Assembly (NCBI RefSeq): GCF_028368975.1
Contig: NZ_JAQNDM010000002.1
Span: forward strand, 4,582,425-4,646,424
Length of the DNA stretch: 64,000 nucleotides
From: Stigmatella ashevillena
GTDB taxonomy: Bacteria; Myxococcota; Myxococcia; Myxococcales; Myxococcaceae
Reading direction: 5' to 3'
The notes beneath the pieces are model-generated. The model did not search any database. It was not told the origin of the DNA and worked only from the letters and a program-made list of their open reading frames with translations. Shown here one piece after another: positions 1-64,000 of this stretch. Every line of letters begins with the position of its first letter. The stretch's first letter is position 1. Made by a program: the position numbers and the translations under genes.

Positions 1-2103
1 GGCCAACGTCTGGGGGAACTGGATGTCGCCCGACTGGGGCACGAGCCCCAGGCCCATCAGCCCGAACTCGATGCCCACCAAGCGCTCCTGTCCTTCATTG
101 TTCAGCATGGCCAGACGCGAGAGCACGCCGAAGTTGATCGCCAGCTGACCGCTGGGCGCGGTGGCCCGGTAGAGGCCCGCAGGAATGGTGGCCATCGTGT
201 AGAGCCGCAAGAAGCCGCCCTCGACGATGGCCGTCCACTGGGCAGAGGGCAGTCCCGGGCGATCCGTCGTGTTCAAGGCATAGCGCGACTCATCCGCCAC
301 GTGAGAAACCTGGACGAGGATCCGGTCGTACTGCCCCAGGTTTCCTGAAACGGGAACGACGCGCTGCTCTCCCTGGGGACGCAGGATCATCCGCTGCTCG
401 AGCGAGCTCTCCCCCCGTCCAGAACCATCGGCCTTGGTGACGTTGATGCGCAGGACCACCTCCTGGTTGCCCTGCTCAGGCGTCAGGCGCTCACGGTGCA
501 CGATGACCCGGCAGGAGTTGCGCATCTTGTATTCGATTCGATGGGGCCGGCTCGGCGGAAGGGACTGGTCCTGGCCGTCCTTGTCCGCGCAGACGAACTC
601 CACCATGTTCGCGATGTCCACGGGCACACTGGCCTCCCGCACCACGCGCTGGACGCGCTCGTTCACGGAGACCAGATCCATCGTGGCCAGCTCCGCCGGC
701 AGGGTCGGCACCCGGTAGCCAAAGCGCAGCGACACGAAGCCGCCCGCGGTCGCATCGCCCTGAATCAAGGTGGTATTGCCGTCCACCGTGACCGAATAGA
801 CCCCGTCCAAGGGGCGCAGCACGAAGCGCCCCACCCCACCGCTGCCCGCCACCTTCACCTCGGCGGGGCGGTTGGTGGGAATGAAGTCGATGGGCCCCGA
901 ATCTTTCATCTCGAGCAGGGCGCGGGGCCCCGGCAGGGGCACGGTCTCCGCCGTCGTCGAGGCCACCACGGTCCCGTCGATCCGGGACGTCGTCGCGGTA
1001 ATGGTCACCTGCTGGCTGGAGGTCCCCCGGGTGCGCAACAGGCCATAGGTGCCTTCCGACGTCTTCACCACGCGCTCCACGCGGGCCCGCTCTCCGTTGA
1101 CCGTCCAGAGCAGGGATCTCGGTTCGAGCGAGCACGAGGGATCCAGCCGCAGAACGAGCGCCGAGTCATCGGCGTCCCGCAGCACCGTGCCCTCCACGGC
1201 GGCCAGCGGGCACGCCAGGACGGGCAGCGTCGCGGAGACGGACTGTTCGAGCGCATCGCCCCGGGCAAAGAAGACACGGGCCGCCAGACGCAGCCGCAAG
1301 CTCACGCTCACATCCACCCCGGCGACATGGCGGATGGCAATGGCGTTGTCGTTGACCTCGCAGCGCGAGAGCCCACAGTCCACCGAGGCCACCGCCTCGG
1401 GGTGGCTGACGGTCACGGCGCCCTCGGGGCCCTTGGACAGATCGATGCCACTCGACTGGATGAGCGCCTGGGTCAGGACGATGCGGCCCGGGCGGAGACG
1501 GAAGGTCTCGGGGTCCACCACGTTGCCGGACGCATCATAGGTCGTCACCTCGGGCCCGCGTTTGCCATAGGGGGGCACCCAGTAGAGTGCCGCATCCGTG
1601 GGCAGCCCCTGCCGCACGGGCACGGCACACTCGGAGGGCTTGTTGCCCGCGGTGGGGCTGAGGCAGAGGTCCTGCCCCTCCAGAGGGCCTGGAGCCTGTT
1701 CGGTCCGGGGAACTCCCGACCAGGCGATGATCACCCCTTGGAGGTTCGCACCCCGGAGATCGACGCGCCCATCATCCGGGAAGAACGTGGTGGCCGCGGC
1801 GTCGATGCGGGGAAAGGCACCGGTGGCAATCACCGTGACGGTGTCCTGGCTCGTGTTGCACAGGGCCTCATCGGGGGCCACCTTGAGTTCGATCGTCCGC
1901 GAGTTCTCGTCGGCCTTCGCGGGAGGACGGATGGACCGCCCATCGGACGACAACGTCCACCCCCCCCGCACCGGACCGCAGATGACCCCCCGGGCGACGG
2001 CTTCGATGGCGCGTCCTCCTTCGGGCACTTGCCGGGTGGGGGCCGCGGTGGCAAGTCCCGCCCCCATCAACCCTGCGAGAAAGAGCGCTCGTGCGAATAG
2101 CAT
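1..2103 (-). CDS. Secreted protein of unknown function, truncated by the left window edge
   Basis: An open frame of 701 codons on the minus strand runs without a stop from an ATG at 2103 to the window edge, so the C-terminus is missing. Residues 1-22 form a signal peptide (hydrophobic LFLAGLMGAGLATA, then AAP), so the protein is exported. The mature part is rich in beta-type sequence with scattered Cys (for example in the stretches around C-G-P-V, C-N-T, C-A-V-P, C-G-L-S-R-C), which suggests disulphide-linked Ig-like or other beta-sandwich domains. I recognise no catalytic motif. The last visible segment (LAINFGVLSRLAMLN) is hydrophobic and could begin a beta-barrel-like domain. It is divergent from the lipoprotein gene at 2348. 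The opposite-strand frame at 496-2100 is its antisense shadow. Confidence 0.8.
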   Translation of the reverse strand, partial: MLFARALFLAGLMGAGLATAAPTRQVPEGGRAIEAVARGVICGPVRGGWTLSSDGRSIRPPAKADENSRTIELKVAPDEALCNTSQDTVTVIATGAFPRIDAAATTFFPDDGRVDLRGANLQGVIIAWSGVPRTEQAPGPLEGQDLCLSPTAGNKPSECAVPVRQGLPTDAALYWVPPYGKRGPEVTTYDASGNVVDPETFRLRPGRIVLTQALIQSSGIDLSKGPEGAVTVSHPEAVASVDCGLSRCEVNDNAIAIRHVAGVDVSVSLRLRLAARVFFARGDALEQSVSATLPVLACPLAAVEGTVLRDADDSALVLRLDPSCSLEPRSLLWTVNGERARVERVVKTSEGTYGLLRTRGTSSQQVTITATTSRIDGTVVASTTAETVPLPGPRALLEMKDSGPIDFIPTNRPAEVKVAGSGGVGRFVLRPLDGVYSVTVDGNTTLIQGDATAGGFVSLRFGYRVPTLPAELATMDLVSVNERVQRVVREASVPVDIANMVEFVCADKDGQDQSLPPSRPHRIEYKMRNSCRVIVHRERLTPEQGNQEVVLRINVTKADGSGRGESSLEQRMILRPQGEQRVVPVSGNLGQYDRILVQVSHVADESRYALNTTDRPGLPSAQWTAIVEGGFLRLYTMATIPAGLYRATAPSGQLAINFGVLSRLAMLNNEGQERLVGIEFGLMGLGLVPQSGDIQFPQTLA

Positions 2104-2347
2104 CACCCCCCTTCTAAAAGGGAATGAACGCGTCCCGGTCAAGCACCGCGTGAGCGGAGGCTGTCACAACGTGTTTTTCGTGTATGGGGGACACAGGGAT
2201 AGACCGCGCGAGCAGGCAGGCCCTTCCGCGTTCGCCGTGCCCCCCACCAGCCCTGGCGGAATCGAAGGTGTCCGGATTCCGACACGTTGTCGCGCGGGAG
2301 CACGCACCTCACCGTTCCCATGAGCCACGCGAACGTTCGAGGGCATC

Positions 2348-3070
2348 ATGAAAGAGATTCTTGGATCCATCGCAGTCGCGGCCCTGCTCGGCGTGGGCTG
2401 TGCACACGGGCAGAAGCAGGCAGCCCAGGCCGAGACGGCCCCTCCTCAAGCGACGGTGCAAGGCACCGGGCAGACCCAGGCGGGGGGAATGACGGCCTCG
2501 CAGCGGGCCCCCGTCCTCTCGTGCACGGCCATCCACGTGGGCTCGTCCAGCAGCAGCGAGCGCTCCCAGTCCCTCCAGGAGGGACCTGGAACCGGAGGCT
2601 CGGCGCCCGTGGAATGCGTGCCTTCCCAGGAGGAGAACACCACGGTCGGTCAGAGCCGCCTCGGCGGTGAGGCCGAGGAGACTCCCGCGCCCCAGAACCT
2701 CGACGAGGGTGTGGGGGGCTCAGGCAACACGGAGGTGAAGGACGACCCTGCCCCCATGCAGCCTGGGCAGGACAGCATCGGAAGCTCCTTCCAGCGAGAC
2801 AGCGCGATCATCCCCCTCGAGGAGCGCACCCAGCGGGACGTGGCGCCAGCGGACATCGTGCCCGAAAACGAGGGTGTGGGCGGCGCGGGCAACACGGACG
2901 TGGACACCCAGGCTGCGCCTGTACAGTCCGGACAGGACACCCTCGGAAGCCCCGCCCAGGAGAGCGCCGAGCCGGTCGCGCCCGAGCTGAACACCCCAGA
3001 GGATTCAGCGCCGGCAGACACCCAGTTCCAGGATACAGGCATGGGGGGCGCGGGCGGCGGGGGCGGGTGA
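2348..3070 (+). CDS. Small acidic lipoprotein with Gly-Gly-x-Gly-Asn-Thr repeats, function unknown
   Basis: 240 residues. The start is chosen for GAGGG 6-10 bases upstream of ATG 2348. The N-terminus MKEILGSIAVAALLGVGC is an export signal ending in a plausible lipobox Cys at position 18, although GVGC lacks the usual Leu at -3. The mature protein is acidic and rich in Gln, Pro, Glu, Ala and Gly, so probably extended or disordered. Two copies of a roughly 55-residue unit start with GVGGSGNTEV and GVGGAGNTDV and contain PGQDSIGSS / SGQDTLGSP. A third partial copy ends in GMGGAGGGGG. Two Cys in the N-terminal third may form a disulphide. No enzyme motif is visible. The beta-lactamase-fold gene follows 61 bp downstream and may be co-transcribed. 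A periplasmic or surface role is inference. Confidence 0.7.
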   Translation: MKEILGSIAVAALLGVGCAHGQKQAAQAETAPPQATVQGTGQTQAGGMTASQRAPVLSCTAIHVGSSSSSERSQSLQEGPGTGGSAPVECVPSQEENTTVGQSRLGGEAEETPAPQNLDEGVGGSGNTEVKDDPAPMQPGQDSIGSSFQRDSAIIPLEERTQRDVAPADIVPENEGVGGAGNTDVDTQAAPVQSGQDTLGSPAQESAEPVAPELNTPEDSAPADTQFQDTGMGGAGGGGG

Positions 3071-3131
3071 GCCTCAGCGCTCACACGGATGAAACCGGGG
3101 CCGAGCCCTTCTGACACAAGGTGACGACACG

Positions 3132-4202
3132 ATGACCAGGACAGTCCGGGGCTTCGCCCTCCTGCTCGCGGTACTCGCCACCTCCTCCGCGGAAGCGCTC
3201 GGCACACCGGCGGCACCCAATTGGACGGTGGAGCTGAACAGCCTCGTCCAAGAGGCGATCCAGGGCTTCGACGGTGAACTCTCCCTGTACGTGCTCGATG
3301 TCGCGTCCGGCGAGGAGTACGCCTACGACGCAGAGCGGCCCACCTACCTCTCGTCCGCCATCAAGCTCGGGGTGATGCTCGAGGTGATGCACCAGGTGGA
3401 CCAGCAGCAGCTCTCCTGGGAGGAGACGCTGGAGTTCACTCCCAGCACCGTCCGGGACGGAATGCACCGGCTCCATCGGGCCCGGCCTGGAGACGTCCTG
3501 GCGATCTCCACCCTGCTGGAAGACATGATGGTGGACAGCGACAACGCGGCGGCCGACCTGCTGATTCAGCGGGTGGGCGTGGACAACGTGAAGGCGCAGT
3601 TGGCATCCCGGGGAGTGCGGACGGGCCCCGTGTCCTCCCTTTTGGACGAGCGCCGCCGCATCTACGCCAAGCTCGACCCGAAAGCCCAGAATCTCTCCCC
3701 GGCCCAGGTCCGCGCCCTGGGGAAACATGACTCCCTGGAGTCACGGGCCCAGTTCCTCTCGAAGGTGATGACGCCTGCCACGGCCTGGACGGGCAAGCAG
3801 CTCGACCAGGCGTTCCAGGCCTTCTATGCGGAGAACGTGAACTCCGCTTCGATGCGGGACATGGGACACCTCCTCCAGCAGGTGGTCCGCTGCGAGGGGC
3901 TGAGCGCGTCAAGCTGCACCCGGGCCCACGCGCTAATGCGTGCCTGCCAGACGGGAAGCGCTCGGATCTCCGCAGGGCTCCCCGAGACGGCCGCTTGGGC
4001 TCACAAGACGGGAACCCAGCACCGGCGCGCCTGCGACATGGGCTTTGTGTCCCTGCCGTCGGGCCGCACCGCTGTCATCGCCGCCTGCACCCGGAACTTC
4101 TGGCACGTCGCGGACGCGGAGCGCCTGTTCGCCTTCCTGGGCGCAAGCATCTGGCGCACCTTGAGCGCGCCAGCGGCTCAGGTCTCCAGATCCGCGGAGT
4201 AG
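3132..4202 (+). CDS. Secreted class A beta-lactamase-fold serine hydrolase
   Basis: 356 residues with a signal peptide (about 1-23, ending AEALG). The three penicillin-interacting motifs are visible: S75-A-I-K78 (SxxK, catalytic Ser and Lys), S136-D-N (SxN) and K292-T-G. This places it in the beta-lactamase2/class A serine hydrolase family. Such proteins cleave beta-lactams or act as peptidoglycan-related peptidases. Four or more Cys (CEGLSASSC, RACQTG, RACDMG, AACTRN) suggest disulphides, consistent with export. An omega-loop ExxxN motif is not obvious, so true beta-lactamase activity is uncertain. The start has AAGGTGA upstream. The 3' end overlaps the convergent DUF4139 gene by 25 bp. Confidence 0.82.
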   Translation: MTRTVRGFALLLAVLATSSAEALGTPAAPNWTVELNSLVQEAIQGFDGELSLYVLDVASGEEYAYDAERPTYLSSAIKLGVMLEVMHQVDQQQLSWEETLEFTPSTVRDGMHRLHRARPGDVLAISTLLEDMMVDSDNAAADLLIQRVGVDNVKAQLASRGVRTGPVSSLLDERRRIYAKLDPKAQNLSPAQVRALGKHDSLESRAQFLSKVMTPATAWTGKQLDQAFQAFYAENVNSASMRDMGHLLQQVVRCEGLSASSCTRAHALMRACQTGSARISAGLPETAAWAHKTGTQHRRACDMGFVSLPSGRTAVIAACTRNFWHVADAERLFAFLGASIWRTLSAPAAQVSRSAE

Positions 4203-6175
4203 CTGAGGGCATAGAGGCGGCGGGCCACCTCGTCGCTGGCCACCTTGCGCTCCTCGGAAAGCCGCTCCAGGGCTTCGCTGATGGCATCCAGCCGGTTCTC
4301 CTGCTCGCTCAGCTTGGTCACGAAGCGCTCGGCCAAATCCCTCTGCGAGGCGCCCGTCTTGAGCGACTCGATGTTCGAGCGGATGCGCTCCTGGTCCTTG
4401 AAGACCTGCTCCCGCTCCTCGGTCAGGTGCTGCGCCTCCTGGGCCAGGGTGGTCACCCGGTCCCGCAGGGCAATGATTTCTCGCAGCGACTCCGCGAGCC
4501 CCGAGTCGATGTAGTGCGAGCTCAGGAAGAAGGAGACCTCCTCCACGTTGATGCTGGTGAAGGCGTACTGGCGGATGCCGCGCGAGCGCTCCGTCACCGT
4601 CAGCTCGGGGGTCGCCCCGGCCGCCAGCTCCAGCTTGAAGCGCCAGAAGCCTTCCGTCGTCTCCGCCGGCTCGGGCGTCTCTCGCAACTCCCAGCCCGTG
4701 CGCGGGTGCTCCAGGAAGAACACCGCAGGGCGGGGGGCCTTGTTCCGCACGAAGTACCGGGTGCGCCGCAGGTGGTAGTACTCCACGGACAGCACGCCCC
4801 GGCTCACCACGGCGCGGAACACCGGCCCATCCTCCACCCGGTCCTCCACCGAGACCACGCAGCTCAGCTCCACCGCGTACGGCACGAAGCGCTTGTCGTC
4901 CGGCTTCATGGTGTCGAGCATCGCCTCGCCCACGTACGTGTCCGCCTCCATCACCGTCACCGGCCCGCCCTCCAGCGTGAGCCCCGCCGTGTTCTTCATC
5001 TCGATGCACGCCATTGGGTTCTTCTCGCGCGTGGTCCGGTTGTAGAGCAGCACGCGCCGGCCCTCGAACGGACGTTGCAGGATGGGCACCAGCGCGCTCT
5101 GGTTGCGGTGCACCGTTACCGGGTGGTCCACCCGGTACTCGAAGAGGTCTCCCACCTCCTTCGTGAGCGTCTTCACCTCCACGCTCTTCTCCGCCGCCTC
5201 CCGCATCCGCCCGCCCTTGCGCGCCATGCCCCCCACGCTGGACACCATGGCCCGCATCGGGGCAGCAGCCGGAGCGGGCGCCGGGGGGGCAAAGAAGGCC
5301 TTCTCCATCTCCCCGCCGTCGCCCCCTTCCGCGCCATAGGCCTCCTCGGGGATGACGGGCGCGGCGGCGGCTTCCGTGCGCACCTGCACCACCGGACGCT
5401 TCATGTACCGGGGGTTGTACAAGTCATGCACGAAGGACACGGGCAGCCCGGCGATGAGCGCCAGATCCACGCTCACCCAGTCCTCGTCTCCCGTGTTGTC
5501 CACCAGCGCCCAGCCCTGAAGGAGCGGCGGCTTCTGCTCATCCAGCAGGATGCGGTAGCTCGTCTTCCACACGGGCGCTTCCACCACATAGCTGACGAAC
5601 AGCTCCCGCTCCCCCGTCCCCGAGGTGAGGATGGACATCCGCTTGCTGTCCTTCTTGTACGAGGAGAGCACCGTGGCCAGATAGAACTCGAGGTCCTTGC
5701 GCACGGCATCGTCCAGGAACTCCAGCTCGGCAATCTCCAGCAAGTCGAAGGTGCGCAGCGAGGCGCCCACCAGCAGCGACAGGAAGGGCCGCATCACGGA
5801 GGTCTCTCCCTCCACCACCGCGAGCGACTCCAGCCCCACGATGACGCCTTCCACCGGCTCCTTGCCGCCCACACGCACCCGGACGCGCGCGCCCTTGATC
5901 TGCCCCAACAGCGCCGTGAGGCTGCCGGACTCGGGGATCCGGATGGTGGCCTCCTGGAGGAGCTGATCCAGGGGCTTCGTCGAGTCATAGCTCACCGCCG
6001 ACACGGAGCCGCCCGACAGGTCCAGCACCGTCATCGACTTGAGCACGTCGTTCATGTCGCGCGCCTTGAAGTCCAGGTTCAAGGCCTCGTTGCCGCTCAC
6101 CTTGCCCTTCCGCTCGAAGTAACCGACTCCATGCTTGTAGAGGACGACACGGCGGATAGGTAGAACGGACGACAT
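4178..6175 (-). CDS. DUF4139-domain protein (mucoidy-inhibitor MuiA-like family)
   Basis: 665 residues. The N-terminus MSSVLPIRRVVLYKHGVGYF and the later DNTGDEDWVSVDLALIAG and PVTVMEADTYVGEAML stretches match the DUF4139 / MuiA-like beta-rich family. There is no signal peptide, so it is probably cytoplasmic. Residues about 530-650 form a long Glu/Arg/Gln-rich coiled coil (REIIALRDRVTTLAQEAQ onward). A short disordered Ala/Pro segment (PPAPAPAAAPMRAM) interrupts the middle. The biochemical function of the family is unknown. GGAG lies about 10 bases before the ATG. Its last 25 bp overlap the tail of the convergent hydrolase gene, so the two transcripts must overlap. Confidence 0.75.
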   Translation of the reverse strand: MSSVLPIRRVVLYKHGVGYFERKGKVSGNEALNLDFKARDMNDVLKSMTVLDLSGGSVSAVSYDSTKPLDQLLQEATIRIPESGSLTALLGQIKGARVRVRVGGKEPVEGVIVGLESLAVVEGETSVMRPFLSLLVGASLRTFDLLEIAELEFLDDAVRKDLEFYLATVLSSYKKDSKRMSILTSGTGERELFVSYVVEAPVWKTSYRILLDEQKPPLLQGWALVDNTGDEDWVSVDLALIAGLPVSFVHDLYNPRYMKRPVVQVRTEAAAAPVIPEEAYGAEGGDGGEMEKAFFAPPAPAPAAAPMRAMVSSVGGMARKGGRMREAAEKSVEVKTLTKEVGDLFEYRVDHPVTVHRNQSALVPILQRPFEGRRVLLYNRTTREKNPMACIEMKNTAGLTLEGGPVTVMEADTYVGEAMLDTMKPDDKRFVPYAVELSCVVSVEDRVEDGPVFRAVVSRGVLSVEYYHLRRTRYFVRNKAPRPAVFFLEHPRTGWELRETPEPAETTEGFWRFKLELAAGATPELTVTERSRGIRQYAFTSINVEEVSFFLSSHYIDSGLAESLREIIALRDRVTTLAQEAQHLTEEREQVFKDQERIRSNIESLKTGASQRDLAERFVTKLSEQENRLDAISEALERLSEERKVASDEVARRLYALSYSADLET

Positions 6176-6268
6176 CGTGCAGCTCCGGAAGATTGGGGAC
6201 AGGCGGCCCCCGGTGTATCAAGGCCCCCGGCGGGGACAATACCCTGACACCCCGCCTGGAGAGCCGAG

Positions 6269-7471
6269 ATGCGCCTGTACACGTCGTTCCTCGCCGGCAG
6301 CGCCGCCATCACCCTCCTCACCCACTGCGCGAGCACGCGGTCCTCTTCTCCCGGAGAACCCCCAACCACGCCCGAAGTCTCCGAGCCCGCGAAGCCTCCC
6401 ACCGATCCCTCCACCGCGCCTGCCCCCAGCCCGACGCCGTGGGGCCGTGCCCGGGTGGGAGATCGCGCGGTCTACGGTTTTTCCACCAACCAAAGCCCGG
6501 GCCGCCTCGCCCTGCCGCCGCGGGCCCTCGCGGGCCGCCTTCGGGTGGAAGTGACGGCGGTCCAGGCGCCCTGGGTGTGGCTGACGATCTCCTTCACCGA
6601 TGACGCGGGCAAGCCCCTGACGAACCCCTGGCTGGCCCGGGATCTGACGCTGCCCGTGAGCATGGAAACCTCCCGCCCCCTCGACGTGCCGCCGCAAGGC
6701 ACCGAGAGCCTCGAACAGCTCTCCGCCGCGGGCCAGCAGTGGGAGGCGAAGCGCTACATCCAGGATCAACGGCCGGTGGATGGCCCGCTGAACAATGTCC
6801 TCTACGCCGTCCAGCCGGGACCGCTGTACCTCACCCGGGGACTGCTGAGCCTCAGCATCACGCTGTCGGGCTTTGGCGCCGCCGGGGGCACCCAGCTCAC
6901 CCTGCTGGAGGTCCGTCAGGGCGCCACGGGCGGCACCTCGCCTGCGCCGTCGCTGGAGCGGCCCCTGGGGCCGGGCACGTGGTTCGACTTCCGCGCGAAC
7001 ATCGGCGGCAACGACAGCACCCAGCGCACGTGCTTCTCCGCCGAGCGCGGCTACCTCCTTCAGACGGACGGCCCCGCCCCCACCCAGGGGGCCGCGTGCC
7101 CCAGCTTCGCCGAGGCCACGGTGTCTCCCCTGGAAGAGTGGCTGGTAAGGCTCATCACGGGCGCGCTCGCCACCGAAAGCTGGCCGCCGGCCACGAGCGC
7201 CATCCCCACCCGGGGAACCCGCTCCCTCCAGGGACGCACGGTCCCCGTCTCCACCACCGAGGTGCCGGAGAGCGAGGGAGGCGTGCGGAGGATCCGCTTC
7301 GAGACCTACGCGGCGGACCCCTGGGACGCGTCACTCTCGGGGCTGGCCCACGAGGCCCGCTTCCGTCAACTGACCGAGGGCGTGGACCGGGTGGATGCGA
7401 AGGGCCGCAGGACGCCCCAGGACTTCACCCAGCTCGTGGGCTGGGGCACGTGGGTGGGAAGCGCGAAGTAA
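6269..7471 (+). CDS. Predicted lipoprotein of unknown function
   Basis: 400 residues beginning MRLYTSFLAGSAAITLLTHC. This is an export signal with a candidate lipid-attachment Cys at 20, though LTHC is a poor lipobox. Residues 21-55 are a Pro/Thr/Ser-rich tether. The rest looks globular, with paired Cys (RTCFSAER and GAACPSF) and a C-terminal WGTWVGSAK. GGAGAG precedes the ATG. It is divergent from the DUF4139 gene (93 bp apart) and convergent with ohr (29-bp spacer). I recognise no family with confidence. Myxobacteria encode many such lineage-restricted lipoproteins. Confidence 0.7.
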   Translation: MRLYTSFLAGSAAITLLTHCASTRSSSPGEPPTTPEVSEPAKPPTDPSTAPAPSPTPWGRARVGDRAVYGFSTNQSPGRLALPPRALAGRLRVEVTAVQAPWVWLTISFTDDAGKPLTNPWLARDLTLPVSMETSRPLDVPPQGTESLEQLSAAGQQWEAKRYIQDQRPVDGPLNNVLYAVQPGPLYLTRGLLSLSITLSGFGAAGGTQLTLLEVRQGATGGTSPAPSLERPLGPGTWFDFRANIGGNDSTQRTCFSAERGYLLQTDGPAPTQGAACPSFAEATVSPLEEWLVRLITGALATESWPPATSAIPTRGTRSLQGRTVPVSTTEVPESEGGVRRIRFETYAADPWDASLSGLAHEARFRQLTEGVDRVDAKGRRTPQDFTQLVGWGTWVGSAK

Positions 7472-7500
7472 CGCCCCGCTTCCCGCCCGAGGGCGCGGCC

Positions 7501-7935
7501 TCAGCTCTCCACGGAGAGCTTCACGTCGATGTTGCCGCGCGTGGCCTTCGAATACGGACACACCTCGTGCGCGGCGTGCATGAGCTGCTGGGCCTCTTCC
7601 TGCGACAGGCCCGGCAGCTTGCCCTTCAGCTCCACCGCCAACCCGAAGCCGCCATCCGGCGTCTTGCCGATGGTGGCCGAGCCGGTGATGGCCGCCTCCT
7701 TCACGTTCTTGCCCGCCTTGCCCGCCACCAGCCGCAGCGCGCTCTCGAAGCACGCGGCATAGCCGGCCGCGAAGAGCTGCTCGGGGTTGGTGCTGGCCCC
7801 CCCGGCGCCGCCCAGCTCCTTGGGCATGGAGAGCGCCAGATCCAACACGCCGTCCGTCGAGCGGACGCGGCCATTGCGGCCTCCCTGGGCGGTGGCGGTG
7901 GCGGTGTACAGCGGGGAGATGGTGACCGGAGCCAT
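7501..7935 (-). CDS. ohr: Organic hydroperoxide resistance protein (Ohr/OsmC family)
   Basis: 144 residues, the usual Ohr length. Ohr reduces organic hydroperoxides to alcohols in the cytoplasm with a reactive Cys pair. Both Cys motifs are present: AAGYAACFESAL (peroxidatic Cys) and HEVCPYSKATRGN (resolving Cys). The N-terminus APVTISPLYTATATAQGG is typical. I chose the ATG at 7935, preceded by AGGAAG, because residues upstream of it in the open frame are low-complexity Ser/Arg shadow sequence. It follows the SGNH hydrolase gene by 67 bp on the same strand. No OhrR-type MarR regulator is adjacent. Confidence 0.93.
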   Translation of the reverse strand: MAPVTISPLYTATATAQGGRNGRVRSTDGVLDLALSMPKELGGAGGASTNPEQLFAAGYAACFESALRLVAGKAGKNVKEAAITGSATIGKTPDGGFGLAVELKGKLPGLSQEEAQQLMHAAHEVCPYSKATRGNIDVKLSVES

Positions 7936-8002
7936 GAGCTTCCTCGTTTCACGTCGGGTGGGATGCGAGCCAGACAGGCGGCCCCCCCGGCGTAGCGGGC
8001 AC

Positions 8003-9169
8003 TCACTCGGCTTGCAACGTCGTCTCCGGGAAACTGTCGTCCAGAGGGACTTCCCCGTCCTGCTCCCACCCGAGGACCGAGGAGAGGAGGGGCTTGAGCT
8101 GGTCCGCGATCTTCCGGTGCCCGGTGAGATTGGGGTGCATGTCGCAGCCGTAGTCCCGGGGCACCTCCAGGGTGTCGCGGATAAGGGCCAGGTGCGTGCG
8201 GCCTCCATCCCGGGAGCGCTGCCGCGCCACGACCGCCTCGATGAGCTCCGTGCCAGGCTCCTTCATGCGAGGCCCCGCCACACAGAACAGGGGCACGTCC
8301 GGATACACCCGCCGCACCGCCGCGATGAGCGCCTCGTATCCCCCCACGAAGGACTCCCGCTCCGGGTGCGGCACCGTGGAGAAGTCGTTGGTCCCCAGGT
8401 TGATGACGACCGCATCGGGCGCCCACCGGCGGAAGTCCCAGAGGGGTTGTTCCTGCTCGGCCCGCGCCTGGGCGAAGTAGGCGGGCATCGGCTTGGCCGA
8501 GACGGGCCCGGGCTCCGCGTAGTTGCGGACCACGCCCCGACCCGACTTGGCGAGGATGGAGACCTCCGCCCCCAGCTCGCGCGCCACCAGGGCGGCATAG
8601 GCCCGCTCCACGTTCTCCGTGCCCCGCGAGAACTGGCAGCCCAGTTGCCCCTCGTTGCCATAGCCCGCGGTGAACGAATCTCCGATGAAGAGCAACCGGC
8701 GCTCCCGCCGCGGCGGCAGCTCCACCAGCGCCCGGCCCGGATCCAAGAGGAAGCCGTGGAAGGTGCCCGGCCCGAACCCGGACTCCGTGCGCCGCGTGAG
8801 CCGCACCGTGTGCCGTCCCTCGGCGAGCCCTTGGGCCAGCACATAGATGTCCCGCTCCGAGGTGCGCAGCACGGACGAGGGCTTCCCATCCACGGAGACG
8901 TTGTAGTTGTTGTTTCCGTCCACCAGGTGGACCGCGCACGACGTGCCTTCGAAGGCGGCCTCGATGCTCACCCCGGGCCAGTCGAACGCCGGGGCCTTCG
9001 GCGCGGTGAAGTCGAAGCGGCCCGTGTACCGGATGAGCGGATGATCCGCCTCGATGTGCTGGCGCTGGGGAGGCTCCCCGGGGGGCCCCAGGATGACCCG
9101 GGCACACCCGATGAGCATCAGGGGGATGAGCGTGCGGGCAAGAAGGCGCTTTGGATACGAAGAGGCCAT
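8003..9169 (-). CDS. SGNH/GDSL-family esterase lipoprotein, CE2-like
   Basis: 388 residues. The signal sequence ends in LMLIGC, a lipobox with Cys at about 22. Residues about 40-165 form a jelly-roll-like domain (YTGRFDFTAP, WPGVSIEAAFEGT) as in carbohydrate esterase family 2. The SGNH hydrolase domain follows: block I IGDSFTAGYGNE (nucleophile Ser), block III LGTNDFS, and block V DMHPNLTGH (Asp-His). Known CE2 enzymes deacetylate plant polysaccharides, so a role in removing acetyl groups from glycans at the cell surface is plausible. It lies between boxB (99 bp upstream) and ohr. Substrate is inferred from the fold only. Confidence 0.83.
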   Translation of the reverse strand: MASSYPKRLLARTLIPLMLIGCARVILGPPGEPPQRQHIEADHPLIRYTGRFDFTAPKAPAFDWPGVSIEAAFEGTSCAVHLVDGNNNYNVSVDGKPSSVLRTSERDIYVLAQGLAEGRHTVRLTRRTESGFGPGTFHGFLLDPGRALVELPPRRERRLLFIGDSFTAGYGNEGQLGCQFSRGTENVERAYAALVARELGAEVSILAKSGRGVVRNYAEPGPVSAKPMPAYFAQARAEQEQPLWDFRRWAPDAVVINLGTNDFSTVPHPERESFVGGYEALIAAVRRVYPDVPLFCVAGPRMKEPGTELIEAVVARQRSRDGGRTHLALIRDTLEVPRDYGCDMHPNLTGHRKIADQLKPLLSSVLGWEQDGEVPLDDSFPETTLQAE

Positions 9170-9268
9170 GGCGCCGGAGTGTTGTAACCCACCTCCCCGT
9201 CCTGAAGGCTCACATTGGGACGACGCAAGCGTGGGCCCATCAACCCGGGTCGGCCCCGCCGGGGAGCG

Positions 9269-10696
9269 CTACGTCTCCACGCGCACGTACGCGAAGTCGA
9301 GCGGCTTGCCGTGAATGCCCCGGGGAGGAGGCGCGATCCAGTTCGCCATCTCTCCGGGGGCCAGCACCGCCCGGGCCTGAACATTGCGCACCGCCGCCCG
9401 GTCGTCTTCCGTGGGCAGCCACTCCGACCGGCGCCGGGCCCACTCCTCCGCGGACACCGGCGTTCCGTCCAGTGCGAAGTGGCCCGAGGACAACAGGCCC
9501 TGCTGGCGGTTGAAGCGTCGCGACGGCAACTGCAACCGCTCCTGGAGGCCCTGGGAGGCCAGCACCTTGTTCCAGCGCTCCACGACACTCCGGCAGTCGA
9601 GCGTGAACAGTCCCCGGAGCACCTCGTTCATCGCCGAACGCACCGGCACGTCCTGATACCGGAACGCGTTCGCCGCGGTATCCCAGGACTCCACCCGCAG
9701 GCTGCGGCCCCGCTCGTCGTGGTCCTCGAACATCGCCTCTTTCGGCCGCCCCTTCACGCCGTTGGCAAAGACGGCGCCCGCCTTGCGCGACACCTCCGCG
9801 CCAAACAGGTCCATCGTCAGCGAATACCAAAGGTTGAGGTACTTCTGGATGACCGGCAGATCGATGCCGCCCAGCTCACGGGCGCTCCCGTTCGGGGAAT
9901 TCTTCATCAGCTCCACGGTGCGCTGGAGCACCCGCCCCACGCCCGTCTCACCGACGAACAGGTGGTGCGCCTCCTCGGTGGCCATGAAGCGCGCCGTGCG
10001 TGCCAGCGGATCAAACGCGGACTCGGCCGCCGCCTGGAGCTGCACCTTGCCCACGCGGTCCGTGAACGCCGTGTACATGAAGAAGTGCAGCCAGTCCTCC
10101 ACCGGAGCGTTGAAGGCATCCAGCACGCGGGGCCGCTCCACATCGCCACTGCTCCGATCGAGCAGCTCTTCGGCCGCGTTCCAGCCCTCCGCGCCGAAGT
10201 AACGCAGCAGCAGATAGGACATGCCCCACAGGTGGCGGGCTTCCTCCACGTTCACCTGGAGCAGGTTGCGCAAGTCATACAGCGAGGGGCAGGTGCTCCC
10301 CAGCAACCGCTGCTGCTCCACCGAGGCGGGCTCCGCATCTCCCTGCATCGCGATGAGCCACCGCAGGCTCTCACGGTGCTCCTCGGGAGGCTCCTGCCAC
10401 ACCGGCTGGCCCTGCATGTCTCCAAAGCCGATGGTCCGGTCCCTCACCGAGGGTGCGAGGAAGATGCCCCAGCGGTATTCCGGCATCCGCACGTGCTCAT
10501 ACCGGGCCCACCCATCGGGCTCCACGCTGACGGCTGTCCGCAGATACACCTGGTGGGACTGGAAGGCGGAGGGACCTCGCTCCAGCCACCACTCCTTGAA
10601 GCGAGACTGCCAGTGCGACATCGCTCGCACCAGGCCGGGTGCGCTGTCCAAGTTGACGTTGTTGGGGATGGACTCGCTGCGGATGGATGATTCCAC
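9269..10696 (-). CDS. boxB: Benzoyl-CoA 2,3-epoxidase oxygenase component BoxB
   Basis: 475 residues, the length of characterised BoxB. BoxB is a class I di-iron enzyme that epoxidises the ring of benzoyl-CoA with O2, using electrons from the reductase BoxA. The N-terminal IPNNVNLDSAPGLVRAMSHW is characteristic. Two ExxH iron-binding motifs are present: V-E-E-A-R-H (E152, H155) and T-E-E-A-H-H (E241, H244), at the positions expected for BoxB. The partner genes boxA (reductase) and boxC (lyase), and a benzoate-CoA ligase, are not in this window. It either works with distant partners or has another aromatic-CoA substrate. Confidence 0.88.
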   Translation of the reverse strand: MESSIRSESIPNNVNLDSAPGLVRAMSHWQSRFKEWWLERGPSAFQSHQVYLRTAVSVEPDGWARYEHVRMPEYRWGIFLAPSVRDRTIGFGDMQGQPVWQEPPEEHRESLRWLIAMQGDAEPASVEQQRLLGSTCPSLYDLRNLLQVNVEEARHLWGMSYLLLRYFGAEGWNAAEELLDRSSGDVERPRVLDAFNAPVEDWLHFFMYTAFTDRVGKVQLQAAAESAFDPLARTARFMATEEAHHLFVGETGVGRVLQRTVELMKNSPNGSARELGGIDLPVIQKYLNLWYSLTMDLFGAEVSRKAGAVFANGVKGRPKEAMFEDHDERGRSLRVESWDTAANAFRYQDVPVRSAMNEVLRGLFTLDCRSVVERWNKVLASQGLQERLQLPSRRFNRQQGLLSSGHFALDGTPVSAEEWARRRSEWLPTEDDRAAVRNVQARAVLAPGEMANWIAPPPRGIHGKPLDFAYVRVET

Positions 10697-10893
10697 GGTG
10701 ACGGTTCCTCCAGTCGCGGATCACCCCGGGGCCGAGGGTGCCGCATGCCCGTAGTTGCTCAGGACTGGCAGGAAGGGATCTGCCCCGCTTGCAATGCTGT
10801 CCCATTCAACCAGGGAAGTGTTCTGAGAACCACGAACACCCCAGGGGAACGGAACGTGACGAGGAGATAGCCCATCGACTCGTGAACAGTTGG

Positions 10894-12120
10894 CTAGCGG
10901 GCGGCGAAGGCAGCGGCCGCTGAGGCGCGGGCGGCGGCCACGGCGGCCTCGATGTCCAGCTTGCCGCTGGTGCTCACCTTGCCCTTGAGATCCGGATCCA
11001 CCTCCACCGTCTTCACCAGCATGTCCCGCACCTGGGCCGCCGTCAGGTTCGGATTCTCCGCGAACATCAGCGCCGCGGTGGCCGCCACGCGCGGGGTGGC
11101 CATGGAGGTACCGCTCATCTCCTCCCAGCGGTTTCCGGGCACGGTGCTCAGCACGTCCTCGCCCACCGCGGCCAGCTCGACGACCTTGTCGCCGTGCGAC
11201 GAGTAGCTCGCCAGCTTGTCGTTCTTCTTGTCCATGGAGGCCACGGTGATGACGTTGGGCAGGTCCACGTTGGCCGGGAAGTCCTTCACGTTGTTCATGT
11301 TGCTGCCGTTGCCGTTGGCGGTGGCCGCCACCAGCAGGATGTCCGCATCCGCCAGCTTCTGCACCGCGGCGTTCCAGCGCTTCTGCGAGGCCGCATCGCG
11401 GTACTCGTCACCGAAGCTGGCGTTCACCGCGCGGATGTTGGCGCCCTTGTTCTTCAGGTCCACCACGTAGTCCACCGAGCGCTCGAAGTTCGTCAGCAGG
11501 TCATTGCCGTCGTACAGGCCGCCCACCGAGAGGACCTGCGCCTTGCCCGCGGCCACGCCGGTGTTGCCCTCGCCGTTGTCCTCGGCGGCGATGATGCCCG
11601 CCACGTGCGTGCCGTGGTCCGTGCCGGCCCCCTGCATCGGGTCTCCCGAGTTGAAGCCCACGTTGAAGCCGTGGATGTCGTCCTCGATGCCGTTGCCGTC
11701 GTTGTCGAGGCCATCACCGGCCACCTCGCCCGGGTTGGTCCACAGGGCCCCATCCAGGTCGGTGTGCTTCGTGTCCACGCCACCGTCGAAGATGGCGACG
11801 ACGGGCGGGCCCGAGGGCTTGACCGGCGGCTTCGCCTCCACGTTGGGCGTGCCCATCAACGCGGCCACGGACGCGCGCTCCGGCGCGGCGCCGGGGGCCG
11901 AGGTGGGGCGCAGGCCGGCGGGCCGGTCCACGAAGGTGCTCTTGCCGGGACGATCCACGAAGTTCGAGCGCGCCGCCGACGCCCCTTCAAAGCCATCCAC
12001 GGGGGGACGCACTTCCGCGCGCGCCGGGGTGGCGGCAGCGGCGGGACGGGAGGTTTCCGTCTCGGGACGGGAGGACGGCGCGGGGCGGGAAGCGGGGGAC
12101 TGCTTGGAGATGGGGGTCAT
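10894..12120 (-). CDS. Subtilisin-like serine protease (S8 family)
   Basis: 408 residues. The Asp-His-Ser triad is visible: IFDGGVDTKH (Asp), DHGTHVAGI (His) and MSGTSMATPRVAA (Ser). Between Asp and His lies an acidic loop GDGLDNDGNGIEDD that resembles a calcium-binding site. Residues 1-105 are a low-complexity Pro/Ala/Ser/Arg tail with no recognisable signal peptide. It may be a propeptide, or the protein may be exported by another route. GMFAENPNLTAAQVRDML-type helix and a short Ala-rich C-terminus follow the Ser region. A 197-bp gap separates it from boxB downstream, so it is probably transcribed alone. Confidence 0.88.
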   Translation of the reverse strand: MTPISKQSPASRPAPSSRPETETSRPAAAATPARAEVRPPVDGFEGASAARSNFVDRPGKSTFVDRPAGLRPTSAPGAAPERASVAALMGTPNVEAKPPVKPSGPPVVAIFDGGVDTKHTDLDGALWTNPGEVAGDGLDNDGNGIEDDIHGFNVGFNSGDPMQGAGTDHGTHVAGIIAAEDNGEGNTGVAAGKAQVLSVGGLYDGNDLLTNFERSVDYVVDLKNKGANIRAVNASFGDEYRDAASQKRWNAAVQKLADADILLVAATANGNGSNMNNVKDFPANVDLPNVITVASMDKKNDKLASYSSHGDKVVELAAVGEDVLSTVPGNRWEEMSGTSMATPRVAATAALMFAENPNLTAAQVRDMLVKTVEVDPDLKGKVSTSGKLDIEAAVAAARASAAAAFAAR

Positions 12121-12312
12121 GGCGTCGAACTCGGTGTCGGGGCGGGGGACTTACAAAGGAGTTATCGTCCCGTGACGTGCCGAGTTGCTGTCAGACGCAC
12201 AAATAACCCAAAGTACCTACATTGTCGCCACGCGAGAAAACGAGACCTTACAAGAGCCCGAACAGGGCCTTGAAACGTCCCTGGAGGTTGGAGGCGCGCT
12301 TCAGCTCCCGGC
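12121..12312. promoter_or_regulatory. 192-bp intergenic, AT-rich, probable protease promoter
   Basis: The spacer upstream of the minus-strand protease contains a patch (about 12190-12250) much richer in A/T than its surroundings, with tracts such as aaataacccaaagtacc. This is consistent with a promoter. I could not assign a -10/-35 pair with certainty and saw no gene here. Confidence 0.3.
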
Positions 12313-12903
12313 TCACTCCCGCAGGTGGGTGGTGTCGTTCCAGCTCACGAGGACGGGCTGGTTTCCATCCCACCCCAGCACGCTGATGGAGGCGGTGCTC
12401 AGCGTGAAGAGCCGCCCATCGGTGAGCGGCAGGTCCAACCAGCGCGCCGCGAACACCCGCAGCAGGTGGCCATGGGAGAAGAGGAGGACATGGCCTTGGG
12501 CCTGACGGGCCTCGGCGATGAGCGGGTCCACCCGGGCACGCACCTGATCCGCCGTCTCTCCTCGGGGAACGCCGTCCCGCCAGAGCGTCCAGTCCGGGAA
12601 CTGGGAGCGAATCTCCACCGAAGTCTTTCCCTCGTAGGCCCCATAATCCCACTCCATCAGCTCGGGGCGCATCTGGGCGGCACCGCCATAGCCCGCCAGC
12701 GCGCACGTCTCCCGGGCCCGGCTCAGGGGACTGGTCCACACCGCAGCGAAGTGCCAGGCCTTCAGGGGCGCGCTCAGGGCAGCGCCCATCCGCTGCCCTT
12801 CCTCCAGCAGGGGAATGTCGGTGCGGCCCGTGTGCTGACCGCTCCGGCTCCAAGCGGTTTCACCGTGGCGGACCAGGACGATTTGAGAAGAGGGGGGTTT
12901 CAT
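12313..12903 (-). CDS. Histidine phosphatase family protein (phosphoglycerate mutase-like)
   Basis: 196 residues. The catalytic motif LVRHGETAW lies at residues 10-18 (phospho-accepting His in RHGE). A second conserved His sits in LLFSHGHLLRVFAARW. The intermediate SPLSRARETC motif contains the substrate-binding Arg. The enzyme is cytoplasmic and lacks a signal peptide. Relatives include alpha-ribazole phosphatase, 2,3-bisphosphoglycerate mutase-like enzymes and broad phosphatases. No cobalamin gene is adjacent, so the substrate cannot be assigned. The next gene upstream (13155) is divergent. Confidence 0.85.
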   Translation of the reverse strand: MKPPSSQIVLVRHGETAWSRSGQHTGRTDIPLLEEGQRMGAALSAPLKAWHFAAVWTSPLSRARETCALAGYGGAAQMRPELMEWDYGAYEGKTSVEIRSQFPDWTLWRDGVPRGETADQVRARVDPLIAEARQAQGHVLLFSHGHLLRVFAARWLDLPLTDGRLFTLSTASISVLGWDGNQPVLVSWNDTTHLRE

Positions 12904-13154
12904 GTGCCGCCATCATCGCGTGTTCATGCGAGGCCCGGAGGGCGTTCACCCGAAGATGTGGGGCTTGAAACGCTTGCCCGGACCCGCTGACACCCATGGC
13001 CAACAAATCAGACTTATCCTTAAATCCTTGTAATCCTCGATTGTTGACGCCCTCCTAGTCGTAACCTCCCTGCGGGTAGCTCCGATGCCCCTCTTGCCCG
13101 CGTTACAACCGCCTCCGGCCCACGGTGCGCAGGCCGCGCAGAGATGAGAGGGAT

Positions 13155-14333
13155 ATGGGGACCACGGCAGAAAAGAGGCAGCTGACGTCGTTGGGAATCC
13201 TCTCGCGGGCTGGACGCGCCGGACTCTGGAAGCTTCTGCTGGGCGCGGCCCTGACCCTGGGGCTGACGCGCTGCGGGGGACCAGACGAGGACAGCACGGA
13301 CCCCCAGCGCTGTGCCCGGCTGGCCCCCCGGCTCCAGGCCCGGCTCGAGACGCTCGCCCAGGAGAAGGATCTCCCGGGCGTGACCGCGTCCCTGCGGCTT
13401 CGGGGCTGTACCTGGCACGGGGCGGCGGGCGAAGCCCTGGTCGAGCCAGACACGGAGATGACGGCCGAGAACCGGCTGCGCGTGGGCAGCATCACCAAGA
13501 CATTCGTCGCGACGGTGGCGTTGCAACTTCAAGCCGAAGGTCGGCTCTCCCTGGACGCCACGCTCGCGGAGTACCTGCCCGGCTTTCCCAACGCGGAGGT
13601 CATCACCGTGCGCCAGCTCCTCAACCACACGAGCGGCGTGGCCAACTACACCACCCATCCGGCCTTCCGCGCCGAGTCCAGCTCTCACCTGGGCCGGACG
13701 TGGACCTTCGACGAGCTCATCGCGCTGGGGGCCGCCGAGTCCCCGGCCCTCCCGCCGGGAACCGGCTGGAACTACGCCAACACCAACTACCTCCTCGTGG
13801 GCTTCATCATCGAGCGCGTGACGGGCACACCGCTCGCGGAGCAGCTCCGCGCGCGCATCCTCGCGCCCTTGGACCTGAGAAGCACGGGGCTCGATGGCAA
13901 CGAGGTGTTGTCCCCCATCACCGTGCACGGCTACGAGCGGACCACGCAGACCAGCCCCTGGAGCGATGTCACCGGGGCGCTCCACCCCTCCGCTGCGGGC
14001 GCGGCGGGTGCGCTGGTCTCCAGCGCGGACGACATCAGCCTCTTCTACCAATCGTTGTTCGAACGGCCGCTGCTGGCACCCGAGCAACGCGCGGAGATGA
14101 TGGAATGGATCCAGACCCAGGAGCCCCTGGTGCCCGAGTACGGCCTGGCCCTCATGCGCCGCACCACGCCCGTGGGACCGGGGCATGGCCACAACGGCAG
14201 CTTTCCCGGCTACTCCGCGGACGCGGCCTACTTCCCGGAGCAGCAGGCCGCGATCGCGATCCTGGTCAACACGGAGTCCTCGGGCCTCTCCGCCATGACC
14301 CAGCAGCTCCTGGAGGTGCTGAGCGCACCGTAA
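13155..14333 (+). CDS. Serine hydrolase, class C beta-lactamase / D-Ala-D-Ala carboxypeptidase fold
   Basis: 392 residues from ATG 13155, preceded by GAGAGGG. An in-frame GTG at 13125 is possible but adds only charged residues. The N-terminus has a hydrophobic export segment (LWKLLLGAALTLGLTRC) with a possible lipid Cys. Motifs of the PF00144 family are visible: S-I-T-K (SxxK, catalytic Ser-Lys, in RVGSITKTF), Y-A-N (in WNYANTNY) and H-N-G (in GHGHNGSF, replacing KTG). The enzyme probably acts in the periplasm or on the outer surface on peptidoglycan-like peptides, esters or beta-lactams. A related TPR-tailed enzyme is encoded at 36341-37852. Confidence 0.87.
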   Translation: MGTTAEKRQLTSLGILSRAGRAGLWKLLLGAALTLGLTRCGGPDEDSTDPQRCARLAPRLQARLETLAQEKDLPGVTASLRLRGCTWHGAAGEALVEPDTEMTAENRLRVGSITKTFVATVALQLQAEGRLSLDATLAEYLPGFPNAEVITVRQLLNHTSGVANYTTHPAFRAESSSHLGRTWTFDELIALGAAESPALPPGTGWNYANTNYLLVGFIIERVTGTPLAEQLRARILAPLDLRSTGLDGNEVLSPITVHGYERTTQTSPWSDVTGALHPSAAGAAGALVSSADDISLFYQSLFERPLLAPEQRAEMMEWIQTQEPLVPEYGLALMRRTTPVGPGHGHNGSFPGYSADAAYFPEQQAAIAILVNTESSGLSAMTQQLLEVLSAP

Positions 14334-14491
14334 GCGACTGCCGCCCCCCACGGGACGAGGAGCAAGCGGCGAAGCGTCCGGCGGTTCATGGCCCGGGCGC
14401 TTGGGAGGGCCTTGGCGTTGACGCCTGATCTGCGGGGAGCGTATAGCCAGAGGTCCCTCCATCCCGAGGGCGTCCACCAGGAGGCGACACC

Positions 14492-15574
14492 GTGAAGACG
14501 GTCTCGGTCAAGGCGTCGCGCCGCGAGGCCCTGCTCGAACGGGGTGGGCCGGTGGGCCTGCGCCGTCGCCTGGTGGCCGAGGCCCTCGGCTGTGGCTTGC
14601 TGGTCGTCGCCCTGGAGGGCGCGCACCATGTCGCCGAGCACCTGGGCGCCAGCGCCACCGAGGGGCGCCTGTTCATGTCGTTCGCGGCCGGAGCGGTGCT
14701 CGCCTGCCTGACGCTCGCCTTCCGCCCGCTGTCCGGGGCCCACTTCAATCCCGCCCTCACCTTCGCCGGGGCGCTGGAGCAGAACGCTCCCTGGCAAGAA
14801 GTCCCGCTCTACGTCCTCGCCCAGGTGCTGGGCAGCCTCGGAGGACGGCTGCTGGCCCACCTCATGTGCCATGAGCCCCTGCTCATCACCGTGAGTGAGC
14901 CCGCGGCCAGCGACGCCCAGTTCCTCACCGAGGCGGTCGCCACCTTCGGACTGCTGGTGGTGGTGGGAGGGTGCATGCGGACCCGACCGGCCGCCACCCC
15001 CTTCGTCATCCCCGCCTATGTGGCGGCCACGGTCTGGTTCACGGACTCGCGCTCGCTGGCCAACCCGGCCCTGGTGTTGGCCCGCGCGGCCAGCGAGAGG
15101 CCCGACCTCATCCGCCCCTTCGACGTGGAGTCCTTCGTCGCGGCGCAGTTGCTGGGCGCCGCGCTGGCGGTGTGCCTCTTCCGTTGGCTGTTCAATGCGA
15201 CGAGCCCCCGCGAAGCACGGCCCCACACGGTCCTCTTCGACTGCCCTGTGGCGGGCCCTCCGGAGGTGGCCGCCGCCCTGTTCAACCAACTGGCCCATCC
15301 CCAGCAGGCACGCGCCAGAGCGCCCTCCTTTCAAACCCGCACCGAGAATCCCTCCTGGCGAATCCTGCTGGAGCCCGAGGGGTGTCCTGCCGCCACCGGA
15401 CCTCACGAGGAGCGCTGGGTCCTGCCAGCCCTCTCCTCTTCGAAAGAAGAGAACCTCCGCGCGTGGCAGGAGGCACTCCGGCCGCGGATTCAAGAACTGC
15501 TGGCACGACAGGGCTGGAAACGGCTGCACCTCGTGGAGTCCCACCCTCCCAAGGGTCCACAAGAGGCCACCTGA
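14492..15574 (+). CDS. Aquaporin-like channel fused to a degenerate arsenate reductase (ArsC/LMW-PTP) domain
   Basis: 360 residues from GTG 14492, which is well placed after AGGAGG. Residues 1-235 are a MIP/aquaporin channel with six hydrophobic segments and both NPA motifs (N86-P-A in HFNPALTF, N191-P-A in SLANPALV). From about 245 the sequence HTVLFDCPVAGPPEVAAALF aligns by eye with the start of low-molecular-weight-phosphatase-type ArsC (VLFVC-x5-R-S-x-MAAAL). Cys251 is kept but the phosphate loop is one residue shorter and its Arg-Ser became Pro-Pro. The C-terminal helix (NLRAWQEALRPRIQELLARQ) also fits ArsC. Aquaglyceroporin-ArsC fusions that export arsenite are known in actinobacteria. 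Here the reductase part looks dead, so the protein may act as a channel only. No ars operon surrounds it. Confidence 0.75.
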   Translation: MKTVSVKASRREALLERGGPVGLRRRLVAEALGCGLLVVALEGAHHVAEHLGASATEGRLFMSFAAGAVLACLTLAFRPLSGAHFNPALTFAGALEQNAPWQEVPLYVLAQVLGSLGGRLLAHLMCHEPLLITVSEPAASDAQFLTEAVATFGLLVVVGGCMRTRPAATPFVIPAYVAATVWFTDSRSLANPALVLARAASERPDLIRPFDVESFVAAQLLGAALAVCLFRWLFNATSPREARPHTVLFDCPVAGPPEVAAALFNQLAHPQQARARAPSFQTRTENPSWRILLEPEGCPAATGPHEERWVLPALSSSKEENLRAWQEALRPRIQELLARQGWKRLHLVESHPPKGPQEAT

Positions 15575-15670
15575 CCCCTGTCTGACATTGCAATTATCTG
15601 GGGTCCCTCCATTCTCTGCATCATTTTGCCCCTCACCAGCTCATCCTTTTCGTACCCCTCAGGAGCGTCT

Positions 15671-15979
15671 ATGCACCCTTGGATGAAGAAGGTTGTGACC
15701 CGTCTCGGTCTCGGTCTCGCGTTGGCTGCCTCACCGGCGGCCCTGGCATATCCGCCCCAGTGCATGGATGTGTGCTCGTGTGCTTCCAGCTGTGATCAGC
15801 CCTGTTTCCTCGGCACCAAGCGGTTTACCTGCGCTGAGGAGATCTGCACGGACTACTGCTTCGCCAGCGCCCAGCAGACCTCTGGTGACTCGGAAAGCCA
15901 GGAGCCGCAGGAGGCGCAGGAGTCCTCCGGGGACGTCTGCACCGAGCAGGCCCAGGGCTCCGCTTCCGCGGAGACCTGA
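15671..15979 (+). CDS. Small secreted Cys-rich protein, unknown function
   Basis: 102 residues from ATG 15671, with AGGAG ten bases upstream; this start is better than the in-frame ATG at 15626. Residues 1-30 are a clear signal peptide ending ALAYPP. A compact Cys-rich domain follows (CMDVCSCASSCDQPC, then CAEEICTDYC), giving at least nine Cys in about 45 residues. The tail is acidic Ser/Glu/Gln-rich with one more Cys. A disulphide-stabilised extracellular peptide is likely. I recognise no family. It is convergent with the GH43-type gene, 12 bp apart. Confidence 0.7.
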   Translation: MHPWMKKVVTRLGLGLALAASPAALAYPPQCMDVCSCASSCDQPCFLGTKRFTCAEEICTDYCFASAQQTSGDSESQEPQEAQESSGDVCTEQAQGSASAET

Positions 15980-15991
15980 GTCCTCTGCCGT

Positions 15992-17650
15992 CTACGGAAT
16001 GATGACGGGCACGTGCATGCCCTTGCCGTCATAGGCCGTGGCCCCGCAGGTGGCGTGGGCCCAATCCCCATTCACCGCTGAGCAGATGCGGAAGGTGCTG
16101 ATGTTGGCGGGGGCCACGTTGATGCCGGGTGTGGTGCACTGGCCGCTGTAGGTCCAGGCCAGGGCGCGGTTCACGGTGTTGACGCCGATGCAGGGGCCAA
16201 TCCAGGCCCCTGTGTCGCGGCGCTGCACATCAATGGAGTACTGCGCCCCCGTCTGCTTCTCGTTCCACGTCAGGTCCACGAACGCGGTCGTGCCCTCGGG
16301 CAGGGACAGGAAGACGTCGTCGGAGACGCCGTCATAGGCCGCCTCCACGAAGGCGCCCCAGACGCCGTTGTTCGAATAGAAGAGGCGCATCGCGGCGATG
16401 TCGCCCTTGTTCACCATGCGGTTGTTCGCGCTGAAGCACACCCCGTCAAAGGTAACCTTGTTCGCACTGCCCAACCGACCGACGTCGAGGCAAGGGCCCA
16501 CCACCGAGCCGTCGCGCAGGACGAGATCGAGCGAATAGCTGTACCCGGCCTTGTGGGTCCAGCGCACGTTGGCCTGGTTGAGCGAGTGCATCGTGCCGTC
16601 CGGCTTGAACCCGACCCGCTGCTTGTAGGTGCTGCGCGAGGTGAAGGTGCCCGCGGGCTGGAAGGCGCCCACGTGGAAGAAGTTGAAGTACTCCCCACGC
16701 CGCTCGACGATCGCGTTGTGGCCGTGGCTCTGGATGAGCTGGCCGGAGGCGTTGCGCATGGCCTGGGACAGCCGCCGCACGGCGCGCGCCCGGGTGAGCT
16801 GCGGCAGGGAGTCCGCCATGATGTAGCTCATGGCGTACTGGCTGTTGTACCAACCGTGGCTGAAGAGCAGGTAGTAGATGCCATTGCGCTTGAAGATCTC
16901 CGGGGCCTCGTTGATGCCCTCTTCTTGCGCGGGGATCGCGGAGAGCGCGGGCCCGGTGACGTTGTAGACCGTGGCAGGAGCGGCGGTGTTGAACGCGGAG
17001 ATGTTGTTCCCCCGGTCAAACCAGACGTAATAGAACCAGCGGCCCGTGGGATCATTGTAGGTGGCCGCGTCGATGCGCACGGTCCGGTTGCACCCTTCCT
17101 GCACGCAGCCGGTGCTGATGAGGCTGCGCGGGTACGAGGTGCCCGGATTGATCGGTTGGGGGACACCGAAGCGCAGGTTCAGGTCGGGCGCCGAGGCTGA
17201 AAACGTCGTCACCTCCTGCCCTGCCGCGGGGCAGGCCGCGCCATTGGGTACCCGTTGGCCCGAGAAGGTCAGGGTATAGGCACCATTGGACTTGTTGAGG
17301 TCCGGCGCCCAGATGAGACAGTAATCATAGACAGGATCGGCCGCCGAGGGGTTGTAGCTCAGCTTGAGGCGGAAGGCCGTCAGGTCATTCGTCTCGTAGA
17401 TGGGAAGCGACCTGGAGTCGCCCGTGCCGGTGAGGAAGAACAGGTCATCGTTCTCCTTGTAGACCTCGGGGTCGGCCAGTCCGGACTGGATCAGCGTGCG
17501 CTCCCAGCCGCTCGCCAACGGGGACTTCACGGTCTGGGGACCCGGCTCGGCCGGTCCGGACTCTGAGGAGGCGCCTTCTTCCCCCGAGCAGCCGAGGAGT
17601 GCCGTGAGGGTGAGAAGGGACAGGAACTGCCAAGACGACCTGAAACGCAT
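15992..17650 (-). CDS. GH43-type glycoside hydrolase lipoprotein
   Basis: 552 residues. The signal sequence ends in LTALLGC, a good lipobox with Cys at about 21. After a Ser/Gly/Pro tether, residues about 50-370 fit a five-bladed beta-propeller of the GH43 (arabinanase/xylosidase) type: LADPEVYKEND (general base Asp blade), YCLIWAPDLNKSNG (pKa-modulating Asp) and EGINEAPEIFKRNGIYYLLFSHG (proton-donor Glu). Two similar C-terminal beta modules follow, each with a C-I/L-D/G-V motif (GPCLDVGRLG and GPCIGVNTVN) and could be carbohydrate-binding. Probably hydrolyses arabinan- or xylan-type glycans at the cell surface. Confidence 0.82.
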   Translation of the reverse strand: MRFRSSWQFLSLLTLTALLGCSGEEGASSESGPAEPGPQTVKSPLASGWERTLIQSGLADPEVYKENDDLFFLTGTGDSRSLPIYETNDLTAFRLKLSYNPSAADPVYDYCLIWAPDLNKSNGAYTLTFSGQRVPNGAACPAAGQEVTTFSASAPDLNLRFGVPQPINPGTSYPRSLISTGCVQEGCNRTVRIDAATYNDPTGRWFYYVWFDRGNNISAFNTAAPATVYNVTGPALSAIPAQEEGINEAPEIFKRNGIYYLLFSHGWYNSQYAMSYIMADSLPQLTRARAVRRLSQAMRNASGQLIQSHGHNAIVERRGEYFNFFHVGAFQPAGTFTSRSTYKQRVGFKPDGTMHSLNQANVRWTHKAGYSYSLDLVLRDGSVVGPCLDVGRLGSANKVTFDGVCFSANNRMVNKGDIAAMRLFYSNNGVWGAFVEAAYDGVSDDVFLSLPEGTTAFVDLTWNEKQTGAQYSIDVQRRDTGAWIGPCIGVNTVNRALAWTYSGQCTTPGINVAPANISTFRICSAVNGDWAHATCGATAYDGKGMHVPVIIP

Positions 17651-17766
17651 GCGATGTCTCCCGAGCCGGAGCGAAATCCTGAGTCCGGCGAATTCCCATT
17701 AAATCATGAATTCGCCGTCCAATGCGTCCGAGAGAAACCGGGGAGCGGGAGGTTCCTGAGCGCCGT

Positions 17767-18546
17767 TCAGCTCGCTTTCTTCCGGGGCTTCGCGGCCCCT
17801 TTCTTCGCGGCCCCTTTCTTCGCGGCCCCTTTCTTCACTGCCGCCTTCTTCGCGGGCTCCTTCTTGGTGGCGGGACGCTTCTTCAGAAGCTGGCGCCGCG
17901 TCTTGAGTTCGCGGATGCACCGCTCCCCCACCCGCTGCGTGAGCACCTTGTTCATCGAAGAGCCCACCGCGATGCCCACCAGCGGCAAAGCCCTCAGGAA
18001 CCCCTTCGAGACCTGGAGCAGCGCGATCTTCGCCATCACGCGCACCAGCAACTTGGACACCTCGCGGGGGGTGTACTTCCAAATGGCAATGCCCTCGGCC
18101 TGCGCCACGTCCACGAAGAAGTTGCCCCCGCTCTTGGCCTCGTAGGTCCCGATGGAGGCCAGGAGGAAGGCCAGTTGGCGCTCCTCATCCTGGGTGATGT
18201 CAAAGCCATACAGGTGGCTGAGCACCAGCGCCATCTCCACCTCGTACTTGAGCATCATCCCCATGTCCGCCATCGCCCCGCCCGCGGCCGCCAGCAACGT
18301 CCCTGCCCCCGGCAGCAGTGCCGGGGCCGCCGTCAGGCCCCCCGTGATGGCCGTGCGCGTGGAGAAGTGGCGGACCACCGCCCCGCCGGCCGCATCGAGG
18401 GTGGCGGACGCGCCCTCCAGCTCGCGCTGCTGAGCGTTCTGGAGGAACTCCTCCGACAGCGCGATCAGGCTGTCCGTGGGAGCGAGAATCCGCTCGACCA
18501 CCGTCAGCAACTTGCTTCCCTGGCTCTGCTCTCCGGACTCCTGCAT
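17767..18546 (-). CDS. EcsC-family protein with a histone-H1-like Lys/Ala tail
   Basis: 259 residues. Residues 1-205 match the EcsC family: glycine-rich hydrophobic segments (PALLPGAGTLLAAAGGAMAD), an amphipathic helix region, and LPLVGIAVGSSMNKVLTQRVG. The last 45 residues are almost only Lys, Ala, Gly and Pro, with KKGAA repeated in tandem. The underlying DNA is a 15-bp tandem repeat (ttcttcgcggcccct units, about 17785-17835). Such tails bind nucleic acid or anionic surfaces in histone-like proteins. EcsC proteins are membrane-associated and of poorly known function, so the tail is an unusual addition. Confidence 0.8.
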   Translation of the reverse strand: MQESGEQSQGSKLLTVVERILAPTDSLIALSEEFLQNAQQRELEGASATLDAAGGAVVRHFSTRTAITGGLTAAPALLPGAGTLLAAAGGAMADMGMMLKYEVEMALVLSHLYGFDITQDEERQLAFLLASIGTYEAKSGGNFFVDVAQAEGIAIWKYTPREVSKLLVRVMAKIALLQVSKGFLRALPLVGIAVGSSMNKVLTQRVGERCIRELKTRRQLLKKRPATKKEPAKKAAVKKGAAKKGAAKKGAAKPRKKAS

Positions 18547-18596
18547 ACGGGCCCCCTTGCGGGAAGTCCCAGAGCGTTGGATCCAGGACGTGTGGT

Positions 18597-18926
18597 TCAG
18601 CAGCCTGAATACTCACACGTCTGAATCACACATCCAGGGGGAATCTTCGCCCGGGCTTCCTCCTGGGCCTGGGTACACGCCTTCGAGCAACCCTTCAGGA
18701 AGGACGCGCGGGCGCGCCCCCCCGAGGTGTACGGACAGATTCCCGAGCCCGTGTTGGTCACCGCACAGGCCGCCTGGCACTGCGTGTCAAAGGCGCCCCC
18801 GGACACGCCTTCTTCCTCGAAGGCTTCCTCTCCCACAGGGGCCCATGCGCCATGGGCTTCGCCACATCCCGCCAAGCCGAGGAGCAGGGCGGCACAGGCC
18901 GACAGCAGCAGTGAGCGTCGATTCAT
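18597..18926 (-). CDS. Small Cys-rich lipoprotein
   Basis: 109 residues from ATG 18926, giving the classic signal MNRRSLLLSACAALLLGLAGC with lipobox LAGC. The longer open frame upstream is low-complexity and rejected. The mature part has eight further Cys in the pattern CQAAC, C, CSKAC, C, CEYSGC, ending in Cys. It may be a disulphide-rich domain on the outer membrane. No family recognised. It is similar in style, but not clearly in sequence, to the secreted Cys-rich protein at 15671. Confidence 0.75.
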   Translation of the reverse strand: MNRRSLLLSACAALLLGLAGCGEAHGAWAPVGEEAFEEEGVSGGAFDTQCQAACAVTNTGSGICPYTSGGRARASFLKGCSKACTQAQEEARAKIPPGCVIQTCEYSGC

Positions 18927-19228
18927 GGCGGTGCTCCAGCTCGAAAACGGCAGGCGGCATGCCTTGCGCGGCCATGAAGTAAGGAGTGTGCCCACTGGGG
19001 CGGGAGGGGCACGAGCCCCCAGGGCAAGGCATGTGCCGGCTCCCGGGCGTTTGGTGGAAGCGCGGCGACTCCTGCCCCCCCCCAATGGTGTGAGGCCCGA
19101 TGACTCAATGTGTCAGCAGGCACAAGCACGCCTCTGCCGCGAGGAGCCGCGGGGGCAGGAGGAGGGTGTCGCGGATTCTTGCAAGCGCACCACCGGCCGT
19201 CCATTGTGCCGTCCCCCCAGGAGAAGAC
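18927..19228. promoter_or_regulatory. 302-bp divergent intergenic region
   Basis: This gap lies between the Cys-rich lipoprotein (leftward) and the porin-like gene (rightward) and probably holds both promoters. A GC hairpin is possible at 18995-19022 (ctgggg pairing with ccccag). I see no convincing gene; open frames here are shadows. Confidence 0.35.
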
Positions 19229-20563
19229 ATGACCTCTGTCCGACTCGCCGCCCTGCTCGTCTCTGGAGGACTCTGTGTGGCCACCCCTGCGCTGGCCCAG
19301 TCCCCCGTCTCCAGTGAAGCCGCTGCGCCGGTAGCCACGCCGCCTCCTCCTCCGGCCCCCGCCGACGCGCCCCCGCCCCCGCCGGCGCCGGTTCCCGCCG
19401 CCGCCCCGGACGATGAGAACATCTTCCGCTTCTACGGCACCTTCAACCCGCGGATCATCGCCGCCACGGGCGCGGTGGAGTCCTACAGCCAGCCCAACGC
19501 GTCGGCCATCACCGCCGCAGGCAACCCCGTCTTCTCCACCTCCTTCAACGAAGCGCGCTACTCCTTCCAGGTGGCGCAGTCCCGCCTCGGCTTCTGGCTC
19601 AACGAGAAGGGCCTCGTGCGCGCGCAGCTCGAGATCGACTTCGTGGACTTCGCCAAGGCCACGCCCACCGTCGCCAGCATGCCGCGGGTGCGGATTGCCC
19701 GCGTGGACTACGCCTTCGACCCCAGCCACACCCTGTCCCTGGGCCAGGACTGGGATCTGCACGCCCCGCTCAACCCGCATGGCATCAACCTGGTGGGCGC
19801 CCTGTTCGTCGGGGGCAACTCCGCCTTCATGCGCCAGCAGCTCAAGTACCTCTACTCCACCCCGTCGCTCGAGCTGGGCGCGGCGCTGGGCTTTCCCTCG
19901 CCCAACAACACGGCCAAGGATGCGTCCTTCGAGTTGGGCTTCGTGCCCACCCTGGCGGTGCGCGGCGCCTACAAGTCTGGCAAGAGCCGTGTGGGTGTCT
20001 CGGCCATCGCCTCTCGGCTGCCCTTCAACCTGGGCACCCCGGACGAGAAGTTCCGCACCGCCTACGCCACCGCGCTCTACTCCGAGCTCGCTCCGTCTCC
20101 CGACACCAACGTGCGCGTGGAGGTCAACTACGGGCAGAACTCTGCCAGCCTGGGTTTGCTGACCCTGGCGCTGGGCCGCAGCACCGAGGACCTGAAGGAG
20201 TTCGGTGGCTTCATCTCCGCGCGCCAGGCCCTCGCCGCCAAGCACGCCGTCTACGGCATGGCCGGCTACCAGAAGGTGCTCGACCCCGAGAAGGTGGTGC
20301 CCAGCTACGCCTATGGCACGCCCCCCGCCAACGGCGAGGCCCCCGCATTCAGCAGCGCCACCCTCTCGGGCACCGGCCCGGGCATGCTGCACAACGGCTC
20401 GGTGCGCGTGGGCTACGAGTTCAGGCCCTCTCGCAAGCTGGCCTTCGTGTTGGAAGGCTTCCTCTTCCGGTCGCACTTCCGGTTGCAGGCGGTGGATGTG
20501 CCCCGGGCCGAGCCGGTGCACACCACGCTCGGACTCGAGACCGGCGCGCTGCTGACCTTCTAA
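19229..20563 (+). CDS. Outer-membrane beta-barrel protein, porin-like
   Basis: 444 residues from ATG 19229, preceded by AGGAG, with signal peptide MTSVRLAALLVSGGLCVATPALAQ. A Pro/Ala linker (residues about 30-60) leads into a barrel starting at FRFYGTFNPRIIAATGAVES. Alternating hydrophobic strands run to a C-terminal Phe (TGALLTF), the usual recognition signal for BAM-assisted insertion. Segments such as QSRLGFWLNEKGLVRAQLEI and LSLGQDWDLHAPLNPHG recall DcaP-type trimeric porins. The substrate is unknown. It is convergent with the zinc-ribbon gene, 34 bp apart. Confidence 0.75.
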   Translation: MTSVRLAALLVSGGLCVATPALAQSPVSSEAAAPVATPPPPPAPADAPPPPPAPVPAAAPDDENIFRFYGTFNPRIIAATGAVESYSQPNASAITAAGNPVFSTSFNEARYSFQVAQSRLGFWLNEKGLVRAQLEIDFVDFAKATPTVASMPRVRIARVDYAFDPSHTLSLGQDWDLHAPLNPHGINLVGALFVGGNSAFMRQQLKYLYSTPSLELGAALGFPSPNNTAKDASFELGFVPTLAVRGAYKSGKSRVGVSAIASRLPFNLGTPDEKFRTAYATALYSELAPSPDTNVRVEVNYGQNSASLGLLTLALGRSTEDLKEFGGFISARQALAAKHAVYGMAGYQKVLDPEKVVPSYAYGTPPANGEAPAFSSATLSGTGPGMLHNGSVRVGYEFRPSRKLAFVLEGFLFRSHFRLQAVDVPRAEPVHTTLGLETGALLTF

Positions 20564-20597
20564 AGCCGTCCAGGCACACCCGCCGGGAGGCCCTTGC

Positions 20598-21245
20598 CTA
20601 CCGGCGCTGGGGAGTCCCGCACTCGGAGCAGAAGCGGGCCTGGGGCTTCATCTCCACGCCGCACTCCGAGCAATGCACCTTGGCAGCCGCCAGGGGCTTG
20701 CCGCACTCGGAACAGAACTTCCCGCCCGCGACGCGGGCACGGCAGTGGGGACAGGCCGAGGCCGCCGCCGAGCGCGCGGCCTTCATGTCCAGCGCCTCCA
20801 CCTGATCCACCTTGCGCGCCTTGTCCCAGGCCTGCTCCACCGCCACCTTGGCTTGGATGTGCGCGGCCTCCTCGTGGAGATCCGGCGCGCAGTCCTCGCA
20901 CAGCCCGCGCGCCTCGTTCCAGCACGCCTGCGGACACACCCAGTGGCCGCAGCGCGAGCAGTGCTCGAAGTGCTGCTTGGCTTCCTCCACCGCCTCGCCG
21001 TAGGCCTCGTCCCAAGCGCTGCCGCGCAAGGCATCCTTCACATGCTGGCCGGCGTAGGCAGCCCGCGACAGCGAGCCCCCAAAGAGCGAGCCCGCCGCCT
21101 TGAGGATGCCCGTCGCCACTCCCACCTTGCTGGCGATGAACGGCGACAGGTGGCCGTTGCGGCACTTGTCGCACTGGAACTCGAACTGAAAACCGAAGTT
21201 GTTGGAGCGGTCGGTGTAGTTGCGGGTGAACTGGATCATCGCCAT
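20598..21245 (-). CDS. Multi-zinc-ribbon cytoplasmic protein
   Basis: 215 residues from ATG 21245 (MAMIQFTRNYTDRSNN). At least five CxxC-type metal sites are visible: CDKC near residue 22, CSRC and CEDC in the middle, and a C-terminal double zinc ribbon (CPHC...CSEC, then CSEC...CSEC). The region from about 45 to 75 is a Gly/Ala segment (FIASKVGVATGILKAAG). Proteins of this layout are often found next to SPFH/virion-core-like proteins in bacteria, but none is present here. It probably mediates protein-protein or nucleic-acid contacts; the function is unknown. Confidence 0.75.
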   Translation of the reverse strand: MAMIQFTRNYTDRSNNFGFQFEFQCDKCRNGHLSPFIASKVGVATGILKAAGSLFGGSLSRAAYAGQHVKDALRGSAWDEAYGEAVEEAKQHFEHCSRCGHWVCPQACWNEARGLCEDCAPDLHEEAAHIQAKVAVEQAWDKARKVDQVEALDMKAARSAAASACPHCRARVAGGKFCSECGKPLAAAKVHCSECGVEMKPQARFCSECGTPQRR

Positions 21246-21374
21246 GGCGCGCGAACCTCGGGTGGGCGTCGAAGCGCCCGTCACGTTAACACGCACCGCT
21301 CGCGCAGGGGGAACCGGCCAGTCCTCCTACCCGAGGCCGTCAAAATTCGCGGGCCGGTCCGGGTTTACCTCGGC

Positions 21375-21812
21375 CTACTGGGCGGGGCTGACCTGCTCGA
21401 GCCACTGCTGGACGATCGACACCAGGGCCTTCTTGTGGGCGTTGATCTCCTTCACATCCATGCGGGAGAACGTGGCCACCGCCCGGTCTGGCGCGGCCCA
21501 CTTCAGCAGCGCCGAGGGATCCTCGATCTTCAGGGGCTTGGCACCGGGCTTCGCCTTGGCCCCGGTGTGGAAGACCACTTGAACCGCCCCGGGCGGATGC
21601 ACCTTGAAGGTGGCGAAGTGCTCGCCGACGTAGAAGCTGGGCGCGTTCCACTTGATGGCTTCGCGGATCCGCTTGTCGGCTCCTCGGATGATCGCCCTGA
21701 CCGCTTCAATCTCCGCCTTGTGGGGATGCTCCAGGCTGGCCATGAACGCATCGACATCGCTTCCGCCCGAAATGCTCTGGGCCTTCGCTGCCTTGGGCTT
21801 CATGGCCGGCAT
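21375..21812 (-). CDS. DUF1801 (YdhG-like) protein
   Basis: 145 residues; the family fold is seen in DAFMASLEHPHKAEIEAVR, IKWNAPSFYVGEHFATFKVH and the C-terminal AHKKALVSIVQQWLEQ. No catalytic residues are known for the family. The first codon (21812) lies 2 bp past the stop of the SDR gene, so the two form an operon. ATG 21803 is an equally plausible start. Cytoplasmic. Confidence 0.82.
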   Translation of the reverse strand: MPAMKPKAAKAQSISGGSDVDAFMASLEHPHKAEIEAVRAIIRGADKRIREAIKWNAPSFYVGEHFATFKVHPPGAVQVVFHTGAKAKPGAKPLKIEDPSALLKWAAPDRAVATFSRMDVKEINAHKKALVSIVQQWLEQVSPAQ

Positions 21813-21814
21813 GT

Positions 21815-22567
21815 TTAGATCTGCGCCGCACCACCGTCGACGAAGAGTTCGATCCCGTTGATGAAGCTGCTGTCGTCCGAGGCGAGGAACACCGCGGCCT
21901 TGGCGACCTCGTCAGGGTCCCCCAACCGGCCCAGGGGGATGGTGGCCGCCATCTGGCCAAACATCACTTGCGCCTCCTCCTCGCTCTTGGCGAGGCCATG
22001 CAGGCCGGGCGTCTTGATGGGGCCTGGGCTGATCGCGTTGACGCGAATGCGGCGGTCCTTCAAATCGAGGATCCAGCTGCGGGCGAAGTTCCGGACGGCG
22101 GCTTTGGTCGCGCCGTAGACGCTGAACGCCGGATTGCCCTGGGTGCCCGACGTCGAGCTGGTGAGGATGATGGAGGCGCCGTCGCGGAGCAGCGGCAGGG
22201 CCTTCTGTACCGTGAACAGCACGCCCTTGACGTTCGACGCGAAGGTGTCGTCGAAGTGCTTCTCGGTGATGGTGCCCAGGGGCGCGAACTCGCCCCCTCC
22301 CGCATTGGCGAAGAGGATATCGATGGGGGCCTTGTTCTGCTTCACCACCTCGTAGAGGCGGTCGATATCGGCCAGGTTCGACACGTCGCTCCGGACCCCC
22401 GTGGCGTGGGGACCTACCGCCTTCACCGCGGCATCCAGCTCCGCCTGGCGCCGACCCGTGATGAAGACGGTGGCACCCTCGGCCGCGAAACGCTTGGCCG
22501 TGGCCAGGCCAATCCCCGAGGTACCGCCCGTCACAACCGCCACCTTGCCCTGAAGTGTCTTGCTCAT
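21815..22567 (-). CDS. Short-chain dehydrogenase/reductase (SDR)
   Basis: 250 residues, classical SDR. Visible motifs: TGGTSGIG (NAD(P) binding, residues about 13-20), NAG (LFANAGGG), the catalytic Ser in TSSTSG, and Y-x-x-x-K in [11 protein letters not shown] at the end of the second strand (ITGRRQ) favours NADP. AAGGAGC precedes the ATG. It is divergently transcribed from a LysR regulator 127 bp away, a common arrangement in which the regulator controls the SDR. The substrate is unknown. Confidence 0.92.
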
Positions 22568-22627
22568 CGTGCTGCTCCTTGTCGTTCGGCGGAGGAGTTC
22601 CTCGCCGACGAGGAAGATCTAGATTTG

Positions 22628-22688
22628 GAACGATGAGACCGGTAGATGGCCTTTCCGGAACCCAGCGTTCCTTTTTTAGAACGATGAG
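22628..22688. promoter_or_regulatory. Direct-repeat operator candidate between SDR and LysR genes
   Basis: The 10-bp sequence gaacgatgag occurs at 22628-22637 and again at 22679-22688, 51 bp apart, in the 127-bp divergent spacer. Spacing close to five helical turns would put both on the same DNA face. This suits a LysR tetramer bridging two sites, one close to each start codon. Inference from sequence only; the second copy overlaps the likely ribosome-binding region of the regulator. Confidence 0.45.
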
Positions 22689-22694
22689 GGCTCG

Positions 22695-23609
22695 ATGCAG
22701 GACCTGAACGACTTGTTCTTCTTCGCCGAGGTGGTCGCCCACGGGGGCTTCGCCCCTGCCGGGCGAGCGCTGCGGCAACCCAAGTCGAAGCTCAGCCGCC
22801 GGGTGGCGCAGCTCGAGGAGCAACTGGGGGTACGGCTGATCGAGCGGTCATCGCGCCGGTTCCGCGTCACCGACGTGGGGCAGGCCTTCTACGAGCACTG
22901 CCAGAACGTGATGGCGGAGGTGAAACGGGCCGAGGCCGCCGTGGCCGCGACCCAGGGCGAGCCCCATGGAACGGTCCGCTTCAGCTGTCCCCTGGGCATG
23001 ATGGAACCCCTGGCGGGCATCTTGTCCCAGTTCATGAAGCGGTATCCGCAGGTGAACTTGCAGGTGGTGGCCACCAACCGGCGGGTGGATCTCATCACCG
23101 AGCGCGTGGACGTCGCGCTCCGGGTGCGCACCGCGCTCGATACCGACGCGACCCTCACCGTGCGCACGCTCGCCAGGAGCCGCCGCATCCTCGTGGCGAG
23201 CCCCGATTGGGCCCGCCACCTCGGCGGCGCCAAGGATCTGGAGGCGCTCGGTTCGGTACCGACTTTGAGCTCGACCGAACAGTCAGGTCAGGACGTCTGG
23301 GAACTCATTGGCCCCGAGCAGCGGACGGCCGCCGTCCGCCATGAGCCCCGGTTGGCCTGCGGCGATTTCCTGGCCCTGCGAGAAGCGGCGATCGCCGGGC
23401 TGGGCGTCTCCCTGCTGCCCGGCCATTCATGTGGGGCCGCCTTGCGCTCCGGTCAGCTCGTCCATGTGTTTCCAGACTGGCACGCTCCGGATGGAATGGT
23501 GCACCTGGTCTTTACCAGCCGCCGGGGTCTGCCGCTCCCCGTGGGCGCGCTCATTGACCACCTCGCCGAACACGTTCGAGACCCTTTGCTCCTCGCCTCG
23601 CAAGGCTGA
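22695..23609 (+). CDS. LysR-family transcriptional regulator
   Basis: 304 residues. The N-terminal winged helix-turn-helix is MQDLNDLFFFAEVVAHGGFA, then RALRQPKSKLSRRVAQLEEQ. The substrate-binding domain follows (about 90-295), including GTVRFSCPLGMMEPL and VDLITERVDVALRV, typical of the AaeR/DsdC-like group. It probably controls its own expression and that of the SDR-DUF1801 operon. The effector is unknown. Confidence 0.93.
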   Translation: MQDLNDLFFFAEVVAHGGFAPAGRALRQPKSKLSRRVAQLEEQLGVRLIERSSRRFRVTDVGQAFYEHCQNVMAEVKRAEAAVAATQGEPHGTVRFSCPLGMMEPLAGILSQFMKRYPQVNLQVVATNRRVDLITERVDVALRVRTALDTDATLTVRTLARSRRILVASPDWARHLGGAKDLEALGSVPTLSSTEQSGQDVWELIGPEQRTAAVRHEPRLACGDFLALREAAIAGLGVSLLPGHSCGAALRSGQLVHVFPDWHAPDGMVHLVFTSRRGLPLPVGALIDHLAEHVRDPLLLASQG

Positions 23610-23646
23610 GGATGAACGGCACTCCACAACCCAGTAGGGTTTACGC

Positions 23647-26600
23647 ATGCTCATACGCACACTGTGCTTCACTCGCTTGTTCGCGATCGCGGCTGTCTTG
23701 ACTCTCGGATGTGGCTCTTCGTCCGAACCCGATAACGACGCGGGCCCGGACACCGATGCAGGCGCTGACGCAGGCCCAGACACCGATGCAGGGCCTGACA
23801 CCGACGCGGGTCCAGATACCGATGCAGGCACTGACGCAGGCCCAGACACCGATGCAGGGCCTGACACCGATGCAGGGCCTGACACCGACGCAGGGCCTGG
23901 CACCGACGCGGGGCCGGACATTCCCCATGACTTCTACTCGTCGTTCGAAGCCGCGGATCCGCAACCCACGTGGACCTCCACGGTCGAAACCGACGCGAAC
24001 GGACAAAAGAAGTCCTCCGGAGTCACCGGAGAGACGGACACGCGGATCCTCGGCAACATCATGGATCAGGTCACCGCAGTGACCGCCAGTGGCGAAAACC
24101 CTCCCGACGAGATCGCCCTCCGCATCGCCGATGGGGAGCTGACCTCCAAGTGGCTGGTGTTCACGAGCACGGGCTGGGTGCAGTTCAAGCTCGCGACCCC
24201 CATCGCCGTGAAGCGCTATGCCATCTCCTCCGCCAACGACGCGCCCGAGCGCGACCCCGCCGCGTGGACCCTCGAAGGCTCGCAGGATGGAACGAACTGG
24301 ACCGCGATCGACACTCGCAGCAACGAGTCGTTCGCCATGCGCTACGAAACCCACACCTACGAGTTTGCCAACACCACCGCCTATCTCCATTACCGGCTCA
24401 ACGTCACCGCCAACCACAGCGGCAACATCCTGCAAATCGCCGAGCTCCAACTCTCCAATGGCGACGACACGCCGCGTCCGGTGACCGACATGAAGAGCAT
24501 CGTCGGCAACGGCCCCGGCGCCTCGTGGAACGCCAAGCTCGGCGCCGGGTTCACCGGCACGCGCGCGTTCCGCTTCGCGGGCGCGGTCACGGCAAACAGC
24601 CGCGGTTACTCCTACAACAAGATCTTCGACGTCGACATCCGGGTCACTCCGACGACGGAGCTGTCGTATCTGATCTTCGTGGACGAGGCGACGAACAACC
24701 TGGCCTACCCGAGCACCTACGCGGCGCTCGATCTCGCCTTTGACGATGGCACCTACCTGAGCGACCTGAACGCCATCGACCAGCACCACGCCGTGCTGAG
24801 CCCGGCGGGACAGGGGGCGTCTCGCACGCTCTACTCCAATGATTGGAACTACAAAGCCTCACGCATTGGTGAGGTGGCTGCCGGTAAGACGATCAAGCGC
24901 ATCCTGGTGGGCTACGACCAACCGCAAGGACCGGTTTCGGCCTTCGGCGGATGGATTGACGACGTGCGGATCACCGCCCAGCCAGCTCGCACGGCGCCCA
25001 GTCACCTGTCGGATCACGTGACCACCCTGCGTGGCACCCTCTCCAGCGGCGGCTTCTCCCGGGGCAACAACTTCCCCGCGACGGCCGTCCCGCACGGTTT
25101 CAACTTCTGGACCCCGGTGACCAATGCAGGCTCGACGAGCTGGATTTACGAGTACCACCGCCGCAATGACGCGAACAACCACCCGGTGCTCCAGGCGCTC
25201 TCCCTGAGCCACCAGCCGAGCCCGTGGATGGGAGACCGGCAGAGCTTCCAGATCATGCCTTCGGCGGCCCAAGGCACGCCGAACGCCGGCCGCAGCGAGC
25301 GCGCCCTCCCCTTCCAGCACGAGAACGAGATCGCCCGGCCCTACTACTACGGCGTGAAGTTCAACGGCGGCATCCAGGCCGAATTCACCCCCACCGACCA
25401 CGCTGCGATCTTCCGCTTCACGTTCCCCGGTAACGACGCGAGCCTCATCTTCGATAACGTCAACAACAACGGTGGGCTCTCCCTTGACGCCTCTGCGCGC
25501 ACGCTCACGGGCTACTCCGATGCCCGCAGCGGGCTCTCGACGGGCGCCTCGCGGATTTTCATCTACGCCACGTTCGACAAGCCGGTGGCCGCAAGCGGCA
25601 TGCTCCCTGGCGGCGGCGGCGCGAACGTGACTGGCTACTTCCGCTTCACCGTCCCGGCGGCCGACCGCACCGTGACCATGCGCATCGCCACCTCACTCCT
25701 CAGCGTCGATCAGGCCAAGAAGAACCTCGCGCTGGAGATCTCCGACACCGACAGCTTCGACAGCGTGAAAGCACGCGCACAAGCGCTCTGGGATCAGAAG
25801 CTCGGCATCATCGAGGTCCAAGGTGCCAATGAGGACCAGCTCACCACGCTCTATTCCAACCTGTACCGGCTGTTCCTGTATCCGAACTCGGGCTTCGAGA
25901 ACACCGGCACGGCGGACGCTCCCGTCTACGCGCACGCGAGTCCGGTGGCGGCACCCACCGGCACCAGCACGCCCACGCAGACCGGGGCCAAGATCGTGAG
26001 CGGGAAGATCTACGTGAACAACGGCTTCTGGGACACCTACCGGGTAACCTGGCCCGCCTATGCGCTGTTCACGCCGACCCAGGCAGGCGAGCTGATTGAC
26101 GGCTTCGTGCAGCAATACAAGGAAGGCGGCTGGGTCGCGCGCTGGTCCTCGCCCGGCTACGCCGATCTCATGACGGGCACGAGCTCCGACGTCTCCTTCG
26201 CCGACGCTTATGTGAAGGGCGTCCGGAACTTCGACGCCGAGGCGGCCTACGACGCGGCCCTGCGAAACGCGACGGTCCGGCCGGCCAGCAGCGGCGTCGG
26301 GCGCAAGGGGCTCGAGTCATCGATCTTTCTCGGCTACACCCCGAACTCGACCGGCGCCGGTCTGTCGTGGGCGATGGCCGGCTACCTGAACGACTTCGGC
26401 ATCGCGAACATGGCGAGCGCGCTCTCCACGGACGTGAGCAATCCGCGCCACCAAGAGTACGTCGAGAGCGCGGAGTACTTCCTTGATCGCTCGCAGCATT
26501 ACGTGAACCTGTTCGACCCGTCGATCCAGTTCTTCCAGGGCAAGACGGAGAGTGGCGCGTTCGCGACGCCGGCAAACCTCTATGATCCGCGCATCTGGGG

Positions 26601-27699
26601 TTACGACTACACCGAGACCAATGGCTGGAACATGGCCTTCGACGCGCCGTACGACGGCCTCGGCCTCGCCAACCTGTACGGCGGCAGGCCCCAGCTTGCC
26701 ACGAAGCTCGACGCGTTCTTCGCCACACCGGAGACCGCGAACTTCGGAGGCTCCTACGGCGGCGTGATTCACGAGATGCGCGAGGCGCGCGACGTGCGCA
26801 TGGGCCAGCTCGGCCTGAGCAACCAGCCCTCGTTCCACATCCCGTACATGTACGCCCACGCCGGGCAGCCGTCGAAGACCCAGGAGAAGGTCCGCGACGC
26901 ACTCGCGCGGCTCTGGATCGGGAGCAACATCGGCCAGGGCTACCTCGGCGATGAGGACAACGGAGCGATGTCGGCGTGGCAGCTCTTCAGCGCGCTCGGC
27001 ATCTACCCACTCGAGGTGGGCGGCGTGAACTACGTCATCGGCTCACCGCTCTTCACCCGGGCCATCCTTCACCTCGAAAACGGCAAAACCCTCACGATCA
27101 ACGCGCCGAACAACAGCCCGAAGAACGTCTACGTGCAGGCGCTGAAGGTCAACGGTCAGGCATATACGAAGACCTACTTGCCGCACGCGCTGCTCGCCGC
27201 CGGCGCCACGCTCGACTTCGACATGGGCCCTTCCCCCTCCGCGTGGGGCACCAGCGACGCGGATGCACCGCCGTCGATCACCACCGGTGGCAGCGTCCCT
27301 CGGCCGCTGCGCGACATCGCGACGGGTGGCGAGGCCACGTCGAGCGACGGAACGAACCCAAGCGCGCTCTTCGACAATACCTCGGCCACGAGCGTGGTCT
27401 TCACCGCGGCGGATCCCACGCTGCTGTACCACTTCACATCGGGCGCGCAGACGGTCACCTTCTACACGCTGACGTCGAGCAACACCGCGACCGACCCCAC
27501 CGGATGGACGCTGAGCGGCTCGAATGACGGCGTGACCTTCACTCCCCTCGATCAGCGCAGCGCGCAGACCTTCCGCTGGCGCTCGCAGACGCGCGCCTTC
27601 CGGGTCGCAAACCCTGGCGCGTACACGCACTACCGCCTCGCGCTGACGGGAGCGGCGGGCACGTCGCTCGCCGAGGTCGAGCTCCTCGCCAAGCCGTAG
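23647..27699 (+). CDS. GH92 family alpha-mannosidase-like lipoprotein with two discoidin-type modules
   Basis: 1350 residues. The signal ends in LTLGC (lipid Cys at about 23). Residues 30-93 are a DTDAGP-type repeat stalk. A F5/8-type C (discoidin) module follows (about 130-280: WVQFKLATPIAVKRYAISSA, WTLEGSQDGTNWT). The GH92 N-terminal domain is recognisable from GSTSWIYEYHRRNDANNHPV and SHQPSPWMGDRQSF. The catalytic domain contains NNGFWDTYRVTWPAYAL, GGVIHEMREARDVRMGQLGL and GYLGDEDNGAMSAW (catalytic acidic residues expected here). A second discoidin module ends the protein. GH92 enzymes are calcium-dependent exo-alpha-mannosidases. Likely role: trimming fungal or other mannans at the surface. 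Confidence 0.88.
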   Translation: MLIRTLCFTRLFAIAAVLTLGCGSSSEPDNDAGPDTDAGADAGPDTDAGPDTDAGPDTDAGTDAGPDTDAGPDTDAGPDTDAGPGTDAGPDIPHDFYSSFEAADPQPTWTSTVETDANGQKKSSGVTGETDTRILGNIMDQVTAVTASGENPPDEIALRIADGELTSKWLVFTSTGWVQFKLATPIAVKRYAISSANDAPERDPAAWTLEGSQDGTNWTAIDTRSNESFAMRYETHTYEFANTTAYLHYRLNVTANHSGNILQIAELQLSNGDDTPRPVTDMKSIVGNGPGASWNAKLGAGFTGTRAFRFAGAVTANSRGYSYNKIFDVDIRVTPTTELSYLIFVDEATNNLAYPSTYAALDLAFDDGTYLSDLNAIDQHHAVLSPAGQGASRTLYSNDWNYKASRIGEVAAGKTIKRILVGYDQPQGPVSAFGGWIDDVRITAQPARTAPSHLSDHVTTLRGTLSSGGFSRGNNFPATAVPHGFNFWTPVTNAGSTSWIYEYHRRNDANNHPVLQALSLSHQPSPWMGDRQSFQIMPSAAQGTPNAGRSERALPFQHENEIARPYYYGVKFNGGIQAEFTPTDHAAIFRFTFPGNDASLIFDNVNNNGGLSLDASARTLTGYSDARSGLSTGASRIFIYATFDKPVAASGMLPGGGGANVTGYFRFTVPAADRTVTMRIATSLLSVDQAKKNLALEISDTDSFDSVKARAQALWDQKLGIIEVQGANEDQLTTLYSNLYRLFLYPNSGFENTGTADAPVYAHASPVAAPTGTSTPTQTGAKIVSGKIYVNNGFWDTYRVTWPAYALFTPTQAGELIDGFVQQYKEGGWVARWSSPGYADLMTGTSSDVSFADAYVKGVRNFDAEAAYDAALRNATVRPASSGVGRKGLESSIFLGYTPNSTGAGLSWAMAGYLNDFGIANMASALSTDVSNPRHQEYVESAEYFLDRSQHYVNLFDPSIQFFQGKTESGAFATPANLYDPRIWGYDYTETNGWNMAFDAPYDGLGLANLYGGRPQLATKLDAFFATPETANFGGSYGGVIHEMREARDVRMGQLGLSNQPSFHIPYMYAHAGQPSKTQEKVRDALARLWIGSNIGQGYLGDEDNGAMSAWQLFSALGIYPLEVGGVNYVIGSPLFTRAILHLENGKTLTINAPNNSPKNVYVQALKVNGQAYTKTYLPHALLAAGATLDFDMGPSPSAWGTSDADAPPSITTGGSVPRPLRDIATGGEATSSDGTNPSALFDNTSATSVVFTAADPTLLYHFTSGAQTVTFYTLTSSNTATDPTGWTLSGSNDGVTFTPLDQRSAQTFRWRSQTRAFRVANPGAYTHYRLALTGAAGTSLAEVELLAKP
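23737..23920 (+). repeat. Tandem coding repeat for an Asp/Thr/Ala/Gly/Pro stalk
   Basis: The DNA encoding the stalk of the GH92 lipoprotein is built of roughly 18-bp units (gacaccgatgcagggcct and variants), about ten in a row. It encodes PDTDAG repeats that hold the enzyme away from the membrane. Copy number is likely to vary between strains. Confidence 0.8.
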
Positions 27700-27742
27700 C
27701 GAGACGGATAAACCCCCGGACACGGTTTCTGTTCACGCCGAT

Positions 27743-27774
27743 GCAGGCGCTGGCGGTATCGAGCCAGCGCCTGC
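27743..27774 (+). terminator. Perfect 12-bp hairpin after the GH92 gene
   Basis: gcaggcgctggc (27743-27754) pairs perfectly with gccagcgcctgc (27763-27774) across an 8-nt loop, 44 bp past the GH92 stop. No T-tract follows. In GC-rich myxobacterial DNA such a stem is a reasonable terminator or 3'-end stabiliser. Confidence 0.6.
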
Positions 27775-27848
27775 CGATGTCCGGGAGCTGAACCTGCCTT
27801 CACGCCGGGGCTTCCGCCCGATAGGGTACGCACTTTGTAAGGATCCCC

Positions 27849-28967
27849 ATGCGCCTCTTCTGGCTCCTCTGCCTCCTGCCGCTCCACGCCACCTGGGGAC
27901 AAGAGGTGCTCACGCCAGACACCCCCGTCCAGGTCCAGGCGCCGCCCACGGGCTCCGCGCCTCCCTTGGTGCGGGCTCCCGAAGTTGAACCGCCGCCTCC
28001 TCCAGTGCCTCCTCCAGCTCTTCCTCAGGGCCCTCCGGTCGCCCTCGAGCCAGGGATGCAGGTGCGCATCGGCATGGACGGGGGACAGAGCCACTCCGGC
28101 AAGGTCGTCAGCCTGCTGCCGGACTCGCTCTCACTCCAGGACGGCCCCGGGCCCGCGCTGAACCTCCTGCTCACGGAGGTTCAGCGCTTGGAGTTGAAGA
28201 AACGGTCGACAGAGGACGGCATGGTGGTGGGATTTGGGGTGGGGGGCCTGGCGGGAGGAATCTTCTTGGCGGTCCTCTGCAACGAGGCCGAGGAGAACGG
28301 GAAGAGTTCCGTGGGGGGCTGCGCGAGCATCGGCGGGCTGCTCGGCGGGCTGGTCGGCGCGGGGGCCGGCGCGCTGATCGGACTGCTGGTGCCCCACTGG
28401 TCCACGCTCTATGAGAAGCAGAAACAGGGACCGCTGTCGCTCCGCCTGGGGGAGGAACCCCGGCAGGTACCGCGCGAACCCGAGGTCCCCCTCTCCCCCC
28501 ATCACTTCGTGGGAGAGGCGGGGTTCGGGTTGGGCCTGGCGCAAGACAGAGGAAGTGCTCCATCCAACCAAGGCTGGGGTGGCCGGGCCCACCTGCTTGC
28601 ACTGCTCGGCCCCCATGTCGCGCTCGGCCCCGAAGCAGCCTGGTACAGCCACATCGGCTCACGCACCACGGTGTCCAATGGGCAGATGTCCCGCGAGGAG
28701 CACTCCCTGCTCCAGATTGGAGGACTGATGCGCGTCGGAAAGAAGTTCGGCTCCGCGACGGCCTCTCTCCTGGGTGGACTGGCCTTCTACAAGAACCAGT
28801 CGAGCCATGCGGGCGCTTCGGTGGGGGGAGAAGTGGAGATGCCCCTCTGGAAGGCCCTGCCGCCGCTGGCCCTCGACGTGCGCTACCACGTGAACCTCCA
28901 AGGGGAGCCCGCTCACCCCGACCCGGATGTCCTCACCATCGGCCTCGGCTCTCGCCTGCGGTGGTGA
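27849..28967 (+). CDS. Exported protein with Gly-rich membrane segment and C-terminal beta-rich domain
   Basis: 372 residues. Signal peptide 1-17 (MRLFWLLCLLPLHATWG). A Pro-rich stretch (about 35-65) precedes a small beta domain (MQVRIGMDGGQSHSGKVVSL) resembling a short SH3/Lsm-like barrel. A Gly/Ala hydrophobic segment follows (VVGFGVGGLAGGIF and GGLLGGLVGAGAGALIGLLV). Residues 215-372 are strand-rich (EAGFGLGLAQ, HLLALLGPHVALGPEAAWYS) and end in LRW, like a small outer-membrane barrel. No known family recognised. Convergent with the oxygenase gene, 22 bp apart. Confidence 0.65.
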   Translation: MRLFWLLCLLPLHATWGQEVLTPDTPVQVQAPPTGSAPPLVRAPEVEPPPPPVPPPALPQGPPVALEPGMQVRIGMDGGQSHSGKVVSLLPDSLSLQDGPGPALNLLLTEVQRLELKKRSTEDGMVVGFGVGGLAGGIFLAVLCNEAEENGKSSVGGCASIGGLLGGLVGAGAGALIGLLVPHWSTLYEKQKQGPLSLRLGEEPRQVPREPEVPLSPHHFVGEAGFGLGLAQDRGSAPSNQGWGGRAHLLALLGPHVALGPEAAWYSHIGSRTTVSNGQMSREEHSLLQIGGLMRVGKKFGSATASLLGGLAFYKNQSSHAGASVGGEVEMPLWKALPPLALDVRYHVNLQGEPAHPDPDVLTIGLGSRLRW

Positions 28968-28989
28968 GAACAAACCGGCAGAGGACCCC

Positions 28990-29976
28990 TTACGAGTCGG
29001 TGCGAGCCACACGCGTTCCAATCTTCCGGAACCGTTCCAAAAGCAGATCCCCAGCCAGCACCGATCGCCGGTTGCCGGAGGTCTCCTCGTGCACGGACAG
29101 TGTCTTGAGCGGGTTGGGGACGAAAAAGAAGACGACGGCCCAGCGGCTCGCAGCGTCCGCACCCGTCTGCGGATTGACGACCTGATGCAGCGTTGGGCGA
29201 AGGCCTCCGCCTTTGATCATGGCGAGGATCTCCCCGATGTTCACCGTCGTGTAGTCCTGGAGTTCCGAGTCCAGGACCACCCACTCCCCGGCCGGAGTGC
29301 AGAACTGCAACCCCGGGTGGGAGGCTGGAAGCTGGAGGCCGATCATGTTGATGCCGGTATGCGGTGCCGCGCGCATTGCGCCCTGAGCGGCCCGGCGCTC
29401 TTCCACGGCCGGGTAGTGGAGCATCCGCAAGACGTGCTTGCCGTCCAGCACCACGTTGTCGAGCGCGCCGACATCCATGCCAGCGACCGTTCCCACCAAG
29501 CGGAGCACGAGGTGGGCACATTCCGTGAGCTGCCGGAAGAGCGTCTCGAACAGCGGCCGGAATTCCGCCGGGACGGAGGGCCACGGATTGAGGGGGTAGT
29601 GCGCGCTCATGGGATGAGCCGAGTCGATCAGCGGCCCCAAATGAATGAACTCTTTCAGGTCCGCCTGCGCATGGTTCATCGCAGTCTCGGTCAGGTAGGG
29701 GTAATACCCCACGTCTCCGAACGCCTTCTGGTCGACGGACCGATGGTCGATCTCCAGCTTCTTGTCCAGGGGAAGGGAAAAGAACTCCTTGCCAATGGCA
29801 TAACAGCGCTTCACGAGCTCAGGATCGATCGGAGAGCGCTCCAGGACGAGAAACCCGAACTTCTCGAGCGCATGCCGTGCACGCTCGACCTGGCCCGAGG
29901 CGTCTCCTTTCTCGCGGTAGGCAAGAATATCCAGGCAGGGGACGTCGCTCCTGTGCAGGACTTTCACTTCGCTCAT
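28990..29976 (-). CDS. Isopenicillin-N-synthase-like Fe/2-oxoglutarate enzyme with an H-x-G metal site
   Basis: 328 residues from ATG 29976 (AAGGAGAG just upstream). The double-stranded beta-helix core of the isopenicillin N synthase / 2-oxoglutarate oxygenase family is clear. The bacterial family motif normally reads A-H-E-D-I-N-L-I-T. Here it reads P-H206-T-G208-I-N-M-I-G, so the metal-binding carboxylate is replaced by Gly. The distal His (H264 in TLHQVVNP) and the 2-oxoglutarate-binding Arg (R278 in SRWAVVFFFVP) are kept. Loss of this Asp/Glu to Gly or Ala is the hallmark of Fe/2OG halogenases (WelO5, BesD, SyrB2), where halide takes the open site. The gene overlaps the deoxyribosyltransferase-like gene by ATGA, so the two are translationally coupled. 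Halogenase activity is inference. A non-catalytic protein or unusual oxygenase is possible. Confidence 0.82.
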   Translation of the reverse strand: MSEVKVLHRSDVPCLDILAYREKGDASGQVERARHALEKFGFLVLERSPIDPELVKRCYAIGKEFFSLPLDKKLEIDHRSVDQKAFGDVGYYPYLTETAMNHAQADLKEFIHLGPLIDSAHPMSAHYPLNPWPSVPAEFRPLFETLFRQLTECAHLVLRLVGTVAGMDVGALDNVVLDGKHVLRMLHYPAVEERRAAQGAMRAAPHTGINMIGLQLPASHPGLQFCTPAGEWVVLDSELQDYTTVNIGEILAMIKGGGLRPTLHQVVNPQTGADAASRWAVVFFFVPNPLKTLSVHEETSGNRRSVLAGDLLLERFRKIGTRVARTDS

Positions 29977-30806
29977 CGCTCTCTCCTTGGGGGGTAGGCT
30001 TCTGGATGGAAGGACTGCACGGACGCGCCAGAGGTGCGCGCGCTGCCTGGAATGTGGCCATTCCAAGGGTCCACGCGGAACCGCTCGCGAGAGCGCTTGA
30101 TGAATGAGGCGATCTCCTCGGTCTGCCGCAACCTCGAGGCGGGCGGGCCCTGTCTGCCACCGTGGCGCGACATGAGCTCCTGGAGGTGCCTGCCAAGCTC
30201 CAGAGGCCGCAGGATGTGCTCGGGCAGGTGTTCCGTGCCAGGAAGTAAAGGCTTCGAGACAAGCACGGCCTCGAGCCTCTGGAGCAGTTCCGGGTAGCTG
30301 CTGGCCGCATAGCCCGCGCCCCCCAGGTGGAAGTTGTTCAGCATCCCGATGACCATGGGATTGTCCCAACCCTCCTGGCGGGTGGAGCCCACCGGGAAGT
30401 AGCGGATGTCTTCTTCCTTGTAGGCCACCACGGGTCTGCCGGACGCGTAGGCCAGCGAGAGCTCCATGACCGTGCCCGAGTCAGGGTTCACGGAGCAGCA
30501 CTCGAAGGGGCTCAGGTTCGCGACAACCGCCTGGCAATGCTCCAGAAGGTTGAAGAGGTCGAAGGCAAACACGGCCACCATGAGGTAGTACCGGTCTTCT
30601 GCCTTTTTCTCCGGGCTCCAACCTGCCTCATCCATGAGGTGAAAGATTTCAAGCAGGGGAAAGCCGTCATCCACCGGGGCGAAGGTGCTGTACCCAGCCT
30701 CCCGGAGGACCGAGGAGAGCGCTCGCATCTTCGAGAAGTCCTGAGTACCTCCCATAGGGCCCGCACAATAGATGCGGGCGCGCTTGGGGCTCTCCATTCG
30801 GTCCAT
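29973..30806 (-). CDS. Nucleoside 2-deoxyribosyltransferase-like protein with C-terminal extension
   Basis: 277 residues, longer than the usual 150-190. Family signs: RIYCAGPMGGTQDFSK at the N-terminus, CQAVVANLSPF, and D109-S-G-T-V-M-E115, in which the Glu is the expected nucleophile. Further signs are ASGRPVVAYKEEDIR and the downstream DNPM. Family enzymes swap or hydrolyse the base of 2'-deoxynucleosides; relatives cleave modified nucleotides. The last 80 residues are an added, mostly helical and then basic segment not seen in the core family. The stop overlaps the next start (ATGA), so this is the first gene of a two-gene operon with the HxG oxygenase. GGGAG precedes ATG 30806; ATG 30797 is an alternative. 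Confidence 0.8.
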   Translation of the reverse strand: MDRMESPKRARIYCAGPMGGTQDFSKMRALSSVLREAGYSTFAPVDDGFPLLEIFHLMDEAGWSPEKKAEDRYYLMVAVFAFDLFNLLEHCQAVVANLSPFECCSVNPDSGTVMELSLAYASGRPVVAYKEEDIRYFPVGSTRQEGWDNPMVIGMLNNFHLGGAGYAASSYPELLQRLEAVLVSKPLLPGTEHLPEHILRPLELGRHLQELMSRHGGRQGPPASRLRQTEEIASFIKRSRERFRVDPWNGHIPGSARTSGASVQSFHPEAYPPRRER

Positions 30807-30901
30807 GGGCGGGGGTCTCCCTGCTTCGCATGGGCAATCGATATACGTCTAGTTGGTGCTAAAAGCACATGGATTTTGATGATGGAATCCTTTCTTGCCG
30901 A

Positions 30902-33900
30902 TCAGGGAGCCGGCAATTTCAACGTGGCCACGGCGCCCTTGCCCACCCCCTCGCTCTCCAGCACCAGTTGGCCGCCCAACATCTGTGCCGCCAGCGCACT
31001 GGAATGCAGCCCGAAGCCGTGGCCGTCCTTGCGCGTGGTGAAGCCGTGCGAGAACAGACGCTCCCTCACACCCGGGGCAATCCCCATCCCATCATCCTCC
31101 ACCTGGATGTGCACCCAGCTGCCCTCGACCCCCAGCCGCACGCGCAGGTTGCGTTGTCCCTCGGGCACCGCGTCCAGCGCGTACTTCGCGTTGGCAATGA
31201 GGTTGATGAGAATCTGAAGCACCTTGTGCTTGTCCACCTTCATCCTGGGGAGCGCCGCCAGCTCGCGCTTCACGGTCACGCCGTGCCGCTGGAGCGCCAC
31301 CATCTGGATGCGCAGGGCGTCCTGGATGAGCTGGGACAAGTCACACTCCTCCGTCATCAGCGAGGTCCGAGCATAGGTTTGCTGCACCTGGACAATGGCC
31401 CGGATGTGCTCGATGTGCCGTCCCATCATGTCCATGTCATCCAGCAGACGTTTCTGCTCCCCGAGCAGCTCGCCGGACAGCGCCGACAGGTACTCCGGCA
31501 ACTTTCCTCCACGCGCGCCCCGGGCCAGGAAGCCCGGCAGATCCTCCCGGTGTTTCAGCAGCAGCGCCGTGGCCCGGTTCAGCTTTCCAATGCGCGAGGC
31601 GCCCACGGCCCGCTGCATCATTTCCAGGTTGATGACAGCGCTGGTGAGCACGTTGCCCACATTGTGCAACACATTGGAGGCCACCTCGGCCATGCCCACC
31701 TCGCGCGCCGTGTCGACCAACCGGGCTTGCGCCGCCCGCAGCTCGCGGGTGCGCTCCTCCACCCGTTGCTCCAGCTCATCGTTGGCCTTGCGCAGCGCTC
31801 CCTTGGCGCGCCGCACGTCCGCGTACAACCGTGCGTTCTCGATGGAGATGGCGGCTTGCGTGGCGATATGGCCCAGCAACACCAGCCGCTGGGTGCTGAA
31901 CGCGTTGGCGGCCAGGTTGTTCTCCAGGTACAGCGCTCCGGAGAACTGCTCATGCCGCACCAGGGGCAAGCACAACACGGAGCGCGCCCCGCTGTGGGCC
32001 AGGTACTCATCGGACGAGAAGGGGTGTGGCTTGGACGCATCGCCAATGAGCACGTGCTCGCGCGTCCGCCGGACATACGCCAGCACCGTCCACGGCAGCG
32101 CGTGGGCCACGTCCTCGCCCGCGGGGACGGAGACGCTGCCCGGCCCTCCCCCTGAGATGGCCGCCACCACGAGCGTGTCCCCGGAGGGCAGCAGGAGGGC
32201 GCCCCGTTGAGCGCCGGCGTTCTCGATGGCCGTCCGCATCAACGTGGTGACCAGCCGGTCCAGTTCGATCTCGCCAGAGATGGCCTGCTGGGTCTTGACC
32301 ACCGTGAGCGCGTCGATCCGGGTCGAGTCCGTGCTGCTGGTGTCGTGGTCCACGGTGGCCGGGACCGGCGCCAGATGCGGCCACTGCGTCTCCAGGTGCT
32401 GGACCTTCCCCAGGGCGCCCCACTGGAGATACGCCGCATGGGCCTCGCGCGCGAAGGCATGGGCGACGATGGGCGCCTGCCGCCCGCGCCAGAAGTTCGC
32501 CGCCAGCTCGCTGGCGAGCCCCAGGTGGTGGGTGGCACCAGTCTCCCGCGCCACGCGGATGGCCTCCTCGTACGCGCGTGTCGCCTCGTCCGGCCGTCCC
32601 TCCAGGCGGGCCCACTCCCCGGCCACCATCCGCTCAGAGGCGCGGAAGGTCTCGGGGCACTGCGCCGCCCACTCCGCCAGCTGCTGCTGGTGCCGTGCCA
32701 TCGCTTCCAGGGAGCGCCGCCGCTCCTCCGGCGAAGCCTCCTCGAAGAGCGCCGCCAGGCTGAGGGCCCGGTAGAGCTCGAACTCCCTCACGGAGATCGC
32801 CCCCGTCAAGGACCACAGGAGCGCCGAGACCCTCTCGGATGCCTCGAGCGCCTCGCTGTAGGCACCACAGAAGAAGCGGGACTGGAGCTTGGTGACCCAA
32901 TACCAGCACTGGCTGCTGCTCAGGTACCCGCGCTCCAACCCGGCTTCGCACGCCTGCTCCTCGAAGCCCTCCCCGTCCATCGTGCAGAACGAGGACGTAC
33001 GCCCGCGCATCTGCTGCACATAGCGATGGAAGGCAAGGATCGTGAGCTGAGGATCCGAGATGCCGGTCCTGCTCAAGAATCCCGCGCGCGCCACCGCGTC
33101 CTGGTGAACATCATCCAGGTTGTGCCCCATGGCGAGGCGGTTCCAGATGATCGCGCTGGCGCAATAGGAGGAGGTATAGAAGTCCCCTGACTGGAGCCCG
33201 TGCTGAAAACCGCTGAGGACCATCTCCTGCACCGCGGGGAGAGGCTGGCTCCAGTAGCTGATGCACTGAAGGGTGAGCAGCGCGCTCGCCCGGTGTGCCG
33301 CCAGGTTGTACCGGTCGACGAACGTCCTGGAGAGAAGGCTCAAGGCATGGCCTTCCCGGTACTTCTTGAAGACGAGCGCCGAGAGCAACCCGAACCAGCC
33401 AAAGCCTGTCACCGCGTCCCCCGTGAAACCATGGCGCAGCGACAGGGCGACCATCCGGCTCATGGCGATGATGAGCAGGTTTTTGTCGGTGACATACGCC
33501 TTCACGTAGAGCGAGGACAGGGCGCTCATCGTCACCTGCACCTCTGGATCGGTCATGAGCGGCAGGTCGATGAGGCTCTCGATGGGACGTGTTCCCAGCA
33601 AGGCCCACGTCTCCTCATGGGCCGCGGCGGCCTCCTCGAAGGGAGGGTGGGGCGGCAGGCAGATGCCCAGCCGCGCCAGGCACGCCAGCATGCACGCGAT
33701 GGAGTCCTGCATCTCGCCCACGAGCATGTGGGCGTCGGCCCTCAGGCAGTAGGCGGCCGTGATGTCCGCGCGGGTCCTCGCATGCGCGTGAAGCTCCTCC
33801 GCCAAGCGGCGCAGCCCCTGCACGTTGCCCGTCTGCATCTCGCACCGGGCCCAGTCCTGCTTCACTCGGAAGGCCAGCTCATAGTCCGTCTCCCAGGGGT

Positions 33901-36193
33901 CTCCGGGGATGAGGGCGAAGGCCGCCGTGAAGTAGGCGATGGCGGGGCGGAACGCCACCGCGGCCTCGGCCTTCCAGCCGGCCTCGGCATTCAAGCGCGC
34001 CAGGGAGTGCCGCTCCTCGGGATCCTGGATCAGCGACACCCCGGCATTGAGCTGACTCACCACGTCGAAGAGCGTCTCGCTCACTTCCTCCTGGGACAGG
34101 CCCTTGAGCATCCACCGGCCGATGTGCAGGTGAACCTCCTTGCGCTCCGCCTCGGAGAAGAGGGAGTGGGAGGCTTGCTGGATGCGGTCATGCAGGAACC
34201 GGTATTGCTCCGGGCCGGTGCGCACCAGCATGCCTTCTTGGAGCGCGGGCGCCAGCCCATCTTCGACCTCCGTGGCCTCTGCCAGCCCTGCCAGAGTGCC
34301 CAGGAGCTGAAGCGAGAAGACGTTGCCCACGCACGCCGCCAACCGCAGCAGATGCTGCGTTCCGGAGGGAAACTGGCGAAGCTTGCCCACCATGAAGTCG
34401 ACGACATTGTCCGAGTAGCCCCGCCTCTCGACTTCGTCGGCGTCCCATCGCCACCTGCCTCCTGGCTCGCGTACCAGCAAGCCGTCCTGATCCAATGCCG
34501 TCATCAGCTGGAGGAGGAAGAAGGGATTGCCCCCCGTCTTCTGGTGCACGAGCTTCGCCAGGGGAACCACCTCCTCCGGGCCCACTCCCGGCAGGGCATC
34601 GGCCACCAGACGCCTGACGTGCGCCAGACTCAGGGGCTCCAGCCGAATGTCTGTGATGGGCGCACCCGCCTTGCGCACTTCGTCCAGCACGGAGAACAGC
34701 GGATGCTCGGGGCTCACCTCATTGTCGCGGTAGGCGCCAATCCACAACACCGGAGGCGTGCCGGGTTGGGACAGTTGTTGCTGAATGAGCTGAAGGCTGG
34801 ACAAGTCCGCCCACTGCAAGTCATCCAGGAACACCACGAGCGGGTTGCCGGGACCGGCAAACACTTGCAGAAACTGGCGCACCACCCGTTGGAAGCGGTG
34901 CTGCGCCTCATGGGGAGCCAACTCCGGAAGTGCCGACTGTGGGCCTATCAGCACTTCCAGTGGGGGCACCAGGTCCACGAGCACCTGGCCCTCGCCCCCC
35001 AAGGCGCCGTTCAACCGCTCGCGCCACCGCGCCAGTTCCTCTTCGCTCCCGGACAGCAACTGCTGCACCAGTTCGCGGATGGCCTGGGCGAGCGTGGCAT
35101 AGGGAATGTCCCGTTGGAACTGATCGAACTTGCCCCTCAGGAAGAAGCTGCGCCGATGCACCACCGGCTTGTGCAGCTCCTGCACCACCGACGACTTGCC
35201 GATGCCCGAATAGCCGCTGACCAGGAACAGCTCGGAGCGCGTGGTCTGGGCGACGCGCTCGAACCCCTGGAGCAGGGCGGCCACTTGGGCCTCACGCCCA
35301 TAGAGCTTCGGCAGCAACTGGAACCGGTGGGACGTGTCGCGCTCGCCCAGCACGAACACGGCCGGGCGGTTCTCCCCCAGCGCCTCCCCACACCGCTCCA
35401 AGTCGGCCTTGAGCCCCTCGGCGCTCTGGTAGCGATCCTCGGCGGCCTTGGCCAGCAGCTTCAGCACGATGGCCGACAGCGCCGGCGGTACCTCCGGATT
35501 GAGCTCGAGCGGCGGCACCGGCGTCTGGGCCATGTGCGCGTGGAACCATTCCAGCGCGTCTCGCCCGTGAAACGGCCGCCGCCCCGTCAACAACTCATAG
35601 AGCGTGACGCCCAGGGAGTAGAAGTCGGTGCGGTAATCCAACCCCCGGTTCATCCGCCCCGTCTGCTCGGGAGACATGTACGCCAGCGTTCCCTCGACGA
35701 TGGGCGTGGGCGTGACATCCAGGTGCTCCACCTTCTGGAGCGTGGCCACCCCGAAGTCGATCAGCCGCCCCTCTCCCGACGGCTCGAGGATGATGTTGGA
35801 GGGCTTGATGTCCTTGTGGATGACATGGCGGTGGTGGATCTCCACCAGCGTCGAGGCCAGGGAGATGGCCAGGCGCAAGAGCAGGGAGAACTCCATCGGC
35901 CGGCCCACGGACTCGGCGAGCGAGGCGCCCTGGACCCGTTCCAGCAGCAACACGGGCCGCTCGTGAATCCGCTCACACGCATACGGCCGGGCCACACCGC
36001 GCACGTCGCGCAGCCGCTGAAGGATCCCGAATTCCCGGCGGTAGCGCTCACGCTCATGGGGCCCTGGAGAGGGCGCTATCGGCGTCTTGATGATGACGGG
36101 GAGGCCATCAGCCTCACGCACCGCCTGGAACAGCACGTTCGAGCCTGTCCCACGAATCGTGCCCAAAACCCGGTACCCTGGAATGTTCAGCAT
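30902..36193 (-). CDS. Trifunctional Ser/Thr kinase - ATPase - GAF - sensor histidine kinase
   Basis: 1763 residues in one chain. N-terminal protein kinase (about 1-270) with HKD128IKPSN and LIDFGVATL (DFG). Then an AAA-type ATPase (about 295-480) with P-loop SGYSGIGK333SS and FLDDLQWAD (Walker B). A long helical, TPR-like middle follows (about 500-1270). A GAF domain comes next (about 1310-1460, VLCLPLVRHEQFSGALYLEN). A coiled coil leads to the histidine-kinase dimerisation helix with phospho-accepting H1510 in NVLHNVGN. The HATPase domain ends the protein (NLIANAKYALDAV, DDGMGIAP, GHGFGLHSSA). No receiver domain or partner regulator is adjacent, so the target must be elsewhere. The type is common in myxobacteria and cyanobacteria. 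It presumably integrates a GAF-bound signal. Confidence 0.93.
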   Translation of the reverse strand: MLNIPGYRVLGTIRGTGSNVLFQAVREADGLPVIIKTPIAPSPGPHERERYRREFGILQRLRDVRGVARPYACERIHERPVLLLERVQGASLAESVGRPMEFSLLLRLAISLASTLVEIHHRHVIHKDIKPSNIILEPSGEGRLIDFGVATLQKVEHLDVTPTPIVEGTLAYMSPEQTGRMNRGLDYRTDFYSLGVTLYELLTGRRPFHGRDALEWFHAHMAQTPVPPLELNPEVPPALSAIVLKLLAKAAEDRYQSAEGLKADLERCGEALGENRPAVFVLGERDTSHRFQLLPKLYGREAQVAALLQGFERVAQTTRSELFLVSGYSGIGKSSVVQELHKPVVHRRSFFLRGKFDQFQRDIPYATLAQAIRELVQQLLSGSEEELARWRERLNGALGGEGQVLVDLVPPLEVLIGPQSALPELAPHEAQHRFQRVVRQFLQVFAGPGNPLVVFLDDLQWADLSSLQLIQQQLSQPGTPPVLWIGAYRDNEVSPEHPLFSVLDEVRKAGAPITDIRLEPLSLAHVRRLVADALPGVGPEEVVPLAKLVHQKTGGNPFFLLQLMTALDQDGLLVREPGGRWRWDADEVERRGYSDNVVDFMVGKLRQFPSGTQHLLRLAACVGNVFSLQLLGTLAGLAEATEVEDGLAPALQEGMLVRTGPEQYRFLHDRIQQASHSLFSEAERKEVHLHIGRWMLKGLSQEEVSETLFDVVSQLNAGVSLIQDPEERHSLARLNAEAGWKAEAAVAFRPAIAYFTAAFALIPGDPWETDYELAFRVKQDWARCEMQTGNVQGLRRLAEELHAHARTRADITAAYCLRADAHMLVGEMQDSIACMLACLARLGICLPPHPPFEEAAAAHEETWALLGTRPIESLIDLPLMTDPEVQVTMSALSSLYVKAYVTDKNLLIIAMSRMVALSLRHGFTGDAVTGFGWFGLLSALVFKKYREGHALSLLSRTFVDRYNLAAHRASALLTLQCISYWSQPLPAVQEMVLSGFQHGLQSGDFYTSSYCASAIIWNRLAMGHNLDDVHQDAVARAGFLSRTGISDPQLTILAFHRYVQQMRGRTSSFCTMDGEGFEEQACEAGLERGYLSSSQCWYWVTKLQSRFFCGAYSEALEASERVSALLWSLTGAISVREFELYRALSLAALFEEASPEERRRSLEAMARHQQQLAEWAAQCPETFRASERMVAGEWARLEGRPDEATRAYEEAIRVARETGATHHLGLASELAANFWRGRQAPIVAHAFAREAHAAYLQWGALGKVQHLETQWPHLAPVPATVDHDTSSTDSTRIDALTVVKTQQAISGEIELDRLVTTLMRTAIENAGAQRGALLLPSGDTLVVAAISGGGPGSVSVPAGEDVAHALPWTVLAYVRRTREHVLIGDASKPHPFSSDEYLAHSGARSVLCLPLVRHEQFSGALYLENNLAANAFSTQRLVLLGHIATQAAISIENARLYADVRRAKGALRKANDELEQRVEERTRELRAAQARLVDTAREVGMAEVASNVLHNVGNVLTSAVINLEMMQRAVGASRIGKLNRATALLLKHREDLPGFLARGARGGKLPEYLSALSGELLGEQKRLLDDMDMMGRHIEHIRAIVQVQQTYARTSLMTEECDLSQLIQDALRIQMVALQRHGVTVKRELAALPRMKVDKHKVLQILINLIANAKYALDAVPEGQRNLRVRLGVEGSWVHIQVEDDGMGIAPGVRERLFSHGFTTRKDGHGFGLHSSALAAQMLGGQLVLESEGVGKGAVATLKLPAP

Positions 36194-36340
36194 GCTCGAG
36201 CCTGCTCATTGGATGGAGTCCCCCACGCTGGCGCAAGCGCAAGGGCCCGTCGCGTCACCATCCGAGAGCGTACACGCTGTCCTGCCCGAATTCCTCTGTC
36301 GTCCGTCCCCCGATGTCCGGCGTCCAGAGACCGGAGGCCG

Positions 36341-37852
36341 CTAGGGCGTGAGCTTCGACGCGGGCGCTCCCACGGGTGTCTCGAGCCGCTTGAGCGCCGC
36401 TTCCGCCCCCCTGTTGGTGGGATCCAACTCCAGGGCCTTGCGGTAGTTCACCTTCGCCCGCTCCAAGTCCCCGCTGGCCAGATACGCCTCCCCCAGACTG
36501 TCGTAGGGGTTTCCACTCGCCGGAAACATCTCCACGTTCAGCTTGAACATCTCAATGGCATCCGCCACCCGCTTCTCCTTGAGGAGCCAGTAGCCGACAC
36601 GGTTGAGCTGGTCCTCGGAGAAGTCATACGCCTCGGCCTTCGTGGCCTTCACGCTCCGGTACCAGGCAATGGCTTCCGCGACGGGCGCCTTGGCGAGCCT
36701 TGCACGCATGGCCTCTGCCATCTCGGGCCGAGGTGGCTGGGGCGCGATGCCGTGCAGGACGCTGAGCAGTCCCGCCGCGAGCTCCTGAAGATTGTCTCCT
36801 CGAGACGTGTTGTCGAGGAGGACCACCGCCTCCTTGCGCTCCGGGACGCGGATGAAGAACGCGTTGAAGCCGTTGATGCCACCCCCGTGGGCGACGGTGG
36901 CGACCTCCGTCTTACCATCGTTCAGTTTCACCGGTTTCACCAACCACCCGAAGGCATAGTCGCTCATGCCGGGTGTGAACATCTTCTGCTTGAGGGGCGC
37001 GGGCAGCAGCGTGTCGAGGTAGAGCGCCCTGTCCCAGAGAAAGAGATCCTCCACCGTCGAGTACAGCGAGCCGGCGGCATACGGCACCGACATGTCCAGA
37101 TAGGGCGCGTTGATGTACCCCTCCGGCTTCAGCTCGTAGCCGCTCGCGCGCTTCGGGAGCACCGTGGCGTGGAGATCATACCCCGTGTTCTTCATCCCCA
37201 GCGGCTCGAAGATTCGCTCCCGCAGCACCTGCGCATACGGCTTGCCGGTGATCTGCTCGATGATGGCCCCGAGCAGAAAATAGCCGGAGTTGTTGTACGC
37301 CCACTTCGTGCCGGGCTCGAACTCGAGGTCACCGCTGGCATACCCCTTCACGAACTCCGCGACCTTGTAGGGGTTGCGCGCCTGGTTGTCGAAGAAGCCG
37401 GGCGCGGAGGTGTAGCTGGGAATTCCCGAGGTGTGATTCAGCAACTGGGTCACCGTGACGCGGGCCCCCGTGTCCTTCCGGTAGTCCGGGAGGTACATGG
37501 AGAGGGGCGCGTCGAGTTTGAGCTTGCCCTCGTTGACAAGCTGCAAGATGACCATCGCGGTGAACTGCTTGGTGATGGAGCCGATGCGGAACTTCGTGTC
37601 CGGCGTATTGGGCTCTTGCCACTCGAAGTTCGCGAAGCCGTAGCTCTTCTTGAGGACGACGCCCTTCTCGTCCGCCACGAGCACGGAGCCGTTGAACTGG
37701 CGCAGTTGGTGGTACTTCGTGACCAGCCGGTCCAGCTCTTGTTGCCGCGGCGCGGCACTCGCGGCGGGTACGGCCAGCGCCACAACGGTGAGTACGCCCA
37801 GCAGGCGCACAGGGCTCCACATCATTCGGTCTCCACGCATAGGCATCCCCAC
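36341..37852 (-). CDS. Secreted class C beta-lactamase-fold serine hydrolase with TPR tail
   Basis: 503 residues with a signal peptide (VRLLGVLTVVALAVPAASAA). Family motifs: FRIGSITKQF (SxxK), KWAYNNSGY (Y-x-N), and VAHGGGINGF (HxG replacing KTG). The last 90 residues form TPR-like helices (AEMFKLNVEM-type, YDSLGEAYLASGDLERAKVN, YRKALELDPTN). It is a periplasmic or secreted peptidase/esterase. The tail probably mediates protein contacts. ATG 37852 is followed in frame by further ATGs, so the exact start is uncertain. A 52-bp gap follows the upstream gene at 37905, so co-transcription is likely. Confidence 0.87.
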   Translation of the reverse strand: MGMPMRGDRMMWSPVRLLGVLTVVALAVPAASAAPRQQELDRLVTKYHQLRQFNGSVLVADEKGVVLKKSYGFANFEWQEPNTPDTKFRIGSITKQFTAMVILQLVNEGKLKLDAPLSMYLPDYRKDTGARVTVTQLLNHTSGIPSYTSAPGFFDNQARNPYKVAEFVKGYASGDLEFEPGTKWAYNNSGYFLLGAIIEQITGKPYAQVLRERIFEPLGMKNTGYDLHATVLPKRASGYELKPEGYINAPYLDMSVPYAAGSLYSTVEDLFLWDRALYLDTLLPAPLKQKMFTPGMSDYAFGWLVKPVKLNDGKTEVATVAHGGGINGFNAFFIRVPERKEAVVLLDNTSRGDNLQELAAGLLSVLHGIAPQPPRPEMAEAMRARLAKAPVAEAIAWYRSVKATKAEAYDFSEDQLNRVGYWLLKEKRVADAIEMFKLNVEMFPASGNPYDSLGEAYLASGDLERAKVNYRKALELDPTNRGAEAALKRLETPVGAPASKLTP

Positions 37853-37904
37853 GGGCCAGCGGCGGAACGATTGCGCTGCCCAAGCACTTTCCCAGCCGCC
37901 TGGG

Positions 37905-38906
37905 TCAGTAGGTCCGATAATAGATCAACTGGCCGGCCTCGCCCGCCCTCGCGCCCTCGCTGGGCAGGAACATGCTGACGGCGATGGCGCGCTGTCCGTT
38001 GGGGGCGGTCAACGCGGTGAAAGACGGGTTGGCGAACGCCGTGCTGCCTGCGTCGGTGCGCATGTTCAGCGGTTCGGCATTCCCCGTCTGGTAGTCGTAG
38101 ATGAAGGACCGCCAGGAGCCGAAATCATTCTTGGTGTATTGCCCCTCCATGACGCCATAGGCATACCCTTTGTAGTTCAGGGAATCCCTGTCGCCGATGT
38201 TTCCCCCGACGCCCCAATGCAACAAGGCGTTGTCCAGGTTGCCCTGGGCGCTCGTGCTCCAGGACCGGAAGTTCGTCAACCTGCCGCGCTGCTGCCGGTC
38301 CCGGTCGCAGTTCCAGAAGTAGTGCCCGCCCACGTCGATGGTCGAGTGGTCGATGTCGGGCGACAGCGTCACCGAGTAGATGTTGGGCGTGCCCTCGGCG
38401 CAGGAGGACAAGGTGCGCGGGGCATCGAAGCTGCGCGAAGCCACACCATTGAACAAGTCCGCGCGGGTCGCATAGTAGCGGAACGCGAGGTGATTGCTGA
38501 GCTCCTGCTCCCAGGCAATCAGATAGGCACCATTGCTCAGGGCCACGAGATGGGGCTGGGAAGCGAACGTGCCCAGTTCCCGGCGGAAGGTCCACTGGAT
38601 GAGATCCGTGGAGGAGGCCACGCTGACGCGGGGAGTCCCACTGAGATAGGTATGGTAGACGGCCAAGTAGCCACCGGCCGGATCCTGGATGAGCTTGGCG
38701 GTATCCATCGAACGGCCCGCGCTGTCCGTCGCACCATACCGGCGCGCATTGGCCTGGGTGACGTTCTCGATGAGACCGTGCAGTTCGGCACGAGGGGCAT
38801 CCGACGGAGGGGCCATCATGACGGCCCCCATGGCGGAACCTCCGCCGCCCATGAGCATGAGTCCCAGGAGAAGGGTCCGCGTGCGCCGCTGATCAATCCA
38901 TGACAT
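37905..38906 (-). CDS. Secreted beta-propeller protein, GH43/GH32-like fold
   Basis: 333 residues from ATG 38906 (GAGG ten bases upstream). The signal peptide spans about 1-30 (TLLLGLMLMGGGGSAMGA). The body shows propeller blades with D-x-A/S and W-T-F patterns (MDTAKLIQDPAGGYLAVYHT, VSVASSTDLIQWTFRREL, PHLVALSNGAYLIAWEQE). The layout matches five-bladed glycosidase propellers. I cannot confirm the three acidic catalytic residues, so it may be an inactive carbohydrate-binding propeller. It is divergent from the chitinase gene. Confidence 0.68.
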   Translation of the reverse strand: MSWIDQRRTRTLLLGLMLMGGGGSAMGAVMMAPPSDAPRAELHGLIENVTQANARRYGATDSAGRSMDTAKLIQDPAGGYLAVYHTYLSGTPRVSVASSTDLIQWTFRRELGTFASQPHLVALSNGAYLIAWEQELSNHLAFRYYATRADLFNGVASRSFDAPRTLSSCAEGTPNIYSVTLSPDIDHSTIDVGGHYFWNCDRDRQQRGRLTNFRSWSTSAQGNLDNALLHWGVGGNIGDRDSLNYKGYAYGVMEGQYTKNDFGSWRSFIYDYQTGNAEPLNMRTDAGSTAFANPSFTALTAPNGQRAIAVSMFLPSEGARAGEAGQLIYYRTY

Positions 38907-39212
38907 GGAATCCTCGATGGCGGGCTTCACGACCGGTTCACCCGCGCGTCGCCCATCCGTCTCTTATGCCCTTGACACATGCAGAAAAACGAGCGAAATA
39001 ATAAAATCAGGCAAAACGGATAAATCCGCGCCCCGCATCGCCACCCCTCCGGCGAGTCGGCGGCGCATGTCCGGAGGCATGTCTGGATGGCCACGATGTC
39101 GTTCAGCCGCAGGTCCGAACCCTGTCGATTCTGACGACCCGAAACGGCCTGCCCATGCCTCTATGCACGTGTTGACCAAACCCCCATTTTTGTCTGATCA
39201 AAGGCAGGATTC
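38907..39212. promoter_or_regulatory. 306-bp divergent intergenic with an AT-rich core
   Basis: The gap between the leftward propeller gene and the rightward chitinase has an A/T-rich patch at about 38985-39025 (gcgaaataataaaatcagg) that stands out from the GC-rich flanks. It is the likely promoter zone for one or both genes. No gene or recognisable RNA is seen. Confidence 0.4.
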
Positions 39213-40700
39213 ATGCTCTCTCGTCATCACTCTCATCGACTCCTTCGCGCCGCATGCGCATCCCTGTTTCTCGCAAGCGCGTGCGCTCCCGCCGACAACG
39301 CCCCGGAGGCTCCCCAGGAGGCAACGGGGGTCTCCCCGAGTGCACTGCTCATCCCGGGTGTGAGCTTCAAGACAGTGACCGGCGGCCGGTATGTCGGCGC
39401 TCAAAACAACGGCGGCGGTGCGGTCATCGCGACGGCGACGACCGTGCAAGCGTGGGAGACGTTCACCCTCGATGACATCAACGGCGGTGCACTCGAGAGT
39501 GGGGACACGGTCTTCATCGCCGCAGGCAATGGGCAGTATTTCCAGGCCGCGAACGGCGGCGGCTCGACGCTGAACGCCGCCAGTTCAAGCCGCCTCGGTT
39601 GGGAGACCTTCCGCATCGTCAAGCAGAGCGGGAGCGGCGCGATCGCCAATGGCGACATCGTCGGTCTTCAGACGGTGACGACGGGCAACTGGGTGTCGGC
39701 GGAGAACGGCGGCGGCAGCACGGTGTTCGCCTATGGCGCCTCGCTCGGTAACTGGGAGCGATTGACGATCTCTGGCTTGACCACGACGGGCCCGCAGCCG
39801 CCGCAAACCCGGACCCGCGTCGTGGGCTACCTGCCGAACTGGTACGGCTCCTACGCGAGCTGGGTCGGCAAGGTGGACTTCGACAAGCTCACGCACGTGA
39901 ACCTCGCCTTCGCCCTGGGTGACGCGAACGGAAAGCTCCAGCTTGCATCGAGCAGCGACCTCGCGACGTTCGTGAACGCCGCGCACGCCAAGGGCGTGAA
40001 GGTGTTCCCCTCGCTCTGTGGTGGCGGAGGCGACGGCCAGATCGCGCCCTTCTACCAGCCCGCGAAAGTCGATGCCTTCGTGGACCACATCATCGACTAC
40101 GTGGTCTCGAACAACATGGACGGCATTGACGTGGACGTGGAGGCGCCGGACCGCATGGGTGCCGTGTACGACACATTCATCGCGAAGTTGATCGCCAAGG
40201 CCCGCCCGCGCGGGCTTCCCGTGACGGCCGCTGTCTCACAGTGGATGCAGCATGGCATGTCGGACACGACGCTGCGCTCCTTCGACTTCGTCACCATCAT
40301 GTCCTACGACAACACGGGAACCTGGACGGGCGCGGGCGAGCACTCCAGCTACGCGCAGGCGGTGACCGCGATGAACTACTACGCGAACAAGGGCGTGGCA
40401 CGGGACCGGATCGTGCTCGGGTTGCCCTTCTACGGGTATTGCTGGGGCAACTGTGGCGGTGGGCAGACCAGCAAGTACGTCCTCTACAAAGACATCCTGG
40501 CGGCCTACCCGAATGCCTGGAACGCGGATTGGATCAGCGCCAACGGCGCCCAGTATTCGTACAATGGGCTCGCGACGATGCGCTCGAAGGCGGCGCTCGG
40601 AAAGCAGTACGGCGGGATCATGATCTGGGAGCTGGCCGGAGACGTGAGCACTTCGAGCGAGCAGTCCCTGCTTCGCGCCCTCGACGGCGCGCTGCGCTAG
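39213..40700 (+). CDS. GH18 chitinase lipoprotein with N-terminal beta-trefoil/fascin-like domain
   Basis: 495 residues. The signal sequence is MLSRHHSHRLLRAACASLFL, followed by ASAC (lipid Cys at about 24). Residues about 45-185 hold three or four repeats of the type GGRYVGAQNNGGG, GQYFQAANGGGS, GNWVSAENGGGS, each followed by W-E-T-F or W-E-R-L. These look like a fascin-like carbohydrate-binding module. The GH18 barrel runs from VVGYLPNWYGS to the end, with DGIDVDVE310 matching DxxDxDxE (Glu310 is the acid/base) and SYDNTGTW and GLPFYGYCW further on. It hydrolyses chitin-type beta-1,4-GlcNAc. It is followed after 20 bp by an alginate-lyase-like gene, so they form an operon. Confidence 0.9.
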   Translation: MLSRHHSHRLLRAACASLFLASACAPADNAPEAPQEATGVSPSALLIPGVSFKTVTGGRYVGAQNNGGGAVIATATTVQAWETFTLDDINGGALESGDTVFIAAGNGQYFQAANGGGSTLNAASSSRLGWETFRIVKQSGSGAIANGDIVGLQTVTTGNWVSAENGGGSTVFAYGASLGNWERLTISGLTTTGPQPPQTRTRVVGYLPNWYGSYASWVGKVDFDKLTHVNLAFALGDANGKLQLASSSDLATFVNAAHAKGVKVFPSLCGGGGDGQIAPFYQPAKVDAFVDHIIDYVVSNNMDGIDVDVEAPDRMGAVYDTFIAKLIAKARPRGLPVTAAVSQWMQHGMSDTTLRSFDFVTIMSYDNTGTWTGAGEHSSYAQAVTAMNYYANKGVARDRIVLGLPFYGYCWGNCGGGQTSKYVLYKDILAAYPNAWNADWISANGAQYSYNGLATMRSKAALGKQYGGIMIWELAGDVSTSSEQSLLRALDGALR

Positions 40701-40720
40701 GACCCGACGAGGGAAACACC

Positions 40721-41887
40721 ATGCCAAGACATTCCGCCCTCCCCCAGGCGCCCCGCCGTGCAGGCAGGCCCCTCGCGTTCATGCTCGCCGCCGCGGCCTC
40801 GCTGATCCCGATGTCCGCGCTGGCACAGACCAAGCTGCCCATCCCCGATGACAACATCAGCGCCAGTGGCAGTGATACCAACCTGCCCGTCCATGCGAAC
40901 GATGGCTGGCTGACCACGCGCTGGTCGGCCGATGCCAGCGAGGGCGAGCAATGGCTGCAGTACGACCTGGGCGCCTGCTACAAGGTCGCTTACGCCAATC
41001 TGGCCTGGTACAACGGCGATTCGCGCAAGTACAACCTCTCGATCAAGACGTCCTCCAATGGCACCGCCTGGACCACCGTGTTCAGCGGCACCAACAGCGG
41101 CACGACGGCGGCGCTGAAGCCCTATGCCTTCGGCGACCGGGCGGCCCGGTATGTGCGCGTGCTAAGCACGGGCAGCAATGTCAACAGCTGGGTCAGCTTG
41201 TCGGAACTGGAGATTTGGACCAACGGCACAGGCAACTGCTCTGCCACGCTCGACCCGAGCAAAGCGCCGGGCCAGAACTTCGATCTGTCTGGTTACAAGC
41301 TGCAGACCTTGGACGGCTCTCTCCAAGTCAAACAGGTCTCTCCCATCAATTCCTATACCGACAAGTGGTTCTATACCGACGCATCCACCGGCGCGATGAC
41401 CTTCTATGTGCCGTCCGGCGCCGGCTCGACCGCCAACTCCCACTACCCGCGCTCGGAGCTGCGCGGGAGCGCCACCTGGCGCATGGGCGGCACGCATACG
41501 CTGACCGCATCGGTGAAGGTGCTTCAGCAGCCGGCCACTGGCCAGATCATCATCGGCCAGATCCATGGTGAGCAGACCGGCGGCTCGGAGTTGCTGAAGC
41601 TGCGCTGGACGAATGGCGACATCTTGATGGGGGTGAAGAAGAACTTCGGTGACACCGAGCAGAAGATCCTGATCAAGAGTGGCGTCGCCCTTGGGGAGAA
41701 CATCGACTACGTCATCAAGCTCGCTGGCTCCACCGTCACGGTCACCGTCAATGGCACGTCGAAGTCGTTCACCTACACCACGGCTTCCTGGAGTGCCGTC
41801 GACCTGTACTTCAAGCTCGGTGCCTACTCGCAGGATTCCTCGGCCAATGGCACGTACGCCAAGGTCGCGGTGACGGCCCTGAAGTAA
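40721..41887 (+). CDS. PL7 family polysaccharide (alginate) lyase with discoidin-type module
   Basis: 388 residues from ATG 40721, 20 bp after the chitinase stop. The signal peptide ends AALSALA-type (IPMSALAQ). A F5/8-type C module (about 35-170: WLTTRWSADASEGEQWLQY, YVRVLSTGSNVNSWVSLSEL) precedes the PL7 jelly roll. The three PL7 signature motifs are present: RSELRGS, QIHG and YFKLGAYSQ. These hold the Arg, His and Tyr used for beta-elimination of alginate-type uronic acid chains. The secreted product probably acts with the chitinase on cell walls or biofilm polysaccharides. Confidence 0.92.
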   Translation: MPRHSALPQAPRRAGRPLAFMLAAAASLIPMSALAQTKLPIPDDNISASGSDTNLPVHANDGWLTTRWSADASEGEQWLQYDLGACYKVAYANLAWYNGDSRKYNLSIKTSSNGTAWTTVFSGTNSGTTAALKPYAFGDRAARYVRVLSTGSNVNSWVSLSELEIWTNGTGNCSATLDPSKAPGQNFDLSGYKLQTLDGSLQVKQVSPINSYTDKWFYTDASTGAMTFYVPSGAGSTANSHYPRSELRGSATWRMGGTHTLTASVKVLQQPATGQIIIGQIHGEQTGGSELLKLRWTNGDILMGVKKNFGDTEQKILIKSGVALGENIDYVIKLAGSTVTVTVNGTSKSFTYTTASWSAVDLYFKLGAYSQDSSANGTYAKVAVTALK

Positions 41888-41916
41888 GCAGGCTCAGGAC
41901 GGGCTCCGCCGGGGCT

Positions 41917-41935
41917 CCGCGATCCCTGATCGCGG
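41917..41935. terminator. Hairpin between convergent genes
   Basis: ccgcgatc (41917-41924) pairs with gatcgcgg (41928-41935) over a 3-nt loop, in the 68-bp spacer between the convergent alginate lyase and membrane-protein genes. It could end transcripts from both sides. No T-tract is present. Confidence 0.5.
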
Positions 41936-41955
41936 CGTTCCCGGCAGCCCGGTCC

Positions 41956-42363
41956 TCAGTGCATGGCGAATGCGCCACGGAACATGTCCAGTGCGAGGTA
42001 CATGCAGCCCGCGCAGAACGCCAACGCGCCGAGTCCCCACAGGGTGGTCTTCCGGAAGATGCTATCCGCCCATGCCGGGCGCAGCACGCCCCCAAGCCAC
42101 CCCGCAGCGGCCAAGGTGATGAGCAGCACGACCCAGAGCGCGAGCACTGGCGCCACCACCGCCGCCGCGAACTGCATGCCGTCCTCGAGATACGGGATGT
42201 GCTCTTGGAGGAGGTGCCCCACCCCCGCGAGCAGGAGCAACAGCACCTCCACGGCTCCCAAGCCGAGCGCGCCGTAACCCGTCCAGCGGACGACCTTCGC
42301 GAACGTCTTCTGAGCCACGGCGCATGCCTCCAGCGGTTGGGCCGTCCAGCCTCCTGGCCGCAT
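41956..42363 (-). CDS. Small integral membrane protein, unknown function
   Basis: 135 residues with three hydrophobic helices: YGALGLGAVEVLLLLLAGV, FAAAVVAPVLALWVVLLITL(AAAGWL), and TLWGLGALAFCAGCMYLAL. Charged loops lie between. The true start may be a GTG about 16 codons further in, giving VAQKTFAKVVRW. I recognise no family. Divergent from the ATPase gene at 42590, with a 226-bp spacer. Confidence 0.65.
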   Translation of the reverse strand: MRPGGWTAQPLEACAVAQKTFAKVVRWTGYGALGLGAVEVLLLLLAGVGHLLQEHIPYLEDGMQFAAAVVAPVLALWVVLLITLAAAGWLGGVLRPAWADSIFRKTTLWGLGALAFCAGCMYLALDMFRGAFAMH

Positions 42364-42589
42364 TCGGCCACAGAAAGCCCCGAGCGTCGCGGAGCGCCTT
42401 CTTCAAGGACGAGCGATTCAACGAGCGCTGCGGTGACTTCCTCCCCTGTAGCGTGTGGTCCCGGTACGTAGCGTGTAGGTGGATTAGTGGCGCGGGGAGC
42501 GAGGGCGTCATACGGTTCGGATAGGATCCATCTCGCGTTCCGCTGCGCCGTCACCGCCGACGCCACGGGGATCGACAGGGAGAACAGAC

Positions 42590-43576
42590 GTGGCGACGGC
42601 AGAACAACTCAAAGCGCTGGTGAGGAGCTACGCCGAGGGAGACCAGGCCCAGTTCCTCTCGGTTGCCATGCAGGTCGCCGCCCATGCGGCCAAGCAAGGG
42701 CACTCCAAGCTTGCCCAAGAGCTGCGCTCACTCGTCGATCAAGTGAAGACGAAAAGCCAGATCGCACCTCGTCGGCTCGAACCGCCTACGCCCCTCACCC
42801 AACCCCGAGGTGAACTGGCAGGACTGCTGTCGGTCAGCTATCCGAGCACGCGGCTCAACGAGATGGTGCTCCAACCCGCCGTGGGAGAGCGGCTGGAGCG
42901 CGTCCTGCGCGAGCACAAACAAGGGCACAAGCTCCGGGAGCATGGGCTTCGGCCGCGACACCGGATGCTGTTGGTTGGTCCTCCGGGTTCTGGCAAAACC
43001 ATGACCGCAGCGGCCCTTGCGGGCGAGATGCAACTGCCCCTCTTCACGATCGTGTTGGATGGTCTCATCACCAAGTTCATGGGTGAGACGGCCGCGAAGC
43101 TGAGGTTGGTCTTCGATGCCATCCGCTCGACTCGCGGGGTCTACTTGTTCGACGAGTTCGATGCGATTGGAGGGCAGCGCGGAGCCTCCAACGATGTCGG
43201 TGAGATCCGGCGTGTCCTGAACTCCTTCCTCCAGTTCCTGGAACAGGATCAGTCGGACAGCCTCATCATCTCCGCCACGAACCATCCCGAGTTGCTCGAT
43301 CACGCGCTCTTCCGGCGCTTCGATGACGTCATCGAATACAATACTCCTTCCGGGGAATTGGCGAACCGGACGATCCTCGCCAAGTTGGGGACATTCACCT
43401 CGGACGAGTTGGACTGGAAGCAGCTCAGCGCCTCGGCGGCAGAGCTGAGCTACGCCGAGTTGGCTCGGGCTTGTAACGATGCCATCAAGGAAGCCATCCT
43501 CGACGACAAGTCCGTGGTGACCACCCAAGGTATTCTTCGCGCATTCGAGGAGCGCCGCGCCACCCGACGCTCCTGA
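42590..43576 (+). CDS. ietA: AAA+ ATPase, IetA-like
   Basis: 328 residues from GTG 42590 (AGGGAGA upstream). The central AAA+ domain has Walker A GPPGSGK136T, Walker B LFD188E189FDAIGG, sensor ATNHPELLD and an arginine finger region ALFRRFDD, as in FtsH/Vps4-like ATPases. The first 70 residues are a helical N-domain. The subtilase gene begins 18 bp downstream, so the pair is an operon. An AAA+ ATPase plus a subtilisin-like protease in this order is the IetAS arrangement, first described as a plasmid toxin-antitoxin/incompatibility pair and later as anti-phage defence. The name is by domain architecture, not by alignment. Confidence 0.8.
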   Translation: MATAEQLKALVRSYAEGDQAQFLSVAMQVAAHAAKQGHSKLAQELRSLVDQVKTKSQIAPRRLEPPTPLTQPRGELAGLLSVSYPSTRLNEMVLQPAVGERLERVLREHKQGHKLREHGLRPRHRMLLVGPPGSGKTMTAAALAGEMQLPLFTIVLDGLITKFMGETAAKLRLVFDAIRSTRGVYLFDEFDAIGGQRGASNDVGEIRRVLNSFLQFLEQDQSDSLIISATNHPELLDHALFRRFDDVIEYNTPSGELANRTILAKLGTFTSDELDWKQLSASAAELSYAELARACNDAIKEAILDDKSVVTTQGILRAFEERRATRRS

Positions 43577-43594
43577 GTCCTCCCAGGAGTTCGC

Positions 43595-46060
43595 TTGGCC
43601 AAGCCCTTCAACCGGCCACATCTCTTCATCCGGAAACAGCCGGACACAAGCCCCTTCACCTCGCCAGGCAGTGGTGGAGGCAGCAGCCGGAGCAAGGCCC
43701 GAGACCGGGCCACTCACGGCGCTCAGTTGAAAAACGAGTTCACCGCCGCGCTTCCTCCCAAGGAGGACGAAGCGCGCGTGTTCCGCTTCGAGTTCGAGGG
43801 TGAGCCTGGGTTCGCGCTCGAGCTCAAGAGCCTCGAGTCAGAGCACAAGGGAATCGAGCTGCTCAATGTCCGCAGGGCGGGAGACACCATGCTCGCAACG
43901 GTGTTGGTCCCTCGCGGCAAGCTGGGACACTTTCTCGGTCTCTTCGAGGACTATCTCACCAAGACGCGCGGCACGAAGAACAACCCCGCCAACAAGTCTC
44001 TGGTGGAGAGCATCTCGCACGTCCGGCGCGCCTCGGTCCGGTCCTTATGGACGGATCCCCTCGAGCGCTTTCCCTCAGGAGAGGCGGCTCTCTGGTGGGA
44101 GGTCTGGCTGCGTGGGCGACAGGACAGCGCCGACGCGTTCAAGGCAGTCGCCCAGCAGGCGAAACTTCCCGTCAGCAAGATGCCGTTGCTCTTCACGGAT
44201 CGGGCCGTCTTGAACTTGTGCGCGACCGTCCTTCAGGTCAGCCATCTTCTCGAACGAGATGAGCTCATCGCGGAGCTTCGCGAGGCCAAGACCTCCACGG
44301 CAGAGTTTCTGGCCCTGCCCTCTTCCGATCAAGTCCTCTGGACCCGGGACCTCTTGGCACGGGTCCAAGCGCCCCCCGTGGAAGGTCCCTCGGTCTGCAT
44401 TCTCGATACCGGTGTCAACCGAGGACACGAACTGCTCGGACTCGCCCTTCCACCTGCGTCGCAGCTCACCGTCAATCCGTTATGGGGCGTAGACGACCGC
44501 CATGGTCATGGCACGCAGATGGCTGGACTTGCATTGTACGGAGACCTGGGCCCCGTGCTGACTTCCAAAAACCGTGTGCTCCTGCGGCACGGTCTGGAGA
44601 GCGTGAAGCTCTTTCCCGGTCCGGGTGACTCGCACGCTCCAGAGGTCTATGGCGCGGTGACGACAGAGTCGGCGGCTCGTGCCCAGATCCAGTCTCCTGA
44701 CCGGACACGAACATTTTGCATGGCCGTCACCAGTCCTGATGGTCACGAGAAGGGCGTTCCCTCTTCCTGGTCGAGTGCCGTGGATGACCTGGCCTTTGGA
44801 TCCGCAGACCACCAGAAGCGCTTGATGTGCATCTCCGCGGGAAACATCGATCCGGCTCACTTCATCCTCTACCCCCAGGGTAATCAGACCGAGCTCATCC
44901 GGGATCCAGGCCAGTCCTGGAATGCGCTCACCGTGGGAGCCTTCGCCGATCGTGACGCTCTGAGCGATCCTGATCTTGCGGGCTGGAAACCCCTCGCGTC
45001 ACTGGGAGGGCTCTGCCCCTCCAGCCCGACCTCTCTCGCCTGGGATTCAGACTGGCCCATCAAGCCAGACATCGTGATGCCCGGCGGAAACGCCGCCATC
45101 GCCCCCGACGGCAAGGCGTGCGATTTCGCGAGAAGTCTCTCCCTGCTCACCACCCATTTCCTGCCCGTCGCCCGGCAATTCAGTGCTTCGGGAGAGACGA
45201 GCGCAGCCACAGCGCTCGCAGCACGGCTCTCGGCCCGTCTTCATGCGGAATATGCGCAGTTGTGGCCCGAAACGGTCCGAGCCCTGCTCGTTCATTCGGC
45301 GGAGTGGACGCCGGAGATGAGACGCACCCTGCCTCAAAAGAAGCGAGGAAGGGGCGAGAAGAAGACCCAGAAGAAGGGGGATTACCGCAAGCTTCTTCGG
45401 ATGTATGGCTACGGAGAGCCGCAGGAAGCAGCAGCGCTCTTCAGCGCGGAGGACGCGCTCACGCTGATTGGCCAGCACGAGATTCAACCCTTCGGAGTTC
45501 ACCCCAAGCACAAAGGGCAGATCGCCACTCGGGACATGCACCTGCATGCGCTGCCCTGGCCGGAGGACGTCCTGCGCGACCTGGGAGAAACCGAGGTTGA
45601 GCTCCGAGTGACCCTCTCCTATTTCATCGAGCCCCTTCCTGGCGAGCGGGGATACGCACAAAATCAACGGCACCGGTATGCATCGCATGGTCTGCGCTTC
45701 GAGTTGAAGGCGGCGCTTGAGTCCCTTGCCGAGTTCACTGTCCGAATCAACAAGGCAGCTCGAACCGAGGGAGAAGGAGCCGCGAGCGAGAGCGACGCGA
45801 AGCAATGGCTGTTCGGCCCAGATCTCCGGAGCGCGGGCTCTCTTCACTCGGACCGCTGGCGAGGAACCGCCGTGGATCTCGCGAACAAGGGGTTCCTCGC
45901 CGTCTACCCGACGGTGGGATGGTGGAAGGAGCGGCCTCGGCTCGGACGCGGGGAGACACGAACCCGCTATGCGCTGGTGGTTTCCATTCGCACGCCGGAA
46001 GTGGACACAGACATCTACACGCCCGTGGCCATCCAGCTCGGCATTCCGATCACCCTCTGA
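43595..46060 (+). CDS. ietS: Subtilisin-like serine protease, IetS-like
   Basis: 821 residues, no signal peptide, so cytoplasmic. The triad is D271 (CILDTGVNRGH), H305 (DRHGHGTQMAGL) and S536 (ASGETSAATA). The usual GTSMATP reads G-E-T-S-A-A-T-A, so the last Pro is lost. Residues 1-260 form a family-specific N-domain and 540-821 a long C-domain with a Lys-rich insert (PQKKRGRGEKKTQKKG). This size and layout match the protease half of IetAS rather than a secreted subtilase. It is probably held inactive and released or activated by the ATPase on infection. The start follows the ATPase stop by 18 bp. Confidence 0.8.
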   Translation: MAKPFNRPHLFIRKQPDTSPFTSPGSGGGSSRSKARDRATHGAQLKNEFTAALPPKEDEARVFRFEFEGEPGFALELKSLESEHKGIELLNVRRAGDTMLATVLVPRGKLGHFLGLFEDYLTKTRGTKNNPANKSLVESISHVRRASVRSLWTDPLERFPSGEAALWWEVWLRGRQDSADAFKAVAQQAKLPVSKMPLLFTDRAVLNLCATVLQVSHLLERDELIAELREAKTSTAEFLALPSSDQVLWTRDLLARVQAPPVEGPSVCILDTGVNRGHELLGLALPPASQLTVNPLWGVDDRHGHGTQMAGLALYGDLGPVLTSKNRVLLRHGLESVKLFPGPGDSHAPEVYGAVTTESAARAQIQSPDRTRTFCMAVTSPDGHEKGVPSSWSSAVDDLAFGSADHQKRLMCISAGNIDPAHFILYPQGNQTELIRDPGQSWNALTVGAFADRDALSDPDLAGWKPLASLGGLCPSSPTSLAWDSDWPIKPDIVMPGGNAAIAPDGKACDFARSLSLLTTHFLPVARQFSASGETSAATALAARLSARLHAEYAQLWPETVRALLVHSAEWTPEMRRTLPQKKRGRGEKKTQKKGDYRKLLRMYGYGEPQEAAALFSAEDALTLIGQHEIQPFGVHPKHKGQIATRDMHLHALPWPEDVLRDLGETEVELRVTLSYFIEPLPGERGYAQNQRHRYASHGLRFELKAALESLAEFTVRINKAARTEGEGAASESDAKQWLFGPDLRSAGSLHSDRWRGTAVDLANKGFLAVYPTVGWWKERPRLGRGETRTRYALVVSIRTPEVDTDIYTPVAIQLGIPITL

Positions 46061-46093
46061 CGCACTACGGGAGAAGCTGCACGCCCGGGGCAC

Positions 46094-47092
46094 TCACTCT
46101 TGAGGCGATCCGCTTTCGTCGCTCGCCTCTGACGGCTGTCCTCTCACCGCCGTGAGGAGCAGGTCGTACTTCCCACTCAGGAAGGTGCGGAAACCGTGCT
46201 GGTGCAGGTAGCGGCGGTAGAAGGACAGGTCCTTCACCAGCAGCGACAGGTCCGGCTCACGCAGGTTGCGCACGCGCGCGCCATAGACGACCTCGCCGTC
46301 ACGGAAGCGGGAGTTGGGGAAACCCAGCACCAGCGAGGCCCGGGGCTCCAGATGCTCCTGCACGAGCCTTCGCAACAGGGCCCGGTCGTCCACCCCAGGA
46401 CTTTGCAACGTGCCCACGGACACCACCGCGTCGAAGCGCCCCAGCCCCGCCGGAAGCGCATTCAGGTCCGCCTGCACGAACGCGTGGCGTGCGTCCGCGA
46501 AGGCCTCCCGGGCTTCGGCGAGCGCACTGGCACTGTGGTCCACGCCGACGAAGCGGACTTCCTGCGCTCCGGCCACCCACTCGAACGCGGCCAGTTCGTC
46601 CCCCCGGTTGACGCCCAGGTCCAGCACCCGCGCCCCCGGAGGCAACCGCAGCCGCTTCACCGCCTCCAGCCAAGGCAGCAGGAAACCCGCGTCCTCGAAC
46701 TTCCGCACCCGCGCGAAGTCGGACGCGGCGCCATAGCGCTCCTGGGGCGACTCCGAGCGCTCTGCTTCCCCGCTGCCCGCATGCCACGGCGCCTCGGCCC
46801 CCAGCGGCTCGAAGGTGAGCAGCACGTGCGTGTCATCGAGCCCGCGCGGCGTGCGCAGGCGGCAGGACAACCCTTCGGCCAAGTCGCACCAGCTCCGCAG
46901 TGGCCGGTGCAGGAGCCCTCCCTGGGGCCCCACCTGTTCTCCTGGATAGTGCCCCCGGCCCAGGTCGGGATCCGGCACCTCGATGGACACCGGCCCCCAT
47001 GCCAGCGCCGCCTCCAGGTGGCGCAGGACGAGGATCAGGGGTTCCGCGTGGAAACGTCGCGGGCGTTCGGCGGGGACAGAGGAGCGCGGCAT
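46094..47092 (-). CDS. Class I SAM-dependent methyltransferase-like protein
   Basis: 332 residues from ATG 47092, preceded by GAGGGG; the longer open frame adds only shadow residues. The Rossmann SAM-binding motif is RVLDLGVNRGDELAAF, followed by FVGVDHSASALAEAR (acidic residue after strand 2), AFVQADLNALP and FDAVVSVGTLQ. The first 130 residues are family-specific. The C-terminus (DLSFYRRYLHQHGFRTFLSG) resembles tRNA or small-molecule methyltransferases. Convergent with ietS (33 bp). The substrate is unknown. Confidence 0.85.
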   Translation of the reverse strand: MPRSSVPAERPRRFHAEPLILVLRHLEAALAWGPVSIEVPDPDLGRGHYPGEQVGPQGGLLHRPLRSWCDLAEGLSCRLRTPRGLDDTHVLLTFEPLGAEAPWHAGSGEAERSESPQERYGAASDFARVRKFEDAGFLLPWLEAVKRLRLPPGARVLDLGVNRGDELAAFEWVAGAQEVRFVGVDHSASALAEAREAFADARHAFVQADLNALPAGLGRFDAVVSVGTLQSPGVDDRALLRRLVQEHLEPRASLVLGFPNSRFRDGEVVYGARVRNLREPDLSLLVKDLSFYRRYLHQHGFRTFLSGKYDLLLTAVRGQPSEASDESGSPQE

Positions 47093-47156
47093 GCCCCTCA
47101 CCCTATCCAGAAGTGTCCATGGATGAGAGATCAAGGGAGGTCAGGTCAGCGTCCCC

Positions 47157-47297
47157 TCAATACAGCAAGGAGCAAATGGGCTTGGAGGCCTCTCGGGTGG
47201 TGCCACCATCGCCGACTTGGCCGGAGTCGTTACTCCCCATGGCCCACACCGTGCCGTCCGAGCGCACCACCAGCGAGTGGCTGTAGCCCGCGGACAC
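47157..47297 (-). pseudogene. Fragment of an RCC1-repeat protein
   Basis: The minus-strand frame ending at 47157 reads VSAGYSHSLVVRSDGTVWAM, then GSNDSGQVGDGG. This is one RCC1/BNR-type beta-propeller blade. A functional RCC1 protein has about seven blades and a signal peptide; here only one survives, without a start codon. It marks a gene broken when the neighbouring toxin array formed or shrank. Confidence 0.7.
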
Positions 47298-47355
47298 GAC
47301 TCGACCTCGCTTGTCTTGAGGCCCCCCTCCTTCAGCTACCGGGGCTGATGCCTGC

Positions 47356-47490
47356 TCAACCCGGCAGGACGCCAGACAATGCAATCCGGCCACAGTGGCT
47401 GAGACTTGCGGCCAGTCGAAGGGTGCCCACTTTCAGATAGCGCAAGGCCCAGGTGTTGTTCAGCGTCACTCCTCGCTGCTGCAAATTCAT
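47356..47490 (-). CDS. Possible 44-codon peptide or truncated gene start
   Basis: A short frame MNLQQRGVTLNNTWALRYLK, then VGTLRLAAS, from ATG 47490 with the strong ribosome-binding sequence GAGGAGGGG three bases or so upstream. It ends at 47356, between the kinase remnant and the RCC1 fragment. No family recognised. The good start signal and the rearranged setting suggest the 5' end of a lost gene rather than a real small protein. Confidence 0.3.
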   Translation of the reverse strand: MNLQQRGVTLNNTWALRYLKVGTLRLAASLSHCGRIALSGVLPG

Positions 47491-47582
47491 GCCCCTCCTC
47501 GACCGAGTCGCCGAGTTTCGCGAGCGAGCGTCTGTCTAAACGCTCCCCTTGAGCGCCGCTTCCAACAACCTCATGGAGGATG

Positions 47583-47731
47583 AGCGCCAGCTTCAACGCG
47601 AAGGGGCCCGCCCCCTCGTCTCCCATCCGCTCGACCCGGTAGACCGCTCCGTAGGAACCCTGGCCCCGCAGGCTCACCACGCGCCATGCACCGATTTCCG
47701 TTCCAGGGACTAATCCGGCTGGGGTTGTCAT
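47583..47731 (-). pseudogene. 5' remnant of a third unit's Ser/Thr kinase
   Basis: From ATG 47731 the frame matches the start of the intact kinase at 57728-59083: GTEIGAWRVVSLRGQGSYGA, then VYRVERMGDEGAGPFALKLA. It includes the glycine-rich ATP loop and the VAIK-type Lys. Similarity stops abruptly at about 47583, after which unrelated sequence continues. The 86 bp before the ATG also match the spacer upstream of the other two kinase starts. It is the left edge of the tandem array. Confidence 0.8.
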
Positions 47732-47817
47732 GTGCGGAAGGAAGGATAGGCCTGCGAACGGCCCGTCAGGCAGCCAAAGCCGATACCGCTTGGCGCGCGA
47801 AGAGCGGCGGCTTCAAG

Positions 47818-49152
47818 TCAGAGCCGGTACCGCTCCGCCTCATGGAAGAACTGGGTGAGCGAGTAGTCCAGCAGCGACTGGCGGGACTGCATGTACCGGC
47901 GGGCGCGGAGGAAGGGCAGCCAGACGCGCTCGCCAACACGCACCTGGGACTCTTCCATCTTCTGCCGCAGTACCCACGTCCCTCCCAGTCGCCGCACCAG
48001 CACGTCCCCCAGGTAAGCCCCGAGCGCCGGTGCGGTGTGCCCGTCAACGAGTTCGCGCGTGCACCGCTCTGGGAAGTTCTCCCGCCAGAAGTAGAAGTCC
48101 AGGTCCGTGAGAGACTCGGGCGTCTTGTTCATGATGGACGGAACCTTGGTGTGCAGCGCTGCCACGAGGCCCTCGGACAGATCGTCGTAGTGGCTGCGGA
48201 CGCGCTCCGGGTTCTCCACATCTGACGGCAACGCGACTGGCAGCCACTCCTCCGGCGCGGGTGGCCGGAAGGCGTTGAGTTCGGCAATCTTCCGTTGCCG
48301 CTCGTGTATCGGAGCCCTGTCCACCACTCGAGAAAGAAGCGGCGCCAATTCTGGATGGAAGTTGGGCTCAACGGGAACAAGTGCAGCACTTCGCTCGCGA
48401 AGCGTGCGCATCACTGTGTCGAAATCGAGGTCTGGCCACAGGTGGACGTGGGCACGGGCCTGGGCAATACGGGCCCCCTCGCTGGCAAAATCCGCAGCCG
48501 TAGGCCACGTCACCAGGAGAATGGAGCCATTGGGAAGCTCTTCAACTCGGTGCGTCGGAGTCGAGAGTATCCGCTCGCGGCCTATGGTCTCCACCAGCTT
48601 CGGACCGAAGACATTGAGCCAAGATACTTCGTGCACCTTGTCGAACGCCTCTCTGAGTGAACTCTCCTCGTCATGACCGGAGTAGGGAGCACCCGCCAAC
48701 TCGTCATCCGCCATACTGTGGGCCGATGCGTATGAAACTGGGTATCGCCCAGCCCACTCGCGCACCATCTCCACAAAGCGACCGCTTTTCTCCGCCGCCG
48801 CAAACAATCCAAGGGACTCTATATGGAGCGAGACCCCCAACCGGGGAGGTAGCGGTGGAAACCGGAGCCTCAGCGTCATATCCAACGCAGGCCGCTGCGT
48901 GCGATAGAGACCAATGGTCGCAGTCTTTTCTCTTCGAGCTTCCTCGTACGCCTTCCAGATGGCATCTCGGGAATACTTACGACCGCGTTTCCCTTCGACA
49001 ACGTCCGGCATCCACTCGTCGGCATACTTCTCTAGAATCTCGAAGAGAGGCTCCAATTCAGCTTCAACCGAAGGCTCACCGTTGAAGGAGGACTCCAATG
49101 AAAGCATGAGGCGGTCTTCTGTCCTCGACGCCCATAGATTCAGGTGCTTCAT
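47818..49152 (-). CDS. Immunity-like protein, left unit
   Basis: 444 residues, exactly the length of the copy at 52466. The start ATG at 49152 overlaps the stop of the toxin-like gene by four bases (ATGA), so it is translated with it. It is probably cytoplasmic or periplasmic; no signal peptide is seen. Compared with its paralogue, the first 200 residues differ at many positions, whereas the last 70 (from GHTAPALGAYLGDVLVRRLG) are identical. Such a gradient suggests a specificity half that co-evolves with the toxin tip and a constant half. Immunity function is inferred from position, coupling and this pattern; I do not recognise the domain. Confidence 0.72.
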   Translation of the reverse strand: MKHLNLWASRTEDRLMLSLESSFNGEPSVEAELEPLFEILEKYADEWMPDVVEGKRGRKYSRDAIWKAYEEARREKTATIGLYRTQRPALDMTLRLRFPPLPPRLGVSLHIESLGLFAAAEKSGRFVEMVREWAGRYPVSYASAHSMADDELAGAPYSGHDEESSLREAFDKVHEVSWLNVFGPKLVETIGRERILSTPTHRVEELPNGSILLVTWPTAADFASEGARIAQARAHVHLWPDLDFDTVMRTLRERSAALVPVEPNFHPELAPLLSRVVDRAPIHERQRKIAELNAFRPPAPEEWLPVALPSDVENPERVRSHYDDLSEGLVAALHTKVPSIMNKTPESLTDLDFYFWRENFPERCTRELVDGHTAPALGAYLGDVLVRRLGGTWVLRQKMEESQVRVGERVWLPFLRARRYMQSRQSLLDYSLTQFFHEAERYRL

Positions 49153-51344
49153 TGAAACGACACCTCCACTCCAGGAACCGAGTCACGTGTACCACTCAAG
49201 GCGGGGCGCAATACCCTAGATTCCGCAGGCTTGAGGTCTCCCCCCTCGTAGATCAGGCGGACCCGCTGAACCTGCGTCTCCATTTCCATCCCGGGCCGCC
49301 GAATGTGCAGCGTCTCGCCGTAATACTTCAGGGCATTGCTCGCGTCCGCAGTCATCTGGGTTTCCAGCGCCTTGGGCTCCATTTCCGAAAGGTCCCGACT
49401 CTTGAGGCTGAACGTCTCCACGCGCGGCTTCGGGCCTGCGGCGGGCCCCGCCTCGATGACGAGCACGTCCGCGAAGCGGATGTCCGCCTTCGCCACTCCC
49501 ACGTGCGTCTCGATGCGCGGTTGATCGAAGTCCTTGAGCCACCGCCGCTGCGCCTGCGGGCGGGCCGCGTCCTCCTCCAGGAGGGCGACCATCTTCCTCT
49601 CGAATGCCAAGCCCCGGGCGTACCTGTCACGTACGAGCTGATAGCCGGCCCACTTCAGTGGCCCCTTCTCCGCAATCCCCTTCTTGATTTCCGCGGCCCT
49701 CGTCTCCAGGTACGCCACGTAGTCGGCCCAGAGTGGCTCCGCAGTGACTTCGGCAGGAGCCGCCTTCTGCAAGGCCTGGCGGTGCCTCGTCAGCTCCGCC
49801 ACGTTCACCGACAAGCGCTCTCCTGGGAACTCCGCCTCCCACTGCTTGAACTTCGCCTCCGCCACCTCGGCCGGAAGTCCGGCCGCCTCAGGGGGCACGG
49901 AGGGCCGAGTCCCCCCCCTTCGCCCAGAGCCCACGCGGGTGGACGTGGAACTCGAAGGCTCGCGGTACCGCACCGCCAACGTGGCCTGTGCCTGAACAAC
50001 GTTGCCTCGCGCCTCGTGCAGCGCCCGTGCTCCCGCCTCACCCCACTCCCCCACCAGAATGGCTGCGCCCCGGTCTTGCTGGAGGTAGCGGGCCAACTCT
50101 CCCACGACGCTCTCTCCTACTCGTGCCTCCAACCTCTCCAGCACCGCTTTCAGCGCCTCCACGCGAGGCACCACCGCCTGAAGCGAAGCTCCTTCCCGCC
50201 GGGAGAGGCCTGCTTCACGCAATGCGCGCGCCCCCTTGCCTCCTGCGTACAGGCCCACCAGGAGGGCCGCGGGCGCCAACTGCCGCGTGGCCTCCTCGTA
50301 CTCCCCCTGGGCGAGGGAAGCCCCGCCCTGCGCCGTCCCTGCCGCCAAGTGGTAGAAGCCCAGCGGCACACCGAAGGTGAGGTGGTCGAAGGACGCCAGG
50401 GCCACGTTGCCCGGCGCGAACGCCCCCAGGTATTGCGCCTTCTCCACCTCCTCGTATGCAGCCCGGTAGGGCGGTGGAAGCTGTGGGGGCAGCGCCGAAG
50501 CCTCCACGCTCCGGCTTCCTCCAACGAGAGGAATGGAGGCTGCGACGTCGTCCGCGGCCCGTCCCAGCCCGCGCGCGATGTCGCCCGCGCGGAAGTCCCG
50601 CTCCGGAAAGTCGGCGAGGGCCATGCCCCGCTGCTTCAGTTCCTCGCGCACCCCCTCCATGGCCCCCAAGGCGCGCTTGAGCAGCTTGTCCTCGGCCAAC
50701 AGGCGCAGCATTTGCCGCACCTCGTCGTCGTGGGTGGTGTGCAGGACGAAGAGGGCGAGGACTTCCGCCTTGGCTACACCGTGCTTCTCGACGACGGTGG
50801 CGAGGAAGGCCGCGCGCTTCTGGAGGAGGACGCGGGCGGCCTCGGCCTCCATGGGGCCCAGGGCGCCCAGCCGGACGGCGTTCCAGTCCGAGAGCTCCTC
50901 CACCAGCCGCGGCATGTCCGCCTGGCGCTGCAAGGCCAGGAAGGCCGCGGGCGTGGCGCACTCCAGGAAGGCCGCCAGCACCTCCTCCTCCGAGTCCAGG
51001 TGCGGCCAGCCCGAGGGTACTTCCCCGCATGCTCCTGCCAGGGCGCCCTCCACTCGCAAGGGCGTCGTCTCGCCTCCTCCAGGGCTGGGAGATGGCGCGG
51101 CCCGGCGACGGTGCAGGAGCGGCTCGGCCGCGGACTCCTCCTCGTCGAACCCCATGAGCGCGTCGTCCTCGGGGAGACTCGCGACAGCACTCCGCCCCAA
51201 GGCCGCCATGGGCGTCGAGCCCGCGACAGCAGCCAGGGTGCCTCCAGGGCCCGCCCGCGAGGGCAACGAGGCACACCCCGCCGTGAGGAGTGCCAGGGCC
51301 AGCACCCAGTCGGCTCCGCCGCGGAGCAGTCGCTCAGCGCGCAT
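49149..51344 (-). CDS. SitA-like toxin lipoprotein, left unit
   Basis: 731 residues. The signal RLLRGGADWVLALALLTAGC has a perfect lipobox (LTAGC). The first 640 residues are nearly identical to the copy at 53797; the last 90 diverge. Middle parts are helical, Ala/Leu/Glu-rich (AFLECATPAAFLALQRQADM) with one hydrophobic, Gly-rich region (ALASFDHLTFGVPLGFYHLA). The C-terminal domain (about 580-731) has FERKMVALLEED, RFADVLVIEA and VETFSLKSRD, which recalls a PD-(D/E)xK nuclease core although the E-x-K is S-L-K. A lipoprotein with constant N-terminus and variable tip plus a coupled immunity gene is the pattern of Myxococcus SitA toxins, which spread by outer-membrane exchange. The toxin role is inference. 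Confidence 0.72.
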   Translation of the reverse strand: MRAERLLRGGADWVLALALLTAGCASLPSRAGPGGTLAAVAGSTPMAALGRSAVASLPEDDALMGFDEEESAAEPLLHRRRAAPSPSPGGGETTPLRVEGALAGACGEVPSGWPHLDSEEEVLAAFLECATPAAFLALQRQADMPRLVEELSDWNAVRLGALGPMEAEAARVLLQKRAAFLATVVEKHGVAKAEVLALFVLHTTHDDEVRQMLRLLAEDKLLKRALGAMEGVREELKQRGMALADFPERDFRAGDIARGLGRAADDVAASIPLVGGSRSVEASALPPQLPPPYRAAYEEVEKAQYLGAFAPGNVALASFDHLTFGVPLGFYHLAAGTAQGGASLAQGEYEEATRQLAPAALLVGLYAGGKGARALREAGLSRREGASLQAVVPRVEALKAVLERLEARVGESVVGELARYLQQDRGAAILVGEWGEAGARALHEARGNVVQAQATLAVRYREPSSSTSTRVGSGRRGGTRPSVPPEAAGLPAEVAEAKFKQWEAEFPGERLSVNVAELTRHRQALQKAAPAEVTAEPLWADYVAYLETRAAEIKKGIAEKGPLKWAGYQLVRDRYARGLAFERKMVALLEEDAARPQAQRRWLKDFDQPRIETHVGVAKADIRFADVLVIEAGPAAGPKPRVETFSLKSRDLSEMEPKALETQMTADASNALKYYGETLHIRRPGMEMETQVQRVRLIYEGGDLKPAESRVLRPALSGTRDSVPGVEVSFQ

Positions 51345-51516
51345 TGTCCACCCCCAGCCCCACGGCCGCGAAGGCCCCCGGCCGCAGGATGAGGCGCAAC
51401 GACTCCCCCTTCCTCAAGGCCACCAGGGGCTCCACCTGCACGAAACCTTCTTGCGCTTCTCCCGCCCCGGGTAAGAGCAGGAGCAACACGACGGCCCAGT
51501 TCCAGCGCATGAACAT
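51334..51516 (-). pseudogene. Barrel gene reduced to 60 codons by in-frame deletions, left unit
   Basis: From ATG 51516 (GGAGG upstream) the frame encodes a signal peptide (MRWNWAVVLLLLLPGAGEAQ), then GFVQVEPLVALRKGESLRLI and the terminal RPGAFAAVGLGVDNAR. Compared with the 470-residue barrel at 55979, two internal blocks (about 61 and 349 residues) are missing and both junctions keep frame. The 11-bp overlap with the toxin start is preserved. It cannot form a barrel, but may survive to couple translation to the toxin gene. Confidence 0.78.
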
Positions 51517-51604
51517 CGACGCCTCCGTGGCATGCCCCAACAGGGGCGCTCTGGACAGAGGTTCCCCCTTCGGTCCGACAGGCCAACGGTCCGAGGGACA
51601 TTGC

Positions 51605-51904
51605 ATGGAAGTGGAATTGCCCGACGCGAGCATGAATCTCCTGGCCACCTATGACACAGGTGAAGCGACCCAGACGGGACGCTGTGACACCTATGGGACC
51701 TGGGAGAAGGTCTCTCACCTGTTCACCGGTTACGGCTCGACCGTGCGCTATATGCGCTGGAGCGATGAACGAGAGGATGTCAGGTGTATGGACTCGCGGC
51801 GCTGTTTCATGAGCAGCCCGCGAGTCTCCGTTTACGCCCTCTGGGACCCTGGCTATGGAGGGTTCGAGGTCGACGGCCGAGCCGACTCAAACCTGGGTAC
51901 GTAA
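51605..51904 (+). CDS. Possible 99-codon gene in the kinase-barrel spacer, left unit
   Basis: On the plus strand, opposite to the cassette, ATG 51605 opens a frame starting MEVELPDASMNLLATYDTGE and later containing HLFTGYGSTVRYMRWSDERE and CMDSRRCFM. The residue mix is protein-like, not the low-complexity of a GC shadow. The corresponding frame in the right unit (from about 57480) is broken by TGA and two single-base indels. It could be a decaying antisense gene or chance. No RBS is evident. Function unknown. Confidence 0.3.
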   Translation: MEVELPDASMNLLATYDTGEATQTGRCDTYGTWEKVSHLFTGYGSTVRYMRWSDEREDVRCMDSRRCFMSSPRVSVYALWDPGYGGFEVDGRADSNLGT

Positions 51905-52379
51905 CACATGCCCTTCCATTCATACGTGTGAGCACCGCACGGTGGAGTGATCTCCGCCAACCTGGCCCAACACCCACCGTTGATCTCAAGCTCGTGTTTC
52001 CCGCAAGGAGGACGATGCTGACCCGGAAAAGGCTTCTTGGGCACATCCAGAGCCACTCCCCCTTGCTCTACCTCTGTTGGCCCATTCCCCACGGAGGCAT
52101 CCATTGCGGAATCTGCGAGGCCCGCCGTGCCTCCATCCTGTTCTTCAGTGTATCGCATCGCTCTGACCGCCTCCCCAGACGCTCCTGAGGAAGCGTGTTG
52201 CCCCAGCCACCACACGCCCACCCCCAGAGACATGCCGAGGGACGCCGCGAGCGCTGGACGCCATGCGCCTATCCCTTGCAGCCCCCCCGTCCAGCGCCTT
52301 CCCAGAGGGGCAGCCTGAATTGGACTCTGCGCCATGCACCGATTTCCGTTCCTGGGGTCAATCCGGCTGAGGTTGTCAT
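51853..52379 (-). pseudogene. Ser/Thr kinase with catalytic domain deleted, left unit
   Basis: From ATG 52379 the frame reads MTTSAGLTPGTEIGAWR as in the intact kinase, then jumps to the segment MAQSPIQAAPLGRR that in the intact copy lies after the kinase domain. The transmembrane helix (ALAASLGMSLGVGVWWLG) and Cys-containing tail (CGKHELEINGGCWARL) remain. About 0.84 kb is missing, including all catalytic motifs, and the reading frame shifts at the join. The join lies at gcgccatg (plus strand), an 8-bp sequence present at both ends of the missing part in the intact copy, so deletion by short-homology recombination is likely. Confidence 0.85.
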
Positions 52380-52465
52380 GTTCGGCAGGAAGGATAGGCC
52401 TGCGAACGGCCCGTCAGGCAGCCAAAGCCGATACCGCTTGGCGCGCAAAGAGCGGCGGCTTCAAG

Positions 52466-53800
52466 TCAGAGCCGGTACCGCTCCGCCTCATGGAAGAACT
52501 GCGTGAGCGAGTAGTCCAACAGAGACTGGCGGGACTGCATGTACCGGCGGGCGCGGAGGAAGGGCAGCCAGACGCGCTCGCCAACACGCACCTGGGACTC
52601 TTCCATCTTCTGCCGCAGCACCCACGTCCCTCCCAGTCGCCGCACCAGCACGTCCCCCAGATAGGCTCCGAGCGCAGGCGCGGTGTGCCCATCGATGAGT
52701 TGCCGCTCGTACCTCTCCGGGAAGTTCTCCCGCCAGAAGTAGAAGTCCAGGTCCGTGAGAGACTCGGGCGTCTTGCCCATCATGGACGGCACCTGGGTGT
52801 GCAGCGCTGCCACGAGACCTTCGGACAGGTCGCCGTAGTGGCTGCGGGCGCGCTCGGGATTCTCCACGTCCGCAGGCAGAGCAACCGGGAGCCACTCCTC
52901 CGGCACGGGGGGCCGGAAGGCGTTGAGTTCGGCAATCTTCTGCTGCCGCTCGCTGATGGCAAACTCGTCCAGCAGCCGCCAGAGGAGCGGCACCAGGTCC
53001 GGGTGGAATCGAGGCGCCACCGGGGCGAGCGCAGCACTGCGCTCCCTCAGGGTGCGCAGCACCGTGTCGAAGTCGAGGTCCGGCCGCAGGTGGACGTGAG
53101 CACGGGCCTGGGCCATGCGCGCCTCTTCGCTGGCGAAGTCGGCAGCGGTGGGCCGCAGCACCAACAGGACGGCGCCGTTGGGGAGTTCTTCCACGAGGTG
53201 CGCCGGGGTCGAGAGCATTCGCGCTCGTCCTACGGACTCGACCCGCTTCGGGCCGAAGACATTGAGCCAGCATACCTCGTAGATCTTGTCGAACCCATCC
53301 CTCCGAGACACCTCCACTTCGCGGCCGAAATGGGGGAAGCCCGCCAACTCCCGGTCAGACATACTGTGTGCCGCAGCATATGAAACCGGATAGTGAGTCG
53401 CCCAAGCTCGGGCTATCTCGACGATGCCTTTACAGGCTCCTTCATTCGAGAAGTGCGCGAGCGGATTGACGTCGAGCCAGATATTGATCTCAGACGGGTG
53501 GGGCGGCAGCCAGAGCTCAAGCGTCAACTCCACAGCAGGGGACTCCGCGCGGTAAAGCGCGACAGACGCACTGTCATCGTCGCGGCGCTCCTTCAGTGCC
53601 TGCCAGAAGGCAGCGCGTGCATACTTTCGTTTCCGTGCCCCTTTGACGACATCAGGAGCCCAGTCCCCTGCGCATTCCTCAAGTGCATCGAGAAACGGGA
53701 CAAGCTCAGCCTCTATTTCAGTTTGGTCGCTGAACGTGCCTTCGAGGGTGAGCAGAAGGTGATCGACTTTGCTCGTGCTGGGAGTCTTCGGTGCACTCAC
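52466..53800 (-). CDS. Immunity-like protein, right unit
   Basis: 444 residues from GTG 53800, which overlaps the toxin stop as GTGA, the same coupling as in the left unit. An ATG at 53860 would give 464 residues but would overlap the toxin gene by 64 bp and add a Gly/Glu-rich tail. Residues 1-200 (VDHLLLTLEGTFSDQTEIEA, SVALYRAESPAVELTLELWL) differ much from the left paralogue; the last 70 are identical. A related pattern NPLAHFSNEGACKGIVEIAR marks a conserved central domain. Expected to neutralise the toxin encoded just upstream; not recognised as a named immunity family. Confidence 0.72.
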   Translation of the reverse strand: MSAPKTPSTSKVDHLLLTLEGTFSDQTEIEAELVPFLDALEECAGDWAPDVVKGARKRKYARAAFWQALKERRDDDSASVALYRAESPAVELTLELWLPPHPSEINIWLDVNPLAHFSNEGACKGIVEIARAWATHYPVSYAAAHSMSDRELAGFPHFGREVEVSRRDGFDKIYEVCWLNVFGPKRVESVGRARMLSTPAHLVEELPNGAVLLVLRPTAADFASEEARMAQARAHVHLRPDLDFDTVLRTLRERSAALAPVAPRFHPDLVPLLWRLLDEFAISERQQKIAELNAFRPPVPEEWLPVALPADVENPERARSHYGDLSEGLVAALHTQVPSMMGKTPESLTDLDFYFWRENFPERYERQLIDGHTAPALGAYLGDVLVRRLGGTWVLRQKMEESQVRVGERVWLPFLRARRYMQSRQSLLDYSLTQFFHEAERYRL

Positions 53801-55989
53801 TGGACCAGCACCTCCACCGCGGGAACTTTCCTCTGCGTGCGTCTCAATGCGGTCTCCCAAACTTCCGGTTTCGTGGGCTTGAGAGTCCCTTCATAAACGA
53901 GGCGAACCCTCTGGACTCGTGCCTGCTGCCGCATCCCTTCTCGGAGGATGTTTAATTCACCACCGTAATACCGCAGTGCGCTGCTCGCGTCCGTAGTCAT
54001 TTGTGCCGATAGAGAGTCCTTGTCCATCGCCTTGAGGTCCCGACTCTTGAGGCTGAACGTCTCCACGCGCGGCTTCGGGCCTGCGGCGGGCCCCGCCTCG
54101 ATGACGAGCACGTCCGCGAAGCGGATGTCCACCTTTGCCACCCCCACGTGCGTCTCGATGCGCGGTTGATCGAAGTCCTTGAGCCACCGCCGCTGCGCCC
54201 GCGGGCGGGCCGCGTCCTCCTCCAGGAGGGCGACCATCTTCCTCTCGAAGTCCAAGCCCCGGGCGTACCTGTCACGTACGAGCTGATAGCCGGCCCACTT
54301 CAGTGGCCCCTTCTCCGCAATCCCCTTCTTGATTTCCGCGGCCCTCGTCTCCAGGTACGCCACGTAGTCGGACCAGAGTGGCTCCGTTGCAACTTCGGCA
54401 GGAGCCGCCTTCTGCAAGGCCTGGCGGTGCCTCGTCAGCTCCGCCACGTTCACCGACAAGCGCTCTCCTGGGAACTCCGCCTCCCACTGCTTGAACTTCG
54501 CCTCCGCCACCTCGGCCGGAAGTCCGGCCGCCTCAGGGGGCACGGAGGGTCTACTGCCGCCTCTTCTCCCTGCCCCCCCGCCGGTGGACGCGACACTCGG
54601 GGGCTCGCGGTGCCGCACAGCCAATGTGGCCTGTGCCTGAACAACGTTGCCTCGCGCCTCGTGCAGCGCCAGTGCTCCCGCCTCACCCCACTCCCCCACC
54701 AGAATGGCGGCAGCCCGGTCCTGCTGGAGGTAGCGGGCCAACTCTCCCACGACGCTCTCTCCTACTCGCGCCTCCAACCTCTCCAGCACCGCTTTCAGCG
54801 CCTCCACGCGAGGCACCACCGCCTGAAGCGGAGCTCCTTCCCGCCGGGAGAGGCCTGCTTCACGCAATGCGCGCGCCCCCTTGCCTCCTGCGTACAGGCC
54901 CACCAGGAGGGCCGCGGGCGCCAACTGCCGCGTGGCCTCCTCGTACTCCCCCTGGGCGAGGGAAGCCCCGCCCTGCGCCGTCCCCGCCGCCAAGTGGTAG
55001 AAGCCCAGCGGCACACCGAAGGTGAGGTGGTCGAAGGACGCCAGGGCCACGTTGCCCGGCGCGAACGCCCCCAGGTATTGCGCCTTCTCCACCTCCTCGT
55101 ATGCAGCCCGGTAGGGCGGTGGAAGCTGTGGGGGCAGCGCCGAAGCCTCCACGCTCCGGCTTCCTCCAACGAGAGGAATGGAGGCTGCGACGTCGTCCGC
55201 GGCCCGTCCCAGCCCGCGCGCGATGTCGCCCGCGCGGAAGTCCCGCTCCGGAAAGTCGGCGAGGGCCATGCCCCGCTGCTTCAGTTCCTCGCGCACCCCC
55301 TCCATGGCCCCCAGGGCGCGCTTGAGCAGCTTGTCCTCGGCCAACAGGCGCAGCAGTTGCCGCACCTCGTCGTCGTGGGTGGTGTGCAGGACGAAGAGGG
55401 CGAGGACTTCCGCCTTGGCTACACCGTGCTTCTCGACGGCGGTGGCGAGGAAGGCCGCGCGCTTCTGGAGGAGGACACGGGCGGCCTCGGCCTCCATGGG
55501 GCCCAGGGCGCCCAGCCGGACGGCGTCCCAGTCCGAGAGCTCCTCCACCAGCCGCGGCATGTCCGCCTGGCGCTGCAAGGCCAGGAAGGCCGCGGGCGTG
55601 GCGCACTCCAGGAAGGCCGCCAGCACCTCCTCCTCCGAGTCCAGGTGCGGCCAGCCCGAGGGTACTTCCCCGCATGCTCCTGCCAGGGCGCCCTCCACTC
55701 GCAAGGGCGTCGTCTCGCCTCCTCCAGGGCTGGGAGATGGCGCGGCCCGGCGACGGTGCAGGAGCGGCTCGGCCGCGGACTCCTCCTCGTCGAACCCCAT
55801 GAGCGCGTCGTCCTCGGGGAGACTCGCGACAGCACTCCGCCCCAAGGCCGCCATGGGCGTCGAGCCCGCGACAGCAGCCAGGGTGCCTCCTGGGCCCGCC
55901 CGCGAGGGCAACGAGGCGCACCCCGCCGTGAGGAGTGCCAGGGCCAGCACCCAGTCGGCTCCGCCGCGGAGCAGTCGCTCAGCGCGCAT
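53797..55989 (-). CDS. SitA-like toxin lipoprotein, right unit
   Basis: 730 residues, with the same signal and lipobox (LTAGC) as the left copy. It is nearly identical to that copy up to VETFSLKSRD, near residue 640. After that the tip changes: left SEMEPKALETQMTADAS, right KAMDKDSLSAQMTTDASS, and further divergence to the end. A second variable patch is the linker at about residues 475-495. The start overlaps the barrel gene by 11 bp and the stop overlaps the immunity gene by 4 bp, so barrel, toxin and immunity are translationally coupled. The TIGR02269-type or SitA-type lipoproteins of Myxococcus have similar layout; assignment is by architecture. Confidence 0.72.
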   Translation of the reverse strand: MRAERLLRGGADWVLALALLTAGCASLPSRAGPGGTLAAVAGSTPMAALGRSAVASLPEDDALMGFDEEESAAEPLLHRRRAAPSPSPGGGETTPLRVEGALAGACGEVPSGWPHLDSEEEVLAAFLECATPAAFLALQRQADMPRLVEELSDWDAVRLGALGPMEAEAARVLLQKRAAFLATAVEKHGVAKAEVLALFVLHTTHDDEVRQLLRLLAEDKLLKRALGAMEGVREELKQRGMALADFPERDFRAGDIARGLGRAADDVAASIPLVGGSRSVEASALPPQLPPPYRAAYEEVEKAQYLGAFAPGNVALASFDHLTFGVPLGFYHLAAGTAQGGASLAQGEYEEATRQLAPAALLVGLYAGGKGARALREAGLSRREGAPLQAVVPRVEALKAVLERLEARVGESVVGELARYLQQDRAAAILVGEWGEAGALALHEARGNVVQAQATLAVRHREPPSVASTGGGAGRRGGSRPSVPPEAAGLPAEVAEAKFKQWEAEFPGERLSVNVAELTRHRQALQKAAPAEVATEPLWSDYVAYLETRAAEIKKGIAEKGPLKWAGYQLVRDRYARGLDFERKMVALLEEDAARPRAQRRWLKDFDQPRIETHVGVAKVDIRFADVLVIEAGPAAGPKPRVETFSLKSRDLKAMDKDSLSAQMTTDASSALRYYGGELNILREGMRQQARVQRVRLVYEGTLKPTKPEVWETALRRTQRKVPAVEVLVQ

Positions 55990-57391
55990 TGTCCACCCCC
56001 AGCCCCACGGCCGCGAAGGCCCCCGGCCTTAGCGTCCTCTCTGGCGTGGGAAACAAAAGCGTGCCGCCCTGCCCCAGCGCGTAGAGGTTGCCACCCAGGA
56101 AACGCCACCGGGCCTCCCCCGAGACGAGGTAGCGCGCTCCGGGCTTGCCCATGGCCGTCGCCAGCCCCCCGACACCCAGGCCGAAGTCCCGGTGGAAGAG
56201 TTGCATCTCCACCCGCCCGTCCACGTCCACCCGGCCCCAGGAAAAGGCCTCCACTCCCAGGGAGAGGAAGAGGTGTCGCTGGCGCATGCCACTCAGCCGC
56301 ACCGCGTCCCAACTGAGAATCACCTCCCCGTAGACGGAAGTCCCCTCCGGGAAGGACGCCTCCGCCAACGGCACGGAGGCCGGGCCCGACACCTGAAAGC
56401 GCGCCAACTCATAGTCCGGGCCGAAGGCCCCCTGACGGAAACCTCCGCGCTGCAGGCGCCCTTCCAGGCGGGCCCGCAGGTCCACCGTCGGCGTCAGCGC
56501 ATCCACGCCCACGCCCGCCACCGCGCCCCAGGCCCCGCCCTCGCCCGGGCGTCCGCCCCACCCGCCCAGCAGGTGCGCCTCCAGCCTCTGGCCCTTGCGC
56601 CCGCGCCGCAGCACCACGGCGGTAGCGTCCAGGTGCGCCAGCGTCATCGGCCTCGAAGTGCCTCCTGCCCTCCCCCAGTCATGCACCGCCGACAGCGCCA
56701 GCGTGTAGCGCCCCGGGACAGGGGGCCGACCGAAGAGGACGTGTTGCACGTCCAGGGCCACTTCCGCCCCCGCCAGGCGAGCGCTCAGCACGTCTGAGGC
56801 GAAGGCCTCCGCGTACACCGGCCCCAGCGTCCCCGTCGCGATGACGCCAGCGGGGTGAGAGTCGGGATTGACGCGGTTGCCGTAGCGCCGCACCAGGTGT
56901 CCAGACAAGAGGGAGTAGCCCTCCATCATCCCCAACCACACCGAGTGGGGCGTGTCCCCTCCCACCATGAAAAGGCGCACCACCTGCCCCCAATCGGACA
57001 GCGTGTCCCAGTCCTCCTTTCTCACGAGGCCCGCCCCTTCCCCTCCGCCCCACAGCCGCAGCCGCACCGGCGCCCCGAGAATGAGGCGCAACGACTCCCC
57101 TTTCCCCAAGGCCACCAGGGGCTCCACCTGCACGAAGCCTTCGTCGGTGCCCTCGCCCCTTCGCGGCAGCAACGTCAACGTCGCCGCCTCCATGCGCAGC
57201 AGGTTCGTCCACGGGGGGACCGAGGGCTGCGCCTCTCCTTCTCCTTCCTCTTCGGTAGATTCGGCCGAAATGGCCTCCTCCAGCTTGCGCACGGTGGCGT
57301 CAAAGTCCTCTGGGGCGACAGCCTCCTGAGCTTCTCCCACCCCGGGTAAGAGCAGCAGCAACACGACGGCCCAGTTCCAGCGCATGAACAT
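55979..57391 (-). CDS. Outer-membrane beta-barrel accessory protein of the toxin cassette
   Basis: 470 residues from ATG 57391, five bases after GGAGG. Signal peptide MFMRWNWAVVLLLLLPGVGE. A short acidic linker (about residues 25-60) leads to a barrel of alternating strands (GFVQVEPLVALGKGESLRLI, YTLALSAVHDWGRAGG, YLVSGEARWRFLGGNLYALG) that ends GAFAAVGLGVDNAR. It sits where sitB sits in Myxococcus sitBAI operons, directly before and overlapping the lipoprotein toxin gene. It may help to place or deliver the toxin at the outer membrane. The left unit has lost all but 60 codons. Confidence 0.7.
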   Translation of the reverse strand: MFMRWNWAVVLLLLLPGVGEAQEAVAPEDFDATVRKLEEAISAESTEEEGEGEAQPSVPPWTNLLRMEAATLTLLPRRGEGTDEGFVQVEPLVALGKGESLRLILGAPVRLRLWGGGEGAGLVRKEDWDTLSDWGQVVRLFMVGGDTPHSVWLGMMEGYSLLSGHLVRRYGNRVNPDSHPAGVIATGTLGPVYAEAFASDVLSARLAGAEVALDVQHVLFGRPPVPGRYTLALSAVHDWGRAGGTSRPMTLAHLDATAVVLRRGRKGQRLEAHLLGGWGGRPGEGGAWGAVAGVGVDALTPTVDLRARLEGRLQRGGFRQGAFGPDYELARFQVSGPASVPLAEASFPEGTSVYGEVILSWDAVRLSGMRQRHLFLSLGVEAFSWGRVDVDGRVEMQLFHRDFGLGVGGLATAMGKPGARYLVSGEARWRFLGGNLYALGQGGTLLFPTPERTLRPGAFAAVGLGVDNAR

Positions 57392-57727
57392 CGACGCCTC
57401 CGTGGCATGCCCCAACAGGGGCGCTCAGGACAGAGGTTCCCCCCTCGGTCCGACAGGCCGACGGACCGAGGGACATTCCATGGAAGTGGAATTGCCCGAC
57501 GCGAGCATGAATCGCCTGGCCACCTATGACACTGGTGAAGCGACCCAGACGGGAACGTGTGACGCCTATGGAACCTGAGAGAGGTCCCTCACCTGTTCAC
57601 CGGTTATGACTCGACCGTGCGATATGTGCGCTGGAGCGATAAGCGAGAGGATGTCAGGTGTATGGACTCGCGGCGCTGTTTCATGAGCAGCGCTGCGAGT
57701 CTCCGTTTACACCCTCTGGGACCCTGA
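57392..57727. other. 336-bp spacer between kinase and barrel genes, right unit
   Basis: The spacer is conserved with 51517-51852 in the left unit. It holds the decayed counterpart of the plus-strand frame at 51605, broken by TGA near 57577 and by a one-base loss and a one-base gain. The leftward barrel promoter must be here if the barrel is not read from the kinase. No RNA gene or terminator recognised. Confidence 0.5.
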
Positions 57728-59083
57728 CTATGGAGGGTTCGAGGTCGACGGCCGGGGTGGCTCCAGCATGGGCAAGTAACACGCGCCCTTCCATTCATAC
57801 GTGTGAGCACCACACGGTGGAGTGATCTCCGCCAACCTGGCCCAACACCCACCGTTGATCTCAAGCTCGTGTTTCCCGCAGGGAGGACGATGCTGACCCG
57901 GAAAAGGCTTCTTGGGCACATCCAGAGCGACTCCCCCTTGCTCTACCTCTGTTGGCCCATTCCCCACGGAGGCATCCATTGCGGAATCTGCGAGGCTCGC
58001 AGGGCCTCCATCCTGGTCTCCAATGTATCGCATCGTCCCTGCCACCTCCCCAGACTCGCCTGATGCGGCGTGTTGCCCCAACCACCACACGCTCACCACC
58101 AGAGACATGCCGAGGGTCACCGCGAGTGCTGGCCGCCATGCGCCTATCCCTTGCCAGCGCCTTCCCAGAGGGGCAGCCTGAATTGGACTCTGCGCCATGG
58201 GCTCATCCGCTTGGCGGCCCGCCTTCTTCGCCGCTCGCTCCAGCGCCTTCGCCACCTCTGCCGCACTGCCTCTGCTCAACGGCTCATCCTGCAACATCTG
58301 CCGGATCAACTCCGCCAATTCCGGGCACACCCTTGCCAGCCTCTCCGGCGGAATCCACAGAGGACTGACGAACTCGAAGCCCTCTTCCGTCTGTTTCAAC
58401 TCCAGCTCGGGTGGGTACCGGCCTGTGCACAGCCGATACGCCGTGACACCCAGCGCATACACGTCATCCGCGGGCTGGGCCTCGTAGCGCGCCCGCAGTT
58501 GTCGCCTCGTCTCCCACTGGAATCGCTGGCACTCCGGGCTCTGGTACTGCGGCGTCCCTGGCGGCGGGGGCTGCTGCGTGAGCGTCCTCGCCTGCTGGTA
58601 GTTCGACGAGCCGAAGTCCATCAGCACCGCCTCCCCGTTGGCCCTCACCAGCACGTTCTCTCCCTTCACGTCCCGGTGCACCCCCTGGGCCTCATGCGTC
58701 GCTTCCAGCGCTCGCGCCACCTGGGCCAACAGCCTCATCTCCTGCCTCGAAGTGAGCCCATGCTTCGCTCCCCACTCGTACAGAGGCTCCCCTTCCACCC
58801 ACTCCATCACCACGTACGGGAACGGCGTCCCTCTCTCCATCCACCAGCCTCGGTCATGAAGCCTCGGCACGTGGGGGGTTCTCAGCCTCATCAGCAGTTC
58901 CCCCTCTCGCTCGAATCGCGGATCCAATGGGTGCAGCGCCAGCTTCAGGGCAAAGGGGCCCGCTCCCTCATCACCCACCCGCTCGACCCGGTAGACCGCT
59001 CCGTAGGACCCCTGGCCTCGCAGGCTCACCACGCGCCATGCGCCAATTTCCGTTCCTGGGGTCAATCCGGCTGAGGTTATCAT
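57728..59083 (-). CDS. Transmembrane Ser/Thr protein kinase of the toxin cassette
   Basis: 451 residues. Kinase domain about 15-280: GQGSYGAV (ATP loop), FALKLAL (Lys), GVHRDVKGENVLV (catalytic loop), LMDFGSSN (DFG), then GTPQYQSPE. A basic/Ala linker precedes one membrane helix (ALAVTLGMSLVVSVWWLG). The outer part is acidic and ends in a Cys-paired region (PPCGKHELEINGGCWARL, PPCGAHTYEWKGACYLP). This Cys tail recurs in other myxobacterial kinases. It heads the right unit; the left unit has a kinase-deleted copy and a third 5' end lies at 47583. Its role in the cassette, regulation or recognition, is unknown. Confidence 0.87.
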   Translation of the reverse strand: MITSAGLTPGTEIGAWRVVSLRGQGSYGAVYRVERVGDEGAGPFALKLALHPLDPRFEREGELLMRLRTPHVPRLHDRGWWMERGTPFPYVVMEWVEGEPLYEWGAKHGLTSRQEMRLLAQVARALEATHEAQGVHRDVKGENVLVRANGEAVLMDFGSSNYQQARTLTQQPPPPGTPQYQSPECQRFQWETRRQLRARYEAQPADDVYALGVTAYRLCTGRYPPELELKQTEEGFEFVSPLWIPPERLARVCPELAELIRQMLQDEPLSRGSAAEVAKALERAAKKAGRQADEPMAQSPIQAAPLGRRWQGIGAWRPALAVTLGMSLVVSVWWLGQHAASGESGEVAGTMRYIGDQDGGPASLADSAMDASVGNGPTEVEQGGVALDVPKKPFPGQHRPPCGKHELEINGGCWARLAEITPPCGAHTYEWKGACYLPMLEPPRPSTSNPP

Positions 59084-59683
59084 GTTCGGCAGGAAGGATA
59101 GGCCTGCGAACGGTCCGTCAGGCAGCCAAAGCCGACCTCATCCAGAAGGTTTCACAGAACCCCATGGGTTTCCACTTGTACCGTGTGCCCTGGTCTTGAA
59201 AGGGAGCATACGAAGGCTCGCCGACGAGCATAGGGCAATGAAACAAAGCAGGCGGACTTCCCACGCTGCCCGCAGCAACGCAGGCCAGCGGGCGATTCCG
59301 GTATCCCTACGAGTACCGCCTGGAACATGAAGATACACGGCAGGCGCATGACGGACGTATTCTTTCGATTCACCTCCTTCTAACACTACTGAGGCTGGGA
59401 TGGTGGGGACGACGGGGTAGCGGGCAACCGAAGGTTGAAAGAGTCGGTCGATATTGCATAGTGCGTCCGGGCTTCCAACCATATTGTAGCCGAACGCGTG
59501 TGCGGCATTTCCCCCCCTCAGCTCGAAAGGCGGATGAAGCTCTCTCGCAGTCGCACCATGCCTGAACGCCACTTCCACGGCAGCTTTATGGCTGCACGGC
59601 TCGCCATGGCTCGGGTGATTGCCTCTTGGCTGCCCCACTGACCCACTTGCCACCACTCTCACTCCGGGAGTTCTCGGCGCAAC
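59084..59683. other. 600 bp of degraded sequence between the toxin array and the IS element
   Basis: The first 55 bp repeat the spacer that precedes the other kinase starts, after which similarity ends. A minus-strand frame stays open through this segment (HGATARELHPPFELRGG, IDRLFQPSVARYPVVPTIPA) but it has no credible start, since it would begin inside the IS element. It may be the remains of a gene cut by rearrangement and by the IS. I recognise no product. Confidence 0.5.
59677..59683. repeat. Left target-site duplication
   Basis: gcgcaac directly before the left inverted repeat matches gcgcaac directly after the right one. Confidence 0.85.
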
Positions 59684-59700
59684 CCTGAGGCATCCCCTCA
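59684..59700 (+). repeat. Left terminal inverted repeat of the IS
   Basis: cctgaggcatcccctca; identical to the reverse complement of 60926-60942. Confidence 0.9.
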
Positions 59701-59776
59701 TCTTGCGGGCAAGCAGGCGAGCGGCAACCCGGCCGTTTGATGCAGTAGGTAGGGCGCAATTCCTACTACTCGGCGG

Positions 59777-60928
59777 GTGACATCCTCCGCCATCACCCAG
59801 CAACAGGTGCATACCTTTCTCTCCAGCCTCTTCGAAGAGGATCTGCACGCCAAGCGAGTGCTGTCGCTGTCGCTGGCCACCTTGGGCGTCATCCACGCCG
59901 CGAGCCTGTCGGTGTACGCCATCGGCCAAGCGCTGGCGATGGCTCGAGGCACTCAGGGCAAGCACGGGATAAAACAAGTGGACCGACTGCTATCCAACAC
60001 GGGGATACCTGTATGGGACCTGTTCTCGCTCTGGGTGCCGTACGTGCTGGGGCAGCGCAGCGAAGCCTTGGTGGCGCTGGACTGGACGGACTTCGAGGCC
60101 GATGATCAGACGACGCTGGTGGCCTCGCTGGTTACTCAGCATGGACGGCCCACGCCCTTGGTGTGGCTGAGCGTGCACAAATCCACCCTCAAGGGCCTGC
60201 GCAACGAGGTGGAAGACGCAGTGGTGCTGAGGCTGCGCGAAGTCATCCCCGCCGAGGTGAAGGTGACGTTCGTGGCGGACCGGGGCTTTGCCGACCAGAA
60301 GCTCTACGCCCTGCTGGGACAGGTGGGCTTCGAGTACGTGGTGCGTTTCCGCCAGTGCATTACCGTCACCAGTGACAAGGGCGAGCGGCGCACCGCGGCA
60401 GACTGGGTGCCCAAGGCAGGCCACCTGCGCAAACTGCCACAGGCCCTTGTCACCGCAGACTGCACACAGGTGGGCGCGGTGGTGTGCGTGAAGAAGAAAG
60501 GCATGAAGGAGCCGTGGTGTCTGGCCACCAGTCTACACCTGGCTTCAGCGGCCGAAGTGGTGGCGCTCTACAGCCGCAGATTCACCATCGAGGAGAGCTT
60601 CCGGGACATCAAGGACCTGAAGTTCGGCATGGGGCTGTCTGAAGTGCGCATCGCTGAACCGGAGAGGCGCGACCGACTGCTGCTGCTCAGTGCCTTGGCG
60701 TGTGCACTGCTGACGCTGCTGGGCGCCGCAGGTGAGAGTCTGGGCATGGAGCGCCAGCTCAAGGCCAACACCGACAAGCGCCGCACCTACTCGCTGTTCC
60801 GCCAGGGCTGCATGTACTACCAAGCCATTCCCAACATGCCTGAGCACCGCTTGCGCCCTCTCATCGAGCGATTCATTCAACTTCTCAGCCAGCAGCCCCT
60901 TTTCAGCCACGCCTTCGGGGTCATTTGA
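59777..60928 (+). CDS. IS4-family DDE transposase
   Basis: 383 residues from GTG 59777. The DDE elements are visible: first Asp in VALDWTDFEAD, second Asp in TFVADRGFAD, and the Y-R-E-K signature in LYSRRFTIEESFRDIKDLKF, which contains the catalytic Glu. It cuts and joins the ends of its own element. The TGA stop at 60926-60928 reaches into the right inverted repeat. No frameshift or second frame is needed. Confidence 0.93.
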   Translation: MTSSAITQQQVHTFLSSLFEEDLHAKRVLSLSLATLGVIHAASLSVYAIGQALAMARGTQGKHGIKQVDRLLSNTGIPVWDLFSLWVPYVLGQRSEALVALDWTDFEADDQTTLVASLVTQHGRPTPLVWLSVHKSTLKGLRNEVEDAVVLRLREVIPAEVKVTFVADRGFADQKLYALLGQVGFEYVVRFRQCITVTSDKGERRTAADWVPKAGHLRKLPQALVTADCTQVGAVVCVKKKGMKEPWCLATSLHLASAAEVVALYSRRFTIEESFRDIKDLKFGMGLSEVRIAEPERRDRLLLLSALACALLTLLGAAGESLGMERQLKANTDKRRTYSLFRQGCMYYQAIPNMPEHRLRPLIERFIQLLSQQPLFSHAFGVI

Positions 60929-60942
60929 GGGGATGCCTCAGG
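60926..60942 (-). repeat. Right terminal inverted repeat of the IS
   Basis: tgaggggatgcctcagg, the complement of the left end; overlaps the transposase stop codon. Confidence 0.9.
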
Positions 60943-60949
60943 GCGCAAC
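60943..60949. repeat. Right target-site duplication
   Basis: gcgcaac, the second copy of the 7-bp target duplication. Confidence 0.85.
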
Positions 60950-61032
60950 CCTTTCGGTTTCCTCGTTTACCCTTTGGAACCCTACCCAGCAGTGCTAGTA
61001 CAGACGTCATACAATCCATCTGGTGAAATGAA

Positions 61033-64000
61033 ATGCGTCAGACCTTCGGTTGGATGATGGCAGTATTTTTTTGCTGTACAGCAGGAGGGTGGGCCAGAGA
61101 AGAGAAGCCGGATGTGCGGCTAATAGAGGCTCAGTCGCATTTTGACGAGGCAACAAAACTCAAGGATGCGGGCAAGTATTCCGAGGCCCTCACACAGGCT
61201 GAGCGTGCACTCTCGCTGAAGGAGTCCGTACTTGGAAGCACCCATCTTGACGTCTCCATTTGCCTAAATCTCCTGGGGGACACCTATCGGCTGAAAGGGG
61301 CGCTAGCTCATGCGGAGCCCCTCCTTCAGCGGGCTCTGGACATCCGTGAGGCCTCTCTCGGGAAAAGCCATCCCGACGTCGCATCCTCTCTCAATAGCCT
61401 AGCCATTCTCTACTCTACCCAGGGGTTGTACGATCGAGCAGAGCCTCTCTTCCAGCGCGCTCTAGACATTCGCGAGGCCTCTCTCGGGAAAAGCCATCCC
61501 GACGTCGCATCCTCTCTCAATGGCCTAGCCATTCTCTACAAGAATCAGGGATCGTATGCTCGCGCCGAGCCCTTCTATCAGCGGGCTCTGGACATCCAAG
61601 AGGCCTTCTTCGGAAAAAATCATCCCCTCGTCGCATCTGCTCTCAATAACCTCGCTAATCTCTACTCTACCCAGGGGTTATCTGATAAAGCTAAGCCCCT
61701 CTTCCAGCGCGCTCTAGACATTCGCGAGGTCTCTCTCGGAAAAAATCATCCCGACGTCGCGACCTCTCTCCACAACCTCGCTAACCTCTACTCTGCCCAA
61801 GGATTGTACGATCAGGCAGAGCCCCTTTTCCAACGCGCTCTGGACATTCGCGAGACCTCTCTCGGAAAAAATCATCCCCTCGTCGCATCTTCTCTCAAGA
61901 ACCTCGGCTCTCTCTACTCTGCCCAGGGGTTGTATGGCAAAGCTGAACCCCTCTACAAGAGGGCGCTGGATATCTACGAGGCCTCCCTCGGCAAAAATCA
62001 TCCCGACGTCGCTCAATCCCTCAATGTCCTCGCCGCTCTCTACTATGCTCAGGGATCGTATGGCCAGGCAGAGCCCCTCTTCCAGCGGGCTCTGAACATC
62101 CAAGAAGTCTCTCTCGGAGAAAATCATCCCCTCGTCGCTCCTACTCTCAATAACCTTGCCATCCTCTACTTTGCCCAAGGGTTGTATAGCCGGGCAGAGC
62201 CCCTCTATCAGCGGGCTCTGGACATCCAAGAGACCTCCCTCGGCAAAACACATCCCGACGTCGCAGCCTCTCTCAATAATCTCGCACTCCTCTACTTTGA
62301 CCAGGGAAGGTATGGCCGGGCAGAGTCCCTCTACCAGCGGGCTCTGGACATTCGAGAGACCTCTCTCGGCAAAACACATCCTCTCACTGCATCTTCTCTC
62401 AACAACCTTGCCGTCCTCTACAAAACCCAGGGGTTGTATGGCCGGGCAGAGCCTCTCTACCAGCAGGCTCTGAGCATTCAGGAAGCCTCCCTTGGCAAAA
62501 CACATCCTGACGTCGCCACTTCTCTCCTCAACTTGGCTAACATCTACTATGAGCAAGGATTGTATGACCGGGCAGAGCCTCTCCACCAGCGCGCTTTAGC
62601 CATCAAAGAAGCAACCCTCGGCAAAACACATCCTGACGTCGCTTCTTCTCTCCACAATCTCGCCAATATTTACTTTAAACAAGGGTTGTATGGCCGGGCA
62701 GAGCCTCTTTACCAGCGCGCTTTAGCCATCAAAGAGGCATCCCTCGGCAAAACACATCCTAATGTCGCTTCTTCTCTCCACAATCTCGCCGCTCTCTATT
62801 TTGCCCAGGGATTGTATGGCCGAGCTGAATTCCTCTTCCGGCGAGCGCGCTCTATCTGGGAAGCGTCTTTCGACAACAATCACCCCTTGTTAGCTGAATC
62901 ACTCAACGAATTAGGCAGACTTCGTCTGGCCCAGCATCGCCTATCTGACGCTCTTCCTCTTCTCTCTCGCTCTTTCTCCATCTCCGAGCGCCGTCTTCGT
63001 CACGAGGCTCTCGACTTCTCCGAGTCCCGCCTCTCCTCCTTCCTCTCCCTGCTTCGTGCCGATGAGCAAAGGCTTTATGCCCTGCTGCACGCTCACCCTC
63101 AGGACGCTCGCGTTCAACGCTTGGCCCTCAGCGCCTCTCTTCTACTCAAAGGACGATCCAGCGCGGAAGCTGCCCACATCTCTCGCACCCTCTACCTAAA
63201 CCTGAGTCCTGCAGACCGCGATTCCTTCGAGCGCCTCCGGGGTTTGCGCACTCAACTGGCATCCCTCTCCTTCTCAGGCCCGGGCTCTTTGCCCTCAGAC
63301 GCCTATCAACAGCGTCTCCAAGCCCTCACCGAAGAGGGTGACTCGCTCGAAGTGGAACTAGCCAAACGCTCTGCTCCCCTTCGCTCCCTCACTGCGCTTC
63401 CTTCCCCTGACGACATTGTCTCCAGCGTCGCCTCCTCTCTCCCCAAGGACTCAGCCCTCGTCGAATTCATCACCTACAACCACAACCCTTTGGTTTCCAA
63501 ACCTGGCACCCCTCCTGCCAAGATTGTCAGCAACCTGCGCTACTTCGCTTTGGTCCTTTTCCCTGATGCTTCTATCCACTCCGTAGACCTCGGCCCCGCT
63601 TCTCCCATCGACCAAGCCTCCTCTCGCCTTCGCGATGCCCTGGCTGAGAAAGACGCCTCCTTCCAATCCACCGCTCAAGAACTCTACCGACGCGCCTTTC
63701 TGCCCTTACTCCCCCTGCTGGGTTCTACCCGCCGCCTCTTCCTTTCTCTCGACGGCCAACTGAACCTCATCCCTTTCGCCGCTCTCCATGATGGCCAGAG
63801 TTTCCTTCTCGACTCCTTCGATTTCTCCTACCTCACCTCTGGCCGGGAACGGCTGCCTCATTCCCAAGACACCGTTCCCGCTTCCTCCATCTTTGTTCTC
63901 GCTGACCCTGATTTCTCCTCTCCCTTTACTTCTGCTTCTTCCACTTCCTCTCCTCCCGTCGGCTCTCTAGAGCGCTTCTTCTCTCTACCTCATTCTGACC
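61033..64000 (+). CDS. TPR-CHAT protein, truncated by the right window edge
   Basis: At least 989 codons from ATG 61033. A hydrophobic N-terminus (FGWMMAVFFCCTAGGWARE) suggests export. After one degenerate TPR, thirteen 42-residue repeats of the kinesin-light-chain type follow, typified by HPDVASSLNNLAILYSTQGL with YDRAEPLFQRALDIREASLG. A helical linker leads to the start of a CHAT (caspase-like) domain: PKDSALVEFITYN, LFLSLDGQLNLIPFAALHDG, FDFSYLTSGRERLPHS. The catalytic His and Cys lie beyond the edge. CHAT proteases fused to TPR occur in bacterial immunity and cell-death systems. Codons are poorer in G/C at third positions than in the neighbours, and it starts 91 bp after an IS, so lateral acquisition is plausible. 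Confidence 0.88.
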   Translation, partial: MRQTFGWMMAVFFCCTAGGWAREEKPDVRLIEAQSHFDEATKLKDAGKYSEALTQAERALSLKESVLGSTHLDVSICLNLLGDTYRLKGALAHAEPLLQRALDIREASLGKSHPDVASSLNSLAILYSTQGLYDRAEPLFQRALDIREASLGKSHPDVASSLNGLAILYKNQGSYARAEPFYQRALDIQEAFFGKNHPLVASALNNLANLYSTQGLSDKAKPLFQRALDIREVSLGKNHPDVATSLHNLANLYSAQGLYDQAEPLFQRALDIRETSLGKNHPLVASSLKNLGSLYSAQGLYGKAEPLYKRALDIYEASLGKNHPDVAQSLNVLAALYYAQGSYGQAEPLFQRALNIQEVSLGENHPLVAPTLNNLAILYFAQGLYSRAEPLYQRALDIQETSLGKTHPDVAASLNNLALLYFDQGRYGRAESLYQRALDIRETSLGKTHPLTASSLNNLAVLYKTQGLYGRAEPLYQQALSIQEASLGKTHPDVATSLLNLANIYYEQGLYDRAEPLHQRALAIKEATLGKTHPDVASSLHNLANIYFKQGLYGRAEPLYQRALAIKEASLGKTHPNVASSLHNLAALYFAQGLYGRAEFLFRRARSIWEASFDNNHPLLAESLNELGRLRLAQHRLSDALPLLSRSFSISERRLRHEALDFSESRLSSFLSLLRADEQRLYALLHAHPQDARVQRLALSASLLLKGRSSAEAAHISRTLYLNLSPADRDSFERLRGLRTQLASLSFSGPGSLPSDAYQQRLQALTEEGDSLEVELAKRSAPLRSLTALPSPDDIVSSVASSLPKDSALVEFITYNHNPLVSKPGTPPAKIVSNLRYFALVLFPDASIHSVDLGPASPIDQASSRLRDALAEKDASFQSTAQELYRRAFLPLLPLLGSTRRLFLSLDGQLNLIPFAALHDGQSFLLDSFDFSYLTSGRERLPHSQDTVPASSIFVLADPDFSSPFTSASSTSSPPVGSLERFFSLPHSD
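61290..62920 (+). repeat. 126-bp tandem repeats encoding TPR units
   Basis: About thirteen consecutive 126-bp units, each with near-constant blocks such as gagcccctcttccagcg and ctcggcaaaacacatcc. Units differ mainly in a few codons, which points to recent amplification and likely copy-number variation between strains. Confidence 0.8.

Follow-up and report, generated by a model that had tools for sequence, protein, structure and literature searches.

Iron(II)- and 2-oxoglutarate (2OG)-dependent halogenases of the class that holds WelO5, BesD, SyrB2 and AdaV carry an HxG/A iron site. AdaV/AdeV from Actinomadura sp. ATCC 39365 (PDB 7w5s, 7fh5, 7v7x), an enzyme of the 2'-chloropentostatin/adechlorin pathway, presents this site in an IPNS-like fold, and serves that pathway as its dAMP 2'-chlorinase (PMC12766721). 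Two AdaV-related dGMP 2'-chlorinases, CtNTH and VaNTH, were found by homology to AdaV (30% cutoff) together with an HXG/A motif, and come from the actinomycetes Catellatospora and Virgisporangium (PMC11186838). The nucleotide halogenases of named source in the cited literature are actinomycete, and a literature search of open-licence papers found no myxobacterial nucleotide halogenase.

The DNA analysed here (the window) is a stretch of 64,000 nucleotides, contig positions 4582425-4646424 in the 10.95 Mb genome of Stigmatella ashevillena, a predatory soil bacterium (myxobacterium). Two leftward genes were found in it, at the coordinates and with the ATGA overlap that the first-pass annotation described: a transferase gene (29973..30806, minus strand) encoding a 277-aa nucleoside 2'-deoxyribosyltransferase/DNPH1-fold protein (Pfam Nuc_deoxyrib_tr, PF05014, 1.9e-12), and an oxygenase gene (28990..29976, minus strand) encoding a 328-aa Fe(II)/2OG enzyme of IPNS-like fold (Pfam DIOX_N 2.5e-16 and 2OG-FeII_Oxy 4.7e-9), a putative (deoxy)nucleoside/nucleotide halogenase. 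The ATGA (29973..29976, minus strand) combines the transferase stop with the oxygenase start, and likely reflects translational coupling of the two genes.

Motif reading of the oxygenase placed H206, T, G208, H264 and R278 at the iron/2OG site, and the initial reading of H206-x-G208 with H264 and R278 intact was confirmed at those positions. Gly thus replaces the carboxylate ligand while the distal His and the 2OG Arg are kept, as in Fe/2OG halogenases, and the extended signature reads H-T-G-I-N-M-I-G-L-Q-L-P-A-S-H-P-G-L-Q-F. An AlphaFold2 model of the oxygenase (pLDDT 91.4) had TraH, thymine 7-hydroxylase, 3oox and IPNS among its fold matches, with Z scores of about 29-34 overall and about 32 for thymine 7-hydroxylase and IPNS-like enzymes; AdaV was not among the 50 structural matches listed for the model (VIA-align), which says nothing either way. 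A search of solved structures with the whole oxygenase returned AdaV and the 7w5s halogenase among its matches.

In a comparison with 145 genomes from its order, the oxygenase had its closest relative in an enzyme of the Archangium sp. SZUA-606 MAG (G121; 42% identical), which also reads H-T-G, and the remaining fetched myxobacterial homologues were about 33% identical and read H-E-D. An earlier contig scan of genomes with a single protein as query gave no matches. Scanning 84,980 genomes with a two-protein alignment (window oxygenase and Archangium relative) returned 80 loci, and H-T-G was present in 2 of those with a readable motif, the Archangium MAG and the alphaproteobacterium Pseudaestuariivita rosea H15, whose enzyme is about 31% identical to the window oxygenase; the others read H-x-D. 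A degenerate pattern (HTGI-x3-G-x-Q), blind to AdaV itself (HSG) and to other spellings, was matched in 2/195 Myxococcota, 1/385 Alphaproteobacteria and 0/395 Actinomycetes, all three matches being the trio already known. Since the pattern scans yielded nobody beyond the trio, the HTG lineage appears to be rare, as far as scans that would miss HSG forms can tell. The only viral relative of the oxygenase found reads HED, and two pattern matches in viral contigs were rejected as short chance frames. A sporadic mutation to Gly208 was likewise rejected, because the same Gly occurs in the 42% identical relative and in a third relative from another phylum; the question posed by the first-pass annotation, whether Gly208 is conserved in a clade, is answered by HTG in three proteins from two phyla that form one group in the tree. 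No replacement carboxylate was evident near the iron site in a 28-protein alignment, where none of the columns acidic in all three proteins was, at that site, new to the trio.

AdaV and the window oxygenase are 31.6% identical over 190 aligned columns, and have in common the loop H-S/T-G-I-Q/N-M-L/I-G-L-Q-L-P-x-S-x-x-G-L-Q-Y/F. In the alignment, HSGIQMLGLQLPPSDQGLQY of AdaV corresponds to HTGINMIGLQLPASHPGLQF of the oxygenase, and the same loop reads HTGIQMLGLQPRTTHPGLQF in the Archangium MAG enzyme, HTGINLIGVQPKQTHRGLQY in the P. rosea enzyme, and HEDINLITLLCEGTASGLE in an example HxD relative. Five residues (I111, G208, G213, Q215 and V282) were common to the trio and AdaV and occurred in 0/24 HxD rows of the 28-protein alignment. 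The AdaV crystal entry 7v54 has Ala at the position matching G213, so the G213 equivalent was probably of interest to the authors of that structure. The solved and paralogous enzymes closest to the oxygenase in overall sequence are 3oox (Caulobacter CC_0200) and the myxobacterial HED paralogues (e.g. G000:C2:8530229), but these keep HxD and are without its Gly213 and Gln215. Residue matching to AdaV (PDB chain offset +20 for 7fh5) paired the AdaV substrate residues Asp105, Lys107, Arg177 and Phe271 with D106, K108, R184 and F284 of the oxygenase; since HxD relatives keep these four residues, they are family-wide and not diagnostic of a nucleotide. AdaV His192, in contrast, is Ala204 in the oxygenase, and the phosphate ligand Arg237 is Glu249, with Glu in both HTG relatives too. 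The oxygenase therefore has the IPNS-like fold with HxG inside the GI-x-M-x-GLQLP-x-S-x-x-GLQ loop of AdaV-type enzymes and lacks their second phosphate ligand (Arg237/Arg238), and for the latter reason was filed as a sister lineage, not as a member of the AdaV type; the CtNTH R238A variant kept 75% activity, and the equivalent Arg is not essential. By their published description, CtNTH and VaNTH agree with the type proposed for the oxygenase in HXG/A, nucleotide 2'-chlorination and homology to AdaV, and differ from the Gram-negative HTG trio in their actinomycete origin (PMC11186838).

In a maximum-likelihood tree, the trio and AdaV formed one group (support 99/100). After removal of residues 203-227 the trio still grouped at 99/100, and AdaV was no longer placed with it (77/94 with 3on7); an AU test of the union of trio and AdaV outside the loop gave p 0.385, neither favouring nor rejecting that union, with AdaV present as a 190-column fragment on a long branch. 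Since AdaV is unplaced once the loop is removed, its grouping with the trio rests on the signature loop. The HTG trio thus stands as a real lineage, linked to AdaV either by descent or by active-site convergence. The first-pass annotation had called the oxygenase an unusual halogenase scaffold, a view that did not hold, because AdaV/AdeV has the same fold and nearly the same loop and, together with the dGMP chlorinases, already defines an IPNS-like HxG nucleotide halogenase.

The transferase bears the nucleoside 2-deoxyribosyltransferase motif noted at the outset, which reads D109-S-G-T-V-M-E115, and its conserved residues are Y13, G16-P17, D109, G111, T112 and E115; it thus has the Rossmann-like fold, the catalytic Asp/Glu in D-x-G-T-x-x-E, and the N-terminal Tyr of PF05014. 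Its model (mean pLDDT 66.4, confident in the core only) matched the 7o62 deoxyribosyltransferase and DNPH1, and since both are fold matches, either deoxyribosyltransferase or DNPH1-type activity is predicted. Fold and catalytic D-x-G-T-x-x-E are as in the nucleoside 2'-deoxyribosyltransferases (7o62, 2a0k) and DNPH1, but the 277-aa transferase, unlike these, has a long C-terminal extension. The Asn of the NLM motif binds the free 5'-OH in deoxyribosyltransferases and sets them apart from DNPH1-type nucleotide hydrolases; MAFFT places it at N158 (NNF) in the transferase, with N149-P-M as an alternative, and the model has a pLDDT of about 35 there. The transferase was absent from all other genomes among 195 Myxococcota, and a search of phage records gave no relatives at E 0.01.

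The flanks of the pair align with the syntenic site of a congener (G078) at 86-88% identity, and no pair is present there. The stretch that is unalignable to this site (28968..30896) measures 1.93 kb and contains just the pair, with no further genes. Since the congener has no pair although its flanks are about 87% identical, the two genes behave as a two-gene cassette, which was probably acquired horizontally; gain here rather than loss or replacement in the congener, with one congener compared, is favoured because the transferase is absent in other Myxococcota. The congener carries a GON-domain protein gene in place of the pair (L140 8915-10513), which suggests that the two conserved genes on either side enclose a slot of variable content. 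No direct or inverted repeats of at least 8 bases were found at the cassette ends, and PADLOC gave no match to a known defence system. Neighbours in the window are a GH92 glycosidase, an uncharacterised protein and a Ser/Thr kinase-AAA-GAF-histidine kinase, and there is no exporter, resistance or tailoring gene near the pair, so that the pair is not surrounded by genes typical of a nucleoside antibiotic cluster; the remark that no larger antibiotic cluster is visible stands, since the neighbours have other functions and the pair-less congener keeps the flanking genes in synteny.

Elsewhere in the window, a two-gene unit occurs in tandem duplicate (47818-51344 and 52466-55989, minus strand), made up of a 730-aa lipoprotein whose C-terminus varies (the DNA is 96.6% identical over 2,051 bp) and a 444/464-aa partner. 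This unit gave no Pfam or NCBIfam matches, and might be a lipoprotein toxin/immunity pair. A frame resembling an IS-type transposase lies at 59777-60928 (plus strand).

The HTG gene of P. rosea lies between genes for an MFS transporter and a carbamoyltransferase, with ribonucleotide reductase, histidine phosphatase, metallophosphatase and CYTH protein genes upstream, together with a frame like a LuxR-type regulator, and transposase and recombinase genes after the carbamoyltransferase. The ribonucleotide reductase is an extra (third) one, since the genome has two further ones, and the locus (NZ_JACNMP010000046.1, L046 825-10757) is a candidate halogenated-nucleoside gene cluster. Bmp/PnrA-like proteins can bind nucleosides, and in the Archangium MAG (L035 7829-10303) the HTG gene lies about 170 bp downstream of a Bmp/PnrA-like lipoprotein gene, a link that may be due to chance; no deoxyribosyltransferase gene accompanies it. 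A standing pairing of oxygenase and deoxyribosyltransferase, as entertained by the first-pass annotation, is contradicted by these loci, the other two HTG enzymes having other neighbours; AdaV, too, has gene partners different from that of the oxygenase.

Taken together, we assign a probability of roughly 55% to a cassette that modifies a 2'-deoxynucleoside, in which the oxygenase would be a (deoxy)nucleoside/nucleotide halogenase, sister to the AdaV type, and the transferase would act before it. The near-identity of the loop to that of AdaV, and the P. rosea cluster, strengthen the earlier suggestion of a halogenase-type H-x-G iron site, and likewise make the deoxynucleoside or nucleotide substrate a likely one as far as sequence can indicate. 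With Asp replaced by Gly208, the oxygenase lacks the carboxylate iron ligand, and we infer that halide would take the vacated iron site, following the established mechanism of the class; O2 and 2OG would then yield a chloro-ferryl species that abstracts a C-H hydrogen, with rebound of Cl. Most likely the enzyme would act on the deoxyribose of a 2'-deoxynucleoside, free or as the 5'-phosphate, and analogy to AdaV favours C2' as the position. In the deoxyribosyltransferase (NDT) family, a sugar halogenated at position 2 slows or traps the covalent glycosyl-Glu intermediate, and since this stabilisation would make later action of the transferase poor, its step, base exchange or supply, most likely comes first.

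Halogenation of a small molecule that is not a nucleoside, with the transferase having come along or serving another step, is unlikely: the transferase occurs in the window genome only, the substrate residues that match AdaV are family-wide, Arg237 has given way to Glu249, and the fold neighbours use diverse substrates, but the ATGA overlap, a stretch that contains exactly these two genes, a P. rosea context that makes deoxynucleotides, and a loop that resembles a nucleotide halogenase more closely than it resembles any HxD enzyme all argue for a nucleoside. Somewhat less probable still is an HTG clade that binds iron and 2OG free of the carboxylate and takes a nucleoside or base as substrate for hydroxylation, desaturation or ring chemistry, in the manner of thymine 7-hydroxylase. 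That hydroxylase is one of the best matches by both sequence and fold but retains HxD, and hydroxylation is a side reaction of AdaV-type enzymes (PMC11186838, PMC12766721), whereas loss of the carboxylate combined with an AdaV-type loop is a halogenase signature. Absence of the gene from the sister species would suit a recent, dispensable arrival and hence a dead or decaying oxygenase whose iron ligand was lost by drift, yet the same Gly is found in relatives of 42% and 31% identity, one of another phylum, the frames are open, and all other catalytic residues are retained in the HTG relatives. With HTG and catalytic residues retained across the trio, decay is very improbable.

The preferred reading of a deoxynucleoside-modifying cassette can be carried further, to a conjecture that we regard as improbable in its full form. 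The pair would be a mobile, self-contained cassette: after a base swap by the transferase, the sugar would be chlorinated by the HTG halogenase, itself a representative of a new Gram-negative lineage. The product would be a 2'-deoxynucleoside that bears chlorine and an unusual base, and the only inputs would be halide, 2OG and deoxynucleosides of the cell. In P. rosea, the related locus would encode a larger pathway, one that makes, carbamoylates and exports its own deoxynucleotide.

The kind of enzyme, an IPNS-like HxG nucleotide halogenase, is already known, and what is new is the HTG lineage, carried here by a cassette that is rare and unusually small. A separate myxobacterial and alphaproteobacterial lineage would widen the set of enzymes for 2'-halogenated nucleosides, a drug-relevant modification. 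The lineage points to two unexplored loci, and chlorinated nucleosides may be products of bacteria where nobody has sought them.
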